Below, in pieces: positions 1 through 64,000 of a DNA stretch of 64,000 bases (positions within the stretch are counted from its first letter, which is position 1; the number at the start of each line of letters is the position of its first letter). The notes beneath the pieces were generated by a model. The model ran no database searches. It was not told the DNA's origin and was given only the letters and a program-made list of their open reading frames with translations. The stretch is from Algoriphagus sp. NG3. GTDB lineage: Bacteria; Bacteroidota; Bacteroidia; Cytophagales; Cyclobacteriaceae. Location: NCBI RefSeq assembly GCF_034119865.1, contig NZ_CP139421.1, forward strand, positions 558,001-622,000, in the 5' to 3' direction. The position numbers and the translations under genes were made by a program.

Positions 1-1157
1 CAGGACAAGTCTGGTTTGCCCAAGCTGCGAAGGAATTTGGAGTAGGCAAGTTGCTGCTTTTCCCAAATAGCCCACCAGTATCCATGACCAAAAATGGAAG
101 GGCATACGCATCGGATGCTAAGTCAAACTTGGATGAGGATAATTATGAAGCCTTCGGAGAATACCTTACGGAGGTCACAAAAGGGTTGGAAAAAAAAGGG
201 TTGAGCGTAGCTTATATCAGTCCCGTGAATGAGCCACAGTGGGATTGGTCTGATGGAGGACAGGAAGGCACGCCTTTTTGGAACAATGAGATTTCAGGGA
301 TTGTAAAAGCACTAGACAAATCCTTGGCAGCAAAAAATCTCCAGACCAAAATAGATGTAGCGGAAGCTGGAAAGATCGACTACCTCTATGAGCACGCTGA
401 TAAGGAAGGGAGGGGAAAGCAGGTCAGAGACTTCTTCCATCCGGAATCCTCAAATTACATAGGTGATCTTACCCATGTCAGCCCTACGATATCAGCACAC
501 AGTTACTTCACTACCTCGCCTTTCGAAACTGCAGTGAATAAACGATCGAGGGTTTCTTCTGAAATCAGCTCAGTTCAGGGATTAAGCTACTGGATGAGCG
601 AGTATTGCATTCTTGGGGACAATGGAGGAGAAATCAATGGCAACGGTAGAGATTTGGGAATAGATCCGGCACTCTATGTGGCACGGGTAATCCACAACGA
701 TCTGACTGTTTCCAATGCCAGTGCCTGGCACTGGTGGCTGGCAGTTTCTCCCTATGACTACAAAGATGGGCTAGTATATATTGATAAGCAGAAAGAAGAT
801 GGCAATTTCTACGAAAGTAAAATGCTATGGGTCCTTGGCAATTACAGCAGATATATCCGGCCGGGATATCAGCGGATTGGTGTGGAGGTGAATAAGGAAA
901 AACAGCAGACTCCTGATCTACTGGTGTCTGCTTATCAATCACCTTCCAAAGAGGAAATGGTTTTCGTCCTGGTCAATTCCGGAATCAAGGAAGTAACTCT
1001 GGATTTGACTGTGGATGGAAAGGTGACCTCTGTCCAAGAGGCCTATGTCACATCCAAAGATAAGGATCTGGAATCTATGAAAAGTGGGATCTCAGAGGGT
1101 AATGTCACTATACCTGCTAGATCCATAGTGACGGTTTTAGCTGAGAATGGGGGCTGA
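1..1157 (+). CDS. Glycoside hydrolase family 30 enzyme, 3' part
   Basis: The reading frame is open from base 3, so the 5' end lies outside the window. About 385 residues remain. They carry the second half of a GH30-type (beta/alpha)8 barrel: a VNEPQWDW motif whose Glu codon at 231-233 should be the acid/base, and a WMSEYC motif whose Glu codon at 600-602 should be the nucleophile. A C-terminal beta-sandwich of about 100 residues follows, as in GH30 endo-acting enzymes. Substrate cannot be fixed; beta-1,6-galactanase- or xylanase-type activity is possible. The protein ends without a sorting domain. A good terminator follows. It lies 11 kb from the sus-type locus, beyond an unrelated polysaccharide cluster, so it probably belongs to something upstream of the window. 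Confidence 0.8.
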   Translation, partial: GQVWFAQAAKEFGVGKLLLFPNSPPVSMTKNGRAYASDAKSNLDEDNYEAFGEYLTEVTKGLEKKGLSVAYISPVNEPQWDWSDGGQEGTPFWNNEISGIVKALDKSLAAKNLQTKIDVAEAGKIDYLYEHADKEGRGKQVRDFFHPESSNYIGDLTHVSPTISAHSYFTTSPFETAVNKRSRVSSEISSVQGLSYWMSEYCILGDNGGEINGNGRDLGIDPALYVARVIHNDLTVSNASAWHWWLAVSPYDYKDGLVYIDKQKEDGNFYESKMLWVLGNYSRYIRPGYQRIGVEVNKEKQQTPDLLVSAYQSPSKEEMVFVLVNSGIKEVTLDLTVDGKVTSVQEAYVTSKDKDLESMKSGISEGNVTIPARSIVTVLAENGG

Positions 1158-1574
1158 AAATGTATCTTTTTTTACAATTGCCATTACCGGGTAAACTAAC
1201 GATAGAAACAAATAACAATAGATAGATTAGGTAACAGAAAAGTCCAAAATCATGTGGTTTTGGATTTTTTTTGATTTTCAAATGTAATGCACCAGGTCAT
1301 TTACTTTAGCGATTTATAGCTCCTGAGCAGCGGTTTAGATTCAGATATTCTGTTTGTATTTTATAAAGGATCTGATTGACAACTAATAAGACCGGAGTAG
1401 GGTTTGAGGAAGTATGGGACTCTTCTTGGATTGATCTTAGTTTACAATGGAGTATATCTTATAGCAATAGATGCACAATTTGGGGAATCTATAATCCCAC
1501 TCTATTTATAAGGTGTTGTAAATCAACTGTAAAATGGGGTTTGAAGATGGTATTATTGTTGGGCAACATTTGCA
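1158..1574. other. Intergenic stretch without a supported gene
   Basis: Apart from the terminator at 1243-1271 I see no feature. A 79-codon frame at 1376-1615 has no recognisable content and overlaps the start of the next gene, so I do not call it. Confidence 0.5.
1243..1271 (+). terminator. Rho-independent terminator after the GH30 gene
   Basis: A 7-bp stem TCCAAAA/TTTTGGA (1243-1249 with 1258-1264) and an 8-base loop are followed by an uninterrupted run of T. It sits about 85 bases after the GH30 stop codon on the same strand. Confidence 0.75.
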
Positions 1575-1841
1575 ATGAACAAATTCACAAGATATATCAC
1601 CTTAATTTTGAGTAGCCTTTTTACTTTCATCCTCATACCGCTGTCAGTATATTCTCAAAAACAGCCTGGTATTCCCAGACCGACTGGCCCCATCGATTTT
1701 TCCCAGACCAGTAACCAGATTATTTTTGTGCTTATCCCAGCGATTATCATTATCGCATACTTGATTTTCAGAGGAAAAATCAAGAAAGTGAAGCAAGAGA
1801 AGAGAGATAGAATAAGGAAAAATAAGGAGAAAAAAGACTAG
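1575..1841 (+). CDS. Small membrane protein with basic tail
   Basis: An 88-residue protein starting at ATG 1575. It has an N-terminal hydrophobic segment that looks like a signal peptide (residues 5-27, ending at YSQ), a proline-rich stretch, a second hydrophobic segment at about residues 48-65, and a strongly basic tail of alternating Lys/Arg/Glu. Short proteins of this plan are common and uncharacterised in Bacteroidota. The DUF1569-like gene follows after about 30 bases on the same strand and may be co-transcribed. No function is assigned. Confidence 0.6.
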   Translation: MNKFTRYITLILSSLFTFILIPLSVYSQKQPGIPRPTGPIDFSQTSNQIIFVLIPAIIIIAYLIFRGKIKKVKQEKRDRIRKNKEKKD

Positions 1842-1870
1842 TTTACGCCAGCTTAAAACTCATAGTGACA

Positions 1871-2323
1871 ATGAAAACAGTTTTTGATCCGGCAGCAAGA
1901 GAGGAGCTTACGCGGAGAATAAGTTTAGTAAAAGAAGACAGCCATCCTCAATGGGGTAAAATGAATGTTTATCAGATGCTCAAGCATAACACCTATTGGA
2001 ACGGATGGATACTTGGGATAGAGGATCACGCTTACAAACAAGCTTTCATAGGTAAGATTTTTGGTAAAATTGCCTTGAAAAGGATGATAAGAGACGACAG
2101 TCCTTTTGATAAAAATATTCCCACCTCAGACCAGTTTAAAGTAAAGGAGCATGATGGTGACTTGGAGGCTGAACGGTCTCATTGGATTTCTTTGATCAAT
2201 AACTATGGGGAGTATAGTAATCCGACATTTGTCCACGATTTCTTTGGCAAGATGACCAAAGAGCAAATCGGGATCTTAGTTTACAAGCACACTGATCATC
2301 ATTTAAGACAATTCGGAGCCTGA
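1871..2323 (+). CDS. DUF1569-like protein
   Basis: About 150 residues. The start is taken at ATG 1871; a GTG six bases upstream (1865) is also possible. The opening MKTVFDPAAREELTRRI and the segment WGKMNVYQMLKH are typical of the DUF1569 family, which is thought to adopt a DinB-like four-helix fold with metal-binding histidines. Histidines are seen near residues 41 (MLKHN) and toward the C-terminus (HTDHHLRQFG), the usual placing. No substrate is known; a thiol-dependent or metal-dependent transferase role is conjecture. The next gene starts 11 bases downstream, suggesting a small operon. Confidence 0.65.
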   Translation: MKTVFDPAAREELTRRISLVKEDSHPQWGKMNVYQMLKHNTYWNGWILGIEDHAYKQAFIGKIFGKIALKRMIRDDSPFDKNIPTSDQFKVKEHDGDLEAERSHWISLINNYGEYSNPTFVHDFFGKMTKEQIGILVYKHTDHHLRQFGA

Positions 2324-2333
2324 ATCACAGCGT

Positions 2334-2705
2334 ATGACAAGACTTGAAACCATCATTGCCGTAAAAGACGTTGCCAAGAGTTCTAAATGGTATCAGGATT
2401 TGTTAGGTTTGAAAAGCGAGCACGGTGGCGGTAATTTTGAAATGCTGGCTGACAAAAAGGGATCGGTTATTTTGTGCCTGCACCGCTGGGGTGAACATGA
2501 CCATCCTACCATGGCAGACTCAAGTCGTATTGCCGGAAATGGATTGATCTTATTTTTCAGGATTTCAGACTTACAGGGAATTTGGAGTAATGCACTTCGG
2601 ATGAATCTCGAAATTGAACAAGAGCCTCATTTGAATGGAAATTCAGGACAACGGCAATTTATTCTCAGAGATTTGGATGGGTATTATCTTATAGTTTCGG
2701 AGTAG
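2334..2705 (+). CDS. VOC-family (glyoxalase/bleomycin-resistance fold) protein
   Basis: A 123-residue protein with the paired beta-alpha-beta-beta-beta layout of the vicinal oxygen chelate superfamily. The first module contains TIIAVKDVAKSSKWYQDLLGL, reduced here to family logic: a VKDV strand, then a WYQDLLGL helix. The second ends in FILRDLDGYYL, where metal-binding Glu/His are normally found; the final Tyr-Leu-Ile-Val-Ser-Glu supplies a Glu. Members include dioxygenases, glyoxalases and drug-binding proteins, so the reaction is open. It probably forms a transcription unit with the preceding gene. Confidence 0.75.
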   Translation: MTRLETIIAVKDVAKSSKWYQDLLGLKSEHGGGNFEMLADKKGSVILCLHRWGEHDHPTMADSSRIAGNGLILFFRISDLQGIWSNALRMNLEIEQEPHLNGNSGQRQFILRDLDGYYLIVSE

Positions 2706-3119
2706 ATAGGAGAATTCATATACCATGTGAGAGAACCTACTCTCAAGGAAGATGAAGCTATGCTCAGTGTGTCAGGCTCGAAGTTGTTTTTCAGGTGTTT
2801 AAGCACTGTTCTCATGGATCCTTTCAATTCAAAGTCTTCACATTCTATACTCTCTTTATAAGAGACTGGTATTGAATAAAGCGCTTAAATGGGGGTGCGA
2901 TTTATCGCTAGTGCTAGTAGAGGGATGAATGAAATTACAGCCTCTTCTGTAGCGTTTTTGCTTTCCACACGTTCTGTATCAAATAGAAAACCAAACCAAC
3001 AGTTAACTTTGCAATTGAAACCTTCGTCCTACCTGGTTAAACTAGGCTGGACGAAGTTTTTTATTGCTATTGGAAATCTTGTTTTGACCGCAATCAATCC
3101 CCACCATCCCTCACCCCAT
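2706..3119. other. Leader region before the polysaccharide cluster
   Basis: There is no supported gene. An open frame runs through the end of this stretch into the GT2 gene, but it would be read through the hairpin at 3022-3056 and has no domain content. A TANNTTTG-type -7 box (TAACTTTG) lies at 3004-3011, though I see no clear -33 TTTG at the expected distance. Transcription from it would start just before the hairpin described separately. Confidence 0.4.
3022..3065 (+). terminator. Terminator or attenuator hairpin ahead of the GT2 gene
   Basis: An 8-bp stem CTTCGTCC/GGACGAAG (3022-3029 with 3049-3056) is followed directly by TTTTTT. No gene on this strand ends just upstream. The hairpin falls only a few bases after the likely start site of a promoter box at 3004-3011, so it may act as a leader attenuator for the cluster. 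Confidence 0.55.
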
Positions 3120-4106
3120 ATGCCGCCGAAGAAAAGCGTGTCCATAGTAATTCCCAATTACAATGGAGTAGCACTACTCGGGAAATACCTTCCGCATACG
3201 TTTGCTGCGGTGGAAAGTGCTGGCGTGGCTTGTGAAGTGATCGTCGTGGACGATTGCTCTACAGATGGCTCGGTGGAATGGTTAAGAGCTAGATACCCCG
3301 AAGTTACTCTTCTCGTCAATTCTGCCAATCTGGGTTTTTCCATCACCTGCAACCGTGGAATAAAAGCCGCTAAAAACGAGCTGGTCTTGTTGCTGAACAC
3401 TGATGTAGCTTTGGAAAAGGATTATTTCAATAGACTCTGGCGATATTTTGAACCGGAAGACACATTCGGGGTCATGGGTAGGATTATGAATCCGGAAGGC
3501 AAAATCGAAGATGCCGCCCGGCTGCTCTCTTTCAGCGGAATGAAGTTTAAGGCTACCCGGTTTTTCTACTGTGAAGACAAAACTAAAATGACACCCACAG
3601 CCTACCTCTCTGGTGCAAACGCTCTGGTGAGGCGTGAAATGCTCTTGAAGCTGGGGGGATTTGATGAGATTTATTCACCTTTCTACTGCGAAGATGTGGA
3701 TCTGAGTTTCAGGGCTTGGCGCATGGGATGGAAATGCTATTACGAGCATGAAGCCGTCTGTGAGCATGAAGTTTCCAAAACCATACGTTCTAATTCATCC
3801 AAAGATAGACTGATGGCCATCGTTTACCGTAATAAATTTATTCTGCATGCCATACACCTTGATGGCATTCGATTGGCACTTTGGTACTGTCAACTGTTCC
3901 TAATCGAGGTAGTATTACGCATAGTAGTAGGTAAATTCTGGATCCTTACCGCATTGGGTGGCTTTTTTGCAAAGAAAAAGGGTATCCTAGAATCCAGAAA
4001 AAGCCTAAAAAAGATACTTGGAGAACAAGGTCAAAACCAAAGTCTCCGAACCGTAAAAAAGAAATTTTTCGATCCAGTATATTCTTGGAGAATCAACAGG
4101 ATCTGA
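3120..4106 (+). CDS. Family 2 glycosyltransferase
   Basis: I place the start at ATG 3120 (328 residues), because the GT2 domain begins at once (SVSIVIPNYNG) and the longer frame would cross a terminator hairpin. The Rossmann-like nucleotide-sugar domain shows VDDCSTDGS, the metal-binding NTD in LLLNTDVAL, and a GGFDEIYSPFYCEDVDL acceptor-side motif. A hydrophobic stretch near residues 245-280 suggests membrane association of the C-terminal part. The enzyme should add a sugar to a lipid-linked surface polysaccharide. Its 3' end overlaps the start of the ABC exporter gene by about 22 bases, which points to a translationally coupled operon. Confidence 0.85.
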   Translation: MPPKKSVSIVIPNYNGVALLGKYLPHTFAAVESAGVACEVIVVDDCSTDGSVEWLRARYPEVTLLVNSANLGFSITCNRGIKAAKNELVLLLNTDVALEKDYFNRLWRYFEPEDTFGVMGRIMNPEGKIEDAARLLSFSGMKFKATRFFYCEDKTKMTPTAYLSGANALVRREMLLKLGGFDEIYSPFYCEDVDLSFRAWRMGWKCYYEHEAVCEHEVSKTIRSNSSKDRLMAIVYRNKFILHAIHLDGIRLALWYCQLFLIEVVLRIVVGKFWILTALGGFFAKKKGILESRKSLKKILGEQGQNQSLRTVKKKFFDPVYSWRINRI

Positions 4107-5983
4107 GATATTTCGAATATAAAAACAAAATTAAGTCTGTGCCACAATCCTCTATCAAAACCTATTTCAGATTACTGTCATTTGCTAAGCCAATTGAAAA
4201 GTTTGCTATTCCATATCTGTTGTTTACAGTCTTGGGAGTGATTTTCAATACGCTGAACCTGGCTATGCTTGCTCCTTTGCTGAGCACTCTTTTCAATACC
4301 GAGGGAGGGCAAGCTACAGCCGCCCAACCCGAAAAATGGACTGATGTATTTGGTTATCTAAATTACTACGCAGGGCAGGCGAATCTCCATTATGGACCTC
4401 TTGGTGCTTTGCAGGTGGTGTGCGGGGTAATTATTCTGTCTGTCCTTTTGGGTAATCTTTTCCGCTACCTATCTGAACGGGTAATGGAAAATATGCGTAT
4501 TCACACCTTGCTGAATCTGAGAAAACGGGTTTTTGACAATGTGATGAACCTGCATGTGGGGTACTTCAGCAATCAGCGTAAGGGGGATATCATTTCCAAG
4601 ATTTCCTCAGATGTGCAGGTGGTACAGTTTTCAGTAACAGCCACCCTTCAGGTGATTTTCAAGGAACCCTTGCAACTACTGGCATATATTTTCATGTTGT
4701 TTGCCATTTCCTATAAGTTGACCGTGTTTTCCCTTTTGGTCATACCCGTCTCCGCTTTTTTTATTGCCAAAATTGTGAAGCGCCTGAGAAGTCAGGCCTC
4801 AGAGGCCCAGCACAGATATGGTGTGATGATCAGTTACCTGGATGAAGCGCTTTCTGGCATCAAAATCATCAAAGCCTTCAATGCTACAGACTTGATCAAA
4901 AATAAATTCCACCAGGAAAACGTGGAATATTCCAAGTTGGGCAAAAAGATGGCCAAGAGGCAGCAGCTGAGTTCTCCCGTATCCGAGTTTCTCGGTGTAA
5001 CCATGGTGACGGGAATAGTGCTGTATGGAGGGTCTTTGATCATCAACAACCAGTCGGAACTTTCTCCCTCTGATTTCATCGCTTATATTGCCCTCTTCAG
5101 TCAGGTGATGAGACCGGCAAAAGCGCTGACAAACTCCTTCAGTACCATCCACTCCGGTCTTGCTGCTGGAGATAGAGTATTGGATCTTATCGATGTAGAG
5201 CCGGATATCAAAGATGCTCCTGAAGCTGTGACATTGAAAAATTTTGAGAAGAGTATAGAGATCAACAGTCTATCCTTTTCTTACCCAGGCAGACCTGTAC
5301 TGAAAGATATCAATCTCCATATTCCCAAGGGAAAAACAGTGGCATTGGTAGGGCCTTCCGGAGGCGGTAAATCCACCTTAATGGACTTGCTGCCTAGATT
5401 TATAGAACCTGAGCAGGGCTCAATAAGCATTGATGGGCACAATATCCAGAATGTGACTATGGATTCGCTGCGGAATATGATGGGATTGGTAAATCAGGAG
5501 TCCATACTTTTCAATGATACGATTTTCAATAACATTGCCTTTGGCAATCCAAGTGCAACCCCTGCAGAAGTGGAGGAGGCAGCAAGGATAGCGAATGCGC
5601 ATGAATTTATCATGGATACCCAGAACGGCTACCAGACCAATATGGGCGATCGGGGGCTTAAGTTTTCCGGTGGCCAAAAGCAGAGGATCTGTATTGCCAG
5701 AGCTGTGCTGAAAAATCCTCCCATAATGCTACTGGATGAAGCCACCTCAGCCTTGGATACAGAGTCAGAGAAACTTGTTCAGGATGCGCTGAACAAGTTG
5801 ATGAAGAATAGAACCTCCCTGGTCATTGCCCATAGACTCAGTACCATACAGAATGCGGATATGATCGTGGTATTGGAAGAAGGTAGGATCATAGAGCAAG
5901 GTAGCCACCAGGAGTTGATCGGCCGGAATGGGCTATACAGTAAGCTGGTGAATATGCAGCAGTTTACGGAGATAGAAGGATAA
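4085..5983 (+). CDS. MsbA-like ABC transporter, fused permease and ATPase
   Basis: A half-transporter of up to 632 residues with an exporter-type six-helix domain (about residues 30-345) and a C-terminal ATPase. The ATPase has Walker A GPSGGGKST near residue 422, signature SGGQKQR, Walker B IMLLDEATSALD and switch His in IAHRLST. Such homodimers flip lipid A, lipid-linked oligosaccharides or peptides across the inner membrane. Placed among glycosyltransferases, export of a glycolipid intermediate is the best guess. The start is uncertain: TTG 4085 overlaps the previous gene, and GTG 4139 is an alternative giving a typical N-terminus. The next gene begins 4 bases after the stop. Confidence 0.85.
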   Translation: MENQQDLRYFEYKNKIKSVPQSSIKTYFRLLSFAKPIEKFAIPYLLFTVLGVIFNTLNLAMLAPLLSTLFNTEGGQATAAQPEKWTDVFGYLNYYAGQANLHYGPLGALQVVCGVIILSVLLGNLFRYLSERVMENMRIHTLLNLRKRVFDNVMNLHVGYFSNQRKGDIISKISSDVQVVQFSVTATLQVIFKEPLQLLAYIFMLFAISYKLTVFSLLVIPVSAFFIAKIVKRLRSQASEAQHRYGVMISYLDEALSGIKIIKAFNATDLIKNKFHQENVEYSKLGKKMAKRQQLSSPVSEFLGVTMVTGIVLYGGSLIINNQSELSPSDFIAYIALFSQVMRPAKALTNSFSTIHSGLAAGDRVLDLIDVEPDIKDAPEAVTLKNFEKSIEINSLSFSYPGRPVLKDINLHIPKGKTVALVGPSGGGKSTLMDLLPRFIEPEQGSISIDGHNIQNVTMDSLRNMMGLVNQESILFNDTIFNNIAFGNPSATPAEVEEAARIANAHEFIMDTQNGYQTNMGDRGLKFSGGQKQRICIARAVLKNPPIMLLDEATSALDTESEKLVQDALNKLMKNRTSLVIAHRLSTIQNADMIVVLEEGRIIEQGSHQELIGRNGLYSKLVNMQQFTEIEG

Positions 5984-5987
5984 AAAA

Positions 5988-7097
5988 ATGATAAAGCAAG
6001 TAAAACCCATAGCAATTTATTTACCCCAGTTCCATGCTATTCCTGAAAATGATGAGTGGTGGGGAGAAGGGTTTACCGAATGGACTAACGTAAAAAAAGC
6101 TACTCCCAGATTTACAGGGCACTATCAACCTCATATGCCACTCAATGAAGACTACTACAATCTAGAAGATGTAGAGGTAATGCGGAGACAGGCTGAGTTG
6201 GCAAGAGCACATGGGATCTTCGGGTTTTGCTTTTACCACTATTGGTTCAATGGGAAACTGCTATTGGAAAAACCCTTGCATCAATGGCTGGAGACGAAGG
6301 ATATTGACTTTCCTTATTGCCTTTCTTGGGCCAATGAAAACTGGACAAGGAGGTGGGATGGCAAGGATAAAGAACAATTGATAAGTCAGGAGTACAGCTT
6401 GGATGATGACAGGGAGCATATCCGGTACCTTATGAAATTTTTCAAAGATGAACGCTACATCAAAATCGGCAATAAACCTGTTTTGTTAATGTACAGATCT
6501 GAGTCCCATCCATTTATTAAAGAAGCCACTAAGATATGGAGAGAAGAAGTAATCAAAGAAGGGTTTGATGGACTTCATTTGATTCGAACTGAAAGTTTTG
6601 AGAAAGGTATAGACCCTGCAACTCATGGATTTGATGCTGCCATGGAATTTGCTCCTGACAACACGATGAACTCGAAAAAAATATTTAAGGAAAATCTTCC
6701 CAAATATCTATTTTTCAAACTATTGCACAATTTAAAACTCAGGAAAGATCCCATTTATGAAAATGGAATTTACGATTATTTGGGGCTCAGGGATAATATG
6801 ATTCAAAGGCCAATCCCTGAATACATATATTATAGGTGCGCTTGTCCTTCTTGGGATAATTCTGCGAGAAGAAAAAAACTCGCTTTTATTTTCAAGAACT
6901 CATCCCCTGAAGAATTCAGAATTTGGCTTAAACAACTTATTGACTACACCTTAAATAATCTGCCCTCAGAGAACCAGTTCATATTTATAAATGCATGGAA
7001 TGAATGGGCTGAAGGCTGTCATCTTGAGCCCGATACGAAGTGGGGATATGGTAATTTGGAAGTAGTAAAGGAAGAAATATCAAAATTGAATCTATGA
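5988..7097 (+). CDS. WbsX-like / GH99-like glycosyltransferase
   Basis: A 369-residue protein that begins IAIYLPQFHAIPENDEWWG and carries GFTEWTNVKKA, FCFYHYWF and WANENWTRRWDG. It ends with FINAWNEWAEGCHLEPD. These are hallmarks of the WbsX group (Glyco_tran_WbsX), which has a GH99-like barrel and is found in O-antigen and capsule clusters of many phyla. Whether the group transfers or cleaves sugars is poorly known. It is soluble, with no signal peptide, consistent with a cytoplasmic assembly role. Its stop codon overlaps the next start in ATGA, so the two genes are translationally coupled. Confidence 0.85.
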   Translation: MIKQVKPIAIYLPQFHAIPENDEWWGEGFTEWTNVKKATPRFTGHYQPHMPLNEDYYNLEDVEVMRRQAELARAHGIFGFCFYHYWFNGKLLLEKPLHQWLETKDIDFPYCLSWANENWTRRWDGKDKEQLISQEYSLDDDREHIRYLMKFFKDERYIKIGNKPVLLMYRSESHPFIKEATKIWREEVIKEGFDGLHLIRTESFEKGIDPATHGFDAAMEFAPDNTMNSKKIFKENLPKYLFFKLLHNLKLRKDPIYENGIYDYLGLRDNMIQRPIPEYIYYRCACPSWDNSARRKKLAFIFKNSSPEEFRIWLKQLIDYTLNNLPSENQFIFINAWNEWAEGCHLEPDTKWGYGNLEVVKEEISKLNL

Positions 7098-8005
7098 AAA
7101 CCTCACCTCTTGTTTCCATAGCTCTCTGTACTTATAATGGCTCCAAATATTTGGCTGTTCAATTGGAAAGTATTTTAAATCAAACTTATCAGAATCTAGA
7201 AATTGTTATTGTTGACGATCGATCTACTGATTCTACCTATGATTTACTCCTTTCATACCAATCAAAGTATCCGAATATAATACGGCTTCATAGAAACGAA
7301 AGGAATTTGGGATTTGTAAAGAATTTTGAAAAGGCCATTTCCTTATGTCAGGGTTCCATGATAGCTCTTTCTGATCAAGATGATATATGGGATTGCAGTA
7401 AAATCGCAACTCAAGTGGAAAATATTAAAGATAACGTTTTGATATATCATGATTCTCTGATGGTCAATGAAGAGGGCGTCTCCCTCAAGAAAAGTATTAG
7501 CGATTTAAAAAACATGTACTCAGGAGAAAGTCCACTTCCATTCCTTTTTAATAATTGTGTTTCAGGTCATTCTATACTTATGAAAAGGGAATTGATTAAG
7601 GATATCCTTCCCTTTCCAAAAGAGATATTCTATGATTGGTGGATAGCATTCAAGGCCACACAAGCAGGAGCCATTTCATATCTAGATGATACGCTGGTTC
7701 ATTATAGACAACATGAGGGTACGATAACCTCACCAACATTGACGACCAAAACAGATGAACACATCGCATCTACCAATCTATCCATTTTAAAAATTCTGGC
7801 CTCATCCAAAAACAAAAAATATGCGGATTTAATCAAGCTAATTCATGCTTTGGTTTGTAAAAAAGATCAACAACTAGTTCACTTTAAATTATTTATAATA
7901 TTGTTCCATTATCAAGATGAACTGTTTTTTATTAGTAAAAAAAGTCAAGCCAGTAAACTAAATAGGGTTTTTAAAAATATTTGGAGCAGTAATCTTCATA
8001 TCTAA
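7094..8005 (+). CDS. Family 2 glycosyltransferase, rhamnosyltransferase-like
   Basis: A 303-residue enzyme with an N-terminal GT2 domain: SIALCTYNGSKYL, VDDRSTDST, and ALSDQDDIW, the last being a form of the DXD site frequent in rhamnosyl- and related transferases. The C-terminal third is helical and AT-rich. It overlaps the WbsX-like gene by four bases and ends 16 bases before a convergent transferase gene. Base composition falls here compared with the ABC exporter gene, as is usual in exchangeable polysaccharide clusters. Sugar specificity is not predictable. Confidence 0.85.
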   Translation: MKTSPLVSIALCTYNGSKYLAVQLESILNQTYQNLEIVIVDDRSTDSTYDLLLSYQSKYPNIIRLHRNERNLGFVKNFEKAISLCQGSMIALSDQDDIWDCSKIATQVENIKDNVLIYHDSLMVNEEGVSLKKSISDLKNMYSGESPLPFLFNNCVSGHSILMKRELIKDILPFPKEIFYDWWIAFKATQAGAISYLDDTLVHYRQHEGTITSPTLTTKTDEHIASTNLSILKILASSKNKKYADLIKLIHALVCKKDQQLVHFKLFIILFHYQDELFFISKKSQASKLNRVFKNIWSSNLHI

Positions 8006-8020
8006 ATCTGTATTAGATTA

Positions 8021-8917
8021 TTAAATTATGGGAGGCTTACTTTTTTTGTGGAATTTTAGAATTGAGAAAAGCACCTTAATAAATAAATTTAGTGTCATGA
8101 CACGTGATCTTTTTGAAGAAATTAATATCTCTATCATCTCCTTTTTACTATATCCATCATCAAGATACTTGATGAAAAATTGACGAAACATTCTTTTTTC
8201 CAATATGAATATTTCATCAGATGACAAATTAGCGTAATTAATAGGAAGTATATAAGACCATTTATTATGTATTTGTTTAATGCTAGTAAACCATGATTTA
8301 TCATATTTCCCTTCAGAGAAATGATGAAGTAATATTTCATGGGTAACAAATACACCCATTTCTATATTGTTTACTGCAAGAGAATAATCTATATCATATC
8401 CATGAAACCCTTTGAGCATAGTTTCATCAAATTTAACTTTACTAAAGACTTCTTTGGTTGTGCACAGCCAAACCCCATCGAGGCATGCTACTTTGGATAA
8501 TTTCTCTTTGTTGGGATTTCTAATCTCTTTTCGGAGCTCTTTGCCTTGTAGAAGGTTTAAATAATACTTTCCTCTAAAGCCTTCTGAATCGCCAAAATTA
8601 AACCAACTCGAAGGAGCCAGAGATTTATAGTCCCCTCCGGCTATTCCCAATAAACCAAGAGAGGGATTTTCTGAAAAAACCCTTAAAATAATTTTCCCCC
8701 AATCCTGAGTTTTATATGCTATGTCTTCATGCATAAAACATAATACATTATACCTTGCCTCCGCAGCACTTTGGTTGTAAACTTCACATATCCCACGCTC
8801 ACCTTTAGCGTTATCGTAGGCCAAAATCTCATACTCACAACCAATAGTTTTGGCTATGCTTTCTTTCACTGCAATAAGATATTGTTTATTTGCGGAACAA
8901 ATAATAATTGAGATCAT
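8021..8917 (-). CDS. StrF-like glycosyltransferase
   Basis: A 298-residue protein on the minus strand, convergent with the preceding transferase. It starts MISIIICSANKQ and has GICEVYNQSAAEA and CFMHEDIAY, matching the Glyco_tranf_2_5 (StrF domain) branch of GT2-fold transferases. The DXD-equivalent is HED. The middle portion contains LDGVWLCTTKEVF and the acceptor motif FHGYDIDYSL. The gene is AT-rich. Being on the opposite strand, it is transcribed separately from the operon at 3.1-8.0 kb, presumably from the 8918-9312 gap. Confidence 0.75.
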   Translation of the reverse strand: MISIIICSANKQYLIAVKESIAKTIGCEYEILAYDNAKGERGICEVYNQSAAEARYNVLCFMHEDIAYKTQDWGKIILRVFSENPSLGLLGIAGGDYKSLAPSSWFNFGDSEGFRGKYYLNLLQGKELRKEIRNPNKEKLSKVACLDGVWLCTTKEVFSKVKFDETMLKGFHGYDIDYSLAVNNIEMGVFVTHEILLHHFSEGKYDKSWFTSIKQIHNKWSYILPINYANLSSDEIFILEKRMFRQFFIKYLDDGYSKKEMIEILISSKRSRVMTLNLFIKVLFSILKFHKKSKPPII

Positions 8918-9312
8918 TATACTCTCGTTTTACGATACTAATAGAAGTATTTAACTAGCTGGGTATAGCGATTTTGCTTTTCTTTCCAGTCTGCAATTTA
9001 TGAATTTGTTTTGATGTAGGCTCTACACTGGATACATTTACCTGCCCTGCGGGATGTTTCCCACAATACCCGTCATGAAACTTGACTTTCTGTTTTCGAG
9101 CAAAAATAAAAACCAAGAAGGTGAATCCGCTGCGACTGAGTTAGAAAGAATCCGGCAATTCTCCCAGAATGCTTCAGGATTCACAACTATATTTGGTACA
9201 CCGTTCCGGTTTCATCACTGCTCAAGTTTCCTGTCACCTACAAAGAACTCTTTCAGGATGAACTATATAAATTTAACCCTTTTGTCTTTGGGGAATTTGG
9301 ACAACCAAAACC
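8918..9312. other. Divergent intergenic region with possible coding remnant
   Basis: This separates the minus-strand StrF-like gene from the plus-strand GT2 gene and should hold both promoters. In the third plus frame, from about 9137 to 9313, an open stretch reads like genuine protein (it contains WYTVPVSSLLKFP and FVFGEFGQPKP). An earlier piece in another frame (9075-9160) also looks protein-like. Together they could be a frameshifted fragment of a lost gene; I could not assign a family. Confidence 0.3.
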
Positions 9313-10272
9313 ATGTATGATACCTATGTTAAGATTTCGATTATTATTCCATCGTATAATTACGGCAGGTTTCTGCCGCAGACAATTGCGAATCTGAAAG
9401 CACAAAGTTATCAAAATTGGGAAGCAATACTTGTAGATGACGGTTCCTCTGACAATACTCCTGAAATAGTGAAAGGACTGATTGCGGATGACGATAGGTT
9501 TCACTACATCGCAATCGAAAACAGCGGAAATGCTGCTGCAAGAAATGTTGGGCTGGACAATGCTAGTGGAGATTATATCCAGTTTCTGGATGCGGATGAT
9601 CAGCTGAGTGCCGACAAGCTTTCGCTTCAGGCAAAAGAGCTCTCATCTCTTCCTGAAAATGCGATTTCATACACTCGAAATACCTACTTCGACGATGGGA
9701 TTCCCGATATTCACTATCCTGATTTTTTCAAAAAAGGGCAAAAATGGATGCCAGAGATAGACGGGGCTGGTTTTGAGATTATGAAGATTTTAGTCCAAGC
9801 GAATTTTGCGGTTATCAGTAGCCCTGTCATTTCCCGTAGATTCATTGATCGTCATCAGATACGCTTCCCTGAGTTCTTGGATAATAAAGTGGATTGGTAT
9901 TTTTGGTTGGATTGTGTGCTGCATGGTGCTTCACTTCATTTCTTGGATGATTCTGATGCAGCTACCCACATTAGGCTACATGATAAGAGTATTACAGCGA
10001 GTTACCATGCCTTGAATTTCGGGGAAATCATCTTTAGGAATAGAATCAAAGGTCTTATAGAAAAAGCTTCGATTTCAGTAGAGACCAAGTCAAAATTGCT
10101 TTCTTTAAACAAGAGTTTTCGAAAACACTTTTTGAGAAATATGGTCTATGGAGCAAGTCCAAGGGACTTTTATTTGTTTAGCCAGTTGCGAAAAAATCTG
10201 GGTTTGGGAATTGCTGCGAAGTATTACTTTAAGAATCTGAATTTTCTAAGGAAGAATCAACGTAGCAAGTAA
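9313..10272 (+). CDS. Family 2 glycosyltransferase
   Basis: A 319-residue GT2 enzyme starting at ATG 9313 (KISIIIPSYNYGRFL). Visible motifs are VDDGSSDNT, AARNVGLDNASG and the metal site FLDADDQL, typical of chondroitin-synthase-like and teichoic-acid-type GT2 domains. The C-terminal 100 residues are charged and without membrane helices. It stands alone on this strand, with a REP-like repeat immediately downstream and a convergent GT4 gene after that, so it is probably a single-gene unit at the edge of the polysaccharide cluster. Confidence 0.85.
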   Translation: MYDTYVKISIIIPSYNYGRFLPQTIANLKAQSYQNWEAILVDDGSSDNTPEIVKGLIADDDRFHYIAIENSGNAAARNVGLDNASGDYIQFLDADDQLSADKLSLQAKELSSLPENAISYTRNTYFDDGIPDIHYPDFFKKGQKWMPEIDGAGFEIMKILVQANFAVISSPVISRRFIDRHQIRFPEFLDNKVDWYFWLDCVLHGASLHFLDDSDAATHIRLHDKSITASYHALNFGEIIFRNRIKGLIEKASISVETKSKLLSLNKSFRKHFLRNMVYGASPRDFYLFSQLRKNLGLGIAAKYYFKNLNFLRKNQRSK

Positions 10273-10330
10273 TTGTCATTGAGCCTTGGGCATTTTTTAA
10301 GTCTCAGTTTTTTTCAAAAAAGCAAAATTT

Positions 10331-10455
10331 ACCTTAAGCAATATCAATTCGTTCCATAGGAACGAGTGGTCGGTAGAGGTGTGTGTATTGGTTTCATTAT
10401 CGTTCCGTAGGAACGTTTGGTGAAAATCCCCTTTTAAGACTGATCCTTAATAAGA
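10331..10455. repeat. Long intergenic repeat with two CGTTCC-TAGGAACG palindromes, copy 1
   Basis: It contains two 15-base palindromes of the form CGTTCCNTAGGAACG (10350-10364 and 10401-10415), 36 bases apart. About 120 bases are nearly identical to 28951-29071, including the words GGTCGGTAGAGGT and ACTGATCCTTA. The paired-palindrome layout resembles a REPIN. It lies between convergent genes. Confidence 0.85.
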
Positions 10456-10514
10456 TCATCCTATAGTATCAAAGATTCTTAATTTCAGGTTTGCCAAAAG
10501 CAAGTTGGCAGGGG

Positions 10515-11684
10515 TTAATTCCCCACCAACACAGGCCTCCTTATCACAGAAGGTTCCAAGACTTCTTCGTAGATCTGCATCAGCTGTCTGGAGATCACTC
10601 TCTGGTCAAATCTTCTGATATTTTGAAATCCTTTCTCAATCATGGTCTGGCGGTGGGTCTCATCAGATAGCAGCTCTATATTTTCTATCAATGCTTCAGC
10701 ATCATCGGGATTTCCATAGAGTGCCCCCTGTCCACCTGCTTCCTGAAAAGCAGAGCCCTTGGTAGTGATCACCGGAATTCCCATTTGCTGGGCTTCTATA
10801 ATAGGGATGCCAAAGCCTTCGAAATAGGATGGATAAATAAAGACATGCGCCATTTTATAGATAGTCGGCAGGTCTTCAAATGCAACATTATGAAGGAAAA
10901 TGACCTTGTTTTGAAGGCGATGCTCCTCTATATAAGCATAAAGTTCTTTCAGATAGGCCGTGGGTCTGCCTATGACTACTAAAGGCATATCCCAGTTTTG
11001 ACGTTCTTTTAAGGCTTTGAGGATCAGTTGGACATTTTTTCTTTTTTCTATCGTGCTTACAAAAAGCAGAAACCGCTCAGAGATACCATACTTTTTTTTG
11101 ATCTGCTGCACCTGATCTATGCTGACCTCCTGTTTGAAGATCTCATTTACACCTTGATATACTACTCTGATCTTAGCAGGATCAATCTGGAAATAGTCAA
11201 TAAGATCTCTTTTGGTCTGCTCACTGATGGCAATCACCTGATCGGCTTCCCTGCAGGATCTGGCCATCTTAAGTTTGTAGATCTGTACATCTATGGGATT
11301 AAAAAGTTCTGGGAATCTGCAAAAAATCAGATCATGAACAGATACTATATATTTCGTGGATTTGTTTTTGATAAGTGGGATTTCATTGCTGAGTCCATGG
11401 AAAATGTCCAGATGGCTATCTGAATGTTTTACACCTTGGTACACACTTCTCCATATAGAAGACATCACGGGTAGTTTCCATACATCCTCTGGCGTGATGG
11501 TTTCTTGGTTTAAATTATTGCAAGCCTGAGTGATTTCCACAGCTTTTTTGCTGTTTTCAGGTGTGTAAAGCAAATAGTCGTTTTTAGGGAAGTTTTGACT
11601 GAGAGACTTCAGTATGAACCTGCTATAATTTCCTAAGCCCGTAAAATTTTTATACGCACGCTTGGCGTCGAATCCGATCTTCAT
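10515..11684 (-). CDS. GT4-family glycosyltransferase (GT-B fold)
   Basis: A 389-residue protein starting MKIGFDAKRAYKNFTGLGNY, the usual opening of mannosyltransferase-like GT4 enzymes. The N-terminal acceptor domain has HGLSNEIPL and VSVHDLIF. The C-terminal donor domain has FVSTIEKRKN, the FEGFGIPIIEAQ signature with its EX7E spacing, and GVPVITT-like PVITTKGSAFQEAGG. It should use a nucleotide sugar in the cytoplasm to extend a lipid-linked glycan. It faces a 0.7-kb gap upstream that separates it from the hybrid sensor gene. Confidence 0.85.
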   Translation of the reverse strand: MKIGFDAKRAYKNFTGLGNYSRFILKSLSQNFPKNDYLLYTPENSKKAVEITQACNNLNQETITPEDVWKLPVMSSIWRSVYQGVKHSDSHLDIFHGLSNEIPLIKNKSTKYIVSVHDLIFCRFPELFNPIDVQIYKLKMARSCREADQVIAISEQTKRDLIDYFQIDPAKIRVVYQGVNEIFKQEVSIDQVQQIKKKYGISERFLLFVSTIEKRKNVQLILKALKERQNWDMPLVVIGRPTAYLKELYAYIEEHRLQNKVIFLHNVAFEDLPTIYKMAHVFIYPSYFEGFGIPIIEAQQMGIPVITTKGSAFQEAGGQGALYGNPDDAEALIENIELLSDETHRQTMIEKGFQNIRRFDQRVISRQLMQIYEEVLEPSVIRRPVLVGN

Positions 11685-12395
11685 AGGGGGTAGTTAGTTG
11701 GTTGGCACTTTAATATAACGCTAAGACGTAGGATATGATAATTTCGCTACTGAAAAACTTCCTCATGAAGGAAAAAAAATGGTTTTTCTCATCCTTTATA
11801 CTGGGAAAATCAATGGGTTATCGGCTGTTTTCTGGATTTTGGCATGAATATATTTGATTTAACTTACTTTTTTAGAGTTACTTAGGGGTGCTGTGGGCCT
11901 TCAACGGATATTGTGGAAAGGGAATACGCTTTGCCAGGAGTTTTTTCCTTGAACAGTCAACCAATAGTAGCAATTACTTCCAACGTTTATTTCACTAAAC
12001 TCATACCGGATTGTTTCTTTGACCAGTTTTATTTTGTGTTTTTTCTCCCAAGACACTACCTGAACTTATAAATGGATCCAATTCTTTGAAATAAATACAA
12101 ATCTATACCTTATGGAAGACATGATGTCCCTCCTTTAATGGGTATTATCTGGATCTTTAGTGGAAAATTTAAACGTTATTATGAAGCAAGAGACTAAGCA
12201 CCCAACAATCTGATGGCTTAGATAAAGCAATCCATTATACAATTCCAGCCCGTGATCTGCACACTGAAAACTCGGGAAAACAGTGTACATGTAAGTTCGG
12301 CTGATATGGAGTTGTATCTGCTAAATCTCGGGATACTTACCAATAAGCTATGACTTTTCATTTTATATTTATCATTGTCCTCTAGTCCGCCAATT
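11685..12395. other. Long divergent intergenic region upstream of the hybrid sensor
   Basis: About 710 bases without a supported gene, between the GT4 start and the hybrid sensor start. It is AT-rich with many stop codons in all frames. It must hold the promoters of both genes. A small hairpin with A/T flanks is present near 11758-11775. Nothing else is recognised. Confidence 0.45.
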
Positions 12396-15300
12396 ATGAA
12401 TAAGTGGTATTTCCATGTTTTGAGTGTTGTAATACTGGTTTTTGTTTTTTCCGGGCGGACGATGGGGCAGCCGCATTATCAATTCCAACATCTCACGACA
12501 GATGAAGGACTTTCCAACAGCAATGTCAGCGCTGTTTTAAAGGATAGCTATGGCTTTTTGTGGATCGGCATGGAATCGGGGCTAAGCCGCTATGATGGCT
12601 ACGGTTTTAAAAACTATACTGCTGAACCCGGGCTACCAAATACAAGCTCATTCAATAATATTTGGGGATTGCAGGAAGACGGACTAGGCTACATCTGGAT
12701 CAGTAGTTTTTCTTACATGGTGTACAACCGAAGCAAGGACAGTTTCATTACAGATGTGCCCGGATTTTTGAGGGAGATGGGAATATTTGTAGACCAAAAT
12801 TACCAAGTGTATGTAGATAAAAAAAAGGATGTATGGGTGATGGATGGGCGGAAGATGCACCATTACAATACTGATACAAGAATGGTAAGCGTCTTCAATC
12901 TGAACATTCAGCTAGAAGACGTGAGCTCTGTTCACTTGAGTGATGATGGAGAGCATTTATATGGGATGTTGAAGCCGGGGATGTTATGGCAAATGAATGT
13001 GCAGACGGGGACTCAGAAACTGCACAGGCTAGAAGATATAGCGCATTCCCACCTATACAATAAAGTGTATGCTGATAGCCGCGGTGGCTTATGGCTCTTT
13101 TCCGGTAAATCTGGGTTGGTATACTATCGGGAGACCCCCAATGATGCTTGGAAAGGATTATTGATGAGCTCAAATGGCAAGGGGGTAAGCAACAGGGTTT
13201 TGAATGTGCTGGATGATGAAAGCGGTCATATATGGATAGGGACTGACCATAACGGATTGTTTATATATGATAGAGCCAGCGGTACCCTCACCAATCTACT
13301 GGAGGATCAAGGAAATAAAACTTCGATTTCATCCAATAATGTGGTGTGCCTTTATCGGGATGATAGGGGAATAATATGGATAGGGCATAATAAAAAAGGC
13401 ATGTCATATTACCATGATAGTTTTAATAATATCGTAAGTGCTGATTATCCCGAATGCAGGGATGTCAGTGCGATTCTGGAAGATAGAAATGGGAATATAT
13501 GGTTAGGTACAGATGGTGATGGCTTATTTTTAACTGAAAATATCGATGATGGGAAAATAAAAAAGCTCCCTATAGGCAACAGCACGGCTATCGTTTCTTT
13601 ATTGGAGGATCATAAGGGACGGATATGGATTGGCACCTACCTGGATGGCCTTGTTTGTTATGAAAACGGTGTGTTTAACAGATATACCACAGCGAATAGC
13701 GGATTAGCATCGAATAATATTTGGAACTTGAAGGAGGACAGGTACGGGGATTTGTGGATAGGGACTTTGGAAGGGGGGATACAATACCTCAGCAATGGTA
13801 ATGGTAAAGTGGGACTGGATTCTCTTACCACCGTTTGTGAGTGGATGAAACATCCTCTTGATATGTATTATGACGGTGGGGACAAGCTGTATGTTGGGAC
13901 CGTATATGGGCTCTATGTGGTGGATATTACATCCGGCAGCTGCTCTATTCTTGAAGGTAATTCTCGGGGAACCCAGAATTTCAGCCAAATGCTAATATCT
14001 AATGTCTACAAAGCTGAAAACGGTAATATTTTGCTGGGACATCCTACCGGAGTTACCCTTTGGGATGTGAAAAAGGATACGCTTTATTTTATAAATGAAA
14101 ACAATGGTCTTTCCGATAATATCGTACGCGGCATCATTGAAGATGACAATCATAACATTTGGGTGACCACAAGCAATGGTCTTTCTGTGCTTTCCACAGA
14201 GCGTGACAGTCAGGATTTCCTGAAGGTTAGTAGCAGAAATTTTTCTACCAAAGACGGGTTTAAGAATAACTATTTTAACAATCGATCTATATATAAACTC
14301 CGAAACCGTGATATTCTGGTAGGGGGAACAGAAGGATTTACTATTGTAAACCCCAATAAAATAGTGGAAAAAAACCAACCACTTGCCAAAGTGAGTTTTA
14401 CGGATTTGAGTGTAGGGAATAATAGTATTAAAGTGGATTCCCTGTACAATGGGCATACCATACTTAAGCTTCCTATGGAACTGACAGATTCCCTTACTTT
14501 TCAGCACAGTGATAGGATGATTGTGTTGCGGTTCACGACGGGCGATTTGCTGTATGCGGATAAGGTAAGGTATTCCTATAGACTGGAGGGTTTTAGTCAG
14601 GACTGGATTACCATACAGGAGAACAAAGTCACATTCTCTTCGCTGCTTCCTGGGAATTACAAGCTATTTGTCAAGGCGGGTAATAGTGATGGAGTTTGGA
14701 ACAACGTGCCAACGGTTTTGTATATAACCGTTGCTCCTCCTTTTTATTTATCCAGGTGGGCAATTGCCTTGTATGTGATTTTGGCTATTAGCCTCATCTC
14801 CTATGTGATATATCGTACTCGAAACCTTCAGCGCATCAGGCTTGAGCAGCAAAAAGTTCAATTGGAGCGGGAACAGGAGGTCAATCTCAATGAAATGAAA
14901 CTGAAGTTTTTTACCAATGTCAGTCATGATCTGAGAACGCCCCTTACGCTTATCACCACTCCGTTGCAGGCTATTCTTGAAGGGGATCTCGAAGATGGGC
15001 TGCGCCAAAAGCTAAATGTAATCAACAAGAATGCAGGACAATTATTAAGGTTGATTAATAGCTTATTGGATTTTCGCAAGTTGGATGCAAAGGCTGAATC
15101 TTTGAATTTGAGACAGGGGGATTTCATTGGGTTTATAAGGAATATATGTTTACCCTTTCATAATTATGCTATTGACCGGCAGATGAGCTTTGTGTTCACT
15201 AGCGAGACGGAATGCCTTCTGATGGAGTTTGATTCGGCAAAGGTTCAAAAGATTATGCTCAACCTGCTTTCCAATGCCTTTAAGTTCACCCAGAGTGGAG

Positions 15301-16397
15301 AATCAGTTGGAGTGCATGTCACCGGGGAGGGTGATTTTGTATCAGTAAGTGTTTTAGACTCAGGACAAGGAATAGCAGATAAGGACAAGGCGTATATATT
15401 TGAACGATTTTATCAGGCTATCCAAGCACAGGATAATTTGGGCAGTGGAATCGGCCTTCATATTGTGAGCGAATATGTCCAAATGCATGGAGGGGGCATT
15501 GCAGTGAACGACAATGAGCCCCGGGGTTCTGTGTTTACTTTTAGGCTGCCGATAATCGAAACAGGCAAGTCCGCACTAGAATCCGAAGAGGAATCAATAG
15601 ATGAAGTTGAAGCAGGTATAGAGGTTCAAATTTCTCCTTCTAAACCTGTATTGCTTTTTGTTGACGACAATTTAGATCTCTGCGAATTTATGGCAGGCAG
15701 CCTCTCAGATGAATTTACAGTTATCCTGGCTCATAACGGTCAGGAGGCAATGGAACAACTTGAAATAAATGATGTAAGGGTAGTAGTAAGTGATGTCATG
15801 ATGCCAGTGATGTCAGGAACAGAACTTTGCCATCGGATCAAAACAAACATACATTGGTCCCACATCCCTGTTATCCTGCTGACGGCCCGTACAGCTGAGG
15901 AATACCAGATTGAGGGTTTGGAGATGGGAGCCGATGATTACCTGACCAAACCTTTCAATTTTAATCTATTGAAATTACGGATCCGTAAATTTTTGGAATG
16001 GACCGAACTGAGCCATATCACATTTAGTCAGAAAATGGATGTTTCTCCCAGCGAGATAACCATCACTTCACTGGATCAAAAACTGATCGAAAAAGCTATT
16101 AAAGTAGTGGAAGAGCACATCAGTGAGCCGGAGTTCTCTGTGGAGGATCTTGGAAGCGAGGTAGGTCTCAGTAGAAGTCATTTGTATAAGAAATTGATGA
16201 ACATCACCGGCAAAGGGCCGGCAGAGTTTATACGTACCATTCGCTTAAAGCGAGGCAGACAGCTGCTGGAGCAAAACCAGATGCAAATAGCCGAAGTTGC
16301 CTATAGCGTCGGCTTCAACTCACCGAAAAGGTTCACCATCAATTTCAAAAACGAATTTGGTATTCTGCCCTCAGAGTATTTACGTAGTATAAAGTAA
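12396..16397 (+). CDS. Hybrid two-component system sensor/regulator (HTCS)
   Basis: The start is taken at ATG 12396 (1333 residues), which gives a normal signal peptide; an upstream TTG at 12375 is less likely. Order: signal peptide; periplasmic two-component-regulator propeller repeats (GLSNSNVSAVLKDSYGFLWIG and many IWIGT blades) to about residue 690; Y_Y_Y domain; one membrane helix near 795-815; HisKA with phospho-His 844 in NVSHDLRTP; HATPase with SNAFKFT and GSGIGLHIV; receiver with phospho-Asp 1133 in VVSDVMMPV; and a C-terminal AraC-type helix-turn-helix. This architecture senses a released oligosaccharide in the periplasm and activates a neighbouring sus-like operon, here the genes from 16.8 kb on the same strand. 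Confidence 0.93.
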   Translation: MNKWYFHVLSVVILVFVFSGRTMGQPHYQFQHLTTDEGLSNSNVSAVLKDSYGFLWIGMESGLSRYDGYGFKNYTAEPGLPNTSSFNNIWGLQEDGLGYIWISSFSYMVYNRSKDSFITDVPGFLREMGIFVDQNYQVYVDKKKDVWVMDGRKMHHYNTDTRMVSVFNLNIQLEDVSSVHLSDDGEHLYGMLKPGMLWQMNVQTGTQKLHRLEDIAHSHLYNKVYADSRGGLWLFSGKSGLVYYRETPNDAWKGLLMSSNGKGVSNRVLNVLDDESGHIWIGTDHNGLFIYDRASGTLTNLLEDQGNKTSISSNNVVCLYRDDRGIIWIGHNKKGMSYYHDSFNNIVSADYPECRDVSAILEDRNGNIWLGTDGDGLFLTENIDDGKIKKLPIGNSTAIVSLLEDHKGRIWIGTYLDGLVCYENGVFNRYTTANSGLASNNIWNLKEDRYGDLWIGTLEGGIQYLSNGNGKVGLDSLTTVCEWMKHPLDMYYDGGDKLYVGTVYGLYVVDITSGSCSILEGNSRGTQNFSQMLISNVYKAENGNILLGHPTGVTLWDVKKDTLYFINENNGLSDNIVRGIIEDDNHNIWVTTSNGLSVLSTERDSQDFLKVSSRNFSTKDGFKNNYFNNRSIYKLRNRDILVGGTEGFTIVNPNKIVEKNQPLAKVSFTDLSVGNNSIKVDSLYNGHTILKLPMELTDSLTFQHSDRMIVLRFTTGDLLYADKVRYSYRLEGFSQDWITIQENKVTFSSLLPGNYKLFVKAGNSDGVWNNVPTVLYITVAPPFYLSRWAIALYVILAISLISYVIYRTRNLQRIRLEQQKVQLEREQEVNLNEMKLKFFTNVSHDLRTPLTLITTPLQAILEGDLEDGLRQKLNVINKNAGQLLRLINSLLDFRKLDAKAESLNLRQGDFIGFIRNICLPFHNYAIDRQMSFVFTSETECLLMEFDSAKVQKIMLNLLSNAFKFTQSGESVGVHVTGEGDFVSVSVLDSGQGIADKDKAYIFERFYQAIQAQDNLGSGIGLHIVSEYVQMHGGGIAVNDNEPRGSVFTFRLPIIETGKSALESEEESIDEVEAGIEVQISPSKPVLLFVDDNLDLCEFMAGSLSDEFTVILAHNGQEAMEQLEINDVRVVVSDVMMPVMSGTELCHRIKTNIHWSHIPVILLTARTAEEYQIEGLEMGADDYLTKPFNFNLLKLRIRKFLEWTELSHITFSQKMDVSPSEITITSLDQKLIEKAIKVVEEHISEPEFSVEDLGSEVGLSRSHLYKKLMNITGKGPAEFIRTIRLKRGRQLLEQNQMQIAEVAYSVGFNSPKRFTINFKNEFGILPSEYLRSIK

Positions 16398-16792
16398 CCT
16401 GATCCGTAAGTAAAATCGCAGAGTGAGCTGTGGCAAATTTTCTCGACAGTGGATTTTCGAACAGATATTTTTAGGCACGTGGACTGTGTCGGGAAGTCAG
16501 ATTAGAACTAATTGTTAGACATACTTGCCTACCGGGAGATAGGGGAGCCTTAGCCCTGGACACATTTTAATGTGAGTCCTTTTATAAAAGTTCTGTACTA
16601 TTGGTAAAATAGCCAATTTTATAAATGAATTTTTTAGTAATACAAGTTATTTATACTGTAAAGGGTGAGATAAAACATCATAAGCCCTTATTGACAACAT
16701 AGCGAACCCTCCGCCCGGATTAGGATTTCTACATTTCGCTGTCAATCGATCGATGGAATGGTCGAATAACAATAACCTAAATTAATCTATTT
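16398..16792. other. Promoter region of the sus-like operon
   Basis: A 395-base gap between the sensor gene and susC with no open frame of note. Its 3' half contains a box (16664-16703) that recurs before the GH5 gene; see the separate entry. The stretch just before the susC start is AT-rich, as is usual for leaders of Bacteroidota sus operons. Confidence 0.5.
16664..16703 (+). promoter_or_regulatory. Shared upstream box, copy 1 (before susC)
   Basis: It shares AAAACAT and CCCTTATTGA in the same order and spacing with 23264-23301 before the GH5 gene, each preceded by AGGGT/GGGT and followed by ACA-AGC. It lies about 90-130 bases before the susC start, a suitable distance for an HTCS or other activator site. 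Function is inferred only from recurrence. Confidence 0.45.
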
Positions 16793-19700
16793 ATGAAGTT
16801 AAAAACGTGTACACGCTTTAAGTGGCTTGGTACAAGGCTAAGGTCTGGCCTCAGCTTTATTCTGATGTGCTTCTGGTCAACGACCATTTTTGGACAAACT
16901 ATTCAACTAACAGGAGTAGTGAAATCGGAGCAGGACAATGAGGTTCTACCTGGAGTGAATGTAGTCATTAAAGGAACCACCACAGGAACGGTTACCGATT
17001 TGGAAGGACGCTATACGCTTGAAGTTCCTTCTTCCGAAACTATTGTTGTCTTCAGTTTTATCGGATTTAGCCCTGAAGAAGTCCGTGTGGGAAGCCAAAG
17101 TGTCATTAATGTTGTTTTGGCATCGGATTTTAATTCCTTGGACGAGGTGGTAGTGATAGGCTATGGTACTACAAGGAGACAGGATGTTACAGGGTCTATT
17201 TCTTCGGTTTCCGGTGATGAGCTCCGGCGGACCAATCCTGTCACTATAGATCAGGCACTGCAGGGAAAGGTTGCGGGAGTTGTAGTACAGCAGGCTTCAG
17301 GACAGCCAGGTGGAGCGGTCAATGTGCAGGTAAGAGGGGTGACCTTCAATAATTCAGCTCCTTTATATGTGATTGATGGGATTATTATGGGGGGGATGGC
17401 TATCCTGGGTTCCGGTACCAATCCTTTGGCCGGAATCAACCCGGCTGAGATTGAGTCCATCGACGTGCTTAAAGATGCCTCCGCTACGGCCATATATGGT
17501 TCTCAAGCTACCAATGGGGTTATCGTTATCACGACCAAAAGAGGTAGTGATTCAGCTCCCAGTATCAATTATGAGTTCAGTACCGGTTTTCAGCAACTTC
17601 CCAATCGGCTTTCGCTTATGAATTTGCAGGAATATGCCTCTTTTATCAATGATCGGAACACGGGATTAGGATGGGGATTTGACGAAAGACCTGAGTTTGT
17701 AAACCCCGAATACTTGGGCAAAGGAACAGATTGGCAGGGTGAGTTATTCAGAAATGCCCCTATGACCAACCATACCCTCACGGTGAGCGGGGGTGATAAA
17801 AGGACGCAATATCTACTTTCAGCGTCTTACTTCAATCAGGAAGGTATAGCTCTGGGGTCTGATTTTGCAAGAGCATCCCTGAGACTTAATCTAGACAATA
17901 AGGCAACGGACTGGCTGAAGATCGGGACGAGTCTTCAGTTGGCAAATATCAATGAAAATGTCACTTCTACCGGTTCGAGTGTCATAAGAACGGCTCTTAG
18001 TCAGACTCCGGATATCCCTGTGTCAAATCCGGATGGAAGCTGGGGAGGTGCTTTTAACCCAAATGGTTGGGTCAATAATACGGTAAACCCTTATGCGATT
18101 GCGCTTATCAATAAGGATAATGTCAGAAGAAACCAACTATTCGGCAACTTATATGCTGAGTTTAATTTATTAAAAGATTTGGTATTTAGGAGTGAGGTGA
18201 CAGGCAGTTTTTCTATGGCCACACAGGATCAGTTTTTTCCAACTTACGAAATGGGACTTGTGGTAAGAACGATCAACGAAGCTACTTACAGGTATTCGCA
18301 AAACTTCTACTCCACTGTACGGAATTACTTCACCTACTCCCGGATGTTAGGTGATAGATACAATTTGAATGTTATGACTGGCCACGAGGCACAGCTGAGT
18401 AAATCAGAGAACGTATTCGCAAGCCGTACTAACTTTCCTTCAAATAATGTGCAGACCATCAGTGCCGGTGATCCACTCACGGCCATGAATTCCGGAGTGA
18501 AATCCCATAATGCCCAAGAATCATATTTTGGCAGGGTAAACTTTGGCATGGATGACAAATATTTGTTGACCGGTAATGTGCGGGCAGATGGATCTTCAAA
18601 GTTCGCGGAAGGAAACAGATGGGTAGCTACCTATTCTGGAGCTTTTGCCTGGAAAATTCATAATGAGAACTTCCTGAAGGATGTTAAAAAAATGAATGAG
18701 TTGAAGCTAAGAGTAGGTTATGGTTTGACAAACAATCAGAATATTCCTGATTACCGCTATACCTCCGGTTTGGGCACTGTGACCACAGGTTTGTCCGGAG
18801 TATCCCAAATCGTTCGTAACATGGGCAATCCCTTCGTGGAATGGGAAAGGACGAAGTATAGCAATATCGGTCTTGACGGGACATTCTTCAACTGGCGTAT
18901 AAACTTCTCGGTAGATATCTATGACAGAAACGTTGACGGCCTTTTGATGCAGGTTCCCTTACCGATGTACTCGGGCACAGGGGTAGGGTACTCCCCCGGT
19001 TCAATACAAGCCCCTTGGGTAAACATCGGTGAAGTCAACAACAGAGGAATTGACTTTAGAATTAGTACAAAAAATATAAGCAACAAAATTTTCATCTGGT
19101 CCACTGACCTTACGGTGTCACGCAACATCAATAAAGTGGTAAGGCTTATTACTGATGATGCTGCGTTGACTGGTCAGTTCAGCAGAACCCAAGTAGGAAG
19201 ATCTATAGGTGAATTTTATGGTTATGTCACTGAAGGGGTTTTTGCCACTGCAAGTGATTTTGAAACGAATGCTATCCCTGTGAGAAACGGTGAGCCACTT
19301 CCAATAGGTGCTGCCGGCGGAAGCATCTGGTTCGGTGATCTGATGTTTAAGGATTTCAATGGTGATGGGATCATCGATGAAAGAGACCAAACCTATCTGG
19401 GCTCACCTATTCCTAAGGTTCAAGTGGGCCTCAACAACTCGTTTTCCTACAAGAATTTTGACTTAAATGTGTTCATCAGTGCGAATTATGGGAATAAGGT
19501 CTTCAACCAGTTGAGAATCAACGGAGAGTATCCGGGAACAAGTTTCGGATACCTGAGATCATTGACCAATTATGCCAGACTTGAACTGAAAGATCCCGAA
19601 GGATCAGCTACTGATATCAACAACGTATATGTATCCAATCCTGATACCAAAATTGTAGGTATCAGAAATGACAATACAAACGAGAATAATAGAACATCTG

Positions 19701-19963
19701 ACAAATTTATCGAAGATGGATCCTTCATCAGATTTAGGACTATCTCATTAGGTTATACCCTGCCGGAAAGCCTCACTCAGAAAGCACGGATTAATGCGCT
19801 TAGATTCTATGTAAATGTCAACAATGCGTTTCTTATAACGAAATATAAGGGTTTGGATCCTGAAATCGGATCTTGGGATCCCCTGAATGCAGGTGTGGAT
19901 AACGGTTTTTACCCCCAGCCTCGAGTGTTTACAGTAGGTGCCAATATCACCTTGAACAAATAA
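16793..19963 (+). CDS. SusC/RagA-type TonB-linked outer-membrane transporter
   Basis: A 1056-residue protein. A signal peptide ending near TIFGQ is followed by a CarboxypepD_reg-like domain (residues 40-115: LTGVVKSEQDNEVLPGVNV), a linker with the SusC hallmark VVVIGYGTTRRQDVTGSIS, a plug domain (about 130-250, including IDVLKDASATAIYGSQATNGVI) and a 22-strand barrel to the C-terminus. With the SusD-like protein that follows it forms a lidded channel importing oligosaccharides by TonB energy. No N-terminal anti-sigma-interacting STN domain is seen, consistent with control by the hybrid sensor upstream. It is the first gene of the operon. Confidence 0.97.
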   Translation: MKLKTCTRFKWLGTRLRSGLSFILMCFWSTTIFGQTIQLTGVVKSEQDNEVLPGVNVVIKGTTTGTVTDLEGRYTLEVPSSETIVVFSFIGFSPEEVRVGSQSVINVVLASDFNSLDEVVVIGYGTTRRQDVTGSISSVSGDELRRTNPVTIDQALQGKVAGVVVQQASGQPGGAVNVQVRGVTFNNSAPLYVIDGIIMGGMAILGSGTNPLAGINPAEIESIDVLKDASATAIYGSQATNGVIVITTKRGSDSAPSINYEFSTGFQQLPNRLSLMNLQEYASFINDRNTGLGWGFDERPEFVNPEYLGKGTDWQGELFRNAPMTNHTLTVSGGDKRTQYLLSASYFNQEGIALGSDFARASLRLNLDNKATDWLKIGTSLQLANINENVTSTGSSVIRTALSQTPDIPVSNPDGSWGGAFNPNGWVNNTVNPYAIALINKDNVRRNQLFGNLYAEFNLLKDLVFRSEVTGSFSMATQDQFFPTYEMGLVVRTINEATYRYSQNFYSTVRNYFTYSRMLGDRYNLNVMTGHEAQLSKSENVFASRTNFPSNNVQTISAGDPLTAMNSGVKSHNAQESYFGRVNFGMDDKYLLTGNVRADGSSKFAEGNRWVATYSGAFAWKIHNENFLKDVKKMNELKLRVGYGLTNNQNIPDYRYTSGLGTVTTGLSGVSQIVRNMGNPFVEWERTKYSNIGLDGTFFNWRINFSVDIYDRNVDGLLMQVPLPMYSGTGVGYSPGSIQAPWVNIGEVNNRGIDFRISTKNISNKIFIWSTDLTVSRNINKVVRLITDDAALTGQFSRTQVGRSIGEFYGYVTEGVFATASDFETNAIPVRNGEPLPIGAAGGSIWFGDLMFKDFNGDGIIDERDQTYLGSPIPKVQVGLNNSFSYKNFDLNVFISANYGNKVFNQLRINGEYPGTSFGYLRSLTNYARLELKDPEGSATDINNVYVSNPDTKIVGIRNDNTNENNRTSDKFIEDGSFIRFRTISLGYTLPESLTQKARINALRFYVNVNNAFLITKYKGLDPEIGSWDPLNAGVDNGFYPQPRVFTVGANITLNK

Positions 19964-19976
19964 AATGCTGAACCAT

Positions 19977-20056
19977 GAAATCGAGCATGTCCCCTACCTA
20001 TGGGATCAGACACAGGGGTGCCCCGATAGCTATCGGTGATAATTCATGTGAGATTC
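19977..20056 (+). repeat. GA-interrupted stem element, copy 1 (susC-susD gap)
   Basis: The 5' strand GAAATC-GA-GCATG (19977-19989) pairs with CATGT-GA-GATTC (20045-20056), leaving facing GA/GA mismatches in the stem. The loop has a TCCC/GGGA hairpin, an ACACA-GGGG word and an inserted palindrome CCGATAGCTATCGG (20023-20036). Sense orientation, within the operon. Three further copies are listed. Confidence 0.6.
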
Positions 20057-20088
20057 CATGTGGCCATTGAAAATCAAATTATAAACAC

Positions 20089-21684
20089 ATGAAATTGAAA
20101 AATATATTAATCTATTTCTTTCCCGTATTTGTAGGAGTCTCAGTATCCTGCAGCGAGGACTTTTTGGATCGACCTCCATTGTCAGAGATAAGCACTGAAA
20201 ACTTCTATCAGACTACCGATGACCTGAGATTGGCTACCGCCGCACTATACGGAGGAGGCCCTTGGGCTGAATGGAATTATTCGTGTTACTTACCCGTAGG
20301 CGAAGTTCTTAGTGGCAATATGGCTGTGGGGTATTGGGGTGATGCAGTTCAGCTGAATACATTCTCCATCACCGGATTGAATGGGATTATGGTTGCAAAC
20401 TGGAAGGCTATGTACAGGATCATTGCCCACTGCAATACAACCATCAATGCCATTACAGATAGGGCGCCTGCCTCTATACCTAAAGAAGACAAGAATGCGG
20501 CCATTGCCGAGGCAAAGTTTATCAGAGGATTTGCTTACTATAATCTGGCTTTGTTGTGGGGATCTGTTCCGATTATAGAAGATAACACCAAGTTGGTGAC
20601 ATCTCCTCTGGTTCCCCGACATCAGGTTAACGATGTATATCAGTTTGTGGTGAATGACCTGACCTATGCGACCGAAAATCTTCCCCTTTCAGATACTAAA
20701 GGGCGGCTTACCACTTGGTCCGCGCAAGGGATGTTGGCTAAGGTATATCTGACCTGGGCCGGTTTAAATTCGAAAGGACTTGGACAGCGTGACCAGGAAC
20801 TTCTTGACATGGCAAAGTTCTATGCTGGCAATGTTTGTAGCAATAGCGGACTGACATTGTTGGACAATTATGAAAATCTGTTTAGAACAGAGTTTAATGA
20901 TAACAGGGAATCATTGTTTGCACTGCAATGGTCACCGGGTCTTGGTTGGATGGAAGGTAATATGCTTCAGATATATTCTCCTGGTGGAGCCGAAATATCA
21001 GCCAATGGGCAACCGGGTTGGTTTGGTATCCGGCCTACCTTGAATATGTTTGAGTTGTACACTCCGGAGGATAGCATCAGGCGTAAGGCTACTTTTATGC
21101 TGAGGGGAGATTATTACCCTGAGCTGAATGCAGCGGGAGGTGGTTATACTTTCGATGGGGATACTGGTTTGAAAAAGCATATTGTGGGTACCAATGTGGA
21201 CAATAAAGCACCGACAATGACAATGTCCTCTTCTCCACAGCACAATTCTTTATTGAGGCTGGCAGATGTGTATCTGATATATGCAGAAGCGATCCTGGGC
21301 GACAATTCCGTCACATCAGATGCGGATGCGTTGTTTTACTTCAATGAAGTGCGTAGAAGGGCAGGGCTTGCTCCCGTTACCTCGATTGATGCGGACATGT
21401 TGATGAATGAAAGGAGAATTGAGCTGGCTGGTGAAAGTCATTTTTGGGATGATCTGGTAAGGCTTTCTTACTATAATTCCCCAAAGGCAGTCGGCATTCT
21501 CAACAATCAGCAACGAGTAGCCTTTGAATATGACGAAAATGGGGTCGTAACACCAAATGACCCTTTTGGCGACATAACCCCGGCGAACGCAAACACCTTT
21601 ACTTTCCCACTGCCATCAATCGAGGTAACCGCCAATCCCAAATTGATGGAGCCTCCGGTACCCTATCCATTTGAAGATAAGTAA
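20089..21684 (+). CDS. SusD/RagB-type nutrient-binding outer-membrane lipoprotein
   Basis: A 531-residue protein with a lipoprotein signal (VGVSVSC, Cys at about residue 21) followed by SEDFLDRPP, the usual start of SusD-like proteins. The body shows TPR-like helices (EAKFIRGFAYYNLALLWGSVPII) and the C-terminal RagB/SusD domain with LRLADVYLIYAEA and NERRIELAGESHFWDDLVR, all characteristic. It caps the SusC-like channel on the cell surface and binds the glycan. Its start (ATG 20089) follows the structured element in the susC-susD gap by about 30 bases. Confidence 0.97.
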   Translation: MKLKNILIYFFPVFVGVSVSCSEDFLDRPPLSEISTENFYQTTDDLRLATAALYGGGPWAEWNYSCYLPVGEVLSGNMAVGYWGDAVQLNTFSITGLNGIMVANWKAMYRIIAHCNTTINAITDRAPASIPKEDKNAAIAEAKFIRGFAYYNLALLWGSVPIIEDNTKLVTSPLVPRHQVNDVYQFVVNDLTYATENLPLSDTKGRLTTWSAQGMLAKVYLTWAGLNSKGLGQRDQELLDMAKFYAGNVCSNSGLTLLDNYENLFRTEFNDNRESLFALQWSPGLGWMEGNMLQIYSPGGAEISANGQPGWFGIRPTLNMFELYTPEDSIRRKATFMLRGDYYPELNAAGGGYTFDGDTGLKKHIVGTNVDNKAPTMTMSSSPQHNSLLRLADVYLIYAEAILGDNSVTSDADALFYFNEVRRRAGLAPVTSIDADMLMNERRIELAGESHFWDDLVRLSYYNSPKAVGILNNQQRVAFEYDENGVVTPNDPFGDITPANANTFTFPLPSIEVTANPKLMEPPVPYPFEDK

Positions 21685-21694
21685 TAATAATCAT

Positions 21695-21775
21695 GAAATC
21701 GAGCATGACTCAAGAGTCACACACTGGGTGATTATAATGCATGCGAGATTCTCCCGAAGAAAAATCGGGACAGGC
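21695..21775 (+). repeat. GA-interrupted stem element, copy 2 (after susD)
   Basis: GAAATC-GA-GCATG (21695-21707) pairs with CATGC-GA-GATTC (21740-21751). The loop holds a GACT-CAAG-AGTC hairpin, then ACACAC-GGG and GATTAT. A second hairpin CCCGA/TCGGG and the word GGGACAGGCTATCTG follow, the latter shared with copy 4. Confidence 0.65.
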
Positions 21776-21809
21776 TATCTGGCAATTCAAAAACAAAAAA
21801 GAAACAGAT

Positions 21810-21867
21810 GAAATCGAGCATGTCGAAGACGACACACAGTGGGATGATTATGAACCGTGCGAGATTC
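21810..21867 (+). repeat. GA-interrupted stem element, copy 3 (before the glycan-binding gene)
   Basis: GAAATC-GA-GCATG (21810-21822) pairs with CGTGC-GA-GATTC (21856-21867); the A-T pair of copy 2 is kept and a T-A becomes a T-G wobble. The loop hairpin is GTCG-AAGA-CGAC, so both strands differ together from copy 2. Copies 1 and 3 share the following CCATGTGGCCA and ATTATAAACACATG. Confidence 0.65.
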
Positions 21868-21898
21868 CATGTGGCCAATAGAAAACAATTATAAACAC

Positions 21899-23122
21899 AT
21901 GAAAAAGACTATGTCAAAATATATAAATCGATTGCTGCTGGCTTGTGCGGCAGTAATGATGACCCTGATGTTTGCTTGTGAGCAGGAGGATTCCTTGCCC
22001 GCACCTATCATTACAGAAGTCAGAAATTATGAAGCGGCTCCCAACGACACATTAATCAATGAAATGGTTGCAGGTCAGTGGGTGGTAATACATGGAAAAA
22101 ACTTAGCCCAGGTTGCCCAGGTGACTTTTGGTGGTATCCAGGCAAACATCAACCAAACCTTTTTGACTGATGGAAACATAGTGGTGCAGATACCTTTTAT
22201 TCCGTTCCAATCAGTGCCCTTAGAGGAACTGAATAAAGTAACCGCTGTAAACGCGGGAGGATCTTATACGTATTCGATTGACTTTGTCATTGACTCGCCC
22301 ATGGTCACAGGAGTATCATACGAATTCCCGAGTGAGGGAGACTCGGTGTACATTTATGGAAGCAATTTCTTTTACATAGAAGAGGTGACTTTTGCCGGAG
22401 CGGCGATTTCAGAATACAGATTATCGGAGGATGGTACATCAATTGGGTTTAGGTCCCCGGCCCTTAGTCAAAGTGGGCCGGTCACGGTAGGAACCGGTTC
22501 AGGATCCTATACCACTTTTCTGAATGTAAATGATCCCGCGGGTATGCTTTGTGACTTCGATGATATAAACACTTATGGCTGGGGAGCGAACATAAGTAAT
22601 AGCAGTACCACCTTTCCGGGCAATAAGGGTAACTATGCAATTTTAAGTAATAATGGCCTGAGTGCGGGTAATTCTAGTTGGTGGGAAGGAGGAAGAAGTA
22701 TTAATACCAATGCAGTCCAGTGGGTTCCGGAGGAGAAGTTGGACGATCCTGTTGACGATTATGCTTTTAAATTTGAGGTCAATGTACCTGGGCAATGGAA
22801 TGGAACGTCTCTAATCATTTTAAAAGATTTCAATTGGGATTACGTGGCACGCTACGAACCTTGGAATCTTGGAAGTAATAGAACTGCACCATTCACTACA
22901 AAGGGCAATTGGATCACGGTAACCATCCCATTTTCAGAGTTCCGTAATAAACCCAATGATGGAAAAGATGGGACAGGCGAATCAGTTGGAAGTTTAAAAG
23001 ACTTATTGGGAGACTCTGGCGGTGGAAGTATCAATATCTTCTCGGTCAATGATTCCAGCCAACCTTCAGCTCCTATGAATATTGCCGTGGATAATATCAG
23101 AATAGTGAAAATAGCTGAATGA
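21899..23122 (+). CDS. Surface glycan-binding lipoprotein (SGBP-B-like)
   Basis: The start is taken at ATG 21899 (407 residues); an earlier GTG lies inside the structured repeat. A lipoprotein signal (MLMFAC, Cys about residue 27) is followed by two IPT/TIG Ig-like domains (about 35-120 and 125-215) and a C-terminal domain with LCDFDDINTYGWGA and IFSVNDSSQP. This layout matches surface glycan-binding proteins with the SGBP_B_XBD (xyloglucan-binding) type of C-terminal domain found next to SusD in plant-glucan loci. It should hold polysaccharide at the cell surface for the GH5 enzyme. Aromatic residues in the C-terminal domain (Trp in WWEGG, WNWDY-like WDYVARYEPW) could form the binding platform. 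Confidence 0.8.
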   Translation: MKKTMSKYINRLLLACAAVMMTLMFACEQEDSLPAPIITEVRNYEAAPNDTLINEMVAGQWVVIHGKNLAQVAQVTFGGIQANINQTFLTDGNIVVQIPFIPFQSVPLEELNKVTAVNAGGSYTYSIDFVIDSPMVTGVSYEFPSEGDSVYIYGSNFFYIEEVTFAGAAISEYRLSEDGTSIGFRSPALSQSGPVTVGTGSGSYTTFLNVNDPAGMLCDFDDINTYGWGANISNSSTTFPGNKGNYAILSNNGLSAGNSSWWEGGRSINTNAVQWVPEEKLDDPVDDYAFKFEVNVPGQWNGTSLIILKDFNWDYVARYEPWNLGSNRTAPFTTKGNWITVTIPFSEFRNKPNDGKDGTGESVGSLKDLLGDSGGGSINIFSVNDSSQPSAPMNIAVDNIRIVKIAE

Positions 23123-23151
23123 TCTTAGAGCTTGCTTTCTGATTTCTAAAA

Positions 23152-23200
23152 ATCATCTCTTTCCCCTTCCTTTTTTAGTGGGGGATGGGGTGATCCTTTT
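23152..23200 (+). terminator. Hairpin at the end of the susC-susD-SGBP unit
   Basis: A near-perfect 15-bp stem (23152-23166 with 23180-23194, several G-T pairs, one mismatch) and a T-rich loop, then CCTTTT. It lies 30 bases after the SGBP stop and before the second regulatory box, so the GH5 gene may be a separate or reinforced unit. Confidence 0.5.
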
Positions 23201-23263
23201 GAAGTGACTCGTCCTAAAAACAGTTTACAAGTAGTCGTTTAAATTGTCATGTCCTGAAATAAA

Positions 23264-23301
23264 CAGGGTAAAACATAAAAACCCCTTATTGAAGACAAAG
23301 C
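23264..23301 (+). promoter_or_regulatory. Shared upstream box, copy 2 (before the GH5 gene)
   Basis: It contains AGGGTAAAACAT and CCCCTTATTGA followed by GACAAAGC, matching 16664-16703 before susC in order and spacing. It lies 115-150 bases before the GH5 start. Its recurrence at both likely promoters of the locus suggests a common activator. Confidence 0.45.
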
Positions 23302-23414
23302 ATCCCCTGTCTAAGTAAGGTTGCCAATACCTTAGCATGAGTGATGGCAGTTGTAAAACGGCAGTATCATGCCAAGAGTGCAAAATAGTAAACTCAATAA
23401 CCAAATAAATTAAA

Positions 23415-24878
23415 ATGATTAAAATGAAATTGACCAGGGAACTGGCAGTACTATTCGGAATGATGGTACTTCTATCTTGTGCAGAGGAGGTTGTGATAGA
23501 CCCAGTGCTTGACGCTTCCGTGAATAAGTTGGAGTTTGATGAAGAGGGAGGGGATATGGAAATCTCAATAACCAGTAACAGTGACTGGAGTATCAGCAAT
23601 CAGGCCTCATCTTGGTTGCAATTGAGCCAGACAGCTGGAAGTGGCGGCAGTACCTCTATTCAGATAACCGCTGCGCCCAATACCACGGGACTGACCCGAT
23701 CCACCATTTTGAATATCATCTCGCCAAACGGCCAGGACAGGAGGATTACCGTTTCACAGATTTCCTCGCTATATCCATCCTACAATACATCTCCGCTGCC
23801 TCCGGATGCTTCCGGCATGAGCAGCAACGCAGTAGAGCTTGCTGCCAAGATGAAGATGGGCTGGAATTTAGGCAATACCCTCGAAGCTATAATCAATGGG
23901 GTTGGGCATGAAACCTTCTGGGGTAATCCCGTAACAACCAAAGAATATATTGATTTTGTTAAAGCTAGTGGCTTCAATGCTATTCGCCTGCCTACTGCCT
24001 GGAACGTGTACGTGTCCAATGAGGCTACCGCGGAGATCAGTCCTGCCTGGCTCGATCGGGTGAAAGAAGTGGTGAGCTACTGTGTGGACAATGATATGTA
24101 TGTACTGCTCAATATCCATTGGGACGGCGGCTGGTTGGAAAACAACTGCACTCCTGAAATGAAGGATTCGGTCAATGCCAAGCAAAAAGCCTTTTGGCAA
24201 CAAATTGCCACGCACTTTCGGGACTTCGATGAGCACCTGATGTTTGCCAGTGCCAATGAGCCGGAAGTCCATAATGCTGCCGAGATGGAGGTGCTACATA
24301 CCTATCATCAGACCTTCGTTGATGCTGTTAGAGCCACAGGCGGAAGGAACAGCTATAGGGTGCTCGTGGTTCAGGGGCCGGGTACGAATATTGAAAGAAG
24401 CTATGAGCTGATGAATATGCCAACGGATGAGATAGAGGGACGTATGATGGCGGAGTTACATTATTATTCCCCTTCCCAATTCTGTATTTTGTTTGAAGAT
24501 GTCAGCTGGGGACGAATGGCTTATTACTGGGGACAAGGAAATTATTCTACCATTGAGGAAGACCGGAATGCCACCTACGGCAATGAGGAGGAAGCAGCCC
24601 AATCTTTCGCTTTGGCAAAAAAGCAGTTTGTGGACAAAGGGATACCGGTAATACTGGGTGAATATGGCGCTTACCGTCGTCATGAGAGTGAAAATGTGCC
24701 ATTAGATCTGGAAAAACACCAGAAATCGGTGGATGATTGGACCTATTACATTACATCTTTGGCCATTCAAAATGGCATGATCCCTTTTTGGTGGGATACC
24801 GGTGCTGCGTTGGATAGGAGAAACTATACCGTGAAAGATCAACGTACAATTGACGCACTCATGGAGGGAGGGCAATAA
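23415..24878 (+). CDS. BACON-domain GH5 endo-beta-glucanase/xyloglucanase
   Basis: A 487-residue lipoprotein-type enzyme (signal ending LLSCAEE; ATG 23424 is an alternative start). A BACON module occupies about residues 35-118 (SNSDWSISNQASSWLQL and ITVSQ). The GH5 barrel starts at MGWNLGNTLEA. Catalytic Glu 282 lies in ASANEPEV (acid/base) and Glu 416 in ILGEYGA (nucleophile). The GWNLGNTLEA opening is typical of GH5_4-like endoglucanases, many of them xyloglucanases; the subfamily is my inference. Together with the SGBP it should attack the polymer at the cell surface, the BACON domain serving as a spacer. Only a remnant gene follows. Confidence 0.88.
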   Translation: MIKMKLTRELAVLFGMMVLLSCAEEVVIDPVLDASVNKLEFDEEGGDMEISITSNSDWSISNQASSWLQLSQTAGSGGSTSIQITAAPNTTGLTRSTILNIISPNGQDRRITVSQISSLYPSYNTSPLPPDASGMSSNAVELAAKMKMGWNLGNTLEAIINGVGHETFWGNPVTTKEYIDFVKASGFNAIRLPTAWNVYVSNEATAEISPAWLDRVKEVVSYCVDNDMYVLLNIHWDGGWLENNCTPEMKDSVNAKQKAFWQQIATHFRDFDEHLMFASANEPEVHNAAEMEVLHTYHQTFVDAVRATGGRNSYRVLVVQGPGTNIERSYELMNMPTDEIEGRMMAELHYYSPSQFCILFEDVSWGRMAYYWGQGNYSTIEEDRNATYGNEEEAAQSFALAKKQFVDKGIPVILGEYGAYRRHESENVPLDLEKHQKSVDDWTYYITSLAIQNGMIPFWWDTGAALDRRNYTVKDQRTIDALMEGGQ

Positions 24879-24887
24879 GGATGCTTT

Positions 24888-24921
24888 GCCCAATTGTCCC
24901 GACTCATTGGGGCAGTTGGGC
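24888..24921. terminator. Strong hairpin after the GH5 stop
   Basis: A 13-bp stem (24888-24900 with 24909-24921, three G-T pairs) and an 8-base loop begin 10 bases after the GH5 stop codon. There is no T run, so it may be an RNA-end-stabilising hairpin or the scar that joins the gene to the SGNH remnant, and not a classical terminator. Confidence 0.45.
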
Positions 24922-25116
24922 ATTCGTACAAGACAGAAAGACCGGAAACAAATCGGTTTGCTTCAATTTCCCGGGATTTTTGATAAGACCTACCAGTGGG
25001 CTCCAATCGACCATTGGATTTGGGATGGAGTACATCCGACTGTATTCGGTCACGAACTGATGGCTAGGGAATGGATAAGTCAGGTGAGTAGCCGATTGGC
25101 ATTCTTGAAATCCTAG
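24922..25116 (+). pseudogene. C-terminal remnant of an SGNH/GDSL hydrolase
   Basis: About 60 codons encode the tail of an SGNH/GDSL esterase: PIDHWIWDGVHPTVFGHELM, in which DGVHP is the block V Asp-x-x-His motif of the catalytic triad, then a terminal helix and a stop at 25114-25116. The Ser block and the rest of the domain are missing. The frame happens to be open back into the GH5 3' end in another register, but that part has no family content. Carbohydrate esterases of this type are common in such loci, so the ancestral locus probably had an intact one here. Confidence 0.75.
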
Positions 25117-25318
25117 GCGAATTAGTAAGAGATAAGGTAATTGGTCCAGGAGCCCACACACTTTGTATTGGGCAGTTCATCACATGATTATAGGGGGCAA
25201 TTTGATCTGAAAAGTTCAGTAAATCCACTATTGCAAGTGTCATGTTACAGGTAATCTATAATGGGTAAAGTCAAAAAAAATCATACGTAAGAAATTAAAG
25301 TTAATCAAAAGAACAAAA

Positions 25319-26959
25319 ATGAGAGTTACGATATTCATTACTATTTATATTTTATTTAATCATTCGCTGATAGCACAAGAAAATTATCCCTCTCCTGTCA
25401 ATACTGTAAATGAACCAATTGCAGGTGGGATATTTGAACCTACTTGGCAGTCGCTCCAGCAATATGAAACACCAGAATGGTTTAGCAACGCTAAGTTTGG
25501 AATCTGGGCGCATTGGGGACCCCAATGCCAGCCTGAACAAGGTGATTGGTATGGCAGATTAATGTATGAAGAGGGCAGCGATCAGTACAATTGGCATGTT
25601 GAAAACTACGGACATCCGTCCAAAGCAGGTTTTAAAGAAGTTATCAACGATTGGAAAGCCGAAAATTGGGATCCGGAAAAGCTGGTGGCGCTATATAAAA
25701 GGATAGGTGCTCAGTATTTCTTTGCTATGGCCAACCACCACGATAATCTGGACCTATGGGACAGTAAGTACCAGGAATGGAATTCCGTTCGTGTAGGGCC
25801 AAAAAAGGATATTGTCACCGGTTGGGCCGAAGCAGCCAAAAAGTATGATCTGCCTTTTGGGATAAGCGTACATTCTACCCACGCATGGACCTGGTTTGAA
25901 ACTGCACAGCGATCAGACAGAAGTGGATCGATGGCGGGTGTTCCTTACGATGGAAAACTTACAAAGGCAGATGGCAAAGGAACCTGGTGGGAAGGACTTG
26001 ACCCACAGGAGCTCTATGCCCAAAACCATGATTTTAGCGAGGGAAGCGAAGATGACATCACTGCATTATGGGGACAGTGGGATTGGGAAAACGGTGCCAG
26101 TATTCCGGATCAGGAGTACAGTGAAAATTTCTATAACCGTACCATGGATCTGATAAATAAGTACAATCCTGACTTGCTTTATTTTGATGATACGGCCCTT
26201 CCGCTTTATCCTGTAAGTGATGCAGGGTTGAAAATTGCCGCCCATTATTACAACAGCAACATGGCTATGCACAACGGCAAGCTAGAGGCTGTCTTGTTTG
26301 GAAAAGTATTGTCCGAGCAGCAGAAAGAATGCATGGTATGGGATGTAGAACGGGGAGCACCGGACCAGAAGCAAGATTTGCCTTGGCAAACCTGCACCTG
26401 TATAGGTGACTGGCATTACAACAGAGCAGTGTACGAGCAAGATCGCTATAAATCGGCAGCAACTGTCATCCACACGCTGGTGGATATAGTAAGTAAAAAC
26501 GGCAATCTCCTCCTCAATATTCCGATCCGTGGAGACGGTACCATAGATGAGAAAGAAGTAAAGATATTGGAAGGCATTGGTGCCTGGATGGATGTGAATA
26601 AGGAGAGTATTTTCGATACACGGCCGTGGAAGATATATGGTGAAGGACCTGCTACTGATTCTGTGAACCCTCTTGATAATGGGAAATTCAATGAAGGAAA
26701 GTTGAAATTCTCAGAAAAAGACATTCGCTTCAATCAGAAAGATAATACGCTGTATGCCACTGTACTCGGTGTGCCATCCTCGGATATAAAGCTGAAATCA
26801 CTCGGGAAAAGCAGAAAGGACACCAAAGTCAAGAATATCGAAATGCTAGGCAGTAATGAAAAGCTTTCGTGGACACAAGAGGGAAATGCATTGGTGATTG
26901 AAAAGCCAAAAGTCGTACCGAATGAAATAGCGGTGGTGTTTAAGATCAGTATGAAATGA
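25319..26959 (+). CDS. GH29 alpha-L-fucosidase
   Basis: A 546-residue secreted protein (signal peptide ending IAQ, residue 19). It has the GH29 signatures EWFSNAKFGIWAHWG, QYFFAMANHHDNLDLWDSKY and SVHSTHAWTWF, with nucleophile Asp 290 in DLLYFDD. The general acid/base is not conserved in position in this family and I do not assign it. A C-terminal beta-sandwich follows from about residue 455. Removal of terminal alpha-L-fucose would fit xyloglucan side chains or another fucosylated glycan. The stop overlaps or nearly abuts the GH2 gene, so the two are co-transcribed. Its own upstream gap lacks the shared box. Confidence 0.92.
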   Translation: MRVTIFITIYILFNHSLIAQENYPSPVNTVNEPIAGGIFEPTWQSLQQYETPEWFSNAKFGIWAHWGPQCQPEQGDWYGRLMYEEGSDQYNWHVENYGHPSKAGFKEVINDWKAENWDPEKLVALYKRIGAQYFFAMANHHDNLDLWDSKYQEWNSVRVGPKKDIVTGWAEAAKKYDLPFGISVHSTHAWTWFETAQRSDRSGSMAGVPYDGKLTKADGKGTWWEGLDPQELYAQNHDFSEGSEDDITALWGQWDWENGASIPDQEYSENFYNRTMDLINKYNPDLLYFDDTALPLYPVSDAGLKIAAHYYNSNMAMHNGKLEAVLFGKVLSEQQKECMVWDVERGAPDQKQDLPWQTCTCIGDWHYNRAVYEQDRYKSAATVIHTLVDIVSKNGNLLLNIPIRGDGTIDEKEVKILEGIGAWMDVNKESIFDTRPWKIYGEGPATDSVNPLDNGKFNEGKLKFSEKDIRFNQKDNTLYATVLGVPSSDIKLKSLGKSRKDTKVKNIEMLGSNEKLSWTQEGNALVIEKPKVVPNEIAVVFKISMK

Positions 26960-27006
26960 TTGGACACAAAATTCACCTAATTACTTTAAATCAATATCTA
27001 TTTAAA

Positions 27007-28806
27007 ATGAATAAATGCATAAGGACAATTACTAAGGAGTGGATATGGGTGTTTTTATTCACTATGATCTCTATAGAATTGGTTAATGGCCAGACCACAA
27101 TGGTCAACATCCAATCCCGGGAGTTGACGAGCCTTAACGGGGAGTGGAAAGGGATTATTGATCCTACTGGCACGGGTGAGTATCTACAGCTATGGACGGA
27201 GAAAAAGCCTGTGAAAAAAACGGATTTTTATGAGTATTCGTTTGAAGAAGCTCCTGTATTGAATGTTCCCGGAGACTTTAATTCCCAGATGAACGAGTTG
27301 ACTTATTTCGAAGGGACAGTCTGGCACAAAAAGGAGTTTAGCTACTCCCTTAGCGAAGGGAAAAGGCTGTTTCTTCATTTTGGAGCGGTTAATTATCTGG
27401 CTGACGTGTACCTGAACGGTGAAAAAATCGGTACTCACGAAGGAGGTTTTACGCCTTTTCAGTTTGAAATTACCGACAAAATCAAGGATGGGGATAATGC
27501 CCTTATCGTGAAAGTCAACAATAACCGTAAGGGGAACGGACTCCCAGGCTATGGCTATGACTGGTTCAACTATGGAGGCATTACCCGTGATGTGGATTTA
27601 ATCGAGACTGACGACATCTTTATCGAAGACTATTTCATACAGTTAAGAAAAGGAAGTCTTGATACCGTCTTAGGATGGGTTAAGATGAATGGAAGCCATG
27701 AAAAACAAGACATCGAGATCGAAGTTCCTGAGCTGAATTTACGCTATAAAACAAGAACGGATGATGATGGCTTTGCCCCCGTAGAATTCAGCTCGGATTT
27801 TGGGCTTTGGTCTCCCGAAGGTCCCAAGCTGTATAGGGTGACTCTTAAAAGTGACACGGATTTTTTGGTTGACACCATAGGATTCAGAAGTATCGAAGTG
27901 CAGGGCAATCAGGTCTTGTTAAATCGTAAGCCCATATTCCTCAAGGCTGTCAACATCCATGAAGAGAACCCGCAAAGAATGAACAGGGCATATTCAAAAG
28001 AGGATGCCCAGCTATTGCTGAATTCGGCAAAAGAACTGGGCTGCAATCTAGTCCGTTTAGCTCATTATCCCCACAGTGAAAATATGGTGAAGGAAGCCGA
28101 GAGATTGGGGATTATGGTTTGGGACGAGTTGCCGGTGTATCAGCACATCCAGTTTTCCGATAGTCTTATGCCTGCAAAATTGGAGCAAATGCTTCAAGAG
28201 ATGGTTGGACGTGACAAAAACCGCTGCGGAGTGGTCGTCTGGGCTCTTTCAAACGAAACATATCCCAGCACGCCCAGAAGGGATGATAGGCTCGCCGAAC
28301 TTACACAAAAGTGTAGGGCACTGGATTCTGCACGTTTGATTACCCACGTAGTCAATACGCAAGGCTACAAAAACAATACGGTGGAGGTTTGGGATTCCCT
28401 GTACCACCACTCTGATATTATCGCAATCAACGAATATTTTGGCTGGTATTTACCATGGCAAGGCAAGCCGTCTGAGACAAAATGGAATATAAGTTTTCCG
28501 GATAAACCGGTATTTATTTCTGAATTTGGGGGTGAAGCAGTGTATGGAAATACAGATGCACCAACTGACCAAGCCGCTTACTGGACGGAGGGATACCAAG
28601 AGAAAATCTATACCGACCAGATTGTAATGTTCAATACCATGCCCAACTTAGTAGGTGTGTGCCCTTGGCTTTTATATGATTACAGGTCACTTGGGCGGAT
28701 GCACTCTGTCTATCAAAAGGGTTACAACAGAAAAGGTTTGATGTCAGAAAAAGGGGAGAAAAAGAAAGCTTGGTATGTCATAAAGGCGTATTTTGACAGC
28801 AAATAA
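27007..28806 (+). CDS. GH2 family glycosidase (beta-galactosidase/glucuronidase type)
   Basis: The start is taken at ATG 27007 (599 residues, signal peptide ending VNGQ); an ATG at 26956 overlapping the GH29 stop would add a non-signal extension. Order: GH2 jelly-roll sugar-binding domain (PGDFNSQMNELTYFEGTVWH), Ig-like domain, then the TIM barrel. Acid/base Glu 417 is in ALSNETYP and nucleophile Glu 506 is in FISEFGGE. The short form without the C-terminal domains resembles beta-glucuronidases and small beta-galactosidases. In a fucosylated xyloglucan scheme it would remove galactose exposed by the GH29 enzyme. It is the last gene of the locus. Confidence 0.88.
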   Translation: MNKCIRTITKEWIWVFLFTMISIELVNGQTTMVNIQSRELTSLNGEWKGIIDPTGTGEYLQLWTEKKPVKKTDFYEYSFEEAPVLNVPGDFNSQMNELTYFEGTVWHKKEFSYSLSEGKRLFLHFGAVNYLADVYLNGEKIGTHEGGFTPFQFEITDKIKDGDNALIVKVNNNRKGNGLPGYGYDWFNYGGITRDVDLIETDDIFIEDYFIQLRKGSLDTVLGWVKMNGSHEKQDIEIEVPELNLRYKTRTDDDGFAPVEFSSDFGLWSPEGPKLYRVTLKSDTDFLVDTIGFRSIEVQGNQVLLNRKPIFLKAVNIHEENPQRMNRAYSKEDAQLLLNSAKELGCNLVRLAHYPHSENMVKEAERLGIMVWDELPVYQHIQFSDSLMPAKLEQMLQEMVGRDKNRCGVVVWALSNETYPSTPRRDDRLAELTQKCRALDSARLITHVVNTQGYKNNTVEVWDSLYHHSDIIAINEYFGWYLPWQGKPSETKWNISFPDKPVFISEFGGEAVYGNTDAPTDQAAYWTEGYQEKIYTDQIVMFNTMPNLVGVCPWLLYDYRSLGRMHSVYQKGYNRKGLMSEKGEKKKAWYVIKAYFDSK

Positions 28807-28950
28807 ACTTTGTTTTATCGCAAATTCCGTGAATTTCCCAGTTAGACATAATCCCATAGCAAAAGTCTGAAAATGAGGTAGCTAAAAAAAAACAGTTGCT
28901 TGCAAATTTCTGAAAGTCTGGTTTTTATGGGGTGGATGCGGTACATTTTC

Positions 28951-29071
28951 CCTTAAGCAATATCAATTCGTTCCTTAGGAACGTGTGGTCGGTAGAGGTC
29001 TGTGCCTTGGTTTCAATATCGTTCCGTAGGAACGTTTGGTGAAAATTCCTAGATATTCAGACTGATCCTTA
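28951..29071. repeat. Long intergenic repeat with two CGTTCC-TAGGAACG palindromes, copy 2
   Basis: Near-identical to 10331-10455, with palindromes at 28969-28983 and 29020-29034 again 36 bases apart. The two copies lie in the same orientation, 18.6 kb apart, and bracket the HTCS/sus locus plus the GT4 gene. Confidence 0.85.
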
Positions 29072-29090
29072 TAAATCCCAGAACCCTTTA

Positions 29091-29123
29091 AAACAAAAAA
29101 ACCTGACACGTTCGTGTCAGGTT
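29091..29123 (-). terminator. Rho-independent terminator of tRNA-Asn
   Basis: A 9-bp perfect stem ACCTGACAC/GTGTCAGGT (29101-29109 with 29114-29122) with loop GTTC. Read on the minus strand it is followed by a T-rich run (29100-29091) and begins a few bases after the 3' end of the tRNA. Confidence 0.85.
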
Positions 29124-29126
29124 TTG

Positions 29127-29200
29127 CTCCTTCTCTTGGGCTCGAACCAAGGACCCTCTGATTAACAGTCAGATGCTCTAACCAGCTGAGCTAAGAAGGA
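29127..29200 (-). tRNA. tRNA-Asn(GTT)
   Basis: A full cloverleaf on the minus strand. Acceptor stem TCCTTCT/AGAAGGA (29200-29194 with 29134-29128), D arm AGCTCAGCTGGTTAGAGCA, anticodon stem-loop CTGACTGTTAATCAG with anticodon GTT, T arm with GGTTCGAGCC, discriminator G at 29127. CCA is not encoded. A strong promoter lies 40-70 bases upstream and a terminator directly downstream. Confidence 0.95.
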
Positions 29201-29509
29201 ATTTTGTTTTCACTCGGGCTTGTTCCGAATTGGTGATGCAAATGTAGGGGGCTAAGTCATTTATTCCAAATAGAGCTGATAAAAAATACAGGTCTTTCTC
29301 TCTTTAAATTCTTTCATGCTTCAAAATCAGAGACTTAATTTTCATAAAATTTATCCTTTCAAGACCTTTAAATAGGAGCCAAGGATGGTTTAGTCTTATG
29401 GGTAATGATCTTTAGGTCAGCATTAGGGTGAATATGAATAGTACGAGGTAGATCCATGTAATCTGTTTCATTTTTCCGAGGTCAGTTTTCAGGCCCGTTT
29501 GCAGCAAGT
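29201..29509. other. Intergenic stretch between tRNA-Asn and the DUF3052-like gene
   Basis: It holds the tRNA promoter (29239-29270). The remainder is AT-rich, with no open frame or hairpin that I would call. Confidence 0.5.
29239..29270 (-). promoter_or_regulatory. Bacteroidota-type promoter of tRNA-Asn
   Basis: On the minus strand TTTG (29270-29267), a 20-base spacer, then TACATTTG (29246-29239). This matches the Bacteroidota -33 TTTG / -7 TANNTTTG consensus. It lies about 40 bases before the mature tRNA 5' end. Confidence 0.75.
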
Positions 29510-29932
29510 TCATTTTTGATCCTTTACGCTGAACTTCCTGGTCATGGTTTTGATATAGTCAACCTTTCGAAACCGAAGTGCAGACCAGTCTTCATTGATT
29601 GCGATTTGCCGTACACCCTCATAATCAAACTGCCCTAAATAGGCCCAACCCGAATCTCTGTTGATTTTCGCTTTGTATCGCTTGGAAGTGCCTTTGGGAT
29701 AGGCAATCCAGATCTGCTGATCTTCCGGTGCAAGACTTTGCATTTCCGAAAAGTATTTTTTCACATCATCTTCCGTTTGGACAAACGCCAGCATAAAATC
29801 AGGCTGGGTACCAGGATGGATAAGACCATCAGCTTCCCAAGAACTGATCAACCCATTTAATTCAGGGGGAGCATTCCAAATCCGGATATTCATTCCTTCC
29901 TTCCATGTCATTTTCTTTAATATTGGATCCAT
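29510..29932 (-). CDS. DUF3052-like protein
   Basis: A 140-residue soluble protein. The opening GMNIRIWNAPPELNGLI resembles the N-terminal strand of DUF3052-type proteins (LNAPEGF-like). The C-terminal half has IWIAYPKGTSK, NRDSGWAYL and INEDWSALRFRKVDYIK, the usual conserved end of that group. Function is unknown. It is transcribed away from the divergent gene at 30147 and is not obviously linked to the tRNA. Confidence 0.6.
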   Translation of the reverse strand: MDPILKKMTWKEGMNIRIWNAPPELNGLISSWEADGLIHPGTQPDFMLAFVQTEDDVKKYFSEMQSLAPEDQQIWIAYPKGTSKRYKAKINRDSGWAYLGQFDYEGVRQIAINEDWSALRFRKVDYIKTMTRKFSVKDQK

Positions 29933-30146
29933 TTTTCAGCTGTTTGGTTTCCTGTTTATAAAATTGAAGGTAAAGAGTTCGACTTATAGTAAGGCAACTC
30001 GCCATTTTATTTACTTTTATTATATACATACCTATAAGATAAGAAATCAAGTAGGGAATTACCTGTTGCTTGTGGATTTTAATCAATTGGGAGAGTTGTT
30101 GTCCTGTATCAGCGGGACAGCCACCTTCAAAAGACAAATAGTAAAC

Positions 30147-31010
30147 ATGAAGATAACTATAGGGGTCGCCATCTTATTCTTTACTTTTTCCTGTGTCAAG
30201 GCTCAGGAGGAACCAAGCAAAACGTTCGGAGAAGGTGTGCCGATGGCTACCTTGACTGACGATGAACTGGATGAAATATCAGGATTGGCATGTAGCCGTA
30301 CTATCCCCGGTATTATTTACGTCCATAACGATAGCGGAGGAGAGGCCGCAGTATATCTCTTGGATACCCTAGGAAATACCGTGGGGAAAGTAGAATTATC
30401 GGAAACCAAAAACAGAGACTGGGAGGATATAGCTGTAGGCCCTGGGCCAGATGGACAGAGCTATATCTACATTGGGGAAATCGGAGATAACAACGCTGTT
30501 TATAAGGATGTCTCTATATTCAGAATACCTGAGCCTAATGCAGGAGATCTTTATACTCAGGTGCTGCCTGAGAAAACAACATTGACCTATCCAGGAGGTG
30601 CCAGAGATGCGGAGTCTCTGATGGTGGATCCAGTCTCAGGTGATCTCTTTATCATCTCAAAGCGTGATAGCCTGAATACCCTGTATCGCCTGCCAGTTAA
30701 CAAATTCGGAGATGAGGGTTTTGAACTAGAAGAGCTGATTAAATTACCATTTACCTCTGCGACTGCTGCGGATATTTCATCGGATGGCAGTCAGATTTTG
30801 GTTAAGAATTACTTTTCCATTTACTATTGGAAAAGAAACCCGGGAGAGACTGTCGTTCAGGCTATGCGTAGGCAACCCCTAGAACTGCCTTATTCTCCTG
30901 AGCCGCAAGGCGAGGCTATTGGTTTTAATCCAGAAGGAAACGCATTTTATACCCTGAGTGAAAAACGATTCGATATAGATCCCGTACTTTACAAGTATTC
31001 CTCTAAATAA
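30147..31010 (+). CDS. Secreted beta-propeller-like protein of unknown function
   Basis: The start is taken at ATG 30147 (287 residues) because it gives a signal sequence (FFTFSCVKAQ; the Cys could be a lipoprotein site). The much longer frame from 29964 adds 61 non-signal codons across the divergent promoter region. The body has repeated strands with ISGLACSRTIPGIIYVHNDSG, NRDWEDIAVGPG and IYIGEIGDNN, then DAESLMVDP and PEPQGEAIGFNPEG, suggesting blades of a propeller. Similar proteins are widespread and uncharacterised in Bacteroidota. It shares its last base with the start codon of the next gene, which indicates translational coupling. Confidence 0.65.
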   Translation: MKITIGVAILFFTFSCVKAQEEPSKTFGEGVPMATLTDDELDEISGLACSRTIPGIIYVHNDSGGEAAVYLLDTLGNTVGKVELSETKNRDWEDIAVGPGPDGQSYIYIGEIGDNNAVYKDVSIFRIPEPNAGDLYTQVLPEKTTLTYPGGARDAESLMVDPVSGDLFIISKRDSLNTLYRLPVNKFGDEGFELEELIKLPFTSATAADISSDGSQILVKNYFSIYYWKRNPGETVVQAMRRQPLELPYSPEPQGEAIGFNPEGNAFYTLSEKRFDIDPVLYKYSSK

Positions 31011-31942
31011 TGTCTATGCAGATTTCATCCCATATTCTGATGGTTCGACCGGCCAATTTCGGCTTCAATCCTGAGACCGCCGGGAACAATTTCTATCAAA
31101 AGTCAGACACCCGATCTGGAGATGAAATCAATACACTGGCACAACTTGAGTTTGATGGCTTTGTGGCAATGCTGAGAGATCAGGGAGTCCAGGTCATCGT
31201 GGAAGAGGATTCACAGGTGCCGGAGAAGCCAGATGCGGTTTTTCCAAACAATTGGTTCAGTACCCATACTGACGGGAAAGTGATCTTGTATCCCATGTTT
31301 TCTCCCAATCGTAGATTGGAGCGGAGGAAGGATTTTATAGAGGATCTGATGAGCAGTAAGTTTAGTGTAGATGAAATCATAGATTTGAGTTTTTTTGAGG
31401 AGGATGGGCAGTTTCTCGAGGGCACCGGAAGTATGGTGATGGATCATCAGTCCAAACGGATTTTTGCCTGCTATTCTGAGCGTACTCACCCTGTTCCACT
31501 TGATTATCTAGGGAAGATTCTGGAATATAAAGTAGTGGGGTTTCATGCTGTTCAGGAGATACAAGGAGTAATCAGTCCAATTTATCATACAAATGTGATG
31601 ATGCACATAGGTACTGATGTGGCAGTGGTATGCCTGGACGCTATTTCCAAAGCCTCCGAAAGGCAACTTGTGCAAAAGAGTTTGACCCAATCAGGTAAAA
31701 AGCTGGTTCCGATCACGCCAAAACAAAAGTTTCAGTTTGCGGGGAACATGCTGGAAGTAGGGAATGATGGAGGAGAAAAATTCACGGTAATGTCTGAATC
31801 CGCACTGGACTCCCTGACTATCGGGCAGATCCAGCTGATAGAAAAATATACGACCATCATCAGTCCGTCTATCCCTACCATTGAAAAACTTGGTGGAGGA
31901 AGTGCCCGCTGCATGATGGCAGAAATATTCCTTCCACGATAA
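31010..31942 (+). CDS. ctlX: CtlX-like citrulline/amidino hydrolase
   Basis: A 310-residue protein of the amidinotransferase/arginine-deiminase fold. It has MVRPANFGFNPETAGNN at the N-terminus, PDAVFPNNWFSTH (substrate-binding Asp/Asn region), FLEGTGSMVMDH, YHTNVMMHIGTDVAV and a C-terminal GGGSARCMMAE holding the nucleophilic Cys. These are the features of the CtlX group, annotated as citrulline utilization hydrolases. The start may be ATG 31010 or ATG 31016. It overlaps the preceding propeller gene by one base. The reaction in this organism is inferred from the family only. Confidence 0.8.
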   Translation: MSMQISSHILMVRPANFGFNPETAGNNFYQKSDTRSGDEINTLAQLEFDGFVAMLRDQGVQVIVEEDSQVPEKPDAVFPNNWFSTHTDGKVILYPMFSPNRRLERRKDFIEDLMSSKFSVDEIIDLSFFEEDGQFLEGTGSMVMDHQSKRIFACYSERTHPVPLDYLGKILEYKVVGFHAVQEIQGVISPIYHTNVMMHIGTDVAVVCLDAISKASERQLVQKSLTQSGKKLVPITPKQKFQFAGNMLEVGNDGGEKFTVMSESALDSLTIGQIQLIEKYTTIISPSIPTIEKLGGGSARCMMAEIFLPR

Positions 31943-32084
31943 TATACCTGTAAAAAAAATATACGGGGAGTAGTAAAAATGAAAAAGCCGCTCGTGAGCT
32001 GTTATGTTTGAAAAAGTAAAAAGGCAAAGCTAAAATAGTTAGATTAAATAGTCTCTAATCAACTTAACCATAACAACTTAGCTT

Positions 32085-33170
32085 ATGCCTTTTACTAAAG
32101 TTAGCGGAAATTCGTTTTCCGGACAAAATCTGTATGTGGGACTGGATGTCCACAAAAAAAACTGGGCAGTATCCATCCTTAGTGATCACCATGAATTGAA
32201 GACAATGAGTACCGATCCAAATCCTGATCATTTGGCAAAGTTTCTTTTTAAGAACTACCCTGGCGCCAACTATCAAGCTGTCTATGAGGCAGGTTTCAGT
32301 GGTTTTGGTACTTGCCGGTATCTTAAAAAACTTGGCATTGATTGTAGGGTTGTCCATCCTGCGGATGTCCCTACCACCCACAAAGAGAAGATACAAAAAA
32401 CCGACACGGCAGACAGCAGAAAGCTGGCCAGGATGCTTAGGAACAATGAAATATCCACTGTCCATATCCCGGATAGTGATTTAGAAATAGACCGTTCATT
32501 GGTCAGGCAAAGATTCAATCTCAGCAAGGATCTGACCAGGCAGAAGATAAGAGTGCGTTCTTTGCTGTTGCAATATGGAATAGAAATCCCCGACCGGTTT
32601 ACCAAATCACAGTATAGGTCCTGGACTAAAATCTACATGGAATGGCTCAGAGATATTCCCGGAATCTCTTTCCAACTCCAAGAAGTGATCAATAATTATC
32701 TTGACACAGGTATAACGCTCAAAAAGCAGTTGTTGTCAGTTACCCGCCAGATAAGAGAACTATCCAAGACAGACAGCTATAGGACAAACTGTGAGCTATT
32801 GACTTCCCTACCGGGTATAAGTACGCTGGTGGCCATGAACCTGCTGGTTCAGATTGGGGACATTAAACGGTTCAGCCGTCTAGAGGAACTCTGCAATTAT
32901 GTAGGAATTGCCCCAACGATGTATAGTAGCGGCGAGAAATCAGCGACAGGAAAACTGAGCAACCGGGGAAGAAAAAGCATCAAGATCATGCTTATAGAGG
33001 CTTCTTGGGTTGCTGTGAGAAGGGATCCTGCCCTGACACTGAGATTCAACGGGTTGATTAAACGGATGAACAAAAACAAAGCAATTATAAAAATCGCCAA
33101 AAACCTACTCAACAGGATAAGGCACATTTTGCTAAATCAAACTCCCTATGAAATGGGGGTAATCAAATAA
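32085..33170 (+). CDS. IS110-family transposase (DEDD recombinase)
   Basis: A 361-residue intact enzyme. The N-terminal RuvC-like domain (DEDD_Tnp_IS110) has YVGLDVHKKNW (first Asp), AVYEAG (Glu) and KTDTADSRKLA (the two later Asp). A coiled region follows. The C-terminal Transposase_20 domain contains LTSLPGISTLVAMNLL and SSGEKSATGKLSNRGRKSIK, in which a Ser is the expected nucleophile. IS110-type recombinases act with an element-encoded bridge RNA that pairs with donor and target. The gene is undamaged, so the element may be active. Confidence 0.93.
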   Translation: MPFTKVSGNSFSGQNLYVGLDVHKKNWAVSILSDHHELKTMSTDPNPDHLAKFLFKNYPGANYQAVYEAGFSGFGTCRYLKKLGIDCRVVHPADVPTTHKEKIQKTDTADSRKLARMLRNNEISTVHIPDSDLEIDRSLVRQRFNLSKDLTRQKIRVRSLLLQYGIEIPDRFTKSQYRSWTKIYMEWLRDIPGISFQLQEVINNYLDTGITLKKQLLSVTRQIRELSKTDSYRTNCELLTSLPGISTLVAMNLLVQIGDIKRFSRLEELCNYVGIAPTMYSSGEKSATGKLSNRGRKSIKIMLIEASWVAVRRDPALTLRFNGLIKRMNKNKAIIKIAKNLLNRIRHILLNQTPYEMGVIK

Positions 33171-33196
33171 GTATTTCAATAACCTTAAAAACTGGA

Positions 33197-33328
33197 AGGG
33201 GATTAAACGGTATTCGTGTATGCGGCGCTCTGAAAGGAAACGACCGTTCTCGTGAGACTACGTCCCCTCCTCTTTAAAATGAACAACAGGTTGCAGCCCG
33301 ACTGCTGATAGGAGATTGTTTAAAGAGG
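33197..33328 (+). ncRNA. Candidate bridge RNA (seekRNA) of the IS110-type element
   Basis: Two adjacent stem-internal-loop hairpins lie 27 bases after the transposase stop. First: outer stem 33197-33203/33262-33268 and apical stem 33222-33227/33241-33247. Its left loop strand has TCGTGT (33214-33219, complement of the REP right arm ACACGA) and its right strand has CTCGTGAGAC (33249-33258, identical to the REP left arm plus core). Second: perfect 10-bp outer stem 33269-33278/33319-33328 and apical stem GCAG/CTGC. Its left strand has AACAG (33285-33289, complement of the left end CTGTT) and its right strand has ATAGGAG (33308-33314, identical to the right end plus core). This is the layout expected of target- and donor-binding loops. 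The full transcript limits are not known. Confidence 0.75.
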
Positions 33329-33587
33329 TTAAAGAAATCAAGAAGGAATTTGTCCACTTTTCTGAAAGTGCAAAGATAGTTTCCTAAGAACACCTGTAAA
33401 GGTTATATGAACTGTGCTGCGCACAGACCTTGACAGATGTTCTCCGGAAACTGAAAAGCACCCAAGAGAAAAGTGAAGTAATAATATTGAATAATTTTAG
33501 CAAAAACCTTGGTTTTCAACATAGGAGACACGAGCGGGGGCAAAGAAGGTCTCGATAAAAAGAAAGATTGTCTCATATACTCCCTAC

Positions 33588-34370
33588 TTAGTTGAAATAA
33601 AAAAATTCAGTCCAACTTTTTTGCTGAAACCCGAAATATGGATCAAACTCCTCTTGAGAAGAAAGCTTTTTTGATTCGTTATAAAAATAACGTATTGCAT
33701 CCTTAAAATCCATTTCAAGATTATCTCTTTCAGCCGATTTTTTCGCTGTTAACAAATCGGAGGAATATTCGTAAATCAAAAAATCCACCTTGTGATCTTC
33801 CTGACCTAAAGCAGATTTCCATTCACTTGATACCCGGTTAGTTTCATCATAAGTATACATTTGCAATTCTGCCCCGTTTTCAGCGGGGTATTCAATCATT
33901 ACTAATCTATCTAGCGAATCATACTTATAATTAGCCAATAAACTGCGGGATTGGTTAGCAGATTCTATAAATTGATTCTTTAAAAGACCCTCTGAGTCAT
34001 AGATGTACTCCCTTGTTGACCCCCAAATTGCTTGATGATTTAAAAAATCAAAGGAATGAGAAAATTGAATTTTACTATTTTCAAAATAATTCAATCCTAT
34101 CCCGATTGTATCCTCACTTTGATCTTTAATAATGTCAATCGTAATATCACCTACTGAAGGGTAGATTCTCTCTCTTGTGGAAAACACGATATCTGAACTT
34201 CCTCCGTAGGTAATAGCTTTAAATAACTCACCAGCTGGTTCAATGGTAGCCCCATCAAGTAATTCCTTAAGTTCAGCTTCCACAGCATTGGGCATGTATT
34301 CATTTACTGCGACAGTCTCACAACCCACAAAAGCAACTATGATAATCAAAAACAAACTACTTATTTTCAT
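33588..34370 (-). CDS. Lipoprotein with YD-like repeats
   Basis: The start is taken at 34370 (260 residues), where the signal peptide with lipobox AFVGC begins; ATG 34388 would add six residues. The C-terminal two thirds contain repeated aromatic-Asp strands (YIYDSEGLL, YKYDSLDRLVMIEY, YTYDETNRVS) like those of RHS/YD proteins, but far fewer. A second lipoprotein of the same design lies at 61891-62670. Function is unknown. It is AT-rich and bordered on both sides by REP sequences, so it may have arrived with or been stranded by the mobile elements. Confidence 0.6.
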   Translation of the reverse strand: MKISSLFLIIIVAFVGCETVAVNEYMPNAVEAELKELLDGATIEPAGELFKAITYGGSSDIVFSTRERIYPSVGDITIDIIKDQSEDTIGIGLNYFENSKIQFSHSFDFLNHQAIWGSTREYIYDSEGLLKNQFIESANQSRSLLANYKYDSLDRLVMIEYPAENGAELQMYTYDETNRVSSEWKSALGQEDHKVDFLIYEYSSDLLTAKKSAERDNLEMDFKDAIRYFYNESKKLSSQEEFDPYFGFQQKSWTEFFYFN

Positions 34371-34436
34371 TGGAAAATGAGTTTTCAATTAAATTAGGTA
34401 CAATTACTTTTAAATACAAAAAAGATGAAAAAAATC

Positions 34437-34833
34437 ACTTCGCCCCCGTGAGTGTCTCTCACGGATTAAAAACTCCCAGCCCGCGTGAGTGTCTCACTCA
34501 CGGTTTTAATAAACTCTGCTCGTTTAAGCTTCTCACTCACGTTTTACTCGACTTTTTCTTATAATAGTAAGATAGAAGTATGTGTTTGGTGTAGAGACAT
34601 CAAGGAAGATTAAAATAAAAACCGCTCGTGAGACACGATCGGGGACAAAATGTTGGGATGCCATTTGACACACGAGCGGAGGCAAAACGTTGGGGTTCCA
34701 TTTGAGACTCGAGCCGTGGCATAGATCGGGATCTCATCGTCCCCGTGAGTGTCTCACTCACGGTTAATAAAACAACAGATTTTTTTTATTTCAAATAAGA
34801 TATAACTTTTAATAGGATTTTGAATGAGACTTT
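34437..34833. repeat. REP array upstream of the RAYT gene
   Basis: It holds palindromes of two related kinds. Kind A is CCGTGAGTGTCTCACTCACGG-like: 34444-34464 (shortened), 34481-34503 and 34742-34763. Kind B is CCGCTCGTGAGACACGAGCGG-like: 34622-34642 (one change), with half copies near 34663-34679 and 34702-34720 spaced about 40 bases. The loop cores are reverse complements (GTCTC and GAGAC). A 110-base segment (34529-34640) recurs at 35648-35760 on the other side of the gene. No other gene is seen. Confidence 0.85.
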
Positions 34834-35355
34834 ATGGAATTAGGCAGGGTTTACTTTTATACAGCCACGATTCATGATTGGATTCCATTGCTGGCGAAAA
34901 AAGATTATAAAGAAATTATATTGGCTAGTTTAAGTTACTTAGTGAATCAAAGGTGTCTTAAAGTTTATGGTTTTGTGATTATGCCAAATCATATTCATCT
35001 TATTTTGGAAGAAATACAGTTGAATGGTAAGGAGTCAGCTCATGCCAGTTTTCTGAAATTTACCGGCCATAGTTTTCGGTTAAAGTTGCTTAAGGGATCT
35101 CCCGATTTCCTGAATAGGTTCAAGGTAAACATGGTGAATAAAACACATGAATTCTGGCAAGAGAGGTCTTTAGCAGTGGAATTATACAGTCCAAAAATGG
35201 TCTATCAGAAGCTAGATTATATCCATAATAATCCTTGCCGGAAGAAATGGATGCTGTCTCACGATCCGGTAAGTTATCCATATTCTTCTTTCGAGTATTA
35301 TGAGTCAGGTGTAGATAAGTTTGGCTTTTTATCCCATATAGGAGATAGACTTTGA
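34834..35355 (+). CDS. REP-associated tyrosine transposase (RAYT, Y1/HUH type)
   Basis: A 173-residue protein with the Y1 transposase fold: GRVYFYTATIHDW, the metal-binding HUH in VIMPNHIHLIL, and the catalytic Tyr in YQKLDYIHNNPCRK, followed by the conserved SYPYSSFEYYE tail. Proteins of this kind bind and nick REP palindromes and are normally single-copy and domesticated. The gene stands in the middle of its presumed substrates, palindromes on both sides with a long direct repeat at the borders. It appears intact. Its AT content is higher than that of purB downstream. Confidence 0.92.
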   Translation: MELGRVYFYTATIHDWIPLLAKKDYKEIILASLSYLVNQRCLKVYGFVIMPNHIHLILEEIQLNGKESAHASFLKFTGHSFRLKLLKGSPDFLNRFKVNMVNKTHEFWQERSLAVELYSPKMVYQKLDYIHNNPCRKKWMLSHDPVSYPYSSFEYYESGVDKFGFLSHIGDRL

Positions 35356-35845
35356 ACTTGTAAATAGACTTTTAAATTGAAATACTATTCCTGAGAGAAA
35401 GAAGGTCAAATAGAAAAAAGCCGCTCGTGAGACACGAGCGTTGGCAAAGAAGGTCTAAATAAAACCGCTCGTGAGACACGAGCGGGTGCAAAATGTTGGG
35501 ATGCCATTTAAGCCACGAGCGGCGGCAAATCTTTGGACTGTCATTTGGGACACGAATGGCAACGATTAAGTCTTAATGACGGATTTCTCAATCATTTTTC
35601 GCCCCGTGAGTGTCTCACTCACGAATTTAAAAAAAAATGCCCTCACGCTTCTCACTCTCGTTTTACTCATCTTTTCTTATAATAGTAAGGTAGAAGTCTG
35701 TGTTTGGTGTAGAGACATCAAGGAAGATTAAAATAAAAACCGCTCGTGAGACACTAGCGGTGGCAAGATTCTGGGATGCCATTTGAGACACGAGCGTTGG
35801 CAAAGAAGTTTTTGATCAAGCGAGGTTCACGCCCGCTCATTTTTA
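35356..35845. repeat. REP array downstream of the RAYT gene
   Basis: Kind B palindromes at 35421-35441, 35465-35485 and 35739-35760, half copies near 35509-35523, 35545-35558 and 35781-35798, and one kind A palindrome at 35603-35623. Units of about 40 bases share GGCAAA and TTGGGATGCCATTT. The segment 35648-35760 repeats 34529-34640. The array ends about 40 bases before the purB stop. Confidence 0.85.
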
Positions 35846-37189
35846 TCAGATTCCTGTATAATTGAAAGGAGAAATTACCCGTAATTCCGCCTTCAATTCA
35901 TCCGAGATAGGAAGGTTAGTAATAAATTCGGAAATGGATTTCTCAGTGATTTTAGTATTAGTCCTGGTAAGATCTTTCAGCGCCTCATAGGGTTTTGGGA
36001 AGCCCTCTCTTCTCAACACTGTTTGTATTGCCTCGGCTACAACAGCCCAGTTTTCTTCCAAATCAGCATGGATGGCAGCTTCGTTCAACTCTAATTTCCC
36101 AAGACCTTTTAACAAAGACTCAAAAGAAATCAACATGTGACCCAGTGGCACACCGATGATCCTTAATACCGTGCTGTCTGTCAAATCCCGTTGTAGCCTA
36201 GAAATTGGAAGTTTTGCCGAAAGGTGCTCCAAAAGTGCATTTGAGATACCTAAGTTTCCTTCAGCGTTCTCAAAATCAATCGGGTTTACCTTATGAGGCA
36301 TGGCGGAGGAGCCGATTTCACCGGCTTTGATTTTCTGCTTGAAGTAATTCATGGCCACATACTGCCAGATGTCCTTAGACAGATCCAGAAGTATTGTGTT
36401 TATTCTTTTTAGCCCGTCAAAAACAGCCGCAAGATTGTCATAATGCTCAATCTGGGTGGTAGGGTAGCTTCGCTCCAAACCCAGATATTCTCCCACAAAC
36501 CGGAAGGCAAATTCATTCCATTCGTAGTCAGGATAGGCTACATGATGTGCATTCATATTGCCTGTGGCTCCGCCAAATTTTGCAGAGTAAGGAATGTGGT
36601 GAAGCAGTTCTAGTTGTTTTTTCAGGCGAACCACAAAAACTTCGATTTCCTTGCCCAAACGGGTAGGAGAGGCAGGTTGCCCATGAGTTTTGGCAAGCAT
36701 GGGGATGTCTTTCCAGTCTCCAGTCAAATCTTTTAGCCTATCTACCACCGCATCCAACTGAGGTAAAATCACCTCCTGTAAGCCTTCCTTCAGCATCAGA
36801 GGAGTAGCGGTATTGTTGATGTCCTGGGAGGTGAGCCCAAAGTGGATAAATTCCTTGTATGCTTCAAGATCCAATGCATCGAATTTCTCCTTCAGGAAAT
36901 ATTCCACAGCCTTCACGTCATGGTTTGTGATTTTCTCAGTAGCCTTGATGGTGTCTGCATCATTCAGTGAAAAATCAGAAACGATACTTCTGAGATTTTC
37001 AAAAAGTCCTTGATCAAAGCTTTTCAACTGAGGTAAAGGAAGTTCGCAAAGGGCGATGAAGTATTCTACTTCTACATGAACACGGTATTTTATAAGGGCA
37101 AATTCAGAAAAGTAAGCTCTCAAAGGGGCTGTCTTGCCGGCATAGCGTCCATCGACTGAGGTCACTGCGGTCAATGCGTTTAATTCCAT
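35846..37189 (-). CDS. purB: Adenylosuccinate lyase
   Basis: A 447-residue enzyme of the fumarase/aspartase superfamily. It has TKTHGQPASP-like MLAKTHGQPASPT (catalytic His region), LTSQDINN, and the signature GSSAMPHKVNPIDFENAEG carrying the flexible-loop Ser. It cleaves SAICAR and adenylosuccinate in purine synthesis. Length is normal for the longer bacterial PurB subgroup that starts MELNALTAVTSVDGRY. It is a single-gene unit, convergent with the RAYT region and divergent from the reductase gene, with a TAACTTTG box 30 bases upstream. Confidence 0.96.
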   Translation of the reverse strand: MELNALTAVTSVDGRYAGKTAPLRAYFSEFALIKYRVHVEVEYFIALCELPLPQLKSFDQGLFENLRSIVSDFSLNDADTIKATEKITNHDVKAVEYFLKEKFDALDLEAYKEFIHFGLTSQDINNTATPLMLKEGLQEVILPQLDAVVDRLKDLTGDWKDIPMLAKTHGQPASPTRLGKEIEVFVVRLKKQLELLHHIPYSAKFGGATGNMNAHHVAYPDYEWNEFAFRFVGEYLGLERSYPTTQIEHYDNLAAVFDGLKRINTILLDLSKDIWQYVAMNYFKQKIKAGEIGSSAMPHKVNPIDFENAEGNLGISNALLEHLSAKLPISRLQRDLTDSTVLRIIGVPLGHMLISFESLLKGLGKLELNEAAIHADLEENWAVVAEAIQTVLRREGFPKPYEALKDLTRTNTKITEKSISEFITNLPISDELKAELRVISPFNYTGI

Positions 37190-37218
37190 AGCGTTTGATC
37201 AATTGGTTTTTGGAGCTG

Positions 37219-37226
37219 CAAAGTTA
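37219..37226 (-). promoter_or_regulatory. -7 box of purB
   Basis: TAACTTTG on the minus strand, an exact TANNTTTG match, about 30 bases before the purB start. The nearest TTTG upstream is closer than the usual 19-21 bases, so the -33 part is unclear. Confidence 0.45.
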
Positions 37227-37363
37227 ATTTTTTGAAGCCAAAAGTCGGGGTTTACATTAGCTATTTCAGTAATTAACCTTTAAAAAATCCGAACTGACAG
37301 AGGAATAAATCAGTTAAGATTGCAAATAATCAGTATCAAGCCGGAATATTCGGCTTGGAGGGT

Positions 37364-37371
37364 TAATTTTG
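37364..37371 (+). promoter_or_regulatory. -7 box of the reductase gene
   Basis: TAATTTTG, an exact TANNTTTG match, 35 bases before the ATG at 37406. A TTG lies too close upstream to serve as the -33 element, so the assignment rests on the -7 box alone. Confidence 0.45.
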
Positions 37372-37405
37372 CAGCCGATTAAACAGATAAAAGCGAAGAT
37401 CAGGA

Positions 37406-38509
37406 ATGTTCAATTTATTTAAGAAAAAGAAGACAGAGGTGAAAACCCAACAGTTTTTGCCACTGAAAGTGAGGGAGGTAGTAAGAGAAACGGAAGATAC
37501 AGTGACCTTGTATTTTGAGCAGCCAGAGCCGTTTTTGGATTACAAACCTGGGCAGTTTTTGACTTTGGTCATGGAGTTTGAAGGCAAAGAGCAGCGTAGA
37601 TCCTACAGCCTTTGTACCTCACCTTTTGTGGATCCTTTTCCAGGTATTACGGTAAAGCGTGTTCCTAAGGGGAGATTTTCAAATTTCCTGAATGAGCGTG
37701 TTTTCCCTGGAAAGACGATCAATGTACTCAAGCCTTTGGGGAATTTTACCACTGATTTTCATTCTCAAAACAAGAAGCATTTCTTCCTGGTAGCTGCCGG
37801 GAGTGGGATTACCCCTATTATGGGGATCTTGAAATCAGTATTAGTGAATGAACCCAATTCCAAAGTTTCCTTACTTTACTGTAGCAGAAATGAGTCTCAG
37901 ATTATCTTCAAGAAGGAGCTGGAAGCTTTGGTCGAGAAGTATGCCGAGCGGCTGGAAGTGATCCATAATCTAAGCCAACCAACTGAGTCTTGGATCGGCT
38001 TGTCAGGAAGATTGTCTAAGGATAAACTGCATGAATTTGCCCAAAAGGCTGAGGCTGATGCTGATTTTGATAAAGAGTACTTTGCCTGTGGACCGGAGGG
38101 GATTATGGATAATTTTGTTGCCGTGCTTGAGGAGTTGGGAGTCGCACGGGAGAAAGTGCATAGGGAGAGCTTTTACTCTGCTGCTGCGGACAAAGCACAT
38201 GAGGATGCTGCCCATGGGATAACGGGTGGACTTCTGACCAGAGATGTAACGATACTGCTGGAAGGAGAGGAGTATTCTGTCACCGTGGATCCAGATAAAA
38301 CCATACTTGAATCGGGGCTTGCCCAAGACTTGAACATGCCGTATAGCTGTCAGAGTGGACTTTGTACTGCCTGTAGAGGCAGATTGCTGAGCGGAAAGGT
38401 GAAGATGGACGAAGATGCCGGCTTGAGTCCCAATGAAATTGAAGCGGGCTATGTACTATGCTGTGTAGGCCATCCACTCACAGATGATGTGAAAATCAGT
38501 ATTGAATAA
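37406..38509 (+). CDS. FAD/NAD(P) and 2Fe-2S oxidoreductase (PaaE/ferredoxin-reductase like)
   Basis: A 367-residue, three-domain flavoprotein reductase. The FAD-binding barrel (about residues 15-115) has RRSYSLCTSP. The NAD(P) domain (about 120-250) has LVAAGSGITPIMGILK and YFACGPEGIMDN. The C-terminal plant-type 2Fe-2S domain (about 275-367) has CQSGLCTACRG and a later Cys in VLCCVGHP, the full set of cluster ligands. The order matches PaaE-like and HCP-reductase-like enzymes that pass electrons from NAD(P)H to an oxygenase or another acceptor. No partner oxygenase is adjacent, so it is probably a general electron donor. Confidence 0.88.
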   Translation: MFNLFKKKKTEVKTQQFLPLKVREVVRETEDTVTLYFEQPEPFLDYKPGQFLTLVMEFEGKEQRRSYSLCTSPFVDPFPGITVKRVPKGRFSNFLNERVFPGKTINVLKPLGNFTTDFHSQNKKHFFLVAAGSGITPIMGILKSVLVNEPNSKVSLLYCSRNESQIIFKKELEALVEKYAERLEVIHNLSQPTESWIGLSGRLSKDKLHEFAQKAEADADFDKEYFACGPEGIMDNFVAVLEELGVAREKVHRESFYSAAADKAHEDAAHGITGGLLTRDVTILLEGEEYSVTVDPDKTILESGLAQDLNMPYSCQSGLCTACRGRLLSGKVKMDEDAGLSPNEIEAGYVLCCVGHPLTDDVKISIE

Positions 38510-38534
38510 GTGATCACCTACTGATAAAACTATT

Positions 38535-39023
38535 TTGGATATTCAGAAATACAGGAAGGTGTATAAAAATCTTGATCAATTGATATTGATTTTGTTGATT
38601 CTAATATTGCCCATCTTTGGATTAATTTATCTCTACCAATCCGGTGGCAATATTTCGCAGGATCTCCCGGATTTACCTTTGATCTTTGGACAGGTTTTAT
38701 CAGGTGCAGGCATTGGGTTGATCCTAGCTCAATACCTGCTCTTCAGAAAAAGAATCAAAGCTATATTCCAGACTGAGGATTTGTTGGCAAAATTAAAAAC
38801 CTATGCACAGGCAACCCGAGAACGATATCTGATTCTTTTTGGGGTAGGCTTGATATGTTCTGCAGGCTTACTTTTTTTCGGATCCGCTATTTTTAATGTG
38901 ATTTTTGCAGTGGCACTTTTCTTCTTTTCTATAGCCAAACCAACTCCTGACCGGATCAAAAAATTACTAAAACTAAGCAAGGAAGATGCAGAGATTATAA
39001 GATTGGCGTCAAGGCCGGAGTAG
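38535..39023 (+). CDS. Membrane protein of unknown function
   Basis: A 162-residue protein starting at TTG 38535 (no ATG is available; a GTG lies eight codons later). Four hydrophobic segments are seen, near residues 14-33, 46-68, 92-110 and 112-130, with a charged C-terminal tail. It begins 25 bases after the reductase stop and is probably co-transcribed with it. No family is recognised. Confidence 0.55.
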   Translation: MDIQKYRKVYKNLDQLILILLILILPIFGLIYLYQSGGNISQDLPDLPLIFGQVLSGAGIGLILAQYLLFRKRIKAIFQTEDLLAKLKTYAQATRERYLILFGVGLICSAGLLFFGSAIFNVIFAVALFFFSIAKPTPDRIKKLLKLSKEDAEIIRLASRPE

Positions 39024-39278
39024 CAAGTGGCTAGTATCAAGATTTTAGAATCAAGAAATCAGAGCCTAGAGGCTAGTGGTTATTAGAATCTGGCGGTAAT
39101 GTTTGATTTAGTTATGTAAGATTATTCTTTAGAATTCTCCCTTCTAAAAGGTCTGGAAGCAATAAGCCCAGCTCGATAGGACAGGGTAATTGTTTTACAG
39201 GATGTTACAAGGTGTGTGATTTGCTGCGCTCTCTGTGTAAACCTCTGTGTTCCCTGTGGTTAAAAGTAGAAATGGCGC
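39024..39278. other. Intergenic stretch with decayed repeat text
   Basis: It contains short repeats (GCCTAGAGGCTAGTGG) and the CTCTGTGTAAACCTCTGTG phrase frequent in Bacteroidota intergenic DNA. No open frame is supported. Confidence 0.4.
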
Positions 39279-39308
39279 AAAAAAAGCCAACCCTTCAGGA
39301 TTGGCCTT
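39279..39308 (-). terminator. Terminator of the sigma-factor operon
   Basis: Read on the minus strand: an 8-bp stem (39305-39298 with 39293-39286) with loop TGAA, followed by seven T. It lies about 20 bases after the stop of the last gene, the DUF4097-like gene. Confidence 0.85.
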
Positions 39309-39327
39309 TTCGGATAATTATAGCTAA

Positions 39328-40257
39328 TTAATTCTCGATACTGATATTCCCTGAAGAAATAGATCCTTTTACCCATGCTGAAGCATCGTTGTTGATTTCC
39401 AGATTTTTTCCGGTGTTGATTCCACCTACTTTTAGATTGCCAGAAGATGCTCTCAGAGAAAAGTTGAAATCCTTCAGATTGGACGGGGTCTGGATCTTGA
39501 AGTTACCTGAAGTCCCGTTGAAATTGGTGTTTCCACTCAATCCTGCATTGGTAGCGCGGATATTGCCAGAAGTGAATTTCATCTCTCCCAGTGAACCTAT
39601 ATTGCTAAGCTTGGCATTTCCTGAAGTCAAAGCTACGCTCAGTTGTCCCTTGATACGGTCTCCGGACAGAGATCCGCTGGTGGATTTGTAATCTACATTG
39701 CCTCCCACATTATTGATGTCAGCATTGCCGGAGGTGACTCCTGCTACTACGTTCCCGGATACTTTATCTATATAAAGTGATCCTGAACTGGCTTTGATAG
39801 TCAAGTCACCTGAGATATTGGTAGCGCTTACTTTGCCGGAAGACACCCTGAGATTAGTTTTGTCCCCGACTACTTTGTCTACACTTATTTTTCCCGAGGA
39901 ATTCTTCATGTCCAGATCTATATTCATAGGGCCGGTAATTTTGATATATCCTTTATTTCGGGTATTTCCCCAAGAAGAATTTTTAGAACTGTGTTCGTAG
40001 GATATTTTCAACACATCACCTACGGTCACAAAAATAATGTCCTGGTTTTCGTCATTTGATTCCAGGTAGGCTTCCACATTCACATCCTGACCTGATCCTC
40101 CCGCGTAGGAGACATCCAGCCAGCCACCGCTTACTTCCACGGCTTTGATATTCGGGTAGTTCTTTTTGGTATCTACCAATACTTTCTGTGCAAAGCTGAC
40201 AACTGAGATCAGCATCATGGCCAAAGCCAAGGTTGATAATTTGAATAATTTTTTCAT
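39328..40257 (-). CDS. DUF4097-like secreted beta-helix protein
   Basis: A 309-residue protein with signal peptide (SVVSFAQ). From about residue 90 it is built of short repeats around SSGK/TSGNA (VSSGKVSATN, ASSGSLYIDK, TSGNADINN), the hallmark of DUF4097-type proteins, thought to form a right-handed beta-solenoid. It is the last gene of the minus-strand operon headed by an ECF sigma factor. In such operons the protein is often a target or sensor of the envelope response; that is inference. It starts 11 bases after the stop of the preceding outer-membrane protein gene. Confidence 0.8.
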   Translation of the reverse strand: MKKLFKLSTLALAMMLISVVSFAQKVLVDTKKNYPNIKAVEVSGGWLDVSYAGGSGQDVNVEAYLESNDENQDIIFVTVGDVLKISYEHSSKNSSWGNTRNKGYIKITGPMNIDLDMKNSSGKISVDKVVGDKTNLRVSSGKVSATNISGDLTIKASSGSLYIDKVSGNVVAGVTSGNADINNVGGNVDYKSTSGSLSGDRIKGQLSVALTSGNAKLSNIGSLGEMKFTSGNIRATNAGLSGNTNFNGTSGNFKIQTPSNLKDFNFSLRASSGNLKVGGINTGKNLEINNDASAWVKGSISSGNISIEN

Positions 40258-40268
40258 AGATGAGTTAT

Positions 40269-41069
40269 TTATCTGATAGTGACTCCGAAGCTTATAGCCT
40301 GTACTTCAGGGCCTAGGTTTTCTTGGAAAAGATTGTTTAGATCGTAGTTGAAGAAAAGAGTGACGTCACTGACTCCGATTTCGGCGCGTGCGCCATAGCG
40401 GAAGTTTTCCACATACATGTTGGACTTCTCAAACTGCTTCTGCTTTTTGCCATTTTCATCGTCATAGACGAATTTGCCACGTCCACCTATCCTCACTCCG
40501 GCGTAGCCTCCAAGTCCCAACCGCAGTTTCTGGTTATTGGATAATAAAGTAGGAACCAGGGTGAAGTTTAGATAAGAAGCCGAGATTTTGGATTTGGTAC
40601 CTGTTCCTGCTCCGGTAAACTCCTCCCAGACTATTCCATCTGGGGCTTTTACAGCGATCAGACTTCTGTCTTCTAGTTTGAAATTGTACCAGTTAACACC
40701 AAGGCTGGAGTACACGTGGAAGTTTTTGGCGACTTTGGTGGTGCCCAGAATATTGATGGCATAATACCAGGATCCCCATGGTTTCACAGTAGGCATACGG
40801 TCAGTAGGAGTGACTTGGTTGATACCGAGTTCTGTGTCCAAACCTGCAGTAAATCTTTGCTTCTGATGAATATCTCTGATTTTTACTTCATCGGCTTCCT
40901 CGATGTCTAAGATCCATTTCCCGTCCTCTTTCTGCTGGTATGACCAGGTATTTCCAAAAACCTTGATCACTTTGGTTTTGGTGTAAATTACTGTGTCGGG
41001 TTCGCCCTGAGCAAAAGCCTGGCTCAGCGTAAGGACAAACAATAGTAGCGGTAGTAGTGTAGTCTTCAT
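40269..41069 (-). CDS. Outer-membrane beta-barrel-like protein
   Basis: A 266-residue protein with signal peptide (SQAFAQ). The second half has alternating amphipathic strands (AGLDTELGINQ, NFHVYSSLGVNWYNFKLEDRS, RYGARAEIGVSDVTLFFNYDLNNLFQ) and ends in FGVTIR, consistent with a small outer-membrane barrel. It is similar in plan and in the closing block to the next gene upstream (ELGIGRVKFFTTYDLNELFQ), so the two are probably tandem paralogs. A short N-terminal region (YTKTKVIKVFGNTW) is periplasmic. Function is unknown. Confidence 0.7.
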   Translation of the reverse strand: MKTTLLPLLLFVLTLSQAFAQGEPDTVIYTKTKVIKVFGNTWSYQQKEDGKWILDIEEADEVKIRDIHQKQRFTAGLDTELGINQVTPTDRMPTVKPWGSWYYAINILGTTKVAKNFHVYSSLGVNWYNFKLEDRSLIAVKAPDGIVWEEFTGAGTGTKSKISASYLNFTLVPTLLSNNQKLRLGLGGYAGVRIGGRGKFVYDDENGKKQKQFEKSNMYVENFRYGARAEIGVSDVTLFFNYDLNNLFQENLGPEVQAISFGVTIR

Positions 41070-41106
41070 TATTTTAAAAGGTTTGAGTCAAAACTCATTT
41101 TTTTAA

Positions 41107-41173
41107 TTGTCAGGCTGAGCGGAGTCGAAGCCTATTCCGATTTCGAGACTTTCGTCTCTCAAGTGCTCAATGT
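41107..41173. repeat. TGTCAGGCTGAGCG repeat, copy 1
   Basis: It begins TTGTCAGGCTGAGCGGAGTC and GAAGCC and ends GCTCAATGTGAC. The same two ends occur in inverse orientation at 45848-45946. It sits between the two tandem outer-membrane protein genes. Confidence 0.7.
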
Positions 41174-41176
41174 GAC

Positions 41177-42208
41177 TTAAAATACAATTCCAAAAGTGAT
41201 AGGATTGAGTTCTGGTCCTTTGCCTTCCTGGAACAGCTCGTTCAAGTCATAGGTAGTAAAGAATTTCACTCTGCCTATTCCCAATTCTCCCCTGATTCCA
41301 TACCTGAAATTCTGAAGATAGAGTCCGGTGTCCTGTTTGTCTTTTTGGCGTCCTGAGCCGTTAAGTTCACGATAGACGTATTTGGACTGCCCGCCCAATC
41401 TGTATCCCGCATATGGCCCTGCCGCTAAGCGAACTCCACGTCGTCCATTGTCTTTCATCTTACCAAAGTCAACCTCCAGCATAGTCATGGCAGTGAGGTA
41501 AGAAGCCGAGATTTTGCTCTTAAAACCGTCCACATCGTTTCTCTGGATGAAAGAAATGGATTCGTCTCCTCTGATGGCTTGGAAATCACGGTTTTCAAAC
41601 TTGAAGTTGTAGAACTGGAAGCCCAATCCGAAGTCCCAATAGAAGCCTTTCGAGATCCGCTGCGCTGCCATCCAGTTGAGACCTACATTCCAGCTTCCCC
41701 ATCCTTTCACCGCATAAGGTTCGTTGGAAGTTGGGAATTTGCCATTTTCCAGGTAATTGTTTACCCCTAAATCAAGGTTAAAATAGGTTCTGAAGGGAGG
41801 GTCACTTCGTCTTTTTAGCCCTGGCTCAAAGCGGACTTTGGTGTTTTCACCGGTTTCATCGACCAAGAGGCGCATGCCTCCTATATACACTTCTGTTTCC
41901 GCTCCGTTTTCGGTTACTTTTACCACCTGCTTAGAGCTTCCGTCTTTTCGTTTGATCTCCACTATGGTTGTTTCTCCGCTGTCTTCATCCTCTTCCAGGT
42001 CAAGTTCCCGGATGATCTGATTGATGTTCATCAGTTTCAGTTTTTCAAAGTCTTCTTTGCTGTCCACTTTAATGACTATTCTTCCGGATTTTCCGAATTC
42101 TACCACTACACTATCACTTGATACGGTGTGGTCAATGGATGGCGTATTTCTGGCAAACCCAAGTTGCACGATAGCCATCAGGCAAAATAATAGAAGGTAT
42201 TTTTTCAT
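41177..42208 (-). CDS. Outer-membrane beta-barrel-like protein with N-terminal extension
   Basis: A 343-residue protein with signal peptide (QLGFARN). An N-terminal segment (residues 25-120) includes VVEFGKSGRIVIKVDSKED and looks like a periplasmic or surface domain. A predicted barrel follows (TYFNLDLGVNNYLE to ELNPITFGIVF). It resembles the downstream 266-residue protein in its barrel half. It is part of the sigma/anti-sigma operon, 27 bases from the anti-sigma-like gene. Confidence 0.7.
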   Translation of the reverse strand: MKKYLLLFCLMAIVQLGFARNTPSIDHTVSSDSVVVEFGKSGRIVIKVDSKEDFEKLKLMNINQIIRELDLEEDEDSGETTIVEIKRKDGSSKQVVKVTENGAETEVYIGGMRLLVDETGENTKVRFEPGLKRRSDPPFRTYFNLDLGVNNYLENGKFPTSNEPYAVKGWGSWNVGLNWMAAQRISKGFYWDFGLGFQFYNFKFENRDFQAIRGDESISFIQRNDVDGFKSKISASYLTAMTMLEVDFGKMKDNGRRGVRLAAGPYAGYRLGGQSKYVYRELNGSGRQKDKQDTGLYLQNFRYGIRGELGIGRVKFFTTYDLNELFQEGKGPELNPITFGIVF

Positions 42209-42235
42209 TGTAGGTTCGATTTAAAGGGATTGTGG

Positions 42236-43033
42236 TTATTTCCCGGCTTTGGATTTACGGGTGGTGATGCTGGCGAATAGGTTGTTTTTTGCATCCTGCA
42301 GGTCTGCAAATCCCTGATCTACTTTGCCTAGTAATCCTTCCACTTCGTTAACAGTTTTGCCGATTTCGGCGATGATATTTTTTTCTTTAGGTTCTTCTTT
42401 AAGCCCGTTGGAATAGATTTTTACCGTATAGGCAGGTTCTGAAACAGCTGGCTGAGCTACTTCGGCTACTGCTTTGTCCATGGGCAAAGAAGGTAATTCC
42501 AAATCACTGACTTCCGGAGCCTGCACTTCTATTTTTGGAACATCTACCTTTTCGCTTGTTTCCTGTTTTGGATCTTCCTTCACCTCATTCATGGCTACCA
42601 GATTTTGTGGGGTAGTGACCTGTGATTTTTGAGGCTTTGAAGTTGGTGCAGCAGGTTTTGCTACAGGTGCTGTAGTGGTTGGTTTAGTTTTCAATTCTTC
42701 ATCTTGCTGATTTTCCGCTTCGTTCACGGTGATTTCGGACTCCTTTGCTGGCGTAGTTTCGGTTTTGGATGGAGATTCCGAGAGTTCCTCAGTTCTATTG
42801 TCAGCCAGGATTGGCTTTTCTACAGACACATCTCCTTCTTTCAAAACCAAGTACCCTACGGTGAATAGGATGGTAAGAGAGGCAGCAGCTGCCCACCAGA
42901 TTCCTTTGTGGGATTTGGATTTTTGTGGCAACTGAGATTCCAATCTTTCCCAGGCAAGTGCACTTGGTTTTTCTGTATGGTTTACCAGTTTTTCTTTGAA
43001 AAACTGATCCAGATTATTTTTTTCCTTAGCCAT
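42236..43033 (-). CDS. Single-pass membrane protein, probable anti-sigma factor
   Basis: The start is taken at ATG 43033 (265 residues); the longer frame overlaps the sigma gene more deeply. The N-terminal part (NNLDQFFKEKLVNHTEKPSA) is cytoplasmic and amphipathic, followed by one membrane helix (WWAAAASLTILFTVGYLVL, about residues 50-68) and a long Pro/Glu/Lys-rich periplasmic region. Position directly after an ECF sigma gene, with an 8-base overlap, suggests control of that sigma factor. No zinc-finger anti-sigma motif is present. Confidence 0.65.
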   Translation of the reverse strand: MAKEKNNLDQFFKEKLVNHTEKPSALAWERLESQLPQKSKSHKGIWWAAAASLTILFTVGYLVLKEGDVSVEKPILADNRTEELSESPSKTETTPAKESEITVNEAENQQDEELKTKPTTTAPVAKPAAPTSKPQKSQVTTPQNLVAMNEVKEDPKQETSEKVDVPKIEVQAPEVSDLELPSLPMDKAVAEVAQPAVSEPAYTVKIYSNGLKEEPKEKNIIAEIGKTVNEVEGLLGKVDQGFADLQDAKNNLFASITTRKSKAGK

Positions 43034-43595
43034 TGATTCTCCTTTCTTTTGGTGTTTGACTGGCAATTTTTTCCTTCAGCGTATTCCTGGCCCGGTTGAG
43101 CTGGGATTTTGAAGTGCTTTCTGTTATCCCCAAGAGATCAGCAATCTCCTGGTGTGAGAAACCTTCGATGGCGTAGAGATTGAAAACTGTCCTATATCCC
43201 ACAGGGAGGTTTTCTACCATTCTCATCAGATCTTCGGTTTCCATATGATTGAGTTCATAGTTATGATCCTTGTACTCGGTGTCATTTTCCATGTTGATCT
43301 CCATCATCAGGTGACGGTGACTTCTCAGCGTCATGAGCGCTTGCGTGACGATGATGCGTTTCATCCAGCCTTCGAAACTGCCCTTGGCTTGAAACTGGGG
43401 GAGTTTTTCGAAGATTTTCATAAATCCCTCTATCATCACATCTTCGGCATGTTCCCGGTCTTTTAGGTACCGGATGCAGATGGCCAAGAATTTTCCCGAA
43501 TACTGATCATACAGGTGGCGCTGTGCCATCCGGTCGCCTTTGAGGCATCCTTGTATTAATCCTGTTTCGGTTGAAAAATTGACTCTGCTGAACAT
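43026..43595 (-). CDS. ECF-type RNA polymerase sigma factor
   Basis: A 189-residue sigma-70 family protein. Region 2 has LYDQYSGKFLAICIRYLKDREHAEDVMIEGF-type features (core-binding and -10 recognition), and region 4 has VFNLYAIEGFSHQEIADLLGITESTSKSQLNRAR, a clear helix-turn-helix. It lacks regions 1 and 3, as expected of the ECF group. It heads a five-gene minus-strand operon: putative anti-sigma factor, two outer-membrane proteins and a DUF4097-like protein. It may direct its own operon; I found no separate site. Confidence 0.9.
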   Translation of the reverse strand: MFSRVNFSTETGLIQGCLKGDRMAQRHLYDQYSGKFLAICIRYLKDREHAEDVMIEGFMKIFEKLPQFQAKGSFEGWMKRIIVTQALMTLRSHRHLMMEINMENDTEYKDHNYELNHMETEDLMRMVENLPVGYRTVFNLYAIEGFSHQEIADLLGITESTSKSQLNRARNTLKEKIASQTPKERRING

Positions 43596-43799
43596 TTGAA
43601 TTAGCTTTCAATTAGGTAGATGCCTGTCTGGAAAAAATGGTTGCGTGGCTAAGTGAAAAAAAGTTAATTATTTTAATTATGAAGTGCTACTTATAAAGAG
43701 TGTTAGTTGTAATTTCTTTAAAACAAGATGGTTATGGTGTTCTGGAAAGTTACGGTTCGGTGGCTTCTATATTGTAGCCAATGTAGAAATTAAAAAGAA

Positions 43800-43840
43800 A
43801 AGGTACCTGCATGTTATTTTTATTTTCATGCAGGTACCTT
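43800..43840. terminator. Large palindromic hairpin, probable terminator
   Basis: A 14-bp perfect stem AAGGTACCTGCATG/CATGCAGGTACCTT (43800-43813 with 43827-43840) with a 13-base AT loop. Read on the minus strand it follows the lipoprotein gene at 43879 and is followed by a T-rich run. Confidence 0.75.
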
Positions 43841-43878
43841 CTGGCTTCTTTAAATCAAAGTGCTAATAATCTTTTAAT

Positions 43879-44346
43879 TCAAAATGCTGCCTTGTAGTTC
43901 ACCACCACATCTAGCAATGTCCATTCTTTTTCTTTCACAGTGACAGGCTGGATATTTCCCTCTCCGTCAAAGACACTTGCAAAAAGTCCACCTTCTTCCA
44001 CAGTGAGGATGGAATACCTTCCCGGACTTAAGTTGACCGTGTATTGACCGTTCTCGTCAGTTTCTACCTCTGTAATTGGCTTTGCAGCCACGGATTTGAA
44101 TAGCCTGTCTTCCAGGGTGACATCAGAGATGGTAATCAATGGATAGACTCTGACGGTTCTTTTCACAGGTTCTCCCACGGTAGTTCTCTTATTTTTCTTT
44201 CCCTCTTCTATAATGGTAGGCATCTGGTTGCCTTCGAGCCAAGTGACTTTTCCTACTACCCCTTGTCCCTCAGGTTGGTAAGGAGCACAATGTGTAAGAA
44301 GTAAGGTGAAGGCTGCAGCTACAAGTACTAGTACTAGTTTGTTCAT
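43879..44346 (-). CDS. Lipoprotein with carboxypeptidase-regulatory-like fold
   Basis: The start is taken at ATG 44346 (155 residues), which gives a lipoprotein signal (LLLTHC). The earlier frame from 44388 adds 14 residues without signal character. The mature part contains GVVGKVTWLEGNQMP and ENGQYTVNLSPGRYSILTVEEGG, matching the Ig-like carboxypeptidase-regulatory/peptidase-associated strand order. It probably sits in the periplasm or outer membrane. It begins 49 bases after the stop of the upstream beta-CASP gene and may be co-transcribed. Confidence 0.65.
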   Translation of the reverse strand: MNKLVLVLVAAAFTLLLTHCAPYQPEGQGVVGKVTWLEGNQMPTIIEEGKKNKRTTVGEPVKRTVRVYPLITISDVTLEDRLFKSVAAKPITEVETDENGQYTVNLSPGRYSILTVEEGGLFASVFDGEGNIQPVTVKEKEWTLLDVVVNYKAAF

Positions 44347-44394
44347 GGATTGATGGGTTAAGGCTAAGTAATGTAATGGTTGATTCATTTGTTA

Positions 44395-45795
44395 TCAAAT
44401 TCCCTCAAACAGCATAAATGATTCCAAATAATTTGGAATCACGGTATTCCATCCCAATTCTTTTTTAAGTTTTTCGGCAAGCACTGTGGCGCTCTTCTCT
44501 TCCCCATGGATCATAAAGGCCAGTTTAGGTTTTACACTGAATCCTTCCGCCCACTCCATCAGTTCATTTTGATCAGCATGGGCAGATAAGCCCTCAACAT
44601 TGTAAACTTTTGCTTTCACAGGAACCTCCTGGCCAAAAATCCTTATTCCCGACTCCCCATTCACAAGCCGCCTGCCCCGGGTTCCTTCCGCTTGATAACC
44701 TACGAAAATAACACCGTTCCTTTCATTGGGCAGGTGATGCATGAGATGATGGAGTACACGGCCGCCTGTGGCCATTCCGCTCGCTGAGATAATAATGGCC
44801 TTTTCTTTAAGGTCATTCAGCATACGGGATTGCTCTTGTTTACGGATATAGTGCAGGTTGGAATGCTGGAAGGGGTGATGGTCTGTATCCTCCAATACGG
44901 CTATCAACTGATGATCCTGATGGAACTCCCTGTAAAGTTGGGACACGTTGATAGCCATAGGTGAATCCAGATAAATAGGCACATTCGGGATTTTTCCTTT
45001 TTTGATCAACTGGTAGAGATAATACATGAGCAACTGGGTACGCCCAACAGCAAACGCCGGAATGATAGCCAGCCCATCCCGGGAGAAAATATCATTGATG
45101 GCGGCTGCCAGCTCTTCTTCAGGTTTGACTGCTGTGGAAATACGGTCTCCGTAGGTTGACTCTATCCATACCAAATCTGCTTCCGGGATGAGTGTAGGGG
45201 GGTATAGCAGCGGGTCATGATATCTGCCCAAGTCGCCTGAGAATACCAGTTTCTTGGTCTGTAGTTCTCCCTTGATTACTACCTTGGTGATGGCTGCGCC
45301 CAGAATATGACCGGCATGATAATAAGTCACTTCTACGGAGGGGTGAATAGTAAAAGGTTTTTTGAATTCCTGTGGCTTCAGCAGCGGAAAGACAGCTTCT
45401 GCATCTTCTACTGTGTAAAGTGCCTCAGGATTTTCGTGTTTGGAATAGCCTTTTTTCTTGGCATATTCTGCTTCTTCCTCCTTTAGTTTGCCAGCGTCCA
45501 GAAGCAGGATTTTTGCAATTTCTGCTGTCGCTGCGGTGCAGTAAATAGGCCCAGAAAACCCATCCTTAACCAACTTGGGAAGATAGCCTATATGATCCAT
45601 GTGGGCATGGGTGAGTACCACTGCTTCTACATCTTTGGGAGGCATGGGGAATTTGTCCCAATTTCTGCGTCTGAGTTCTTTTCTTCCTTGAAAAAGCCCA
45701 CAATCGATCAAGAATTCAAAATCTCCTAGATCCAGTAAATACCGTGAACCGGTCACAGATCCTGCAGCACCTAAAAATTTCACACTAACATTCAT
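44395..45795 (-). CDS. Metallo-beta-lactamase/beta-CASP RNA-processing-type hydrolase
   Basis: A 466-residue enzyme. The MBL domain has LTHAHMDHIGYLPKL (HXHXDH zinc motif), HAGHILGAA and VFSGDLGR. The inserted beta-CASP domain has ERTYGDR-like ESTYGDR and SGMATGGRV. The C-terminal RNA-specificity (RMMBL) part ends with GLSAHADQNELMEW and MIHGEEKSA. This is the bacterial CPSF73/YsgA-like family of presumed exonucleases or endonucleases acting on RNA. No signal peptide. It is transcribed alone or with the downstream lipoprotein gene. Confidence 0.9.
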   Translation of the reverse strand: MNVSVKFLGAAGSVTGSRYLLDLGDFEFLIDCGLFQGRKELRRRNWDKFPMPPKDVEAVVLTHAHMDHIGYLPKLVKDGFSGPIYCTAATAEIAKILLLDAGKLKEEEAEYAKKKGYSKHENPEALYTVEDAEAVFPLLKPQEFKKPFTIHPSVEVTYYHAGHILGAAITKVVIKGELQTKKLVFSGDLGRYHDPLLYPPTLIPEADLVWIESTYGDRISTAVKPEEELAAAINDIFSRDGLAIIPAFAVGRTQLLMYYLYQLIKKGKIPNVPIYLDSPMAINVSQLYREFHQDHQLIAVLEDTDHHPFQHSNLHYIRKQEQSRMLNDLKEKAIIISASGMATGGRVLHHLMHHLPNERNGVIFVGYQAEGTRGRRLVNGESGIRIFGQEVPVKAKVYNVEGLSAHADQNELMEWAEGFSVKPKLAFMIHGEEKSATVLAEKLKKELGWNTVIPNYLESFMLFEGI

Positions 45796-45847
45796 ATGCT
45801 TTTGGTTTAGTCCAAAAGATACAAAAAAAAGGCTGTCTCATAACTCA

Positions 45848-45946
45848 TAATTGTCACATTGAGCGCCCGCCTGCCGGAGGGCAGGAAGTCGAAATGTGCT
45901 TAATTAGCGCATAAAAGGCTTCGACTTCGCTCAGCCTGACAAGAAA
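45848..45946. repeat. TGTCAGGCTGAGCG repeat, copy 2 (inverted)
   Basis: The ends TTGTCACATTGAGC and GGCTTCGACTTCGCTCAGCC, reading the minus strand, match 41107-41173. Between them lies an inserted short palindrome CCTGCCGGAGGGCAGG (45870-45885). It is between the PspC and beta-CASP genes. Confidence 0.7.
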
Positions 45947-45972
45947 ACTTACTTATGAGACAGCCTCTTTAG

Positions 45973-47973
45973 TTAGTCTACTACCACGGAAGTGTCTTGC
46001 TGTTTCTCCTTGAATTTTGATTTACTGATACTGTCTAGTTGTTCTCTATCATATTCTCCAGTATCTGGCGCTTCCACCTCGAAATTAACTCCTTCCGAAA
46101 TTTCCTCTTCCCGATCATCTTGCTCCTGATTTACTTCTTCTTTGCAAGTGAGGCAGACCAAACCTTGCCTGTTAAAGGCCCACACCGTATTCTGGGATAG
46201 GTCACTGGATTTGTACCCATTTTTATAAATCGTGTTTCTAAGGATTTCCAGCAGTGAGCGTTCCATGATAAAGGGTTTGTCGTAAGGGATCTGAAGGAAA
46301 AGATTCAGCTTTTGATCCCGGAATTTATCAATGTTGGAGATATCATATCCTTCATCAAAGGTGATTATGGAATCCAGCACTGAATAATTATAACCTATCA
46401 TTTTGGCATTGTTCATAGCTTCTGCCTTGGTTTTTCCTCTGGAGAAGAAATCCTCCCGGAGGGTCACCAATGAATCAGAAGTGCCTTCCAGCTTAAGATT
46501 CACGTTGTTGAAGGTAGACTCTTCCCCGATAGAGTTTATCCTCAGGATCATGATTCCGTCCGTTACAGGTACGGTTTGCTCTATTTTATGCCAGTTTTCT
46601 TCTTTGAACTGGGCTACGATCAGCGGAACCTGGAAAGCACATATACCTACACAGAGTAACCACAATCCCAGTGCTACAAAACCAAACCGTGCACCTATGA
46701 GGTTCTTTTGCATCAACACGCTCAGTCCAAGTAAGATGATAATGATCCCTGGAATAATCAGAAGAAAGGAAGCACCGATTACCAGCCATATGGAAACCAG
46801 GTTGGAGAAAAGCTCCACTGGGAAATTATCCATAAGTACCCTGTAATCATCGTTGGTAAATACGCCCATATATAAAGCCAGACTGAATAATGGAGTGATG
46901 GTGAGGCCCAAGCCTACAAAGAAGACAAATAAGCCGAAAATAACCCGGATCACATTCAGAAAGAGTCTGCCCAATGGCCCCAATGCACTTCCTATTGCCT
47001 CGATGATCTGGCCGATTATCCTAAAAGGAGTCAATAGAATCTGCCTGGTCTTGGACTCAGGGGCTTTTGGAATGGGATTGATATTTTCCTTGATTGTAGA
47101 ATCTATATTATCCAGCGTAATTTCCCCGCCTTTCATCCGGATACGTTCAGTGATGGAACTTGCTACCGGCGTGATGATCCAAAGGATAAGGTAGATAAGA
47201 AACCCTGATCCACCGGCCAAGATCAATAGTACTAGAGCCAAGCGGGTATAGATCACTTCCACACCGAAATATGCCGCCAAACCACTAGCTACACCACCTA
47301 AGACTTTATCGTCAGGATTACGGTATAGTTTTTTGATGTTTTTATCTTCCTCGATCTCATAAGACACAGGGAGTATGATCCACAAAACGATATAAGCCAC
47401 TGCTGCAAAAAGCCCAAAGCTCAGGTTAAGCCTAAAGTTGTCGAATGGCCAGATATCCATAAATCCAAAATTGAACCTGAGATTGCCTGAAAACAGCAAT
47501 AGGATAGCGATCAGCCTAGTCCAAAGCGGATCTATGGTAAAGTAATGCGCTATACCAGCACATACCCCACCCAGAATTTTCCGGTTTTCTAGGCGCATCA
47601 GCTTTTTATAGCCTTTTTTGCCTGCATCCGGAGGTGTTACATATTTATAGAAGTCCTGATCTTGGGAGGTGTTTTCCTCCTCATCCTCCAATGCTACCTT
47701 CTCCTCTTCTACAGAAGCAAAATCCGCAATAGTCCCCATTTTTTCAATGAGCTTATCCACGTTTTCGGCTGTGATCACCTGCTTGTTGTTTTTCAGGTTG
47801 CTCAGGAAAATCTCTGCGATACGGTTTTCTATATCAGAAATGATTTCCTGGTTGTCTTTATAGGAAGAAAAGTGGCGGTTGATCGCATCCAAGTATTTGC
47901 GGAGCGTGTCATACCCGTCTTCTTCGATGTGGAAAAGAATCCCACTGATGTTTATACTTATCGTCTTTTTCAT
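45973..47973 (-). CDS. PspC-domain membrane protein
   Basis: A 666-residue protein. The N-terminal region (1-110) begins ISINISGILFHIEEDGYDTL and is cytoplasmic. Two PspC domains follow, each a GGVCAGIAHYF or GGVASGLAAYFGV segment plus membrane helices (about 125-205 and 215-280), then four or five more helices to about residue 465, and a charged C-terminal domain. PspC-type proteins sense or transmit cell-envelope stress. The PadR repressor-like gene lies just upstream, and the gap between them holds copy 4 of the GA-interrupted stem element, so control at both transcription and RNA level is possible. Confidence 0.82.
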   Translation of the reverse strand: MKKTISINISGILFHIEEDGYDTLRKYLDAINRHFSSYKDNQEIISDIENRIAEIFLSNLKNNKQVITAENVDKLIEKMGTIADFASVEEEKVALEDEEENTSQDQDFYKYVTPPDAGKKGYKKLMRLENRKILGGVCAGIAHYFTIDPLWTRLIAILLLFSGNLRFNFGFMDIWPFDNFRLNLSFGLFAAVAYIVLWIILPVSYEIEEDKNIKKLYRNPDDKVLGGVASGLAAYFGVEVIYTRLALVLLILAGGSGFLIYLILWIITPVASSITERIRMKGGEITLDNIDSTIKENINPIPKAPESKTRQILLTPFRIIGQIIEAIGSALGPLGRLFLNVIRVIFGLFVFFVGLGLTITPLFSLALYMGVFTNDDYRVLMDNFPVELFSNLVSIWLVIGASFLLIIPGIIIILLGLSVLMQKNLIGARFGFVALGLWLLCVGICAFQVPLIVAQFKEENWHKIEQTVPVTDGIMILRINSIGEESTFNNVNLKLEGTSDSLVTLREDFFSRGKTKAEAMNNAKMIGYNYSVLDSIITFDEGYDISNIDKFRDQKLNLFLQIPYDKPFIMERSLLEILRNTIYKNGYKSSDLSQNTVWAFNRQGLVCLTCKEEVNQEQDDREEEISEGVNFEVEAPDTGEYDREQLDSISKSKFKEKQQDTSVVVD

Positions 47974-47997
47974 CTGTTTATAATTTTCTTTTCAAAG

Positions 47998-48114
47998 GTC
48001 AGATAGCCTGTCCCATCTGACGCGGTGGATCGGGAAATCCCTGCCTGCGGCAGGCAGGTCGCATTACGGATGATCTTCCCTACGTGTGTTGCCTGTAACC
48101 TGCTCGATTTCATG
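47998..48114 (-). repeat. GA-interrupted stem element, copy 4 (padR-pspC gap)
   Basis: On the minus strand GAAATC-GA-GCA (48111-48101) pairs with TGC-GA (48063-48059) and GATTTC (48039-48034). A 19-base palindrome of the CTGCCTGCGGCAGGCAG kind (48040-48058) splits the 3' strand after the GA. ACACAC-GGG and GAT-AT are kept in the loop, and GGGACAGGCTATCTG follows as in copy 2. Sense to the operon. Confidence 0.6.
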
Positions 48115-48115
48115 A

Positions 48116-48445
48116 TCAATTCTTTGAGGTGATTAGAAGAGTGGAATTGACTAGTGATTCCCATGTGGTGGAAAGCGTACTTAGAAAATCCTTGCCTTCT
48201 TCAGTAATTGAGTAGTACTTCCTGGGAGGGCCGGATTCGGATTCCACCCAGCGGTATTCTACCAGGGAGGCAGATTTCAGACGGTTGAGTAGGGGGTATA
48301 ATGTACCTTCTACCACAATCATCTGGGCTTGTGTGAGCTCTTCGATCAGATCTGAGGTATATACTTCGCCCCTGGATATGATATGCAATACGCAAAACTC
48401 CAAGAGTCCTTTGCGCATTTGAATCTGTGTATTGGCGACATTCAT
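48116..48445 (-). CDS. PadR-family transcriptional regulator
   Basis: A 109-residue winged-helix protein. RKGLLEFCVLHIISRGEVYTSDLIEEL is the first helix-turn region, followed by VVEGTLYPLLNRLKSASLVEYRW and GPPRKYYSITEEGKDFL, the PadR signature. It probably represses its own operon, including the PspC gene that follows 140 bases downstream, and is released by an envelope-related signal. No effector domain beyond the short C-terminal helix is present. Confidence 0.92.
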   Translation of the reverse strand: MNVANTQIQMRKGLLEFCVLHIISRGEVYTSDLIEELTQAQMIVVEGTLYPLLNRLKSASLVEYRWVESESGPPRKYYSITEEGKDFLSTLSTTWESLVNSTLLITSKN

Positions 48446-48800
48446 TTGATAGGTGATTAGGTGTATTTCCTTCAGGAATAGTGCTTCCCTTCCTTCTCTA
48501 TGAGAGAAAAATTATACCAATCTTTTCCAAGCTACCTTGTATAACCTAATTCTATGCGATAAACAGGTAGTAGGTATTATAAATTGGGTTGAAAAACCTG
48601 TTTAATTTAGGTTAAAACGCAGTTGGAGGGGGACTAGAAAATTAGAAAAAATAAAACCCTCCGAAAAACTATTCTTTGAGGTTCAGAAAAATGTTAAATT
48701 ACTGAACATATTTGTGTACGATCGCGGACATGCATCTGGGATAGCGCAAGTAATTTCTCCTTATTATATATAGGTTTGATAAAATGGTTTATTTTGGATT
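48446..48800. other. Divergent promoter region of padR and porV2
   Basis: A 355-base AT-rich gap with no gene. An exact TANNTTTG box (TAGGTTTG, 48771-48778) lies 23 bases before the porV2 start. I see no PadR-type palindrome that I would call with confidence. Confidence 0.45.
48771..48778 (+). promoter_or_regulatory. -7 box of porV2
   Basis: TAGGTTTG matches TANNTTTG and lies about 23 bases before the GTG start, which leaves a very short leader. No convincing -33 TTTG was seen. Confidence 0.4.
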
Positions 48801-49925
48801 GTGAAATATAATATCAGAGGTCAATTTTTTATTTTCATTCTTCTGTGCTGCTGGGCAGCCCCACTCTTTGCGCAGGATTTGGCACCCAAGTATTCCAACG
48901 AATTTTTAAATATAGGAGTAGGTGCAAGAGCTTTGGGAATGGGGGGGGCACAGGTGTCTGCCGTACGTGATGTCACTGCCGCCTACTGGAATCCCGCTGC
49001 ATTGATGGGAGTACAGCATAAATATGAGTTTAGCCTGATGCACGCTGAGTATTTTGCCGGGGTGGCCCAGTACGATTACCTGTCCTTTACCACACCTATC
49101 AAAGATCAAAGTCAGGTAGCCGTTTCCTTGATCCGTTTTGGAGTGGATGATATTCCCGATACAAGGTTTCTGTACGATGCCAATGGAGCATTGAATTATA
49201 ATAATATCCAGTTTTTCAATGCGGCTGACTATGCTTTGCTTTTGAGCTATGCTAGGGATCTTTCTGACAAATTCAAAGTGGGGATGAACGCCAAAGTCAT
49301 TCACCGGAATGTGGGGAAATTCGCCCAGGCATGGGGGTTTGGACTGGATGTGGGAGGGATCTACATCAAAGATAGGTTGACTCTTGGCGTCGTAGTCCGG
49401 GACATCACTACCACCTTCAATGCCTGGTCTCACAATGCCGAACTGGTCAGGGATATCTATGCACAGACTGATAATGAAATTCCGGTCAACTCTGTAGAAC
49501 TCACCCTCCCTAGGGCTATTCCCAGCATGACATACAGTTTTCAGATCGGGAAGCAATTCAGTCTTTTGACCACAGTGGATTTGGAAATGACCTTTGACGG
49601 GCAGAGAAATACAGTGATCAGTACCCCATTATTGAGCATAGACCCAAGAATTGGCTTGGAAGCAGGTTTTCAGAAAATTGCCTTTCTGCGGGCTGGAATA
49701 GGTAATTTTCAATACATCAAGGATTTTCAAGGGAAGGAAAGCCTGAATATGCAACCCAGCATGGGGATCGGTGTATTTATCAGTGAGCGCTTTCAGATTG
49801 ACTATGCACTGACCGATATTGGTAATGTATCGGAAACACCCTATTCCCATGTATTCAGTGTAAAAGTAAGTCTGGAGAAACTGGAAGCTGATTTTAGGAA
49901 ATTTAAAAGCTGGACAGACAAATGA
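48801..49925 (+). CDS. PorV2-like outer-membrane protein of the type IX secretion group
   Basis: A 374-residue protein starting at GTG 48801, with a signal peptide (LFAQ). The mature part opens KYSNEFLNIGVGARALGMGGAQV and has DVTAAYWNPAALMGV, the signatures of the PorV/PorQ family of FadL-like 14-strand barrels. In type IX secretion PorV shuttles cargo to the PorU sortase. This PorV2-type homolog is directly followed, with a four-base overlap, by a PorU2-like protease, so it probably serves that paralogous pair and not the core machinery. Confidence 0.85.
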   Translation: MKYNIRGQFFIFILLCCWAAPLFAQDLAPKYSNEFLNIGVGARALGMGGAQVSAVRDVTAAYWNPAALMGVQHKYEFSLMHAEYFAGVAQYDYLSFTTPIKDQSQVAVSLIRFGVDDIPDTRFLYDANGALNYNNIQFFNAADYALLLSYARDLSDKFKVGMNAKVIHRNVGKFAQAWGFGLDVGGIYIKDRLTLGVVVRDITTTFNAWSHNAELVRDIYAQTDNEIPVNSVELTLPRAIPSMTYSFQIGKQFSLLTTVDLEMTFDGQRNTVISTPLLSIDPRIGLEAGFQKIAFLRAGIGNFQYIKDFQGKESLNMQPSMGIGVFISERFQIDYALTDIGNVSETPYSHVFSVKVSLEKLEADFRKFKSWTDK

Positions 49926-52900
49926 TAAAAAATCTACTTTTCGCTTTTCTGATATTCCTGTCCTTTACCGGATCTGTACTGGCCCAGCAGCCTGTTTGGT
50001 ATAATTACAACCAGACCTATTACAAAATCCCTACAGCCGCAGACGGCATCCACCGCATCCCCGCTTCATCCCTAAGTAGCTCCGGAATCAATCTGAGCAC
50101 CATAGATCCCCGAAATATCCGTCTCTATCACCGAGGTGTAGAAGTCGCTATCCATATTGAGGGAGAAACTGACGGGAGGTTTGATCCACAAGATTACCTA
50201 GAATTCTATGGAAAACGGAATGACGGGACACTGGATAAGCTACTCTATACTGACTTTGATCAGATTCCCAATCCCTATTTCAACACTACTTCTGATACCA
50301 CGGCTTTTTTCCTGACCATCACAAATGGTGGAGGAGGCAAGCGTATGAATCTCCGCCCTGCGCCAGAGCCAGCTTTGCCATCGGCAACTACTTATGCATC
50401 AGAAAAATTGCTTACCCTTAGCGAACAGTATTCTTTGGGAATTTCCTATGCCTTGGGCTTTAGACTGTCTAAATATGATCAGGGACAAGGCTGGATGTCC
50501 TCAGTGGTTTCAAAGGGGAATACGAGACAGCTCACTTTTGAGGGATTAGGTACAAAAGCAAATTCCGGTCTAGCAAAACTTGAAATCGGGCTGGTAGGAA
50601 GATCATTTAATGCGCATAGCACCAGGATCTTGGCAGGGCCTACTGCTGCAAATCAGCGTTTAATTTCGACAGTCTCCAGCAAGGACTTTGAATCCACACA
50701 GCTTATGCTGGAGTTGAACATGAATGACTTCAGTGCCGATGGAAGTATAGTAATCGGTGTGAATTCTGCAGGTTCGGAATCCACGGATAATGTATCTGTC
50801 GCTTTCGCAAAAATCACTTTTCAGAAAGCCCTGGCCTCCGGGGATTTCAGCTCAGAGCTGTTTATTTCTCCTCCTGGCAATCAAAGAATTCAGCTTTCCC
50901 AATTGACTGGCAATTATGCTGCGATGGAAGTTTCTGATCCTGTGAATCCACAGAAAGTCCAACTCAGTGGTGCCGGCCAAACCCGCTCTTTTAGAGCTGC
51001 AATTCCGGGAGATTCCAGCAAAATCTGGGTTCAAAATGAAGCGGAAATCATTTCGGTTTTATCGCTTGATCCGGTGAGATTCAGGAATTACCTTGCCCAG
51101 CCTGCCAATTATCTTCTAGTAGGCCATCAAGTATTGGAGCAGCCCACCGGCAAATTTGACAATCCGCTGAAAGCCTATGCGGCACATAGGGCTTCCCCGC
51201 TGGGCGGTGGTTTTGACACCCTGAGTGTGAAGGTGGAGGATCTGTATAATCAATTTTCCTATGGAGAGTATACTCCCCTGGCGATCTACGAATTTTTACG
51301 GGCATATTATCCGGTTCACAAACCCACACATCTACTCTTTGCCGGAAGGTCATTGGCGATGTACTCTACCTCCCGGGTGGGAGGCGTCACGTATTTTTAT
51401 AGAAACAATCCTGATGTTTTCACTTTTAAGGATTTGATTCCGGCAGGAGGATTTCCCTTCTCGGACAATAGCTATACGATTGGTCTCGATCCTTCCAAAC
51501 CTGCTGTCCCTGCTCTGGCTGTGGGGAGAATACCTGCCCGGAATTCACAGCATCTGGCGGATTACCTCAGTAAAGCAATAGAAAAAGATGCCGTGGGAAT
51601 ATCGGACTCCTGGCAAAAGGAAATTATCCATCTCAGTGGAGGTGTATCCGAATTCGAACTGGAGCGCTATTTTAATTTCATGAATGGTTTCAAGACCATT
51701 GCCGAAGGCCTATATCTTGGAGGGAAAGTAAATACGTATAGAAAACGGTCAAATTCAACCGTGGAAGTAATCGATATCACAGGGGATCTGAATGAGGGAA
51801 GGTCTATGCTCACTTTTTTTGGGCATGGAGCACCTACAGTGATCGATATCGAGATCGGTTTTGCTTCGGATCCTACGCTGAATTACCAAAATAAAGGGAA
51901 ATACCCCGTCATGCTCTTTAATGGATGCGACTACGGAAGTGCCTTTGGGAATAGCTATACCCAGGGGGAAGATTGGGTGATTACCCCAGACAAAGGTGCT
52001 GTCTCAGTTCTTGCCAATTCGGCGATAGGGGTAGATGTCTATCTACGTAGATACTCTGATATGTTTTATAGAAATGCTTTTGCCGATAGTACGCTGATTT
52101 ACCGCACGCTGGGAGAAGTGAAGCGGGAAGCGGAGGAGGAGTATGTGGATGCTTATGGGACAAGTCCACTGTCATTTTCCCATATGGAGCAGATGATCAA
52201 CTATGGAGATCCCGGAGTGAGGATTTTTCCTGCCGATAAAGCTGATTACTCGCTAAAAGCTGAGGAGGTGTCTTTGGATAGTTTTGATGAAGTACCTGTT
52301 TCCGTACTTTCTGATAGTTTGAAATTAAGCTTTGTCCTGAGAAATATTGGAAGGGTAGATACAGACTCTTTAGAATATAAAGTGACGAGAAAGTTTCCTG
52401 ATGCGAGTACAGAATCTTTTGCCGCAGTCAGGATCCCATACATTGCCAGGTTAGATTCACTCTTTTTCACCATACCTAATACAGGACGTAATTCAGCCGG
52501 GGAAAACACCTTTACCATAGAGGTGAATCCTACCAAGGAGGTGAAGGAAATGACCTTCGCCAACAACGTAGTGTCGTATACCAAATTTATTCCTTTGAGT
52601 GGCACGTTGAACCTTTATCCGCTGGAGTATGGAATTGTCAGTGGAGAAGAGACGGTGTTAATGGCTCAGATTCCAGGCAAAAGCACCGAAGACCGTACGG
52701 TAATTATCCAGCTGGACACGGCAGCATCTTTCACTTCCGCCTACCGCAGGGAAGTGCGTGTCACTACCCGGGGATTGGCTGAGATGAAGCTCCCTTTGAC
52801 GGCATTTTCGGATAGTACCACCTTCTACTGGAGATCCAAATACCAGGAAGCCAAACCCGGTGAAACGGATGCTTGGACGAATTCTAGCTTCTCCTTTATC

Positions 52901-54943
52901 CCCTCCGGCCCGGATGGATGGACGCAGCGCACTAGCTATCAGCTCGGGGAAGATCAATTGACAAATCTGGAAATCAGGGAGTCGGACAGGAGTTGGAAGT
53001 ACACAGAAATCCAAGAAAAGGTGGAAGTATTCACTGTAGGGGCAGGAGTGGATTCGCTTTCATTCCGCAATACGCAATTTTACCTCAATCAGATTCCCCA
53101 GATTATCGACAATGTGAACAATGCCAACAGCCGCCTGTGCCCTAACGGGTCTTTGGGCCTGGTAGCTTTTGAACAAAAAAGCCTGATGCCTTATCTGGCT
53201 ATTCCGGTTCCCGGGTTTGATATTCTGGATTCCAGAGCTTGCGGACGGGTGCCACAAATGATCCAGAGTATCCAAAATTCCAGGATTACCACACCCGGGC
53301 AGACCATGCTGGTAGAGTATGTGGATAATGTCCCGGAAGGGGATTATGTGGTGATTTTCTCGGTAGGCAATGTGACGTTCGAAGCCTGGCCGGATATTGC
53401 GATAGAGAAATTAAAAGAATTTGGTGCCAGTGAAGCAACACTCAGAGCATTGAAAACGGGGGATCCCTACATTCTATATGGTAAGAAAGGGATGCGTCCC
53501 GGGGAGGCAATAGAAATAGTCGGGGACAAAACCATGGAAGTGCCGGCTTCCCAGCAGACGCTTTCTTTTGACACCGAACTTAGCGGCTACCTGACTTCTG
53601 GGATGATTTTGACGCCAAGAGTAGGGCCGGCCTCCTCTTGGGAGCGCTTTTTCCAACATGTGAATACCAGAAACTGGATCAATGAAGAGGAGAGGACTTA
53701 CTTTGATATCATTGGTGTAAAAGAGAATGGGGAGGAAGACCTGCTGATAGGGAATACCTACGATAAGGAACTTGATCTGTCCTTTATCAACACGGCGACT
53801 TACCCGTACTTGAAACTGCGCTACAGCATGGATGACCCGGAGTCCACAGCTCCTGCTCAGCTGAATAAGTGGCAGGTGAACTATACCGGAGTACCGGAGG
53901 GAGTATTGATCCTGAAGTCAGCGAAAGATCAGGTCAATCTGCGGGAAGGGGAAACCGGGCTTTTGGAACTGCAATTCAAGAATATCTCCAAATATAATTT
54001 TCTGGATTCTATTCAGGTAGATTGGAAAATGACCAATCTGAGCAGCAAGAGGGTGGAGGAGTTTTCAAAGAAATTCCCTGCGCTGAAAGCCGGTGAGGCA
54101 TTTGATTTTACTATTGAGTTCAGTTCCATTGGCAAAGCCGGGGAGAACAGTTTGGAGGTTTTCGCCAATCCTAGAATTCAGCGGGAGCAGACGTTCCGCA
54201 ACAACCAGGTGGATATGGGGCCTTACTTTTTGGTAGAAGGGGATAATTCCACTGCTTTGCTGGATGTGAGCTTTGACGGATTATATATCATGGATGGGGA
54301 TATAGTCTCACCTAATGTGATGATTACCGCATTGCTGAAAAATGACCAGACACTGCTGTATAAAAAAGATACGGTGGGATTGGATTTGTATCTGAAGCGG
54401 AACTGTGAAACCTGCGACTTTGAGCGCGTCAGTTTCTCCAATCCAAACCTGACTTGGACACCAGCTTCAGAAGACGAGGACTTCAAAGTTTCGCTGATTC
54501 CCGGGCCATTGGAAGATGGGATTTATACCCTTCGCATAGCAAATGAAGATTCTTCGGAGCCTTATGAGATTACCTTTGAGGTGATCAATGAGTCCCAGAT
54601 CACCAATTTCTATCCATATCCGAATCCATTTAGTACTTCTGTGCGCTTCGTGTTTACGGTGACGGGTATGGAAGTACCCGATGAGATCAAGATCCAGATC
54701 ATGACAGTGACGGGTAAGGTCGTTCGGGAGATTTTGCAGTATGAGCTAGGGCCTATACGCATAGGGAATAATCTGACAGAATACGCCTGGGACGGCAAAG
54801 ATGAATTTGGTGACCAGCTCGCAAACGGCGTGTACATCTACCGGGTGATGGTACGCAAAAACGGCCAATTCATGGAGCATAGACCAACTGCCGGGGATAA
54901 GGCTTTCAAGAAGGGCTATGGGAAGATGTATTTGTTGAGGTGA
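49922..54943 (+). CDS. PorU2-like C25 (gingipain-family) type IX secretion sortase
   Basis: A 1673-residue secreted protein (signal ending VLAQ). A C25 peptidase domain lies at about residues 430-760, with His 635 in FFGHGAPT and Cys 669 in FNGCDYGS as the catalytic pair. Ig-like and CARDB-like domains follow (NIGRVDTDSLEY, FKNISKYNFLDS), and a C-terminal FlgD-like/T9SS-type domain (YPYPNPFSTSVRF, WDGKDEFGDQLANGVYIYRV). This matches the PorU2 group of putative sortases. Its start overlaps porV2 in ATGA, giving equal expression. PorU cleaves C-terminal signals of cargo and attaches A-LPS; that this paralog does the same is inference. Confidence 0.87.
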   Translation: MIKNLLFAFLIFLSFTGSVLAQQPVWYNYNQTYYKIPTAADGIHRIPASSLSSSGINLSTIDPRNIRLYHRGVEVAIHIEGETDGRFDPQDYLEFYGKRNDGTLDKLLYTDFDQIPNPYFNTTSDTTAFFLTITNGGGGKRMNLRPAPEPALPSATTYASEKLLTLSEQYSLGISYALGFRLSKYDQGQGWMSSVVSKGNTRQLTFEGLGTKANSGLAKLEIGLVGRSFNAHSTRILAGPTAANQRLISTVSSKDFESTQLMLELNMNDFSADGSIVIGVNSAGSESTDNVSVAFAKITFQKALASGDFSSELFISPPGNQRIQLSQLTGNYAAMEVSDPVNPQKVQLSGAGQTRSFRAAIPGDSSKIWVQNEAEIISVLSLDPVRFRNYLAQPANYLLVGHQVLEQPTGKFDNPLKAYAAHRASPLGGGFDTLSVKVEDLYNQFSYGEYTPLAIYEFLRAYYPVHKPTHLLFAGRSLAMYSTSRVGGVTYFYRNNPDVFTFKDLIPAGGFPFSDNSYTIGLDPSKPAVPALAVGRIPARNSQHLADYLSKAIEKDAVGISDSWQKEIIHLSGGVSEFELERYFNFMNGFKTIAEGLYLGGKVNTYRKRSNSTVEVIDITGDLNEGRSMLTFFGHGAPTVIDIEIGFASDPTLNYQNKGKYPVMLFNGCDYGSAFGNSYTQGEDWVITPDKGAVSVLANSAIGVDVYLRRYSDMFYRNAFADSTLIYRTLGEVKREAEEEYVDAYGTSPLSFSHMEQMINYGDPGVRIFPADKADYSLKAEEVSLDSFDEVPVSVLSDSLKLSFVLRNIGRVDTDSLEYKVTRKFPDASTESFAAVRIPYIARLDSLFFTIPNTGRNSAGENTFTIEVNPTKEVKEMTFANNVVSYTKFIPLSGTLNLYPLEYGIVSGEETVLMAQIPGKSTEDRTVIIQLDTAASFTSAYRREVRVTTRGLAEMKLPLTAFSDSTTFYWRSKYQEAKPGETDAWTNSSFSFIPSGPDGWTQRTSYQLGEDQLTNLEIRESDRSWKYTEIQEKVEVFTVGAGVDSLSFRNTQFYLNQIPQIIDNVNNANSRLCPNGSLGLVAFEQKSLMPYLAIPVPGFDILDSRACGRVPQMIQSIQNSRITTPGQTMLVEYVDNVPEGDYVVIFSVGNVTFEAWPDIAIEKLKEFGASEATLRALKTGDPYILYGKKGMRPGEAIEIVGDKTMEVPASQQTLSFDTELSGYLTSGMILTPRVGPASSWERFFQHVNTRNWINEEERTYFDIIGVKENGEEDLLIGNTYDKELDLSFINTATYPYLKLRYSMDDPESTAPAQLNKWQVNYTGVPEGVLILKSAKDQVNLREGETGLLELQFKNISKYNFLDSIQVDWKMTNLSSKRVEEFSKKFPALKAGEAFDFTIEFSSIGKAGENSLEVFANPRIQREQTFRNNQVDMGPYFLVEGDNSTALLDVSFDGLYIMDGDIVSPNVMITALLKNDQTLLYKKDTVGLDLYLKRNCETCDFERVSFSNPNLTWTPASEDEDFKVSLIPGPLEDGIYTLRIANEDSSEPYEITFEVINESQITNFYPYPNPFSTSVRFVFTVTGMEVPDEIKIQIMTVTGKVVREILQYELGPIRIGNNLTEYAWDGKDEFGDQLANGVYIYRVMVRKNGQFMEHRPTAGDKAFKKGYGKMYLLR

Positions 54944-55084
54944 TGAAGGTGATTCAAGCTCTGTGCAGTATGAAAATAAACGCCATAAAATATGGGGCTT
55001 TGTGTCGCTTAGCCACCCTATGTCACGAGATAAACGCCATTTTATGAGGACAATAAATAAGTTAGCGAAAATTGAAAAAAAACC

Positions 55085-55555
55085 ATGGAAAGCAACAACC
55101 TATATCATGAAACTTTGAAATACTTGTTTCTAGGCTTAGGAATAATAATGTTAATTACGTCCATTTTGTCTTGGTTCTTTCCGGAGTTATTCTGGGTAAA
55201 TGGTGAGAAAATGGAACAAAGCATCGTTACGACGTTAGTTTTTGGAATGATAGGAATAGTTTGCTTTCTAATATTTATTGCTATTAAGGATAAATTTGTG
55301 ATAGTAAAATTAGGAGGCCAAAATGTACCAATAAAAAATGGTGACAACGAAAGAAAAATAAATTGGATGGAAGTGGAATCCCTTTCTCTCATACAGTTTG
55401 TTTACCCTCCTTTGTATAAATTGAAAGTTAAAGGGGATAATAAAGTCTATTGGTTCAATACTGAAAATCAATTTATAAATGCAGGTGGATTTACTAGTGA
55501 TACAATTGAAATGGGGGACTTAATAAAGAAAAAGAAAAGAGAGTTAGGAATTTAA
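55085..55555 (+). CDS. Small membrane protein of unknown function
   Basis: A 156-residue protein starting at ATG 55085. Two hydrophobic helices lie at about residues 14-36 and 50-68, followed by a soluble C-terminal domain with KLKVKGDNKVYWFNTE. It is strongly AT-rich compared with porU2 and marks the start of an accessory zone of unrelated short genes. An inverted pair GTTAGCGAA (about 55062) and TTCGCTAAC (about 56258) brackets this gene and the toxin-antitoxin pair. No family is recognised. Confidence 0.55.
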   Translation: MESNNLYHETLKYLFLGLGIIMLITSILSWFFPELFWVNGEKMEQSIVTTLVFGMIGIVCFLIFIAIKDKFVIVKLGGQNVPIKNGDNERKINWMEVESLSLIQFVYPPLYKLKVKGDNKVYWFNTENQFINAGGFTSDTIEMGDLIKKKKRELGI

Positions 55556-55611
55556 TTTTACAAATCATTTGACCATCAATCCATTAATTCCGTAAATTGA
55601 AGAAAAAAAAC

Positions 55612-55854
55612 ATGGCAAACCTTACTATAAATAATAAGACTTTGGAAAAGTATTTTGGTATGTTGCGAGGTCTAGATAATCTTTCCAAGAAAAAACTGAT
55701 CATAAAATTGACTGAATCTCTTGAAATAGAGGAAGAGAAAGTTGACTTGAAAACTCTTTTTGGAGCATGGGAAGACAATAAAGATTCTGATGAAATCATC
55801 AAAGAAATTAGAGAATCAAGAGTTGAAAAAGCAGAAGATCTTGGTTTCGAATGA
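55612..55854 (+). CDS. Antitoxin-like protein upstream of a PIN toxin
   Basis: The start is taken at ATG 55612 (80 residues). It has an N-terminal helix-rich part (TLEKYFGMLRGLDNLSKKKLI) and an acidic C-terminal tail (IKEIRESRVEKAEDLGFE) of the kind that wraps around PIN toxins. It overlaps the toxin start by four bases (ATGA), the usual arrangement of vapBC operons. No classical AbrB or ribbon-helix-helix signature is evident, so its DNA-binding mode is unclear. Confidence 0.7.
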   Translation: MANLTINNKTLEKYFGMLRGLDNLSKKKLIIKLTESLEIEEEKVDLKTLFGAWEDNKDSDEIIKEIRESRVEKAEDLGFE

Positions 55855-56249
55855 AATATCTTTTAGACACAAATATCTGCATCCATTTTTTAAGAGGAAA
55901 GTTTGGGATGATAGAAAAGTTTCAGGAGTTAGGAACGGAAAATTTTGCTATTTCTGAAGTTACGTTTGCTGAACTGGTATTTGGAGCCGAGAACAGCACT
56001 AATCCCAAGAAGAATCTTGAGTTAATAGAAGTTTTTACCGATCAAGTTCTGATCCTCCCTATTTTCAGTGCCATTTACCTTTATGGAAAAGAGAAAGCCC
56101 GATTAAGGTCAATAGGACTGATGATAAGCGATTTTGATCTATTAATCGGTTGTACTGCAGTGGATAAAGATCTGATCATGGTGACCGAAAATCAAAAGGA
56201 ATTTGAAAGAATATCTGGAATCCAACTAGAAAACTGGGTAAAGAGATAA
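55851..56249 (+). CDS. VapC-like PIN-domain ribonuclease toxin
   Basis: A 132-residue PIN-domain protein. It has YLLDTNICIHFLRG (first Asp), EVTFAELVFGAE (Glu), DFDLLIGCTAVDKDLIMVTENQKEF (second and third acidic positions and the C-terminal Asn/Asp strand). It would cleave tRNA or rRNA when free of the antitoxin encoded four bases upstream. The ordering fits VapC of the chromosomal type. A repeat and a group II intron remnant follow directly. Confidence 0.88.
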   Translation: MKYLLDTNICIHFLRGKFGMIEKFQELGTENFAISEVTFAELVFGAENSTNPKKNLELIEVFTDQVLILPIFSAIYLYGKEKARLRSIGLMISDFDLLIGCTAVDKDLIMVTENQKEFERISGIQLENWVKR

Positions 56250-56270
56250 GATAAACTTTCGCTAACATCA

Positions 56271-56382
56271 CCTTGAATACAACGGGCGGTTCCGAGTAAA
56301 TATAAAAATCCAGTATTTTTAAGAAGCTTGGAGTAGGCTTGAAGAGTACGGCTCCGAATGCCCGCCGTCTCCAAGCTGAATC
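56271..56382. repeat. Imperfect palindromic repeat family R, copy 1
   Basis: From CCTTGAATAC to CTCCAAGCTGAATC, with an 8-bp closing stem GCTTGGAG/CTCCAAGC inside it. It resembles 60381-60509 and 62686-62840 over its whole length (shared TTTAAGAAG, GTAGG, GGCTCCGAATGCC and CTCCAAGCTGAATC). The group II intron begins three bases after it. Confidence 0.7.
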
Positions 56383-56384
56383 AC

Positions 56385-57314
56385 GTGTGTGACTTGAATC
56401 GACCTTAAAAGTAGGTTGAATGCTTTGAAATGGATGGAGGACTATTGAGAAATCAATAGCTAGGCCCTCCGATGGCGGCTTGCCGGAGCGGCTATCAATT
56501 AAGCGTAGCGAATCACAGATGCCAACAAATAAAATTACTACATCTGTAAACCACCTTACGCTGCATCTAGTGGAAACACTGATGTGGTGAGCGGTTAAGG
56601 AAAAATGGGAACATCGATTCCTGTAGGTGAGTACTGATGGAGCTGATCCGCCGCGGCGGAGAACCAGTGATGAAGCTTCGATATGGCAAATTATGATGTG
56701 AAAAATAGGTAGTTACGTTTGTACCTATGACTAAGTGTGGCAGACGTCCGGAAGATACCGGCCACACCGCATCCGGGGTTAAGCTGGCAGGAACACAGTA
56801 CAGGCCATTTCAAAGCCTGCCCCGATGATTTCGGGGGAACAAGTGAACTCTATGCTGTTGTAAGCAGCAAATCCAAGGCATCAATACTGGCCAAATTCAG
56901 AGAACTGGCTATCCATAAGTGGCTTAGACCATTGCATGAAATTGCCAAACGTCTCAATCCAATTATCAGAGGACTGCTGAACTATTACCACAAGCTGTGG
57001 GGAGAGTCTATGCGTGAAGTATGGAATCAACTTAATCATCGTTTGCTCAAATGGGTGAAATGGGAAAAAGGATTGTATGAAATGGCTGCAGTCAGATGGC
57101 TGAAGCGACAGTATAAAGCCTCTCCGAGACTGTTTGAGCATTGGGAATTAGTTCAATCTTAAGTACTTTTAGTACCAAGCGATTTATAAACCTGTCAGGC
57201 GACAGGCAGGCATGAAGAGTCCGCCGCCGAGGATGAGAGTATCACGCACAGCCGGTCCCAATATCCGGGAGTTCTGTGGGAAGGTGAGGGCGCAATTCCC
57301 TTGCCTGACCCGAT
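56385..57314 (+). mobile_element. Degenerate group II intron
   Basis: The 5' end GTGTGTGACTTGAATCGACC matches the GTGYG intron start. The following 350 bases are rich in hairpins of the D1 type (for example around CCCTCCGATGGCGG). The 3' end shows the D5-D6 pattern with GTTCTGTGGGAAGGTGAGGG and a last CCCGAT (AY at 57313-57314). The reverse transcriptase part of the internal reading frame is missing; only the maturase tail remains (56842-57162). It sits after R copy 1 and before the gene at 57337. Splicing competence cannot be judged by eye. Confidence 0.75.
56842..57162 (+). pseudogene. C-terminal maturase fragment of a group II intron protein
   Basis: About 106 codons encode the maturase-specific (GIIM) tail: KWLRPLHEIAKRLNPIIRGL, then NYYHKLWGESMREVWNQLN and WVKWEKGLYEMAAVRWLKRQ. 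The N-terminal reverse transcriptase motifs (YADD and others) are absent upstream, so it is a truncation. Codons before 56842 have no family content. The stop is at 57160-57162. Confidence 0.8.
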
Positions 57315-57336
57315 TACCGGGCATTATAACATCAAT

Positions 57337-57903
57337 ATGAAAAAGTATTTTGTTCTATTCTTCTTTACCACTCTCTTAACTGGATGTGACGACAAAGGAC
57401 TAACTCCTAGTGATCTGGTAACTGAATATTATCATGCGTTCAACGATTCTGATTTTAGCCGAATAACGGCTGTGATAGCCGATAGTATTACCATTGTAGA
57501 AGGTGAATATGTAATGCCATACTCGCAGAAAAATTTTCATGAGCAATTCAAGTGGGATTCCATTTTCCAGCCAACTTATAAGGTTGTCGCACTGGAAGTT
57601 CAAAACAACCAGATAATTGCAACTGTAGCATCAAGTTCTAAACGCTACAAATATCTAAAAAATGATCCTTTAACTTGTAGATTTGAAATCTCCTTTAACT
57701 CGGATGGAATAACGAAACTGGAATCACTTGAGTGTTTAGATGCTGACTGGAACGTATGGCAAGCCGAAAGAGATTCACTGGTAAACTGGACGAAAAAGAA
57801 CCATCCCGAACTTGATGGATTTATTCACGACTTAACAATGAATGGGGCTATAAATTACCTAAAGGCCATCGAACTGTATGAAAATAGGCAAGACGCCCTG
57901 TAA
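57337..57903 (+). CDS. NTF2/SnoaL-like lipoprotein
   Basis: The start is taken at ATG 57337 (188 residues), which gives a lipoprotein signal (LLTGC). The mature part opens SDLVTEYYHAFNDSDFSRI and continues with the strand pattern of the NTF2-like fold (a helix, then a curved sheet with IATVASSSKRY). Proteins of this sort are common and uncharacterised. Its start is 23 bases after the predicted 3' end of the group II intron, so the intron separates it from any older promoter. An inverted-repeat boundary begins at its stop codon. Confidence 0.65.
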   Translation: MKKYFVLFFFTTLLTGCDDKGLTPSDLVTEYYHAFNDSDFSRITAVIADSITIVEGEYVMPYSQKNFHEQFKWDSIFQPTYKVVALEVQNNQIIATVASSSKRYKYLKNDPLTCRFEISFNSDGITKLESLECLDADWNVWQAERDSLVNWTKKNHPELDGFIHDLTMNGAINYLKAIELYENRQDAL

Positions 57904-58054
57904 CATATGCTATGAATGAATGGGGTTTTATCGGTCAGGAAAGTTTGGTGGGGATTGGAAAGTCCACCACGAATTGTAAATTTAAATATGTGTGGCATGT
58001 GCCAGTGGAAAGGTTAGTGATTTCTAATCCCCACTCATCATAGCAAGGCGTTAC
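57900..58054. repeat. Imperfect inverted repeat between cassette-like genes
   Basis: GTAACATATGCTATG and GAATGGGG (57900-57923) at one end mirror CCCCACTCATCATAG and CAAGGCGTTAC (58029-58054) at the other, with small bulges, enclosing about 105 bases. The size and layout are reminiscent of integron attC sites, but the terminal RYYYAAC/GTTRRRY boxes do not fit exactly. Confidence 0.5.
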
Positions 58055-58098
58055 AAGCAATCGTAAAAAACGACCGTTAAACAAATAACTATATTGAA

Positions 58099-58740
58099 AT
58101 GAGACTTTCAACGAAAGCAGAAAATATACTGACACAAATCACGGAGAAGAATACCAAATTAGGCGACTTACGAACCATTGCCAAAGACATAAAAAAAGAC
58201 CACCAATTAGCAACGGAACTTTGGTCGTCGAAATATTTTTTTGCCCGACAATTGGCTATTTTGATTATGGACAAGAAACTCCTAACTGAAGAGGTAGTTG
58301 ATAATTTAGTCACTGACATCAACCAACACAACGAAAATGAGAAACTTCAACTCATTGACTGGCTTTTTGCAAACCAACTGACCAAGGACAAAAAGACAAT
58401 TGCTCTAATTGAAAGTTGGGAAAACAGCCAATCTTCATTAAAAAGACGAACATATTGGTATTATCAAGCACGTTTGCGTTGGACAGGACAACCCCAACCT
58501 GACAGTGAAAAATTGCTGTCTAAAATTGAAAAGAAAATTGAAAATGAAGAGCCTGAAGTGCAATGGGCAATGAATTTCACAACAGGTTGGATAGGAGTTT
58601 ATGAAAAAAAGTACCGAAACCGCTGTGTAGCACTTGGCGAAAAAACAGGACTTTACAAAGGACAAATGGTTTCAAAGGGTTGTACTCCTGACTATTTACC
58701 AGAGTTCATATCAATTGAGAGCAAAAAAAGAAATTTATAA
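58099..58740 (+). CDS. DNA alkylation repair protein (AlkD-like)
   Basis: A 213-residue all-helical protein. The HEAT-like repeats include LWSSKYFFARQLAILIMDKK, EKLQLIDWLFANQLTKDK and SLKRRTYWYYQARLRW, the usual blocks of the DNA alkylation repair family of 7-methylguanine glycosylases. The Trp/Asp active-site positions of AlkD map to the WIGVYEKKYRNRC region only by guess. It is AT-rich. It stands alone between repeat boundaries, in the same direction as its neighbours, without functional links to them. Confidence 0.8.
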   Translation: MRLSTKAENILTQITEKNTKLGDLRTIAKDIKKDHQLATELWSSKYFFARQLAILIMDKKLLTEEVVDNLVTDINQHNENEKLQLIDWLFANQLTKDKKTIALIESWENSQSSLKRRTYWYYQARLRWTGQPQPDSEKLLSKIEKKIENEEPEVQWAMNFTTGWIGVYEKKYRNRCVALGEKTGLYKGQMVSKGCTPDYLPEFISIESKKRNL

Positions 58741-58862
58741 TTGAAAAAATGACATCATAATGAAAGAAGCGGTTGATCGAACATAAGAAGTTTTATCAAA
58801 ATATCGGACAGACTGACTAAATTCATTAAGACTCAAAAGATAAATGCAGAATAAAATATATT

Positions 58863-59435
58863 GTGAAAAACACCTCAAATAATATTTTACCAGCCATTTT
58901 TCTGTTTGTATTGTTGATAATAACAATGGAAATACTTGACTATTTATTTCCTTATCCAGGTTTCGGGGTTATTGTGTCTTTCTCTATCATATACGGACTC
59001 TGTTCTGTAGTTATTATTTTGGGAATAATCTTAACTAGGAAATTGAATTTTAAATCACGTACCGCTATTTGGTTATTAATTTTTATTATAAATTCATTAA
59101 TTGCGGCTCAATTTTATCCAAAGCAAGGTGGGATTACGGTTCTTGAAAAAATTGGACACACATACAATGTAATTAACAATTATGAAAGTATTACTGAAGA
59201 AGATTTAGAACTTTACATAGAAAATGAATTTGACGCTTTTGACATATCTATTCCAGACGTCAAAGAGCGATATATCGCTGCATTATATAAATTTAGGAAT
59301 GAAATTAATCGTGATGGAATATGTTTCATTTACGGGGATAGAGATAAGCCTATTTTGGAGAACACTAGTATTGAAAAACACTTTGAAACCGGACAAGACA
59401 AATTAATATGGTGGTTGCTTGAAACATTTAAATAA
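58863..59435 (+). CDS. Four-helix membrane protein of unknown function
   Basis: A 190-residue protein starting at GTG 58863 (KNTSNNILPAIFLFVLL). Four hydrophobic segments lie at about residues 9-29, 34-58, 65-72 and 70-85, then a soluble C-terminal half rich in acidic residues (ITEEDLELYIENEFDAFD). Low G+C content. No family is recognised. It ends seven bases before an integrase remnant on the other strand. Confidence 0.5.
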   Translation: MKNTSNNILPAIFLFVLLIITMEILDYLFPYPGFGVIVSFSIIYGLCSVVIILGIILTRKLNFKSRTAIWLLIFIINSLIAAQFYPKQGGITVLEKIGHTYNVINNYESITEEDLELYIENEFDAFDISIPDVKERYIAALYKFRNEINRDGICFIYGDRDKPILENTSIEKHFETGQDKLIWWLLETFK

Positions 59436-59441
59436 AATGAA

Positions 59442-59829
59442 ACTAAAACCAACCCTCTTCTTGGCTTAGCACGACCGGAATCTTCTTATCCCGTTTGATG
59501 GCAGGCAGTTCGATCCGCTTGTCCTTCATCCCTTCGATGTGGTAGGCGAAGCGAAGGGTATGGACGGTAAACTTGAAGTAGGAATCCGAAGGGGTGTTAT
59601 GACTGCGCTTGACTCGATGCAGGTAATCGTTGATCCGTTTCGGGTCAACTTCGGTGGGCAGTTCATTGAAATGGATGGACAGTTTGGCCAGATGTCTGGC
59701 ATAGTCGGAGAGGATGCTTTTGCTTTTGCCGACAACAACAACTTTTTGTTCAAACTTGGCAAGCAGTTCAGCAAAACCTGCTACATTAGAACGGGCAGTC
59801 TGGATGAGGTTTTCTTTTATTCCTGTCTG
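59442..59829 (-). pseudogene. Tyrosine recombinase (integrase) N-terminal fragment
   Basis: The minus strand is open with clear family content: NLIQTARSNVAGFAELL, then SDYARHLAKLSIHFNELPTE and RVKRSHNTPSDSYFKFTVHT, ending at LPAIKRDKKIPVVLSQEE. This is the SAM-like core-binding domain of phage-integrase-type recombinases up to the start of the catalytic domain. The catalytic Arg/His/Tyr region is missing; a stop comes four residues later (59442-59444). No start codon context is preserved because the 5' side ends at the junction with the next fragment (about 59829). The plus-strand frame on this stretch is a shadow. Confidence 0.8.
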
Positions 59830-59841
59830 CCGTCAGGCAGG
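59822..59841. repeat. Short palindrome at the junction of two gene fragments
   Basis: CCTGTCTGCCGTCAGGCAGG, a member of the CTGCCTGCNGNAGGCAG group seen also in copy 4 of the structured element, in R copies 2 and 3, at 45870-45885 and at 57191-57206. It lies exactly where the integrase remnant (minus) meets the ATP-binding remnant (plus). Confidence 0.7.
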
Positions 59842-60282
59842 TTCCCTGAAGGAATTTCCGAAGAAGATTTGAAGAAAGTGCACCGCTCCAAACCAAGAAA
59901 TCCACTACTTGCAGATGTTTGTTTCAAGGCTGGATATATTGATTCTTGGGGAAGGGGGACAATCAAAATTATTGAAGCTTGTAAGAATGCGGGATTGCCG
60001 GAACCAGTTTTAAAAGAAGAACGAGGATTCCTGAGCAAGATATTCAAAGACCGATTTACCGAAGATCAATTGAAGAAAAATGGGCTACAGGAAAGACAGG
60101 TTGAAGCGATGCTTTACACCAAAAAATATGGAGAAATTACTAATTCGAAGTATCAGGAGATAGCTAATGTTTCAATAGCAACGGCTACGAGAGACATTAA
60201 AGAGTTTGAAGATAAGGGGCTATTGAAAAATATTGGGACAAAAGGATCGAGTGCAGTTTACAAACTAGGAGTTGGTTCATAG
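59830..60282 (+). pseudogene. C-terminal fragment of an AlbA/HATPase-type ATP-binding regulator
   Basis: About 150 codons. GRFPEGISEEDLKKVHRSKPRNP, shown here in two pieces GRFPEGISEED and HRSKPRNPLLADVCFKAGY, followed by DSWGRGTIKIIEACKNAG, match the C-terminal ATP-binding (HATPase_c_4) half of RecG-like/AlbA-domain regulators. It continues into a winged-helix segment (NSKYQEIANVSIATATRDIKEF) and a normal stop. The N-terminal AlbA domain is absent. An open frame continues upstream to 59539, but there it is antisense to the integrase fragment. The palindrome 59822-59841 marks the junction. Confidence 0.8.
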
Positions 60283-60380
60283 TTGGCTCAGTTGGCTCAC
60301 GGTGGGCTCATAATTGGCTCAAAAGATAAAACAAAGAAGAATTAAAATTTGCAGAGAAGAACACCGAGACGATAACATTA

Positions 60381-60509
60381 CCTTGGATTCAGCTGCCGGT
60401 TCAGAGTAAGTTTAAAAATCAGTATCTTTAAGAAGTTAGGAGTAGGTTGGAAGCGAACGGATCCGAAAGCCTGACGGAAGGCAGGCCCGCCGTCTCCAAG
60501 CTGAATCCC
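60381..60509. repeat. Imperfect palindromic repeat family R, copy 2
   Basis: Terminal arms GGATTCAGC and GCTGAATCC pair. The interior matches copies 1 and 3. A 16-base palindrome-like insert (GCCTGACGGAAGGCAGG, about 60469-60485) interrupts the segment that is continuous in copy 1. Confidence 0.75.
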
Positions 60510-60547
60510 TTAGTGTGCAACCAGTTCCACAAAATTCTCACCTACCT

Positions 60548-61003
60548 ATGGACATAAGTCAACTGTTCAAAGACTCGTTTGACACTTTTAAAGTTTTTGA
60601 CAATCTTACAATTGAGCAAGCATCCCAAACTTCAGAAAATACGCCTAAGACTGTTTTGCAAATACTAAACCACTTGACGATTTGGCAAGATTATCAATTA
60701 AGACTTTTGCGCAATGGATTCTTAAACCAAAGCATTAACGAAATTGACACATGGACCGAAGAAAAATCGGTACTAAGCCAAGAGCTACTTGATGAGAAGG
60801 TTAATGAATTTAAAAGGCAAATTGACTCCATTAAATCCGAGGTCAACAACTTTGACAAGGCTAACGGAGGATATGAAATAAAAATTAAAACGATTCAGGA
60901 CTTGGCTCTTCATTTGTCATTTCATCTTGGAGAAATTATCAGTTTGAGACGGATTCAAAGGAATTACCCATGGCCTAATGAAATGAAGGAGTTTTTAAGA
61001 TAG
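60548..61003 (+). CDS. DinB-like four-helix protein
   Basis: The start is taken at ATG 60548 (151 residues); an upstream in-frame start at 60515 falls inside the repeat. It has MDISQLFKDSFDTFK, QILNHLTIWQDYQLRLL and LALHLSFHLGEIISLRRIQ, with His at the usual metal-binding places of the DinB/YfiT fold. Members may be thiol-dependent transferases (bacillithiol or mycothiol relatives), but the reaction here is unknown. It is one of a row of unrelated plus-strand genes. Confidence 0.7.
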   Translation: MDISQLFKDSFDTFKVFDNLTIEQASQTSENTPKTVLQILNHLTIWQDYQLRLLRNGFLNQSINEIDTWTEEKSVLSQELLDEKVNEFKRQIDSIKSEVNNFDKANGGYEIKIKTIQDLALHLSFHLGEIISLRRIQRNYPWPNEMKEFLR

Positions 61004-61177
61004 ATTGAGTAAGAAATGGCAGCACAGCAGGTATGTGGCAACAGCGGGTGAAGTGGTGAATCGAAGGTCTGTGCTTCTAAAAATCTTTGTGTTAAACGGA
61101 ACAATAAAGTGCTTCGAAAACCGCCCAAGTCATACACGCAAAACTGTTGACTGCCATTTTATTAACCAAAATACAAG

Positions 61178-61729
61178 ATGAAAACAATCATTTGGAAAGG
61201 AATTTTTTACAACTCACTTGAATATTTTCAGTTGTTTAAAATTGAAGAAACAATTATTGCGAAATCTCGAATAATCGGAACATTTCAAAACAATTTTTAT
61301 TTTATTGAATACAATTTGAAAATTGATAAAAACTGGAAAATTTTCAATTTTGAGTTAGAACTTGAAGTCAATAATGACACGAAAAAAATTAGCGGAATAA
61401 AGGATAATAAGGAATGGAAGATAAATGGGGATATCGACCCCCGTTTCCGGGGCTTTGATTTTATTGATATTTCCCTTTCACCGTTTACCAACACACTGCC
61501 GATAAATAGTCTACAACTAAATATTGGGGAAGAAAAAGAAATCAATGTAATTTATATAGACATATTGGAAGATTATGTAAAGCCAGTAAGGCAAAAATAT
61601 CGAAAGAACGAAGAAACAAATTTTCGATACGAAAACATACCGAATGACTTTCAGGCAGATATTGAAATAGACGACCAAGGATTGGTAATATTTTATCCTT
61701 CATTATTTGAAAGGGCAAACGAAAATTAA
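61178..61729 (+). CDS. Putative glycolipid-binding family protein
   Basis: A 183-residue protein with the pattern of the putative glycolipid-binding family (PF06475-type): KGIFYNSLEYFQLFKIEE near the N-terminus, IDISLSPFTNTLPIN and VIYIDILEDYVKPVRQKY in the middle, and a closing DDQGLVIFYPSLFERAN. No signal peptide. The family name is historical and biochemical evidence is thin. The gene is AT-rich and lies between two cassette-like boundaries (about 61110-61156 and 61730-61815). Confidence 0.8.
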   Translation: MKTIIWKGIFYNSLEYFQLFKIEETIIAKSRIIGTFQNNFYFIEYNLKIDKNWKIFNFELELEVNNDTKKISGIKDNKEWKINGDIDPRFRGFDFIDISLSPFTNTLPINSLQLNIGEEKEINVIYIDILEDYVKPVRQKYRKNEETNFRYENIPNDFQADIEIDDQGLVIFYPSLFERANEN

Positions 61730-61815
61730 AATAACGGCAGCTAATAACTAGTGATTTTCCGAAGGAAAATCCTCACTCATACACACGCAACTTTCCATAC
61801 ACGAACACGTTGACG
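61730..61815. repeat. Palindrome-bearing boundary between cassette-like genes
   Basis: A 19-base palindrome GATTTTCC-GAA-GGAAAATC (61753-61771) followed by CTCACTCATACACACGCAA and, 20 bases on, GTTGAC. The words CATACACGCAA and GTTGAC also occur in that order at 61131-61151, before the glycolipid-binding gene. It resembles the boundary at 57900-58054 in its CTCAT words. Confidence 0.45.
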
Positions 61816-61890
61816 ATAATTAAAACTGACAGCAATCATTCATAAATAAATTACATCTTAATGATTGAATTTGTATAAGACCTGAAGCAT

Positions 61891-62670
61891 ATGAAAAAAT
61901 TAATTTATTTATTGACGATTCTGCTTTTAACGATAGGCTGTTACAAAGATGAGGATTTGTTAAAACCAGCTATACTTGATGATCCCTCTGCTATGATTGT
62001 GTTTTGCCAGAGAGCTCCAAATGATACATTAAGAAAAGTGTCATATGAGTATTCTGATAACAATCTAATGGCAGAAACTACATTCAATAATGGAGAAATT
62101 CTAGATAAGACAACGTTCGAATACCATTCTGATAATCAGTTGGTTTTGGAGACTTATGTTACAAATTCACAAATGACAAAAAAGAGTTTTATTTATAATG
62201 AGCTAAACCAATTGATAAATATAAAATACAGATTCACGGACTACAATGCTGATGGACAAATAGTTAGTGAAAGTGAAAGCGAAGCTCCGAGAGAGTATCA
62301 AAATAATCAATTAGTCAAAGAATGGGAAAGTTGGGGTGGCTTCAGTACTTATGAATATAAGGACGGAAAAGTCATAACCAAAATTGATTATACAAAAAAT
62401 GGGGAGGAGCATCATTTTACATATTATAAATATTCTGGCGATTTATTGATAGAAGAAAAAAAGGAAACTAGAGTGGGAGGATTAATGTATTTGAAAACCT
62501 ATACTTATGATTCACAAAACAGATTGATTCAAATCCGGGATAGGGAAAACATCATAGAAGAGAACGATTACAATGGTAAAAAACTGATTGAGAGAAGAAC
62601 TTACTATTTTGGAATAGACCCAGGGTTTGATATATGTTACGGAAACTATATTTATAGATATGAATATTAG
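61891..62670 (+). CDS. Lipoprotein with YD-like repeats
   Basis: A 259-residue lipoprotein (LLLTIGC, Cys about residue 17). It has a series of aromatic/Asp strands (YEYSDNNLMAETTF, FEYHSDNQLVLETY, YTYDSQNRLIQI) as in RHS/YD domains, ending in GNYIYRYEY. It resembles the lipoprotein at 33588-34370 in its design. AT-rich. It is followed by R copy 3. No function is assigned. Confidence 0.65.
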   Translation: MKKLIYLLTILLLTIGCYKDEDLLKPAILDDPSAMIVFCQRAPNDTLRKVSYEYSDNNLMAETTFNNGEILDKTTFEYHSDNQLVLETYVTNSQMTKKSFIYNELNQLINIKYRFTDYNADGQIVSESESEAPREYQNNQLVKEWESWGGFSTYEYKDGKVITKIDYTKNGEEHHFTYYKYSGDLLIEEKKETRVGGLMYLKTYTYDSQNRLIQIRDRENIIEENDYNGKKLIERRTYYFGIDPGFDICYGNYIYRYEY

Positions 62671-62685
62671 CTGCCGCCAAATTCT

Positions 62686-62840
62686 CCTTGGATTCAGCCT
62701 GCCTCTGTCGGCAGACAGGCGGGTGGTACCGGGAAATATGAAAATTCAGTATCTTCAAGAAGTTAGGATTAGGTTAGAAGCGAACGGCTCCGAATGCCTG
62801 CCTGACGGAAGCCAAGCCCGAACTCTCCAAGCTGAATCCC
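62686..62840. repeat. Imperfect palindromic repeat family R, copy 3
   Basis: Terminal arms GGATTCAGC and GCTGAATCC. Two palindrome-like inserts relative to copy 1: 62698-62720 near the 5' arm and about 62797-62812 near the 3' end. It is followed by a stretch that resembles the 5' end of the group II intron. Confidence 0.75.
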
Positions 62841-62877
62841 GTCGAACCGTCTAAAAACCGGTTGAATGCATTTAAAA
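62841..62877 (+). mobile_element. Possible group II intron 5'-end remnant
   Basis: GTCGAACCGTCTAAAAACC and GGTTGAATGCATTT resemble 56397-56435 of the intron (TCGACC, AAAA, GGTTGAATGC, TTTGAAA) in order and spacing, and lie in the same place relative to an R repeat. Similarity is short, so this is tentative. Confidence 0.35.
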
Positions 62878-62983
62878 ACGAACTCTCTTATTAAAGTTTT
62901 TTGACTGAATATTTAAAATGAGTTCTATTTATTTAAGTTTTCATGATTTTTCTTAAATTAGTAGAGCTATTAATTAATGGATC

Positions 62984-64000
62984 ATGAAAAACTTTAAAGC
63001 GGGCAGCTATATCAATCAAGGAACCTTTAAAAGCTTTATTCCTGAAGAGATAAATCGGGATTGGGTGCTTGATGACATGGAAGTGATAGCCCTATTAAGT
63101 CAGGCAGATAGACAACTTGGACGGCTTGACATGTACTCCGAGCACACTCCTAATATTGATTTGTTTATTCCAATGCACATTGCAAAGGAAGCCACCAAAT
63201 CAAGTAAAATTGAAGGTACCAAAACCAATATTGAAGAAGCACTGCAAGAAAGAGAAGAAATTAGGGAAGAACAACGGGACGATTGGGAAGAAGTTCAGAA
63301 TTACATTAACGCCCTCAATTCAGCAATCAAGTCACTTGATGAATTGCCCTTATCATCCAGACTTATCAAAATGGCCCATAAAGTCCTTCTTCAAGGAGTT
63401 CGTGGAAAACACAAAATACCCGGACAGTTCAGAACAAGTCAAAACTGGATAGGAGGAGCCTCAATTTCTGATGCGACATTTATCCCCCCACCTCACCAAG
63501 AGGTCGCTCGATTAATGGGGGATTTGGAAAAATTTTCGCACAACACAGAAATCAGGTTGCCTCATTTATTAAGAATTGCTATAATACATTATCAGTTTGA
63601 AACGATTCATCCCTTTTTAGATGGCAATGGGCGTGTTGGTCGTCTTTTAATCACTCTTTACTTAGTTGAAAAAGGGATTTTAAAGAAACCAGTACTTTAC
63701 TTATCAGACTTCTTCGAGAGGAACAGACAATTGTATTACGACAACTTAACGAAAGTAAGATCCTCAAACGATATCAAACAATGGTTTAAATTCTTTCTCG
63801 TAGGAATCATTGAAACTGCTGAGGGAAGTATAGTGACTTTCGATAGCATCATGAAACTTCAAAAAGAAGTGGACATGAAAATTCAAGGTTTAGGTGCAAG
63901 AACTAGCAACGCAAGGGCGGTTATCAATCAACTCTATTTACGACCACTTATTACCGTTCAAAAAGTTGCTGACCTAACAGAACTTTCACTTCCATCGGCT
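62984..64000 (+). CDS. Fic-family AMPylase, 5' part
   Basis: It starts at ATG 62984 and runs open to the window end (339 codons). The Fic core has HPFLDGNGRVGR with catalytic His 209. An N-terminal Fic_N domain carries SSKIEGT, the S/T-x-x-x-E-G auto-inhibitory motif, placed before the core as in class II Fic proteins. A winged-helix region begins at the window edge (INQLYLRPLITVQKVADL). It should transfer AMP from ATP to a protein target, or reverse that reaction, in the cytoplasm. It follows a 313-base gap occupied by R copy 3. Confidence 0.9.
   Translation, partial: MKNFKAGSYINQGTFKSFIPEEINRDWVLDDMEVIALLSQADRQLGRLDMYSEHTPNIDLFIPMHIAKEATKSSKIEGTKTNIEEALQEREEIREEQRDDWEEVQNYINALNSAIKSLDELPLSSRLIKMAHKVLLQGVRGKHKIPGQFRTSQNWIGGASISDATFIPPPHQEVARLMGDLEKFSHNTEIRLPHLLRIAIIHYQFETIHPFLDGNGRVGRLLITLYLVEKGILKKPVLYLSDFFERNRQLYYDNLTKVRSSNDIKQWFKFFLVGIIETAEGSIVTFDSIMKLQKEVDMKIQGLGARTSNARAVINQLYLRPLITVQKVADLTELSLPSA

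Follow-up and report, generated by a model that had tools for sequence, protein, structure and literature searches.

Results

An IS1111-type insertion sequence in a REP-like palindrome

The window (the whole stretch of Algoriphagus DNA that was analysed, 64,000 nucleotides) carries an IS110-family element of the IS1111 type, an insertion sequence of 1,529 bases at 31999-33527 with AG on both sides, which interrupts the REP-like palindrome GCTCGTGAG^ACACGAGC. A protein search found a single copy in the genome, as did a search with the RNA model introduced below. The element and its flanks comprise:

31990..31998, + strand: left half of the split REP-like target, GCTCGTGAG, ending in the AG core at 31997-31998 (joined flanks palindromic)
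31999..32010, + strand: left end, CTGT (the donor loop reads the next T too) followed by TATGTTTG (junction comparison)
32085..33170, + strand: IS110-family DEDD transposase, 361 aa (PF01548, PF02371; NF033542)
33509..33527, + strand: right end, with TTG, the subterminal inverted repeat arm TTTTCAACATA at 33513-33523 and the core AG at 33526-33527
33528..33535, + strand: right half of the split REP-like target, ACACGAGC (flank comparison)

The transposase scored 208.3 bits with NF033542 (IS110 family RNA-guided transposase; cut-off 140), a model that also scores IS5075, a known member of the IS1111 group, and both PF01548 (DEDD) and PF02371 were found in it. The C-terminal domain contains the G--P----SG motif as GIAPTMYSSG (read from the alignment); as defined in PMC11187229, the IS1111 form of this motif has L after the G. 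The same domain weakly matched the TIGR-Tas endonuclease model NF052498 (19.8 bits; cut-off 100). Of the two non-coding stretches, the one downstream of the transposase gene is the longer (357 bases, with 86 upstream), which is an IS1111 trait, and the subterminal inverted repeats TATGTTTGAAAA and TTTTCAACATA form 11 pairs, imperfect by one bulged base, where 11-13 bp are usual for IS1111. In a transposase tree IS5075 was the sole named member, on a very long branch, and no relatives of the element were found among viral contigs. Further transposases of 81-91% identity (P0001-P0009) were found at protein level only.

Joining the flanks restored the palindrome CCGCTCGTG-AGA-CACGAGCGG, and 0/200 shuffles gave one as good. 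Further REP-related features lie downstream of the element:

34834..35355, + strand: RAYT-like gene (REP-associated tyrosine transposase; NF047646, 68.6 bits, E 5e-19, below the cut-off of 80)
35424-35438 and 35468-35482, + strand: two intact REP-like target copies CTCGTGAGACACGAG, with one-mismatch copies at 34625 and 35743

The intact copies of this 15-base core stand beyond the RAYT-like gene, within 2.3 kb of the element; together with the joined-flank palindrome they identify the insertion site as a repeated extragenic palindrome. Sites within one mismatch of the target number just six genome-wide, four of them beside the RAYT-like gene, which is few for a REP family. Pfam Y1_Tnp matched the RAYT-like gene at E 0.075 only.

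A two-hairpin RNA with four candidate guide words follows the transposase gene

The region after the transposase gene contains a candidate guide RNA with the following parts:

33188..33334, + strand: bridge/seekRNA-type guide RNA of two hairpins (model R1, 143.5 bits; pair co-variation)
33198..33267, + strand: hairpin 1, target loop; outer stem 33198-33202/33263-33267, plus CG 33208-33209/33261-33262; inner stem 33222-33226/33242-33247
33214..33219, + strand: right-target guide TCGTGT, complementing top strand ACACGA right of the core
33249..33256, + strand: left-target guide CTCGTGAG(AC), equal to the top strand left of the AG core plus the core
33269..33328, + strand: hairpin 2, donor loop; outer stem 33269-33278/33319-33328; inner stem 33293-33297/33300-33305
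33285..33289, + strand: right-donor guide AACAG, complementing CTGTT at the left end
33308..33314, + strand: left-donor guide ATAGGAG, equal to the last right-end bases including the core

Both hairpins follow a common plan of outer stem, 5' guide word, inner stem TGCRGC/GAYYGYT and 3' guide word ending in AG, so that two internal loops carry target and donor words around a shared core, as in bridge RNAs. TCGTGT at 33214 lies 5' of CTCGTGAG at 33249, meaning that the match to the top strand comes first, as in the IS1111 order rule. All four words had been placed correctly by the original prediction, made from this DNA alone, as had the AG core on the 3' strand of each loop with the 5' strands stopping short; these 5' strands continue with AT and GT and would thus pair with the core's A at most. 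The same prediction drew the RNA over 33171..33526. That interval does hold it, while the conserved RNA occupies just 33188-33334 and the remainder includes a further conserved hairpin (33377-33453) as well as the right end.

The minimum-energy fold of 33171-33345 was unexceptional (z -1.61; 11/200 shuffles fold as well), so the two-loop structure rests on co-variation and not on folding energy. The whole region folds beyond its shuffles (z -4.71, 0/100), probably because of the third hairpin described below. Among the first nine sequences, two-sided changes occurred in 7/27 pairs, a number reached by 5/500 shuffles; with 18 RNAs from 17 elements the count rose to 18/27, reached by 0/500, and the conservation expected of the two stems is thereby borne out by many compensatory changes. 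In the 18-RNA alignment, which was fitted to the structure and therefore leans towards it, 95.4% of cells were paired, compared with 80.8% in shuffles and 38-52% with partners slid. RNAalifold pairs between the two target words were dropped, since they lie in variable guide columns and are broken in 2-3 of nine rows each. The profile R1 was built from nine RNAs, the window's own among them. Rfam gave no match to the guide RNA or to the third hairpin; the window reached its thresholds only for tRNA and a group II intron (RF01999, 56510-56628, 46.7 bits). A Saprospiraceae element (L043) carries two guide RNAs in tandem, at 4083-4208 and 4519-4679, the first with a shortened hairpin 2 (80.8 vs 149.2 bits) and a left-target word that differs by one base.

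Guide words vary with the flanks and ends of their own elements

Own and foreign fits were compared for 17 elements from 17 genomes: the window, A. terrigena, Litoribacter populi (G128), Mariniphaga, Robertkochia, two Saprospiraceae, Plebeiobacterium, G114, G173, G255, G032, G048, G290, G501, G072 and G028. Guide-word sites were first picked by eye and their register was then fixed by the scaffold. The left flank of Plebeiobacterium and the right flanks of L043 and G048 were missing, and one 4-base G032 left flank was dropped. The counts cover relatives with a clear R1 hit; they omit the partial loci L010 and L042 as well as 39-44%-identity relatives at <=12.3 bits, namely G116 L008, G055 L009, L019 (a second G032 element, of which L022 is a copy), L040 (Calditrichia) and L041 (Chlorobium).

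The mean fit of the left-target guide was 4.37/6 to its own flank vs 1.60 to foreign ones (n=16), that of the right-target guide 5.39/7 vs 2.82 (n=15, offsets 1-2) and that of the right-donor guide 4.25/5 vs 2.03 (n=16), none of which was reached in 100,000 permutations. The variable G/A base of the left-donor guide matched the right end in 16/16 cases (5 G, 11 A). For the right-target guide the signal was weak at fixed offset 2 (166/100,000 permutations), offset 1 being the best fit for most elements. The own flank was unbeaten by foreign ones in 12/16 elements on the left and 12/15 on the right; poor fits were seen for the left-target word of G032 (2/6) and the right-target word of Plebeiobacterium (3/7, bettered by six foreign flanks). 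The agreement can be read directly in single elements: G173 has the words TTCCGCAG and GGGGACT and the flanks TTCCGCAG^AGTCCCC (exact in 2/4 copies), G072 the words TTTTCTAG and GGTAACA and the flanks GTTTCTAG^TGTTACC, and Robertkochia the word CGGTGAAG and the flank GGTAAAG. The REP words of the window's loop 1 were present in 0/16 relatives, and relatives at targets other than REPs carry words for their own targets, a few of them fitting poorly.

The placement rule was fixed in writing before further searches at order and phylum level. The order search matched 3/390 genomes, none of them new, and the phylum search 5/395, giving three new elements, which passed 8/9 checks under the pre-written rule. 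Their right-target scores were 7/7, 5/7 and 7/7 (best foreign 4, 4, 3), their right-donor scores 5/5, 5/5 and 4/5 (best foreign 4, 3, 4) and their left-target scores 3/6, 4/6 and 5/6 (best foreign 3, 3, 4). The left-target score of 3/6 belongs to G1386, where the core stands one base early; it was scored as failed and is equalled by one foreign element. The donor score of 4/5 belongs to G1377 and is equalled by two foreign elements. Departures from the rule were taken by eye for the hairpin-1 motif of G1254 (TGTAAC/GATTACT), for the hairpin-2 motif TGTAGC in G1386 and G1254, and for the left end TATGTTTA and right end ACATAAAAG of G1377, whose right flank is just 7 bases long at a contig end. 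As several placements depart from the letter of the rule, this test is supportive and not strict. In the 17-element permutations as in the three unseen elements, the words of loop 1 thus varied with the flanks and those of loop 2 with the element ends, which is what had been expected of them. At E<=1e-4, R1 matched 9/390 genomes in the family draw, 2/395 in the class draw, 2/72 in the genus draw, 3/390 in the order draw and 5/395 in the phylum draw; the draws overlap one another and count the window's own genome in.

REP-like palindromes and other targets

The A. terrigena transposase is 83% identical to that of the window, and the two RNAs agree in 114/130 columns outside the target words and in 7/15 within them. 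The A. terrigena flanks (GTGAGTGGAG, GTGAGTTAAG and ACACTCA; left and right from different copies, two of which stop at the end of a contig) fit GTGAGTGGAGACACTCA, a REP-like repeat other than the window's, the predicted target reading GAGTGAAG^ACACTCA, and the words CAGTGAAG and TGTGTGT fit GTGAGTGGAGACACTCA with one or two mismatches each. Each of the two Algoriphagus genomes has a single exact copy of this repeat and three copies that deviate by one base; allowing <=3 mismatches gave 17 and 21 sites vs 4 and 5 for a reversed control pattern. In the window's genome this second REP-like family clusters at G000:C1 970311-971070 and 3667975-3668560.

RAYT was present at E<=1e-8 in 11/12 genomes searched. 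None was found at this threshold in the A. terrigena draft genome, where the element nevertheless sits in a REP-like repeat. The prediction that the RNA guides the element into REP palindromes fits these data, whereas the maintenance of those palindromes by the neighbouring RAYT found nothing in its favour beyond proximity, given the six sites of the window's genome and the case of A. terrigena: the tie between element and RAYT is one of proximity only.

Palindromic or hairpin sites beyond shuffles were found for the window, for G173 (3/4 copies) and for G028 (2/4, insertion in the loop); G290 was borderline (p about 0.055), and by eye G032, G501 and A. terrigena also have such sites. In the two G028 copies, L018 and L021, the insertion point is the loop of an inverted repeat of 13-14 base pairs. 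The proposition that all relatives target REPs was rejected, the flanks of G114, Litoribacter, G255, Saprospiraceae L039 and G072 having no palindrome beyond shuffles (p>=0.07); the test covered elements with sufficiently long flanks and left out A. terrigena, Mariniphaga, Robertkochia, Plebeiobacterium, L043, G032, G048 and G501. The Robertkochia element, as read off the sequence, sits in AGGTAAAG tandem repeats. By eye, short-period intergenic repeats (GGTAAAG, CACAAAG, GCATAG, ACGCAGAG) hold or adjoin many relatives (L033-L038, L003, L012, L039, L044), so that non-REP repeats seem to be targeted commonly. Many relatives have targets of other kinds, and REPs are therefore no inherent target of these elements. 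On the transposase tree, with six elements labelled palindromic (G028 not among them), three changes were needed, two of them forced by well-supported branches.

A third conserved hairpin

Between the guide RNA and the right end lies one more structured segment:

33377..33453, + strand: third conserved long hairpin, apical core GTAAAGGTT...ACCTTGACA (co-variation)

It was found in six elements (the window, L025, L011, L003, L032 and L044), and two-sided changes occurred in 13/23 of its pairs over the six sequences, compared with 0/500 shuffles; the structure was derived from the same six-sequence alignment that was used for the test, which favours it. Both core motifs were present in 6/22 representative loci, some of which end early. 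At the same place G501, G1386 and G1254 have a different conserved block, GTTGCTCCYCAGCAG. L069, L091 and L092 (L069 and L092 on the reverse strand) share a conserved block, TATTGCTNNCARGTTGCTCCYCAGCAG, where others have the third hairpin.

The joined ends form a promoter-like junction

The right end joined to the left end reads ..CATAGGAG|CTGTTATG.. at the predicted circle junction, and the TTG of the right end, corresponding to the -33 half of a promoter, then stands 20 bases from TATGTTTG. At the left end, the subterminal inverted repeat begins with TATGTTTG, which is at the same time a -7 box of the Bacteroidota type. The TTG half and its spacing are familiar from Bacteroidota promoters. 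TTG stood exactly 20 bases before a TATGTTTG-like box in 12/15 joined junctions and 19 and 21 bases before it in two; among these 15 elements the arrangement was not found in G501, and the G072 and G028 junctions have variant boxes. The -7 box of a flavobacterium is described as TAnnTTTG (PMC9723704), and circle formation is reported to create a promoter in both IS groups (PMC11187229).

Discussion

We consider it highly probable (roughly 0.94), judging from sequence, that the element is an RNA-guided insertion sequence and that the RNA after its transposase gene is a bridge RNA (seekRNA). The sequence establishes the structure of the RNA, the four matched words and their co-variation; transcription, binding, catalysis and the circle we infer from work on IS621 and seekRNAs. 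By this analogy, hairpin 1 would pair with both target strands flanking the AG core and hairpin 2, around the same core, with the junction at which the right end meets the left in the excised circle, and the transposase would swap strands at AG. Circle formation would probably create the promoter (TTG, 20 bases, TATGTTTG) driving transposase and RNA. In the present element the target words would spell the REP-like palindrome CTCGTGAG^ACACGA.

The guide RNA could be real and the element dead here, a relic of one insertion, a reading that concerns present activity only and leaves the mechanism as proposed. The element has one copy in its genome, and there is accordingly no second insertion as a sign of activity. 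Set against this are the open 361-aa frame, the matching guide words, the intact ends and the two halves of the junction promoter, and we regard a dead element as rather unlikely. It is far less probable that the REP-like words of loop 1 are a captured REP fragment, acquired for instance via the neighbouring RAYT and devoid of a guiding role. A REP family represented within 2.3 kb of the element does match them, and both are variants of one palindrome arm; the relatives, however, share the scaffold but not the words in these positions, where theirs fit their own flanks, and since matched words occur in relatives at targets other than REPs, capture fails as the sole explanation. Equally improbable is that the structured region regulates the transposase as a leader, attenuator or antisense target and fits flanks and ends by chance: a structured untranslated region and two sRNAs are described as regulating the IS110-family element ISPpu9 (PMC8450116), but chance does not give 0/100,000 permutations in three words and 16/16 in the fourth. 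A regulatory role may exist alongside guiding.

For IS621, a flexible stem-loop on the 5' side, separate from the two loops, is reported to aid recombinase binding (PMC11208158), and our guess by analogy is that the third hairpin may play a similar role. It is conceivable, if somewhat doubtful, that the bridge RNA of this clade has three parts: a target loop and a donor loop that share one TGCRGC...GAYYGYT module, and a further domain needed by the transposase or for RNA processing, which would be the 33377-33453 hairpin in one set of elements and a different conserved block in another. On this view the clade would also have changed its target words time and again in step with intergenic repeats of its hosts, among them REP families.

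Bridge and seekRNAs and REP-targeting relatives (IS621, ISPa11) are already known, and the novelty of the element itself is modest. That IS1111 and IS110 elements are guided by RNA is described in PMC11187229, as are the downstream location and the rule that the top-strand match comes first; bridge RNAs have been predicted in 93.0% of the IS1111 elements in ISfinder (PMC11208160), and REP targeting by IS110 elements has been on record since IS621 and Tobes and Pareja (PMC1525189) at the latest. Among the titles and abstract openings listed, with few subscription journals, none dealt with the Bacteroidota clade or the third hairpin. The present analysis extends the bridge-RNA logic to this clade, with a conserved four-word code that is readable from genome sequence, and describes within one genus a natural retargeting pair, two closely related elements in which a change of target words went together with a change of the REP-like repeat they occupy. 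Such elements offer starting material for programmable recombinases in Bacteroidota.

The closest known systems share much of this arrangement. ISPpu9, ISPpu10 and ISRm19 are IS110-family elements recorded inside REPs in 7/7, 7/7 and 4/4 copies (PMC1525189), in other bacterial lineages and before guide RNAs were known. IS621, of the IS110 group in E. coli, likewise has a target and a donor loop, similarly built, a two-base core and a REP target (PMC11208160, PMC11208158). The RNA of the IS110 group is described as lying mostly in the left end before the gene, whereas here it follows the gene; IS621 has the left guide first, a CT core and an extra stem-loop on the 5' side, and the present element has the right guide first, an AG core and an extra hairpin on the 3' side. 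ISPa11, an IS1111 element of Pseudomonas aeruginosa, is described with a seekRNA that matches both target strands, top strand first, and with a REP target (PMC11187229), as found here. The present element differs from ISPa11 in belonging to a clade of Bacteroidota with a putative RNA scaffold of its own, in the donor words visible in a simple internal loop and in the further conserved hairpin that follows.
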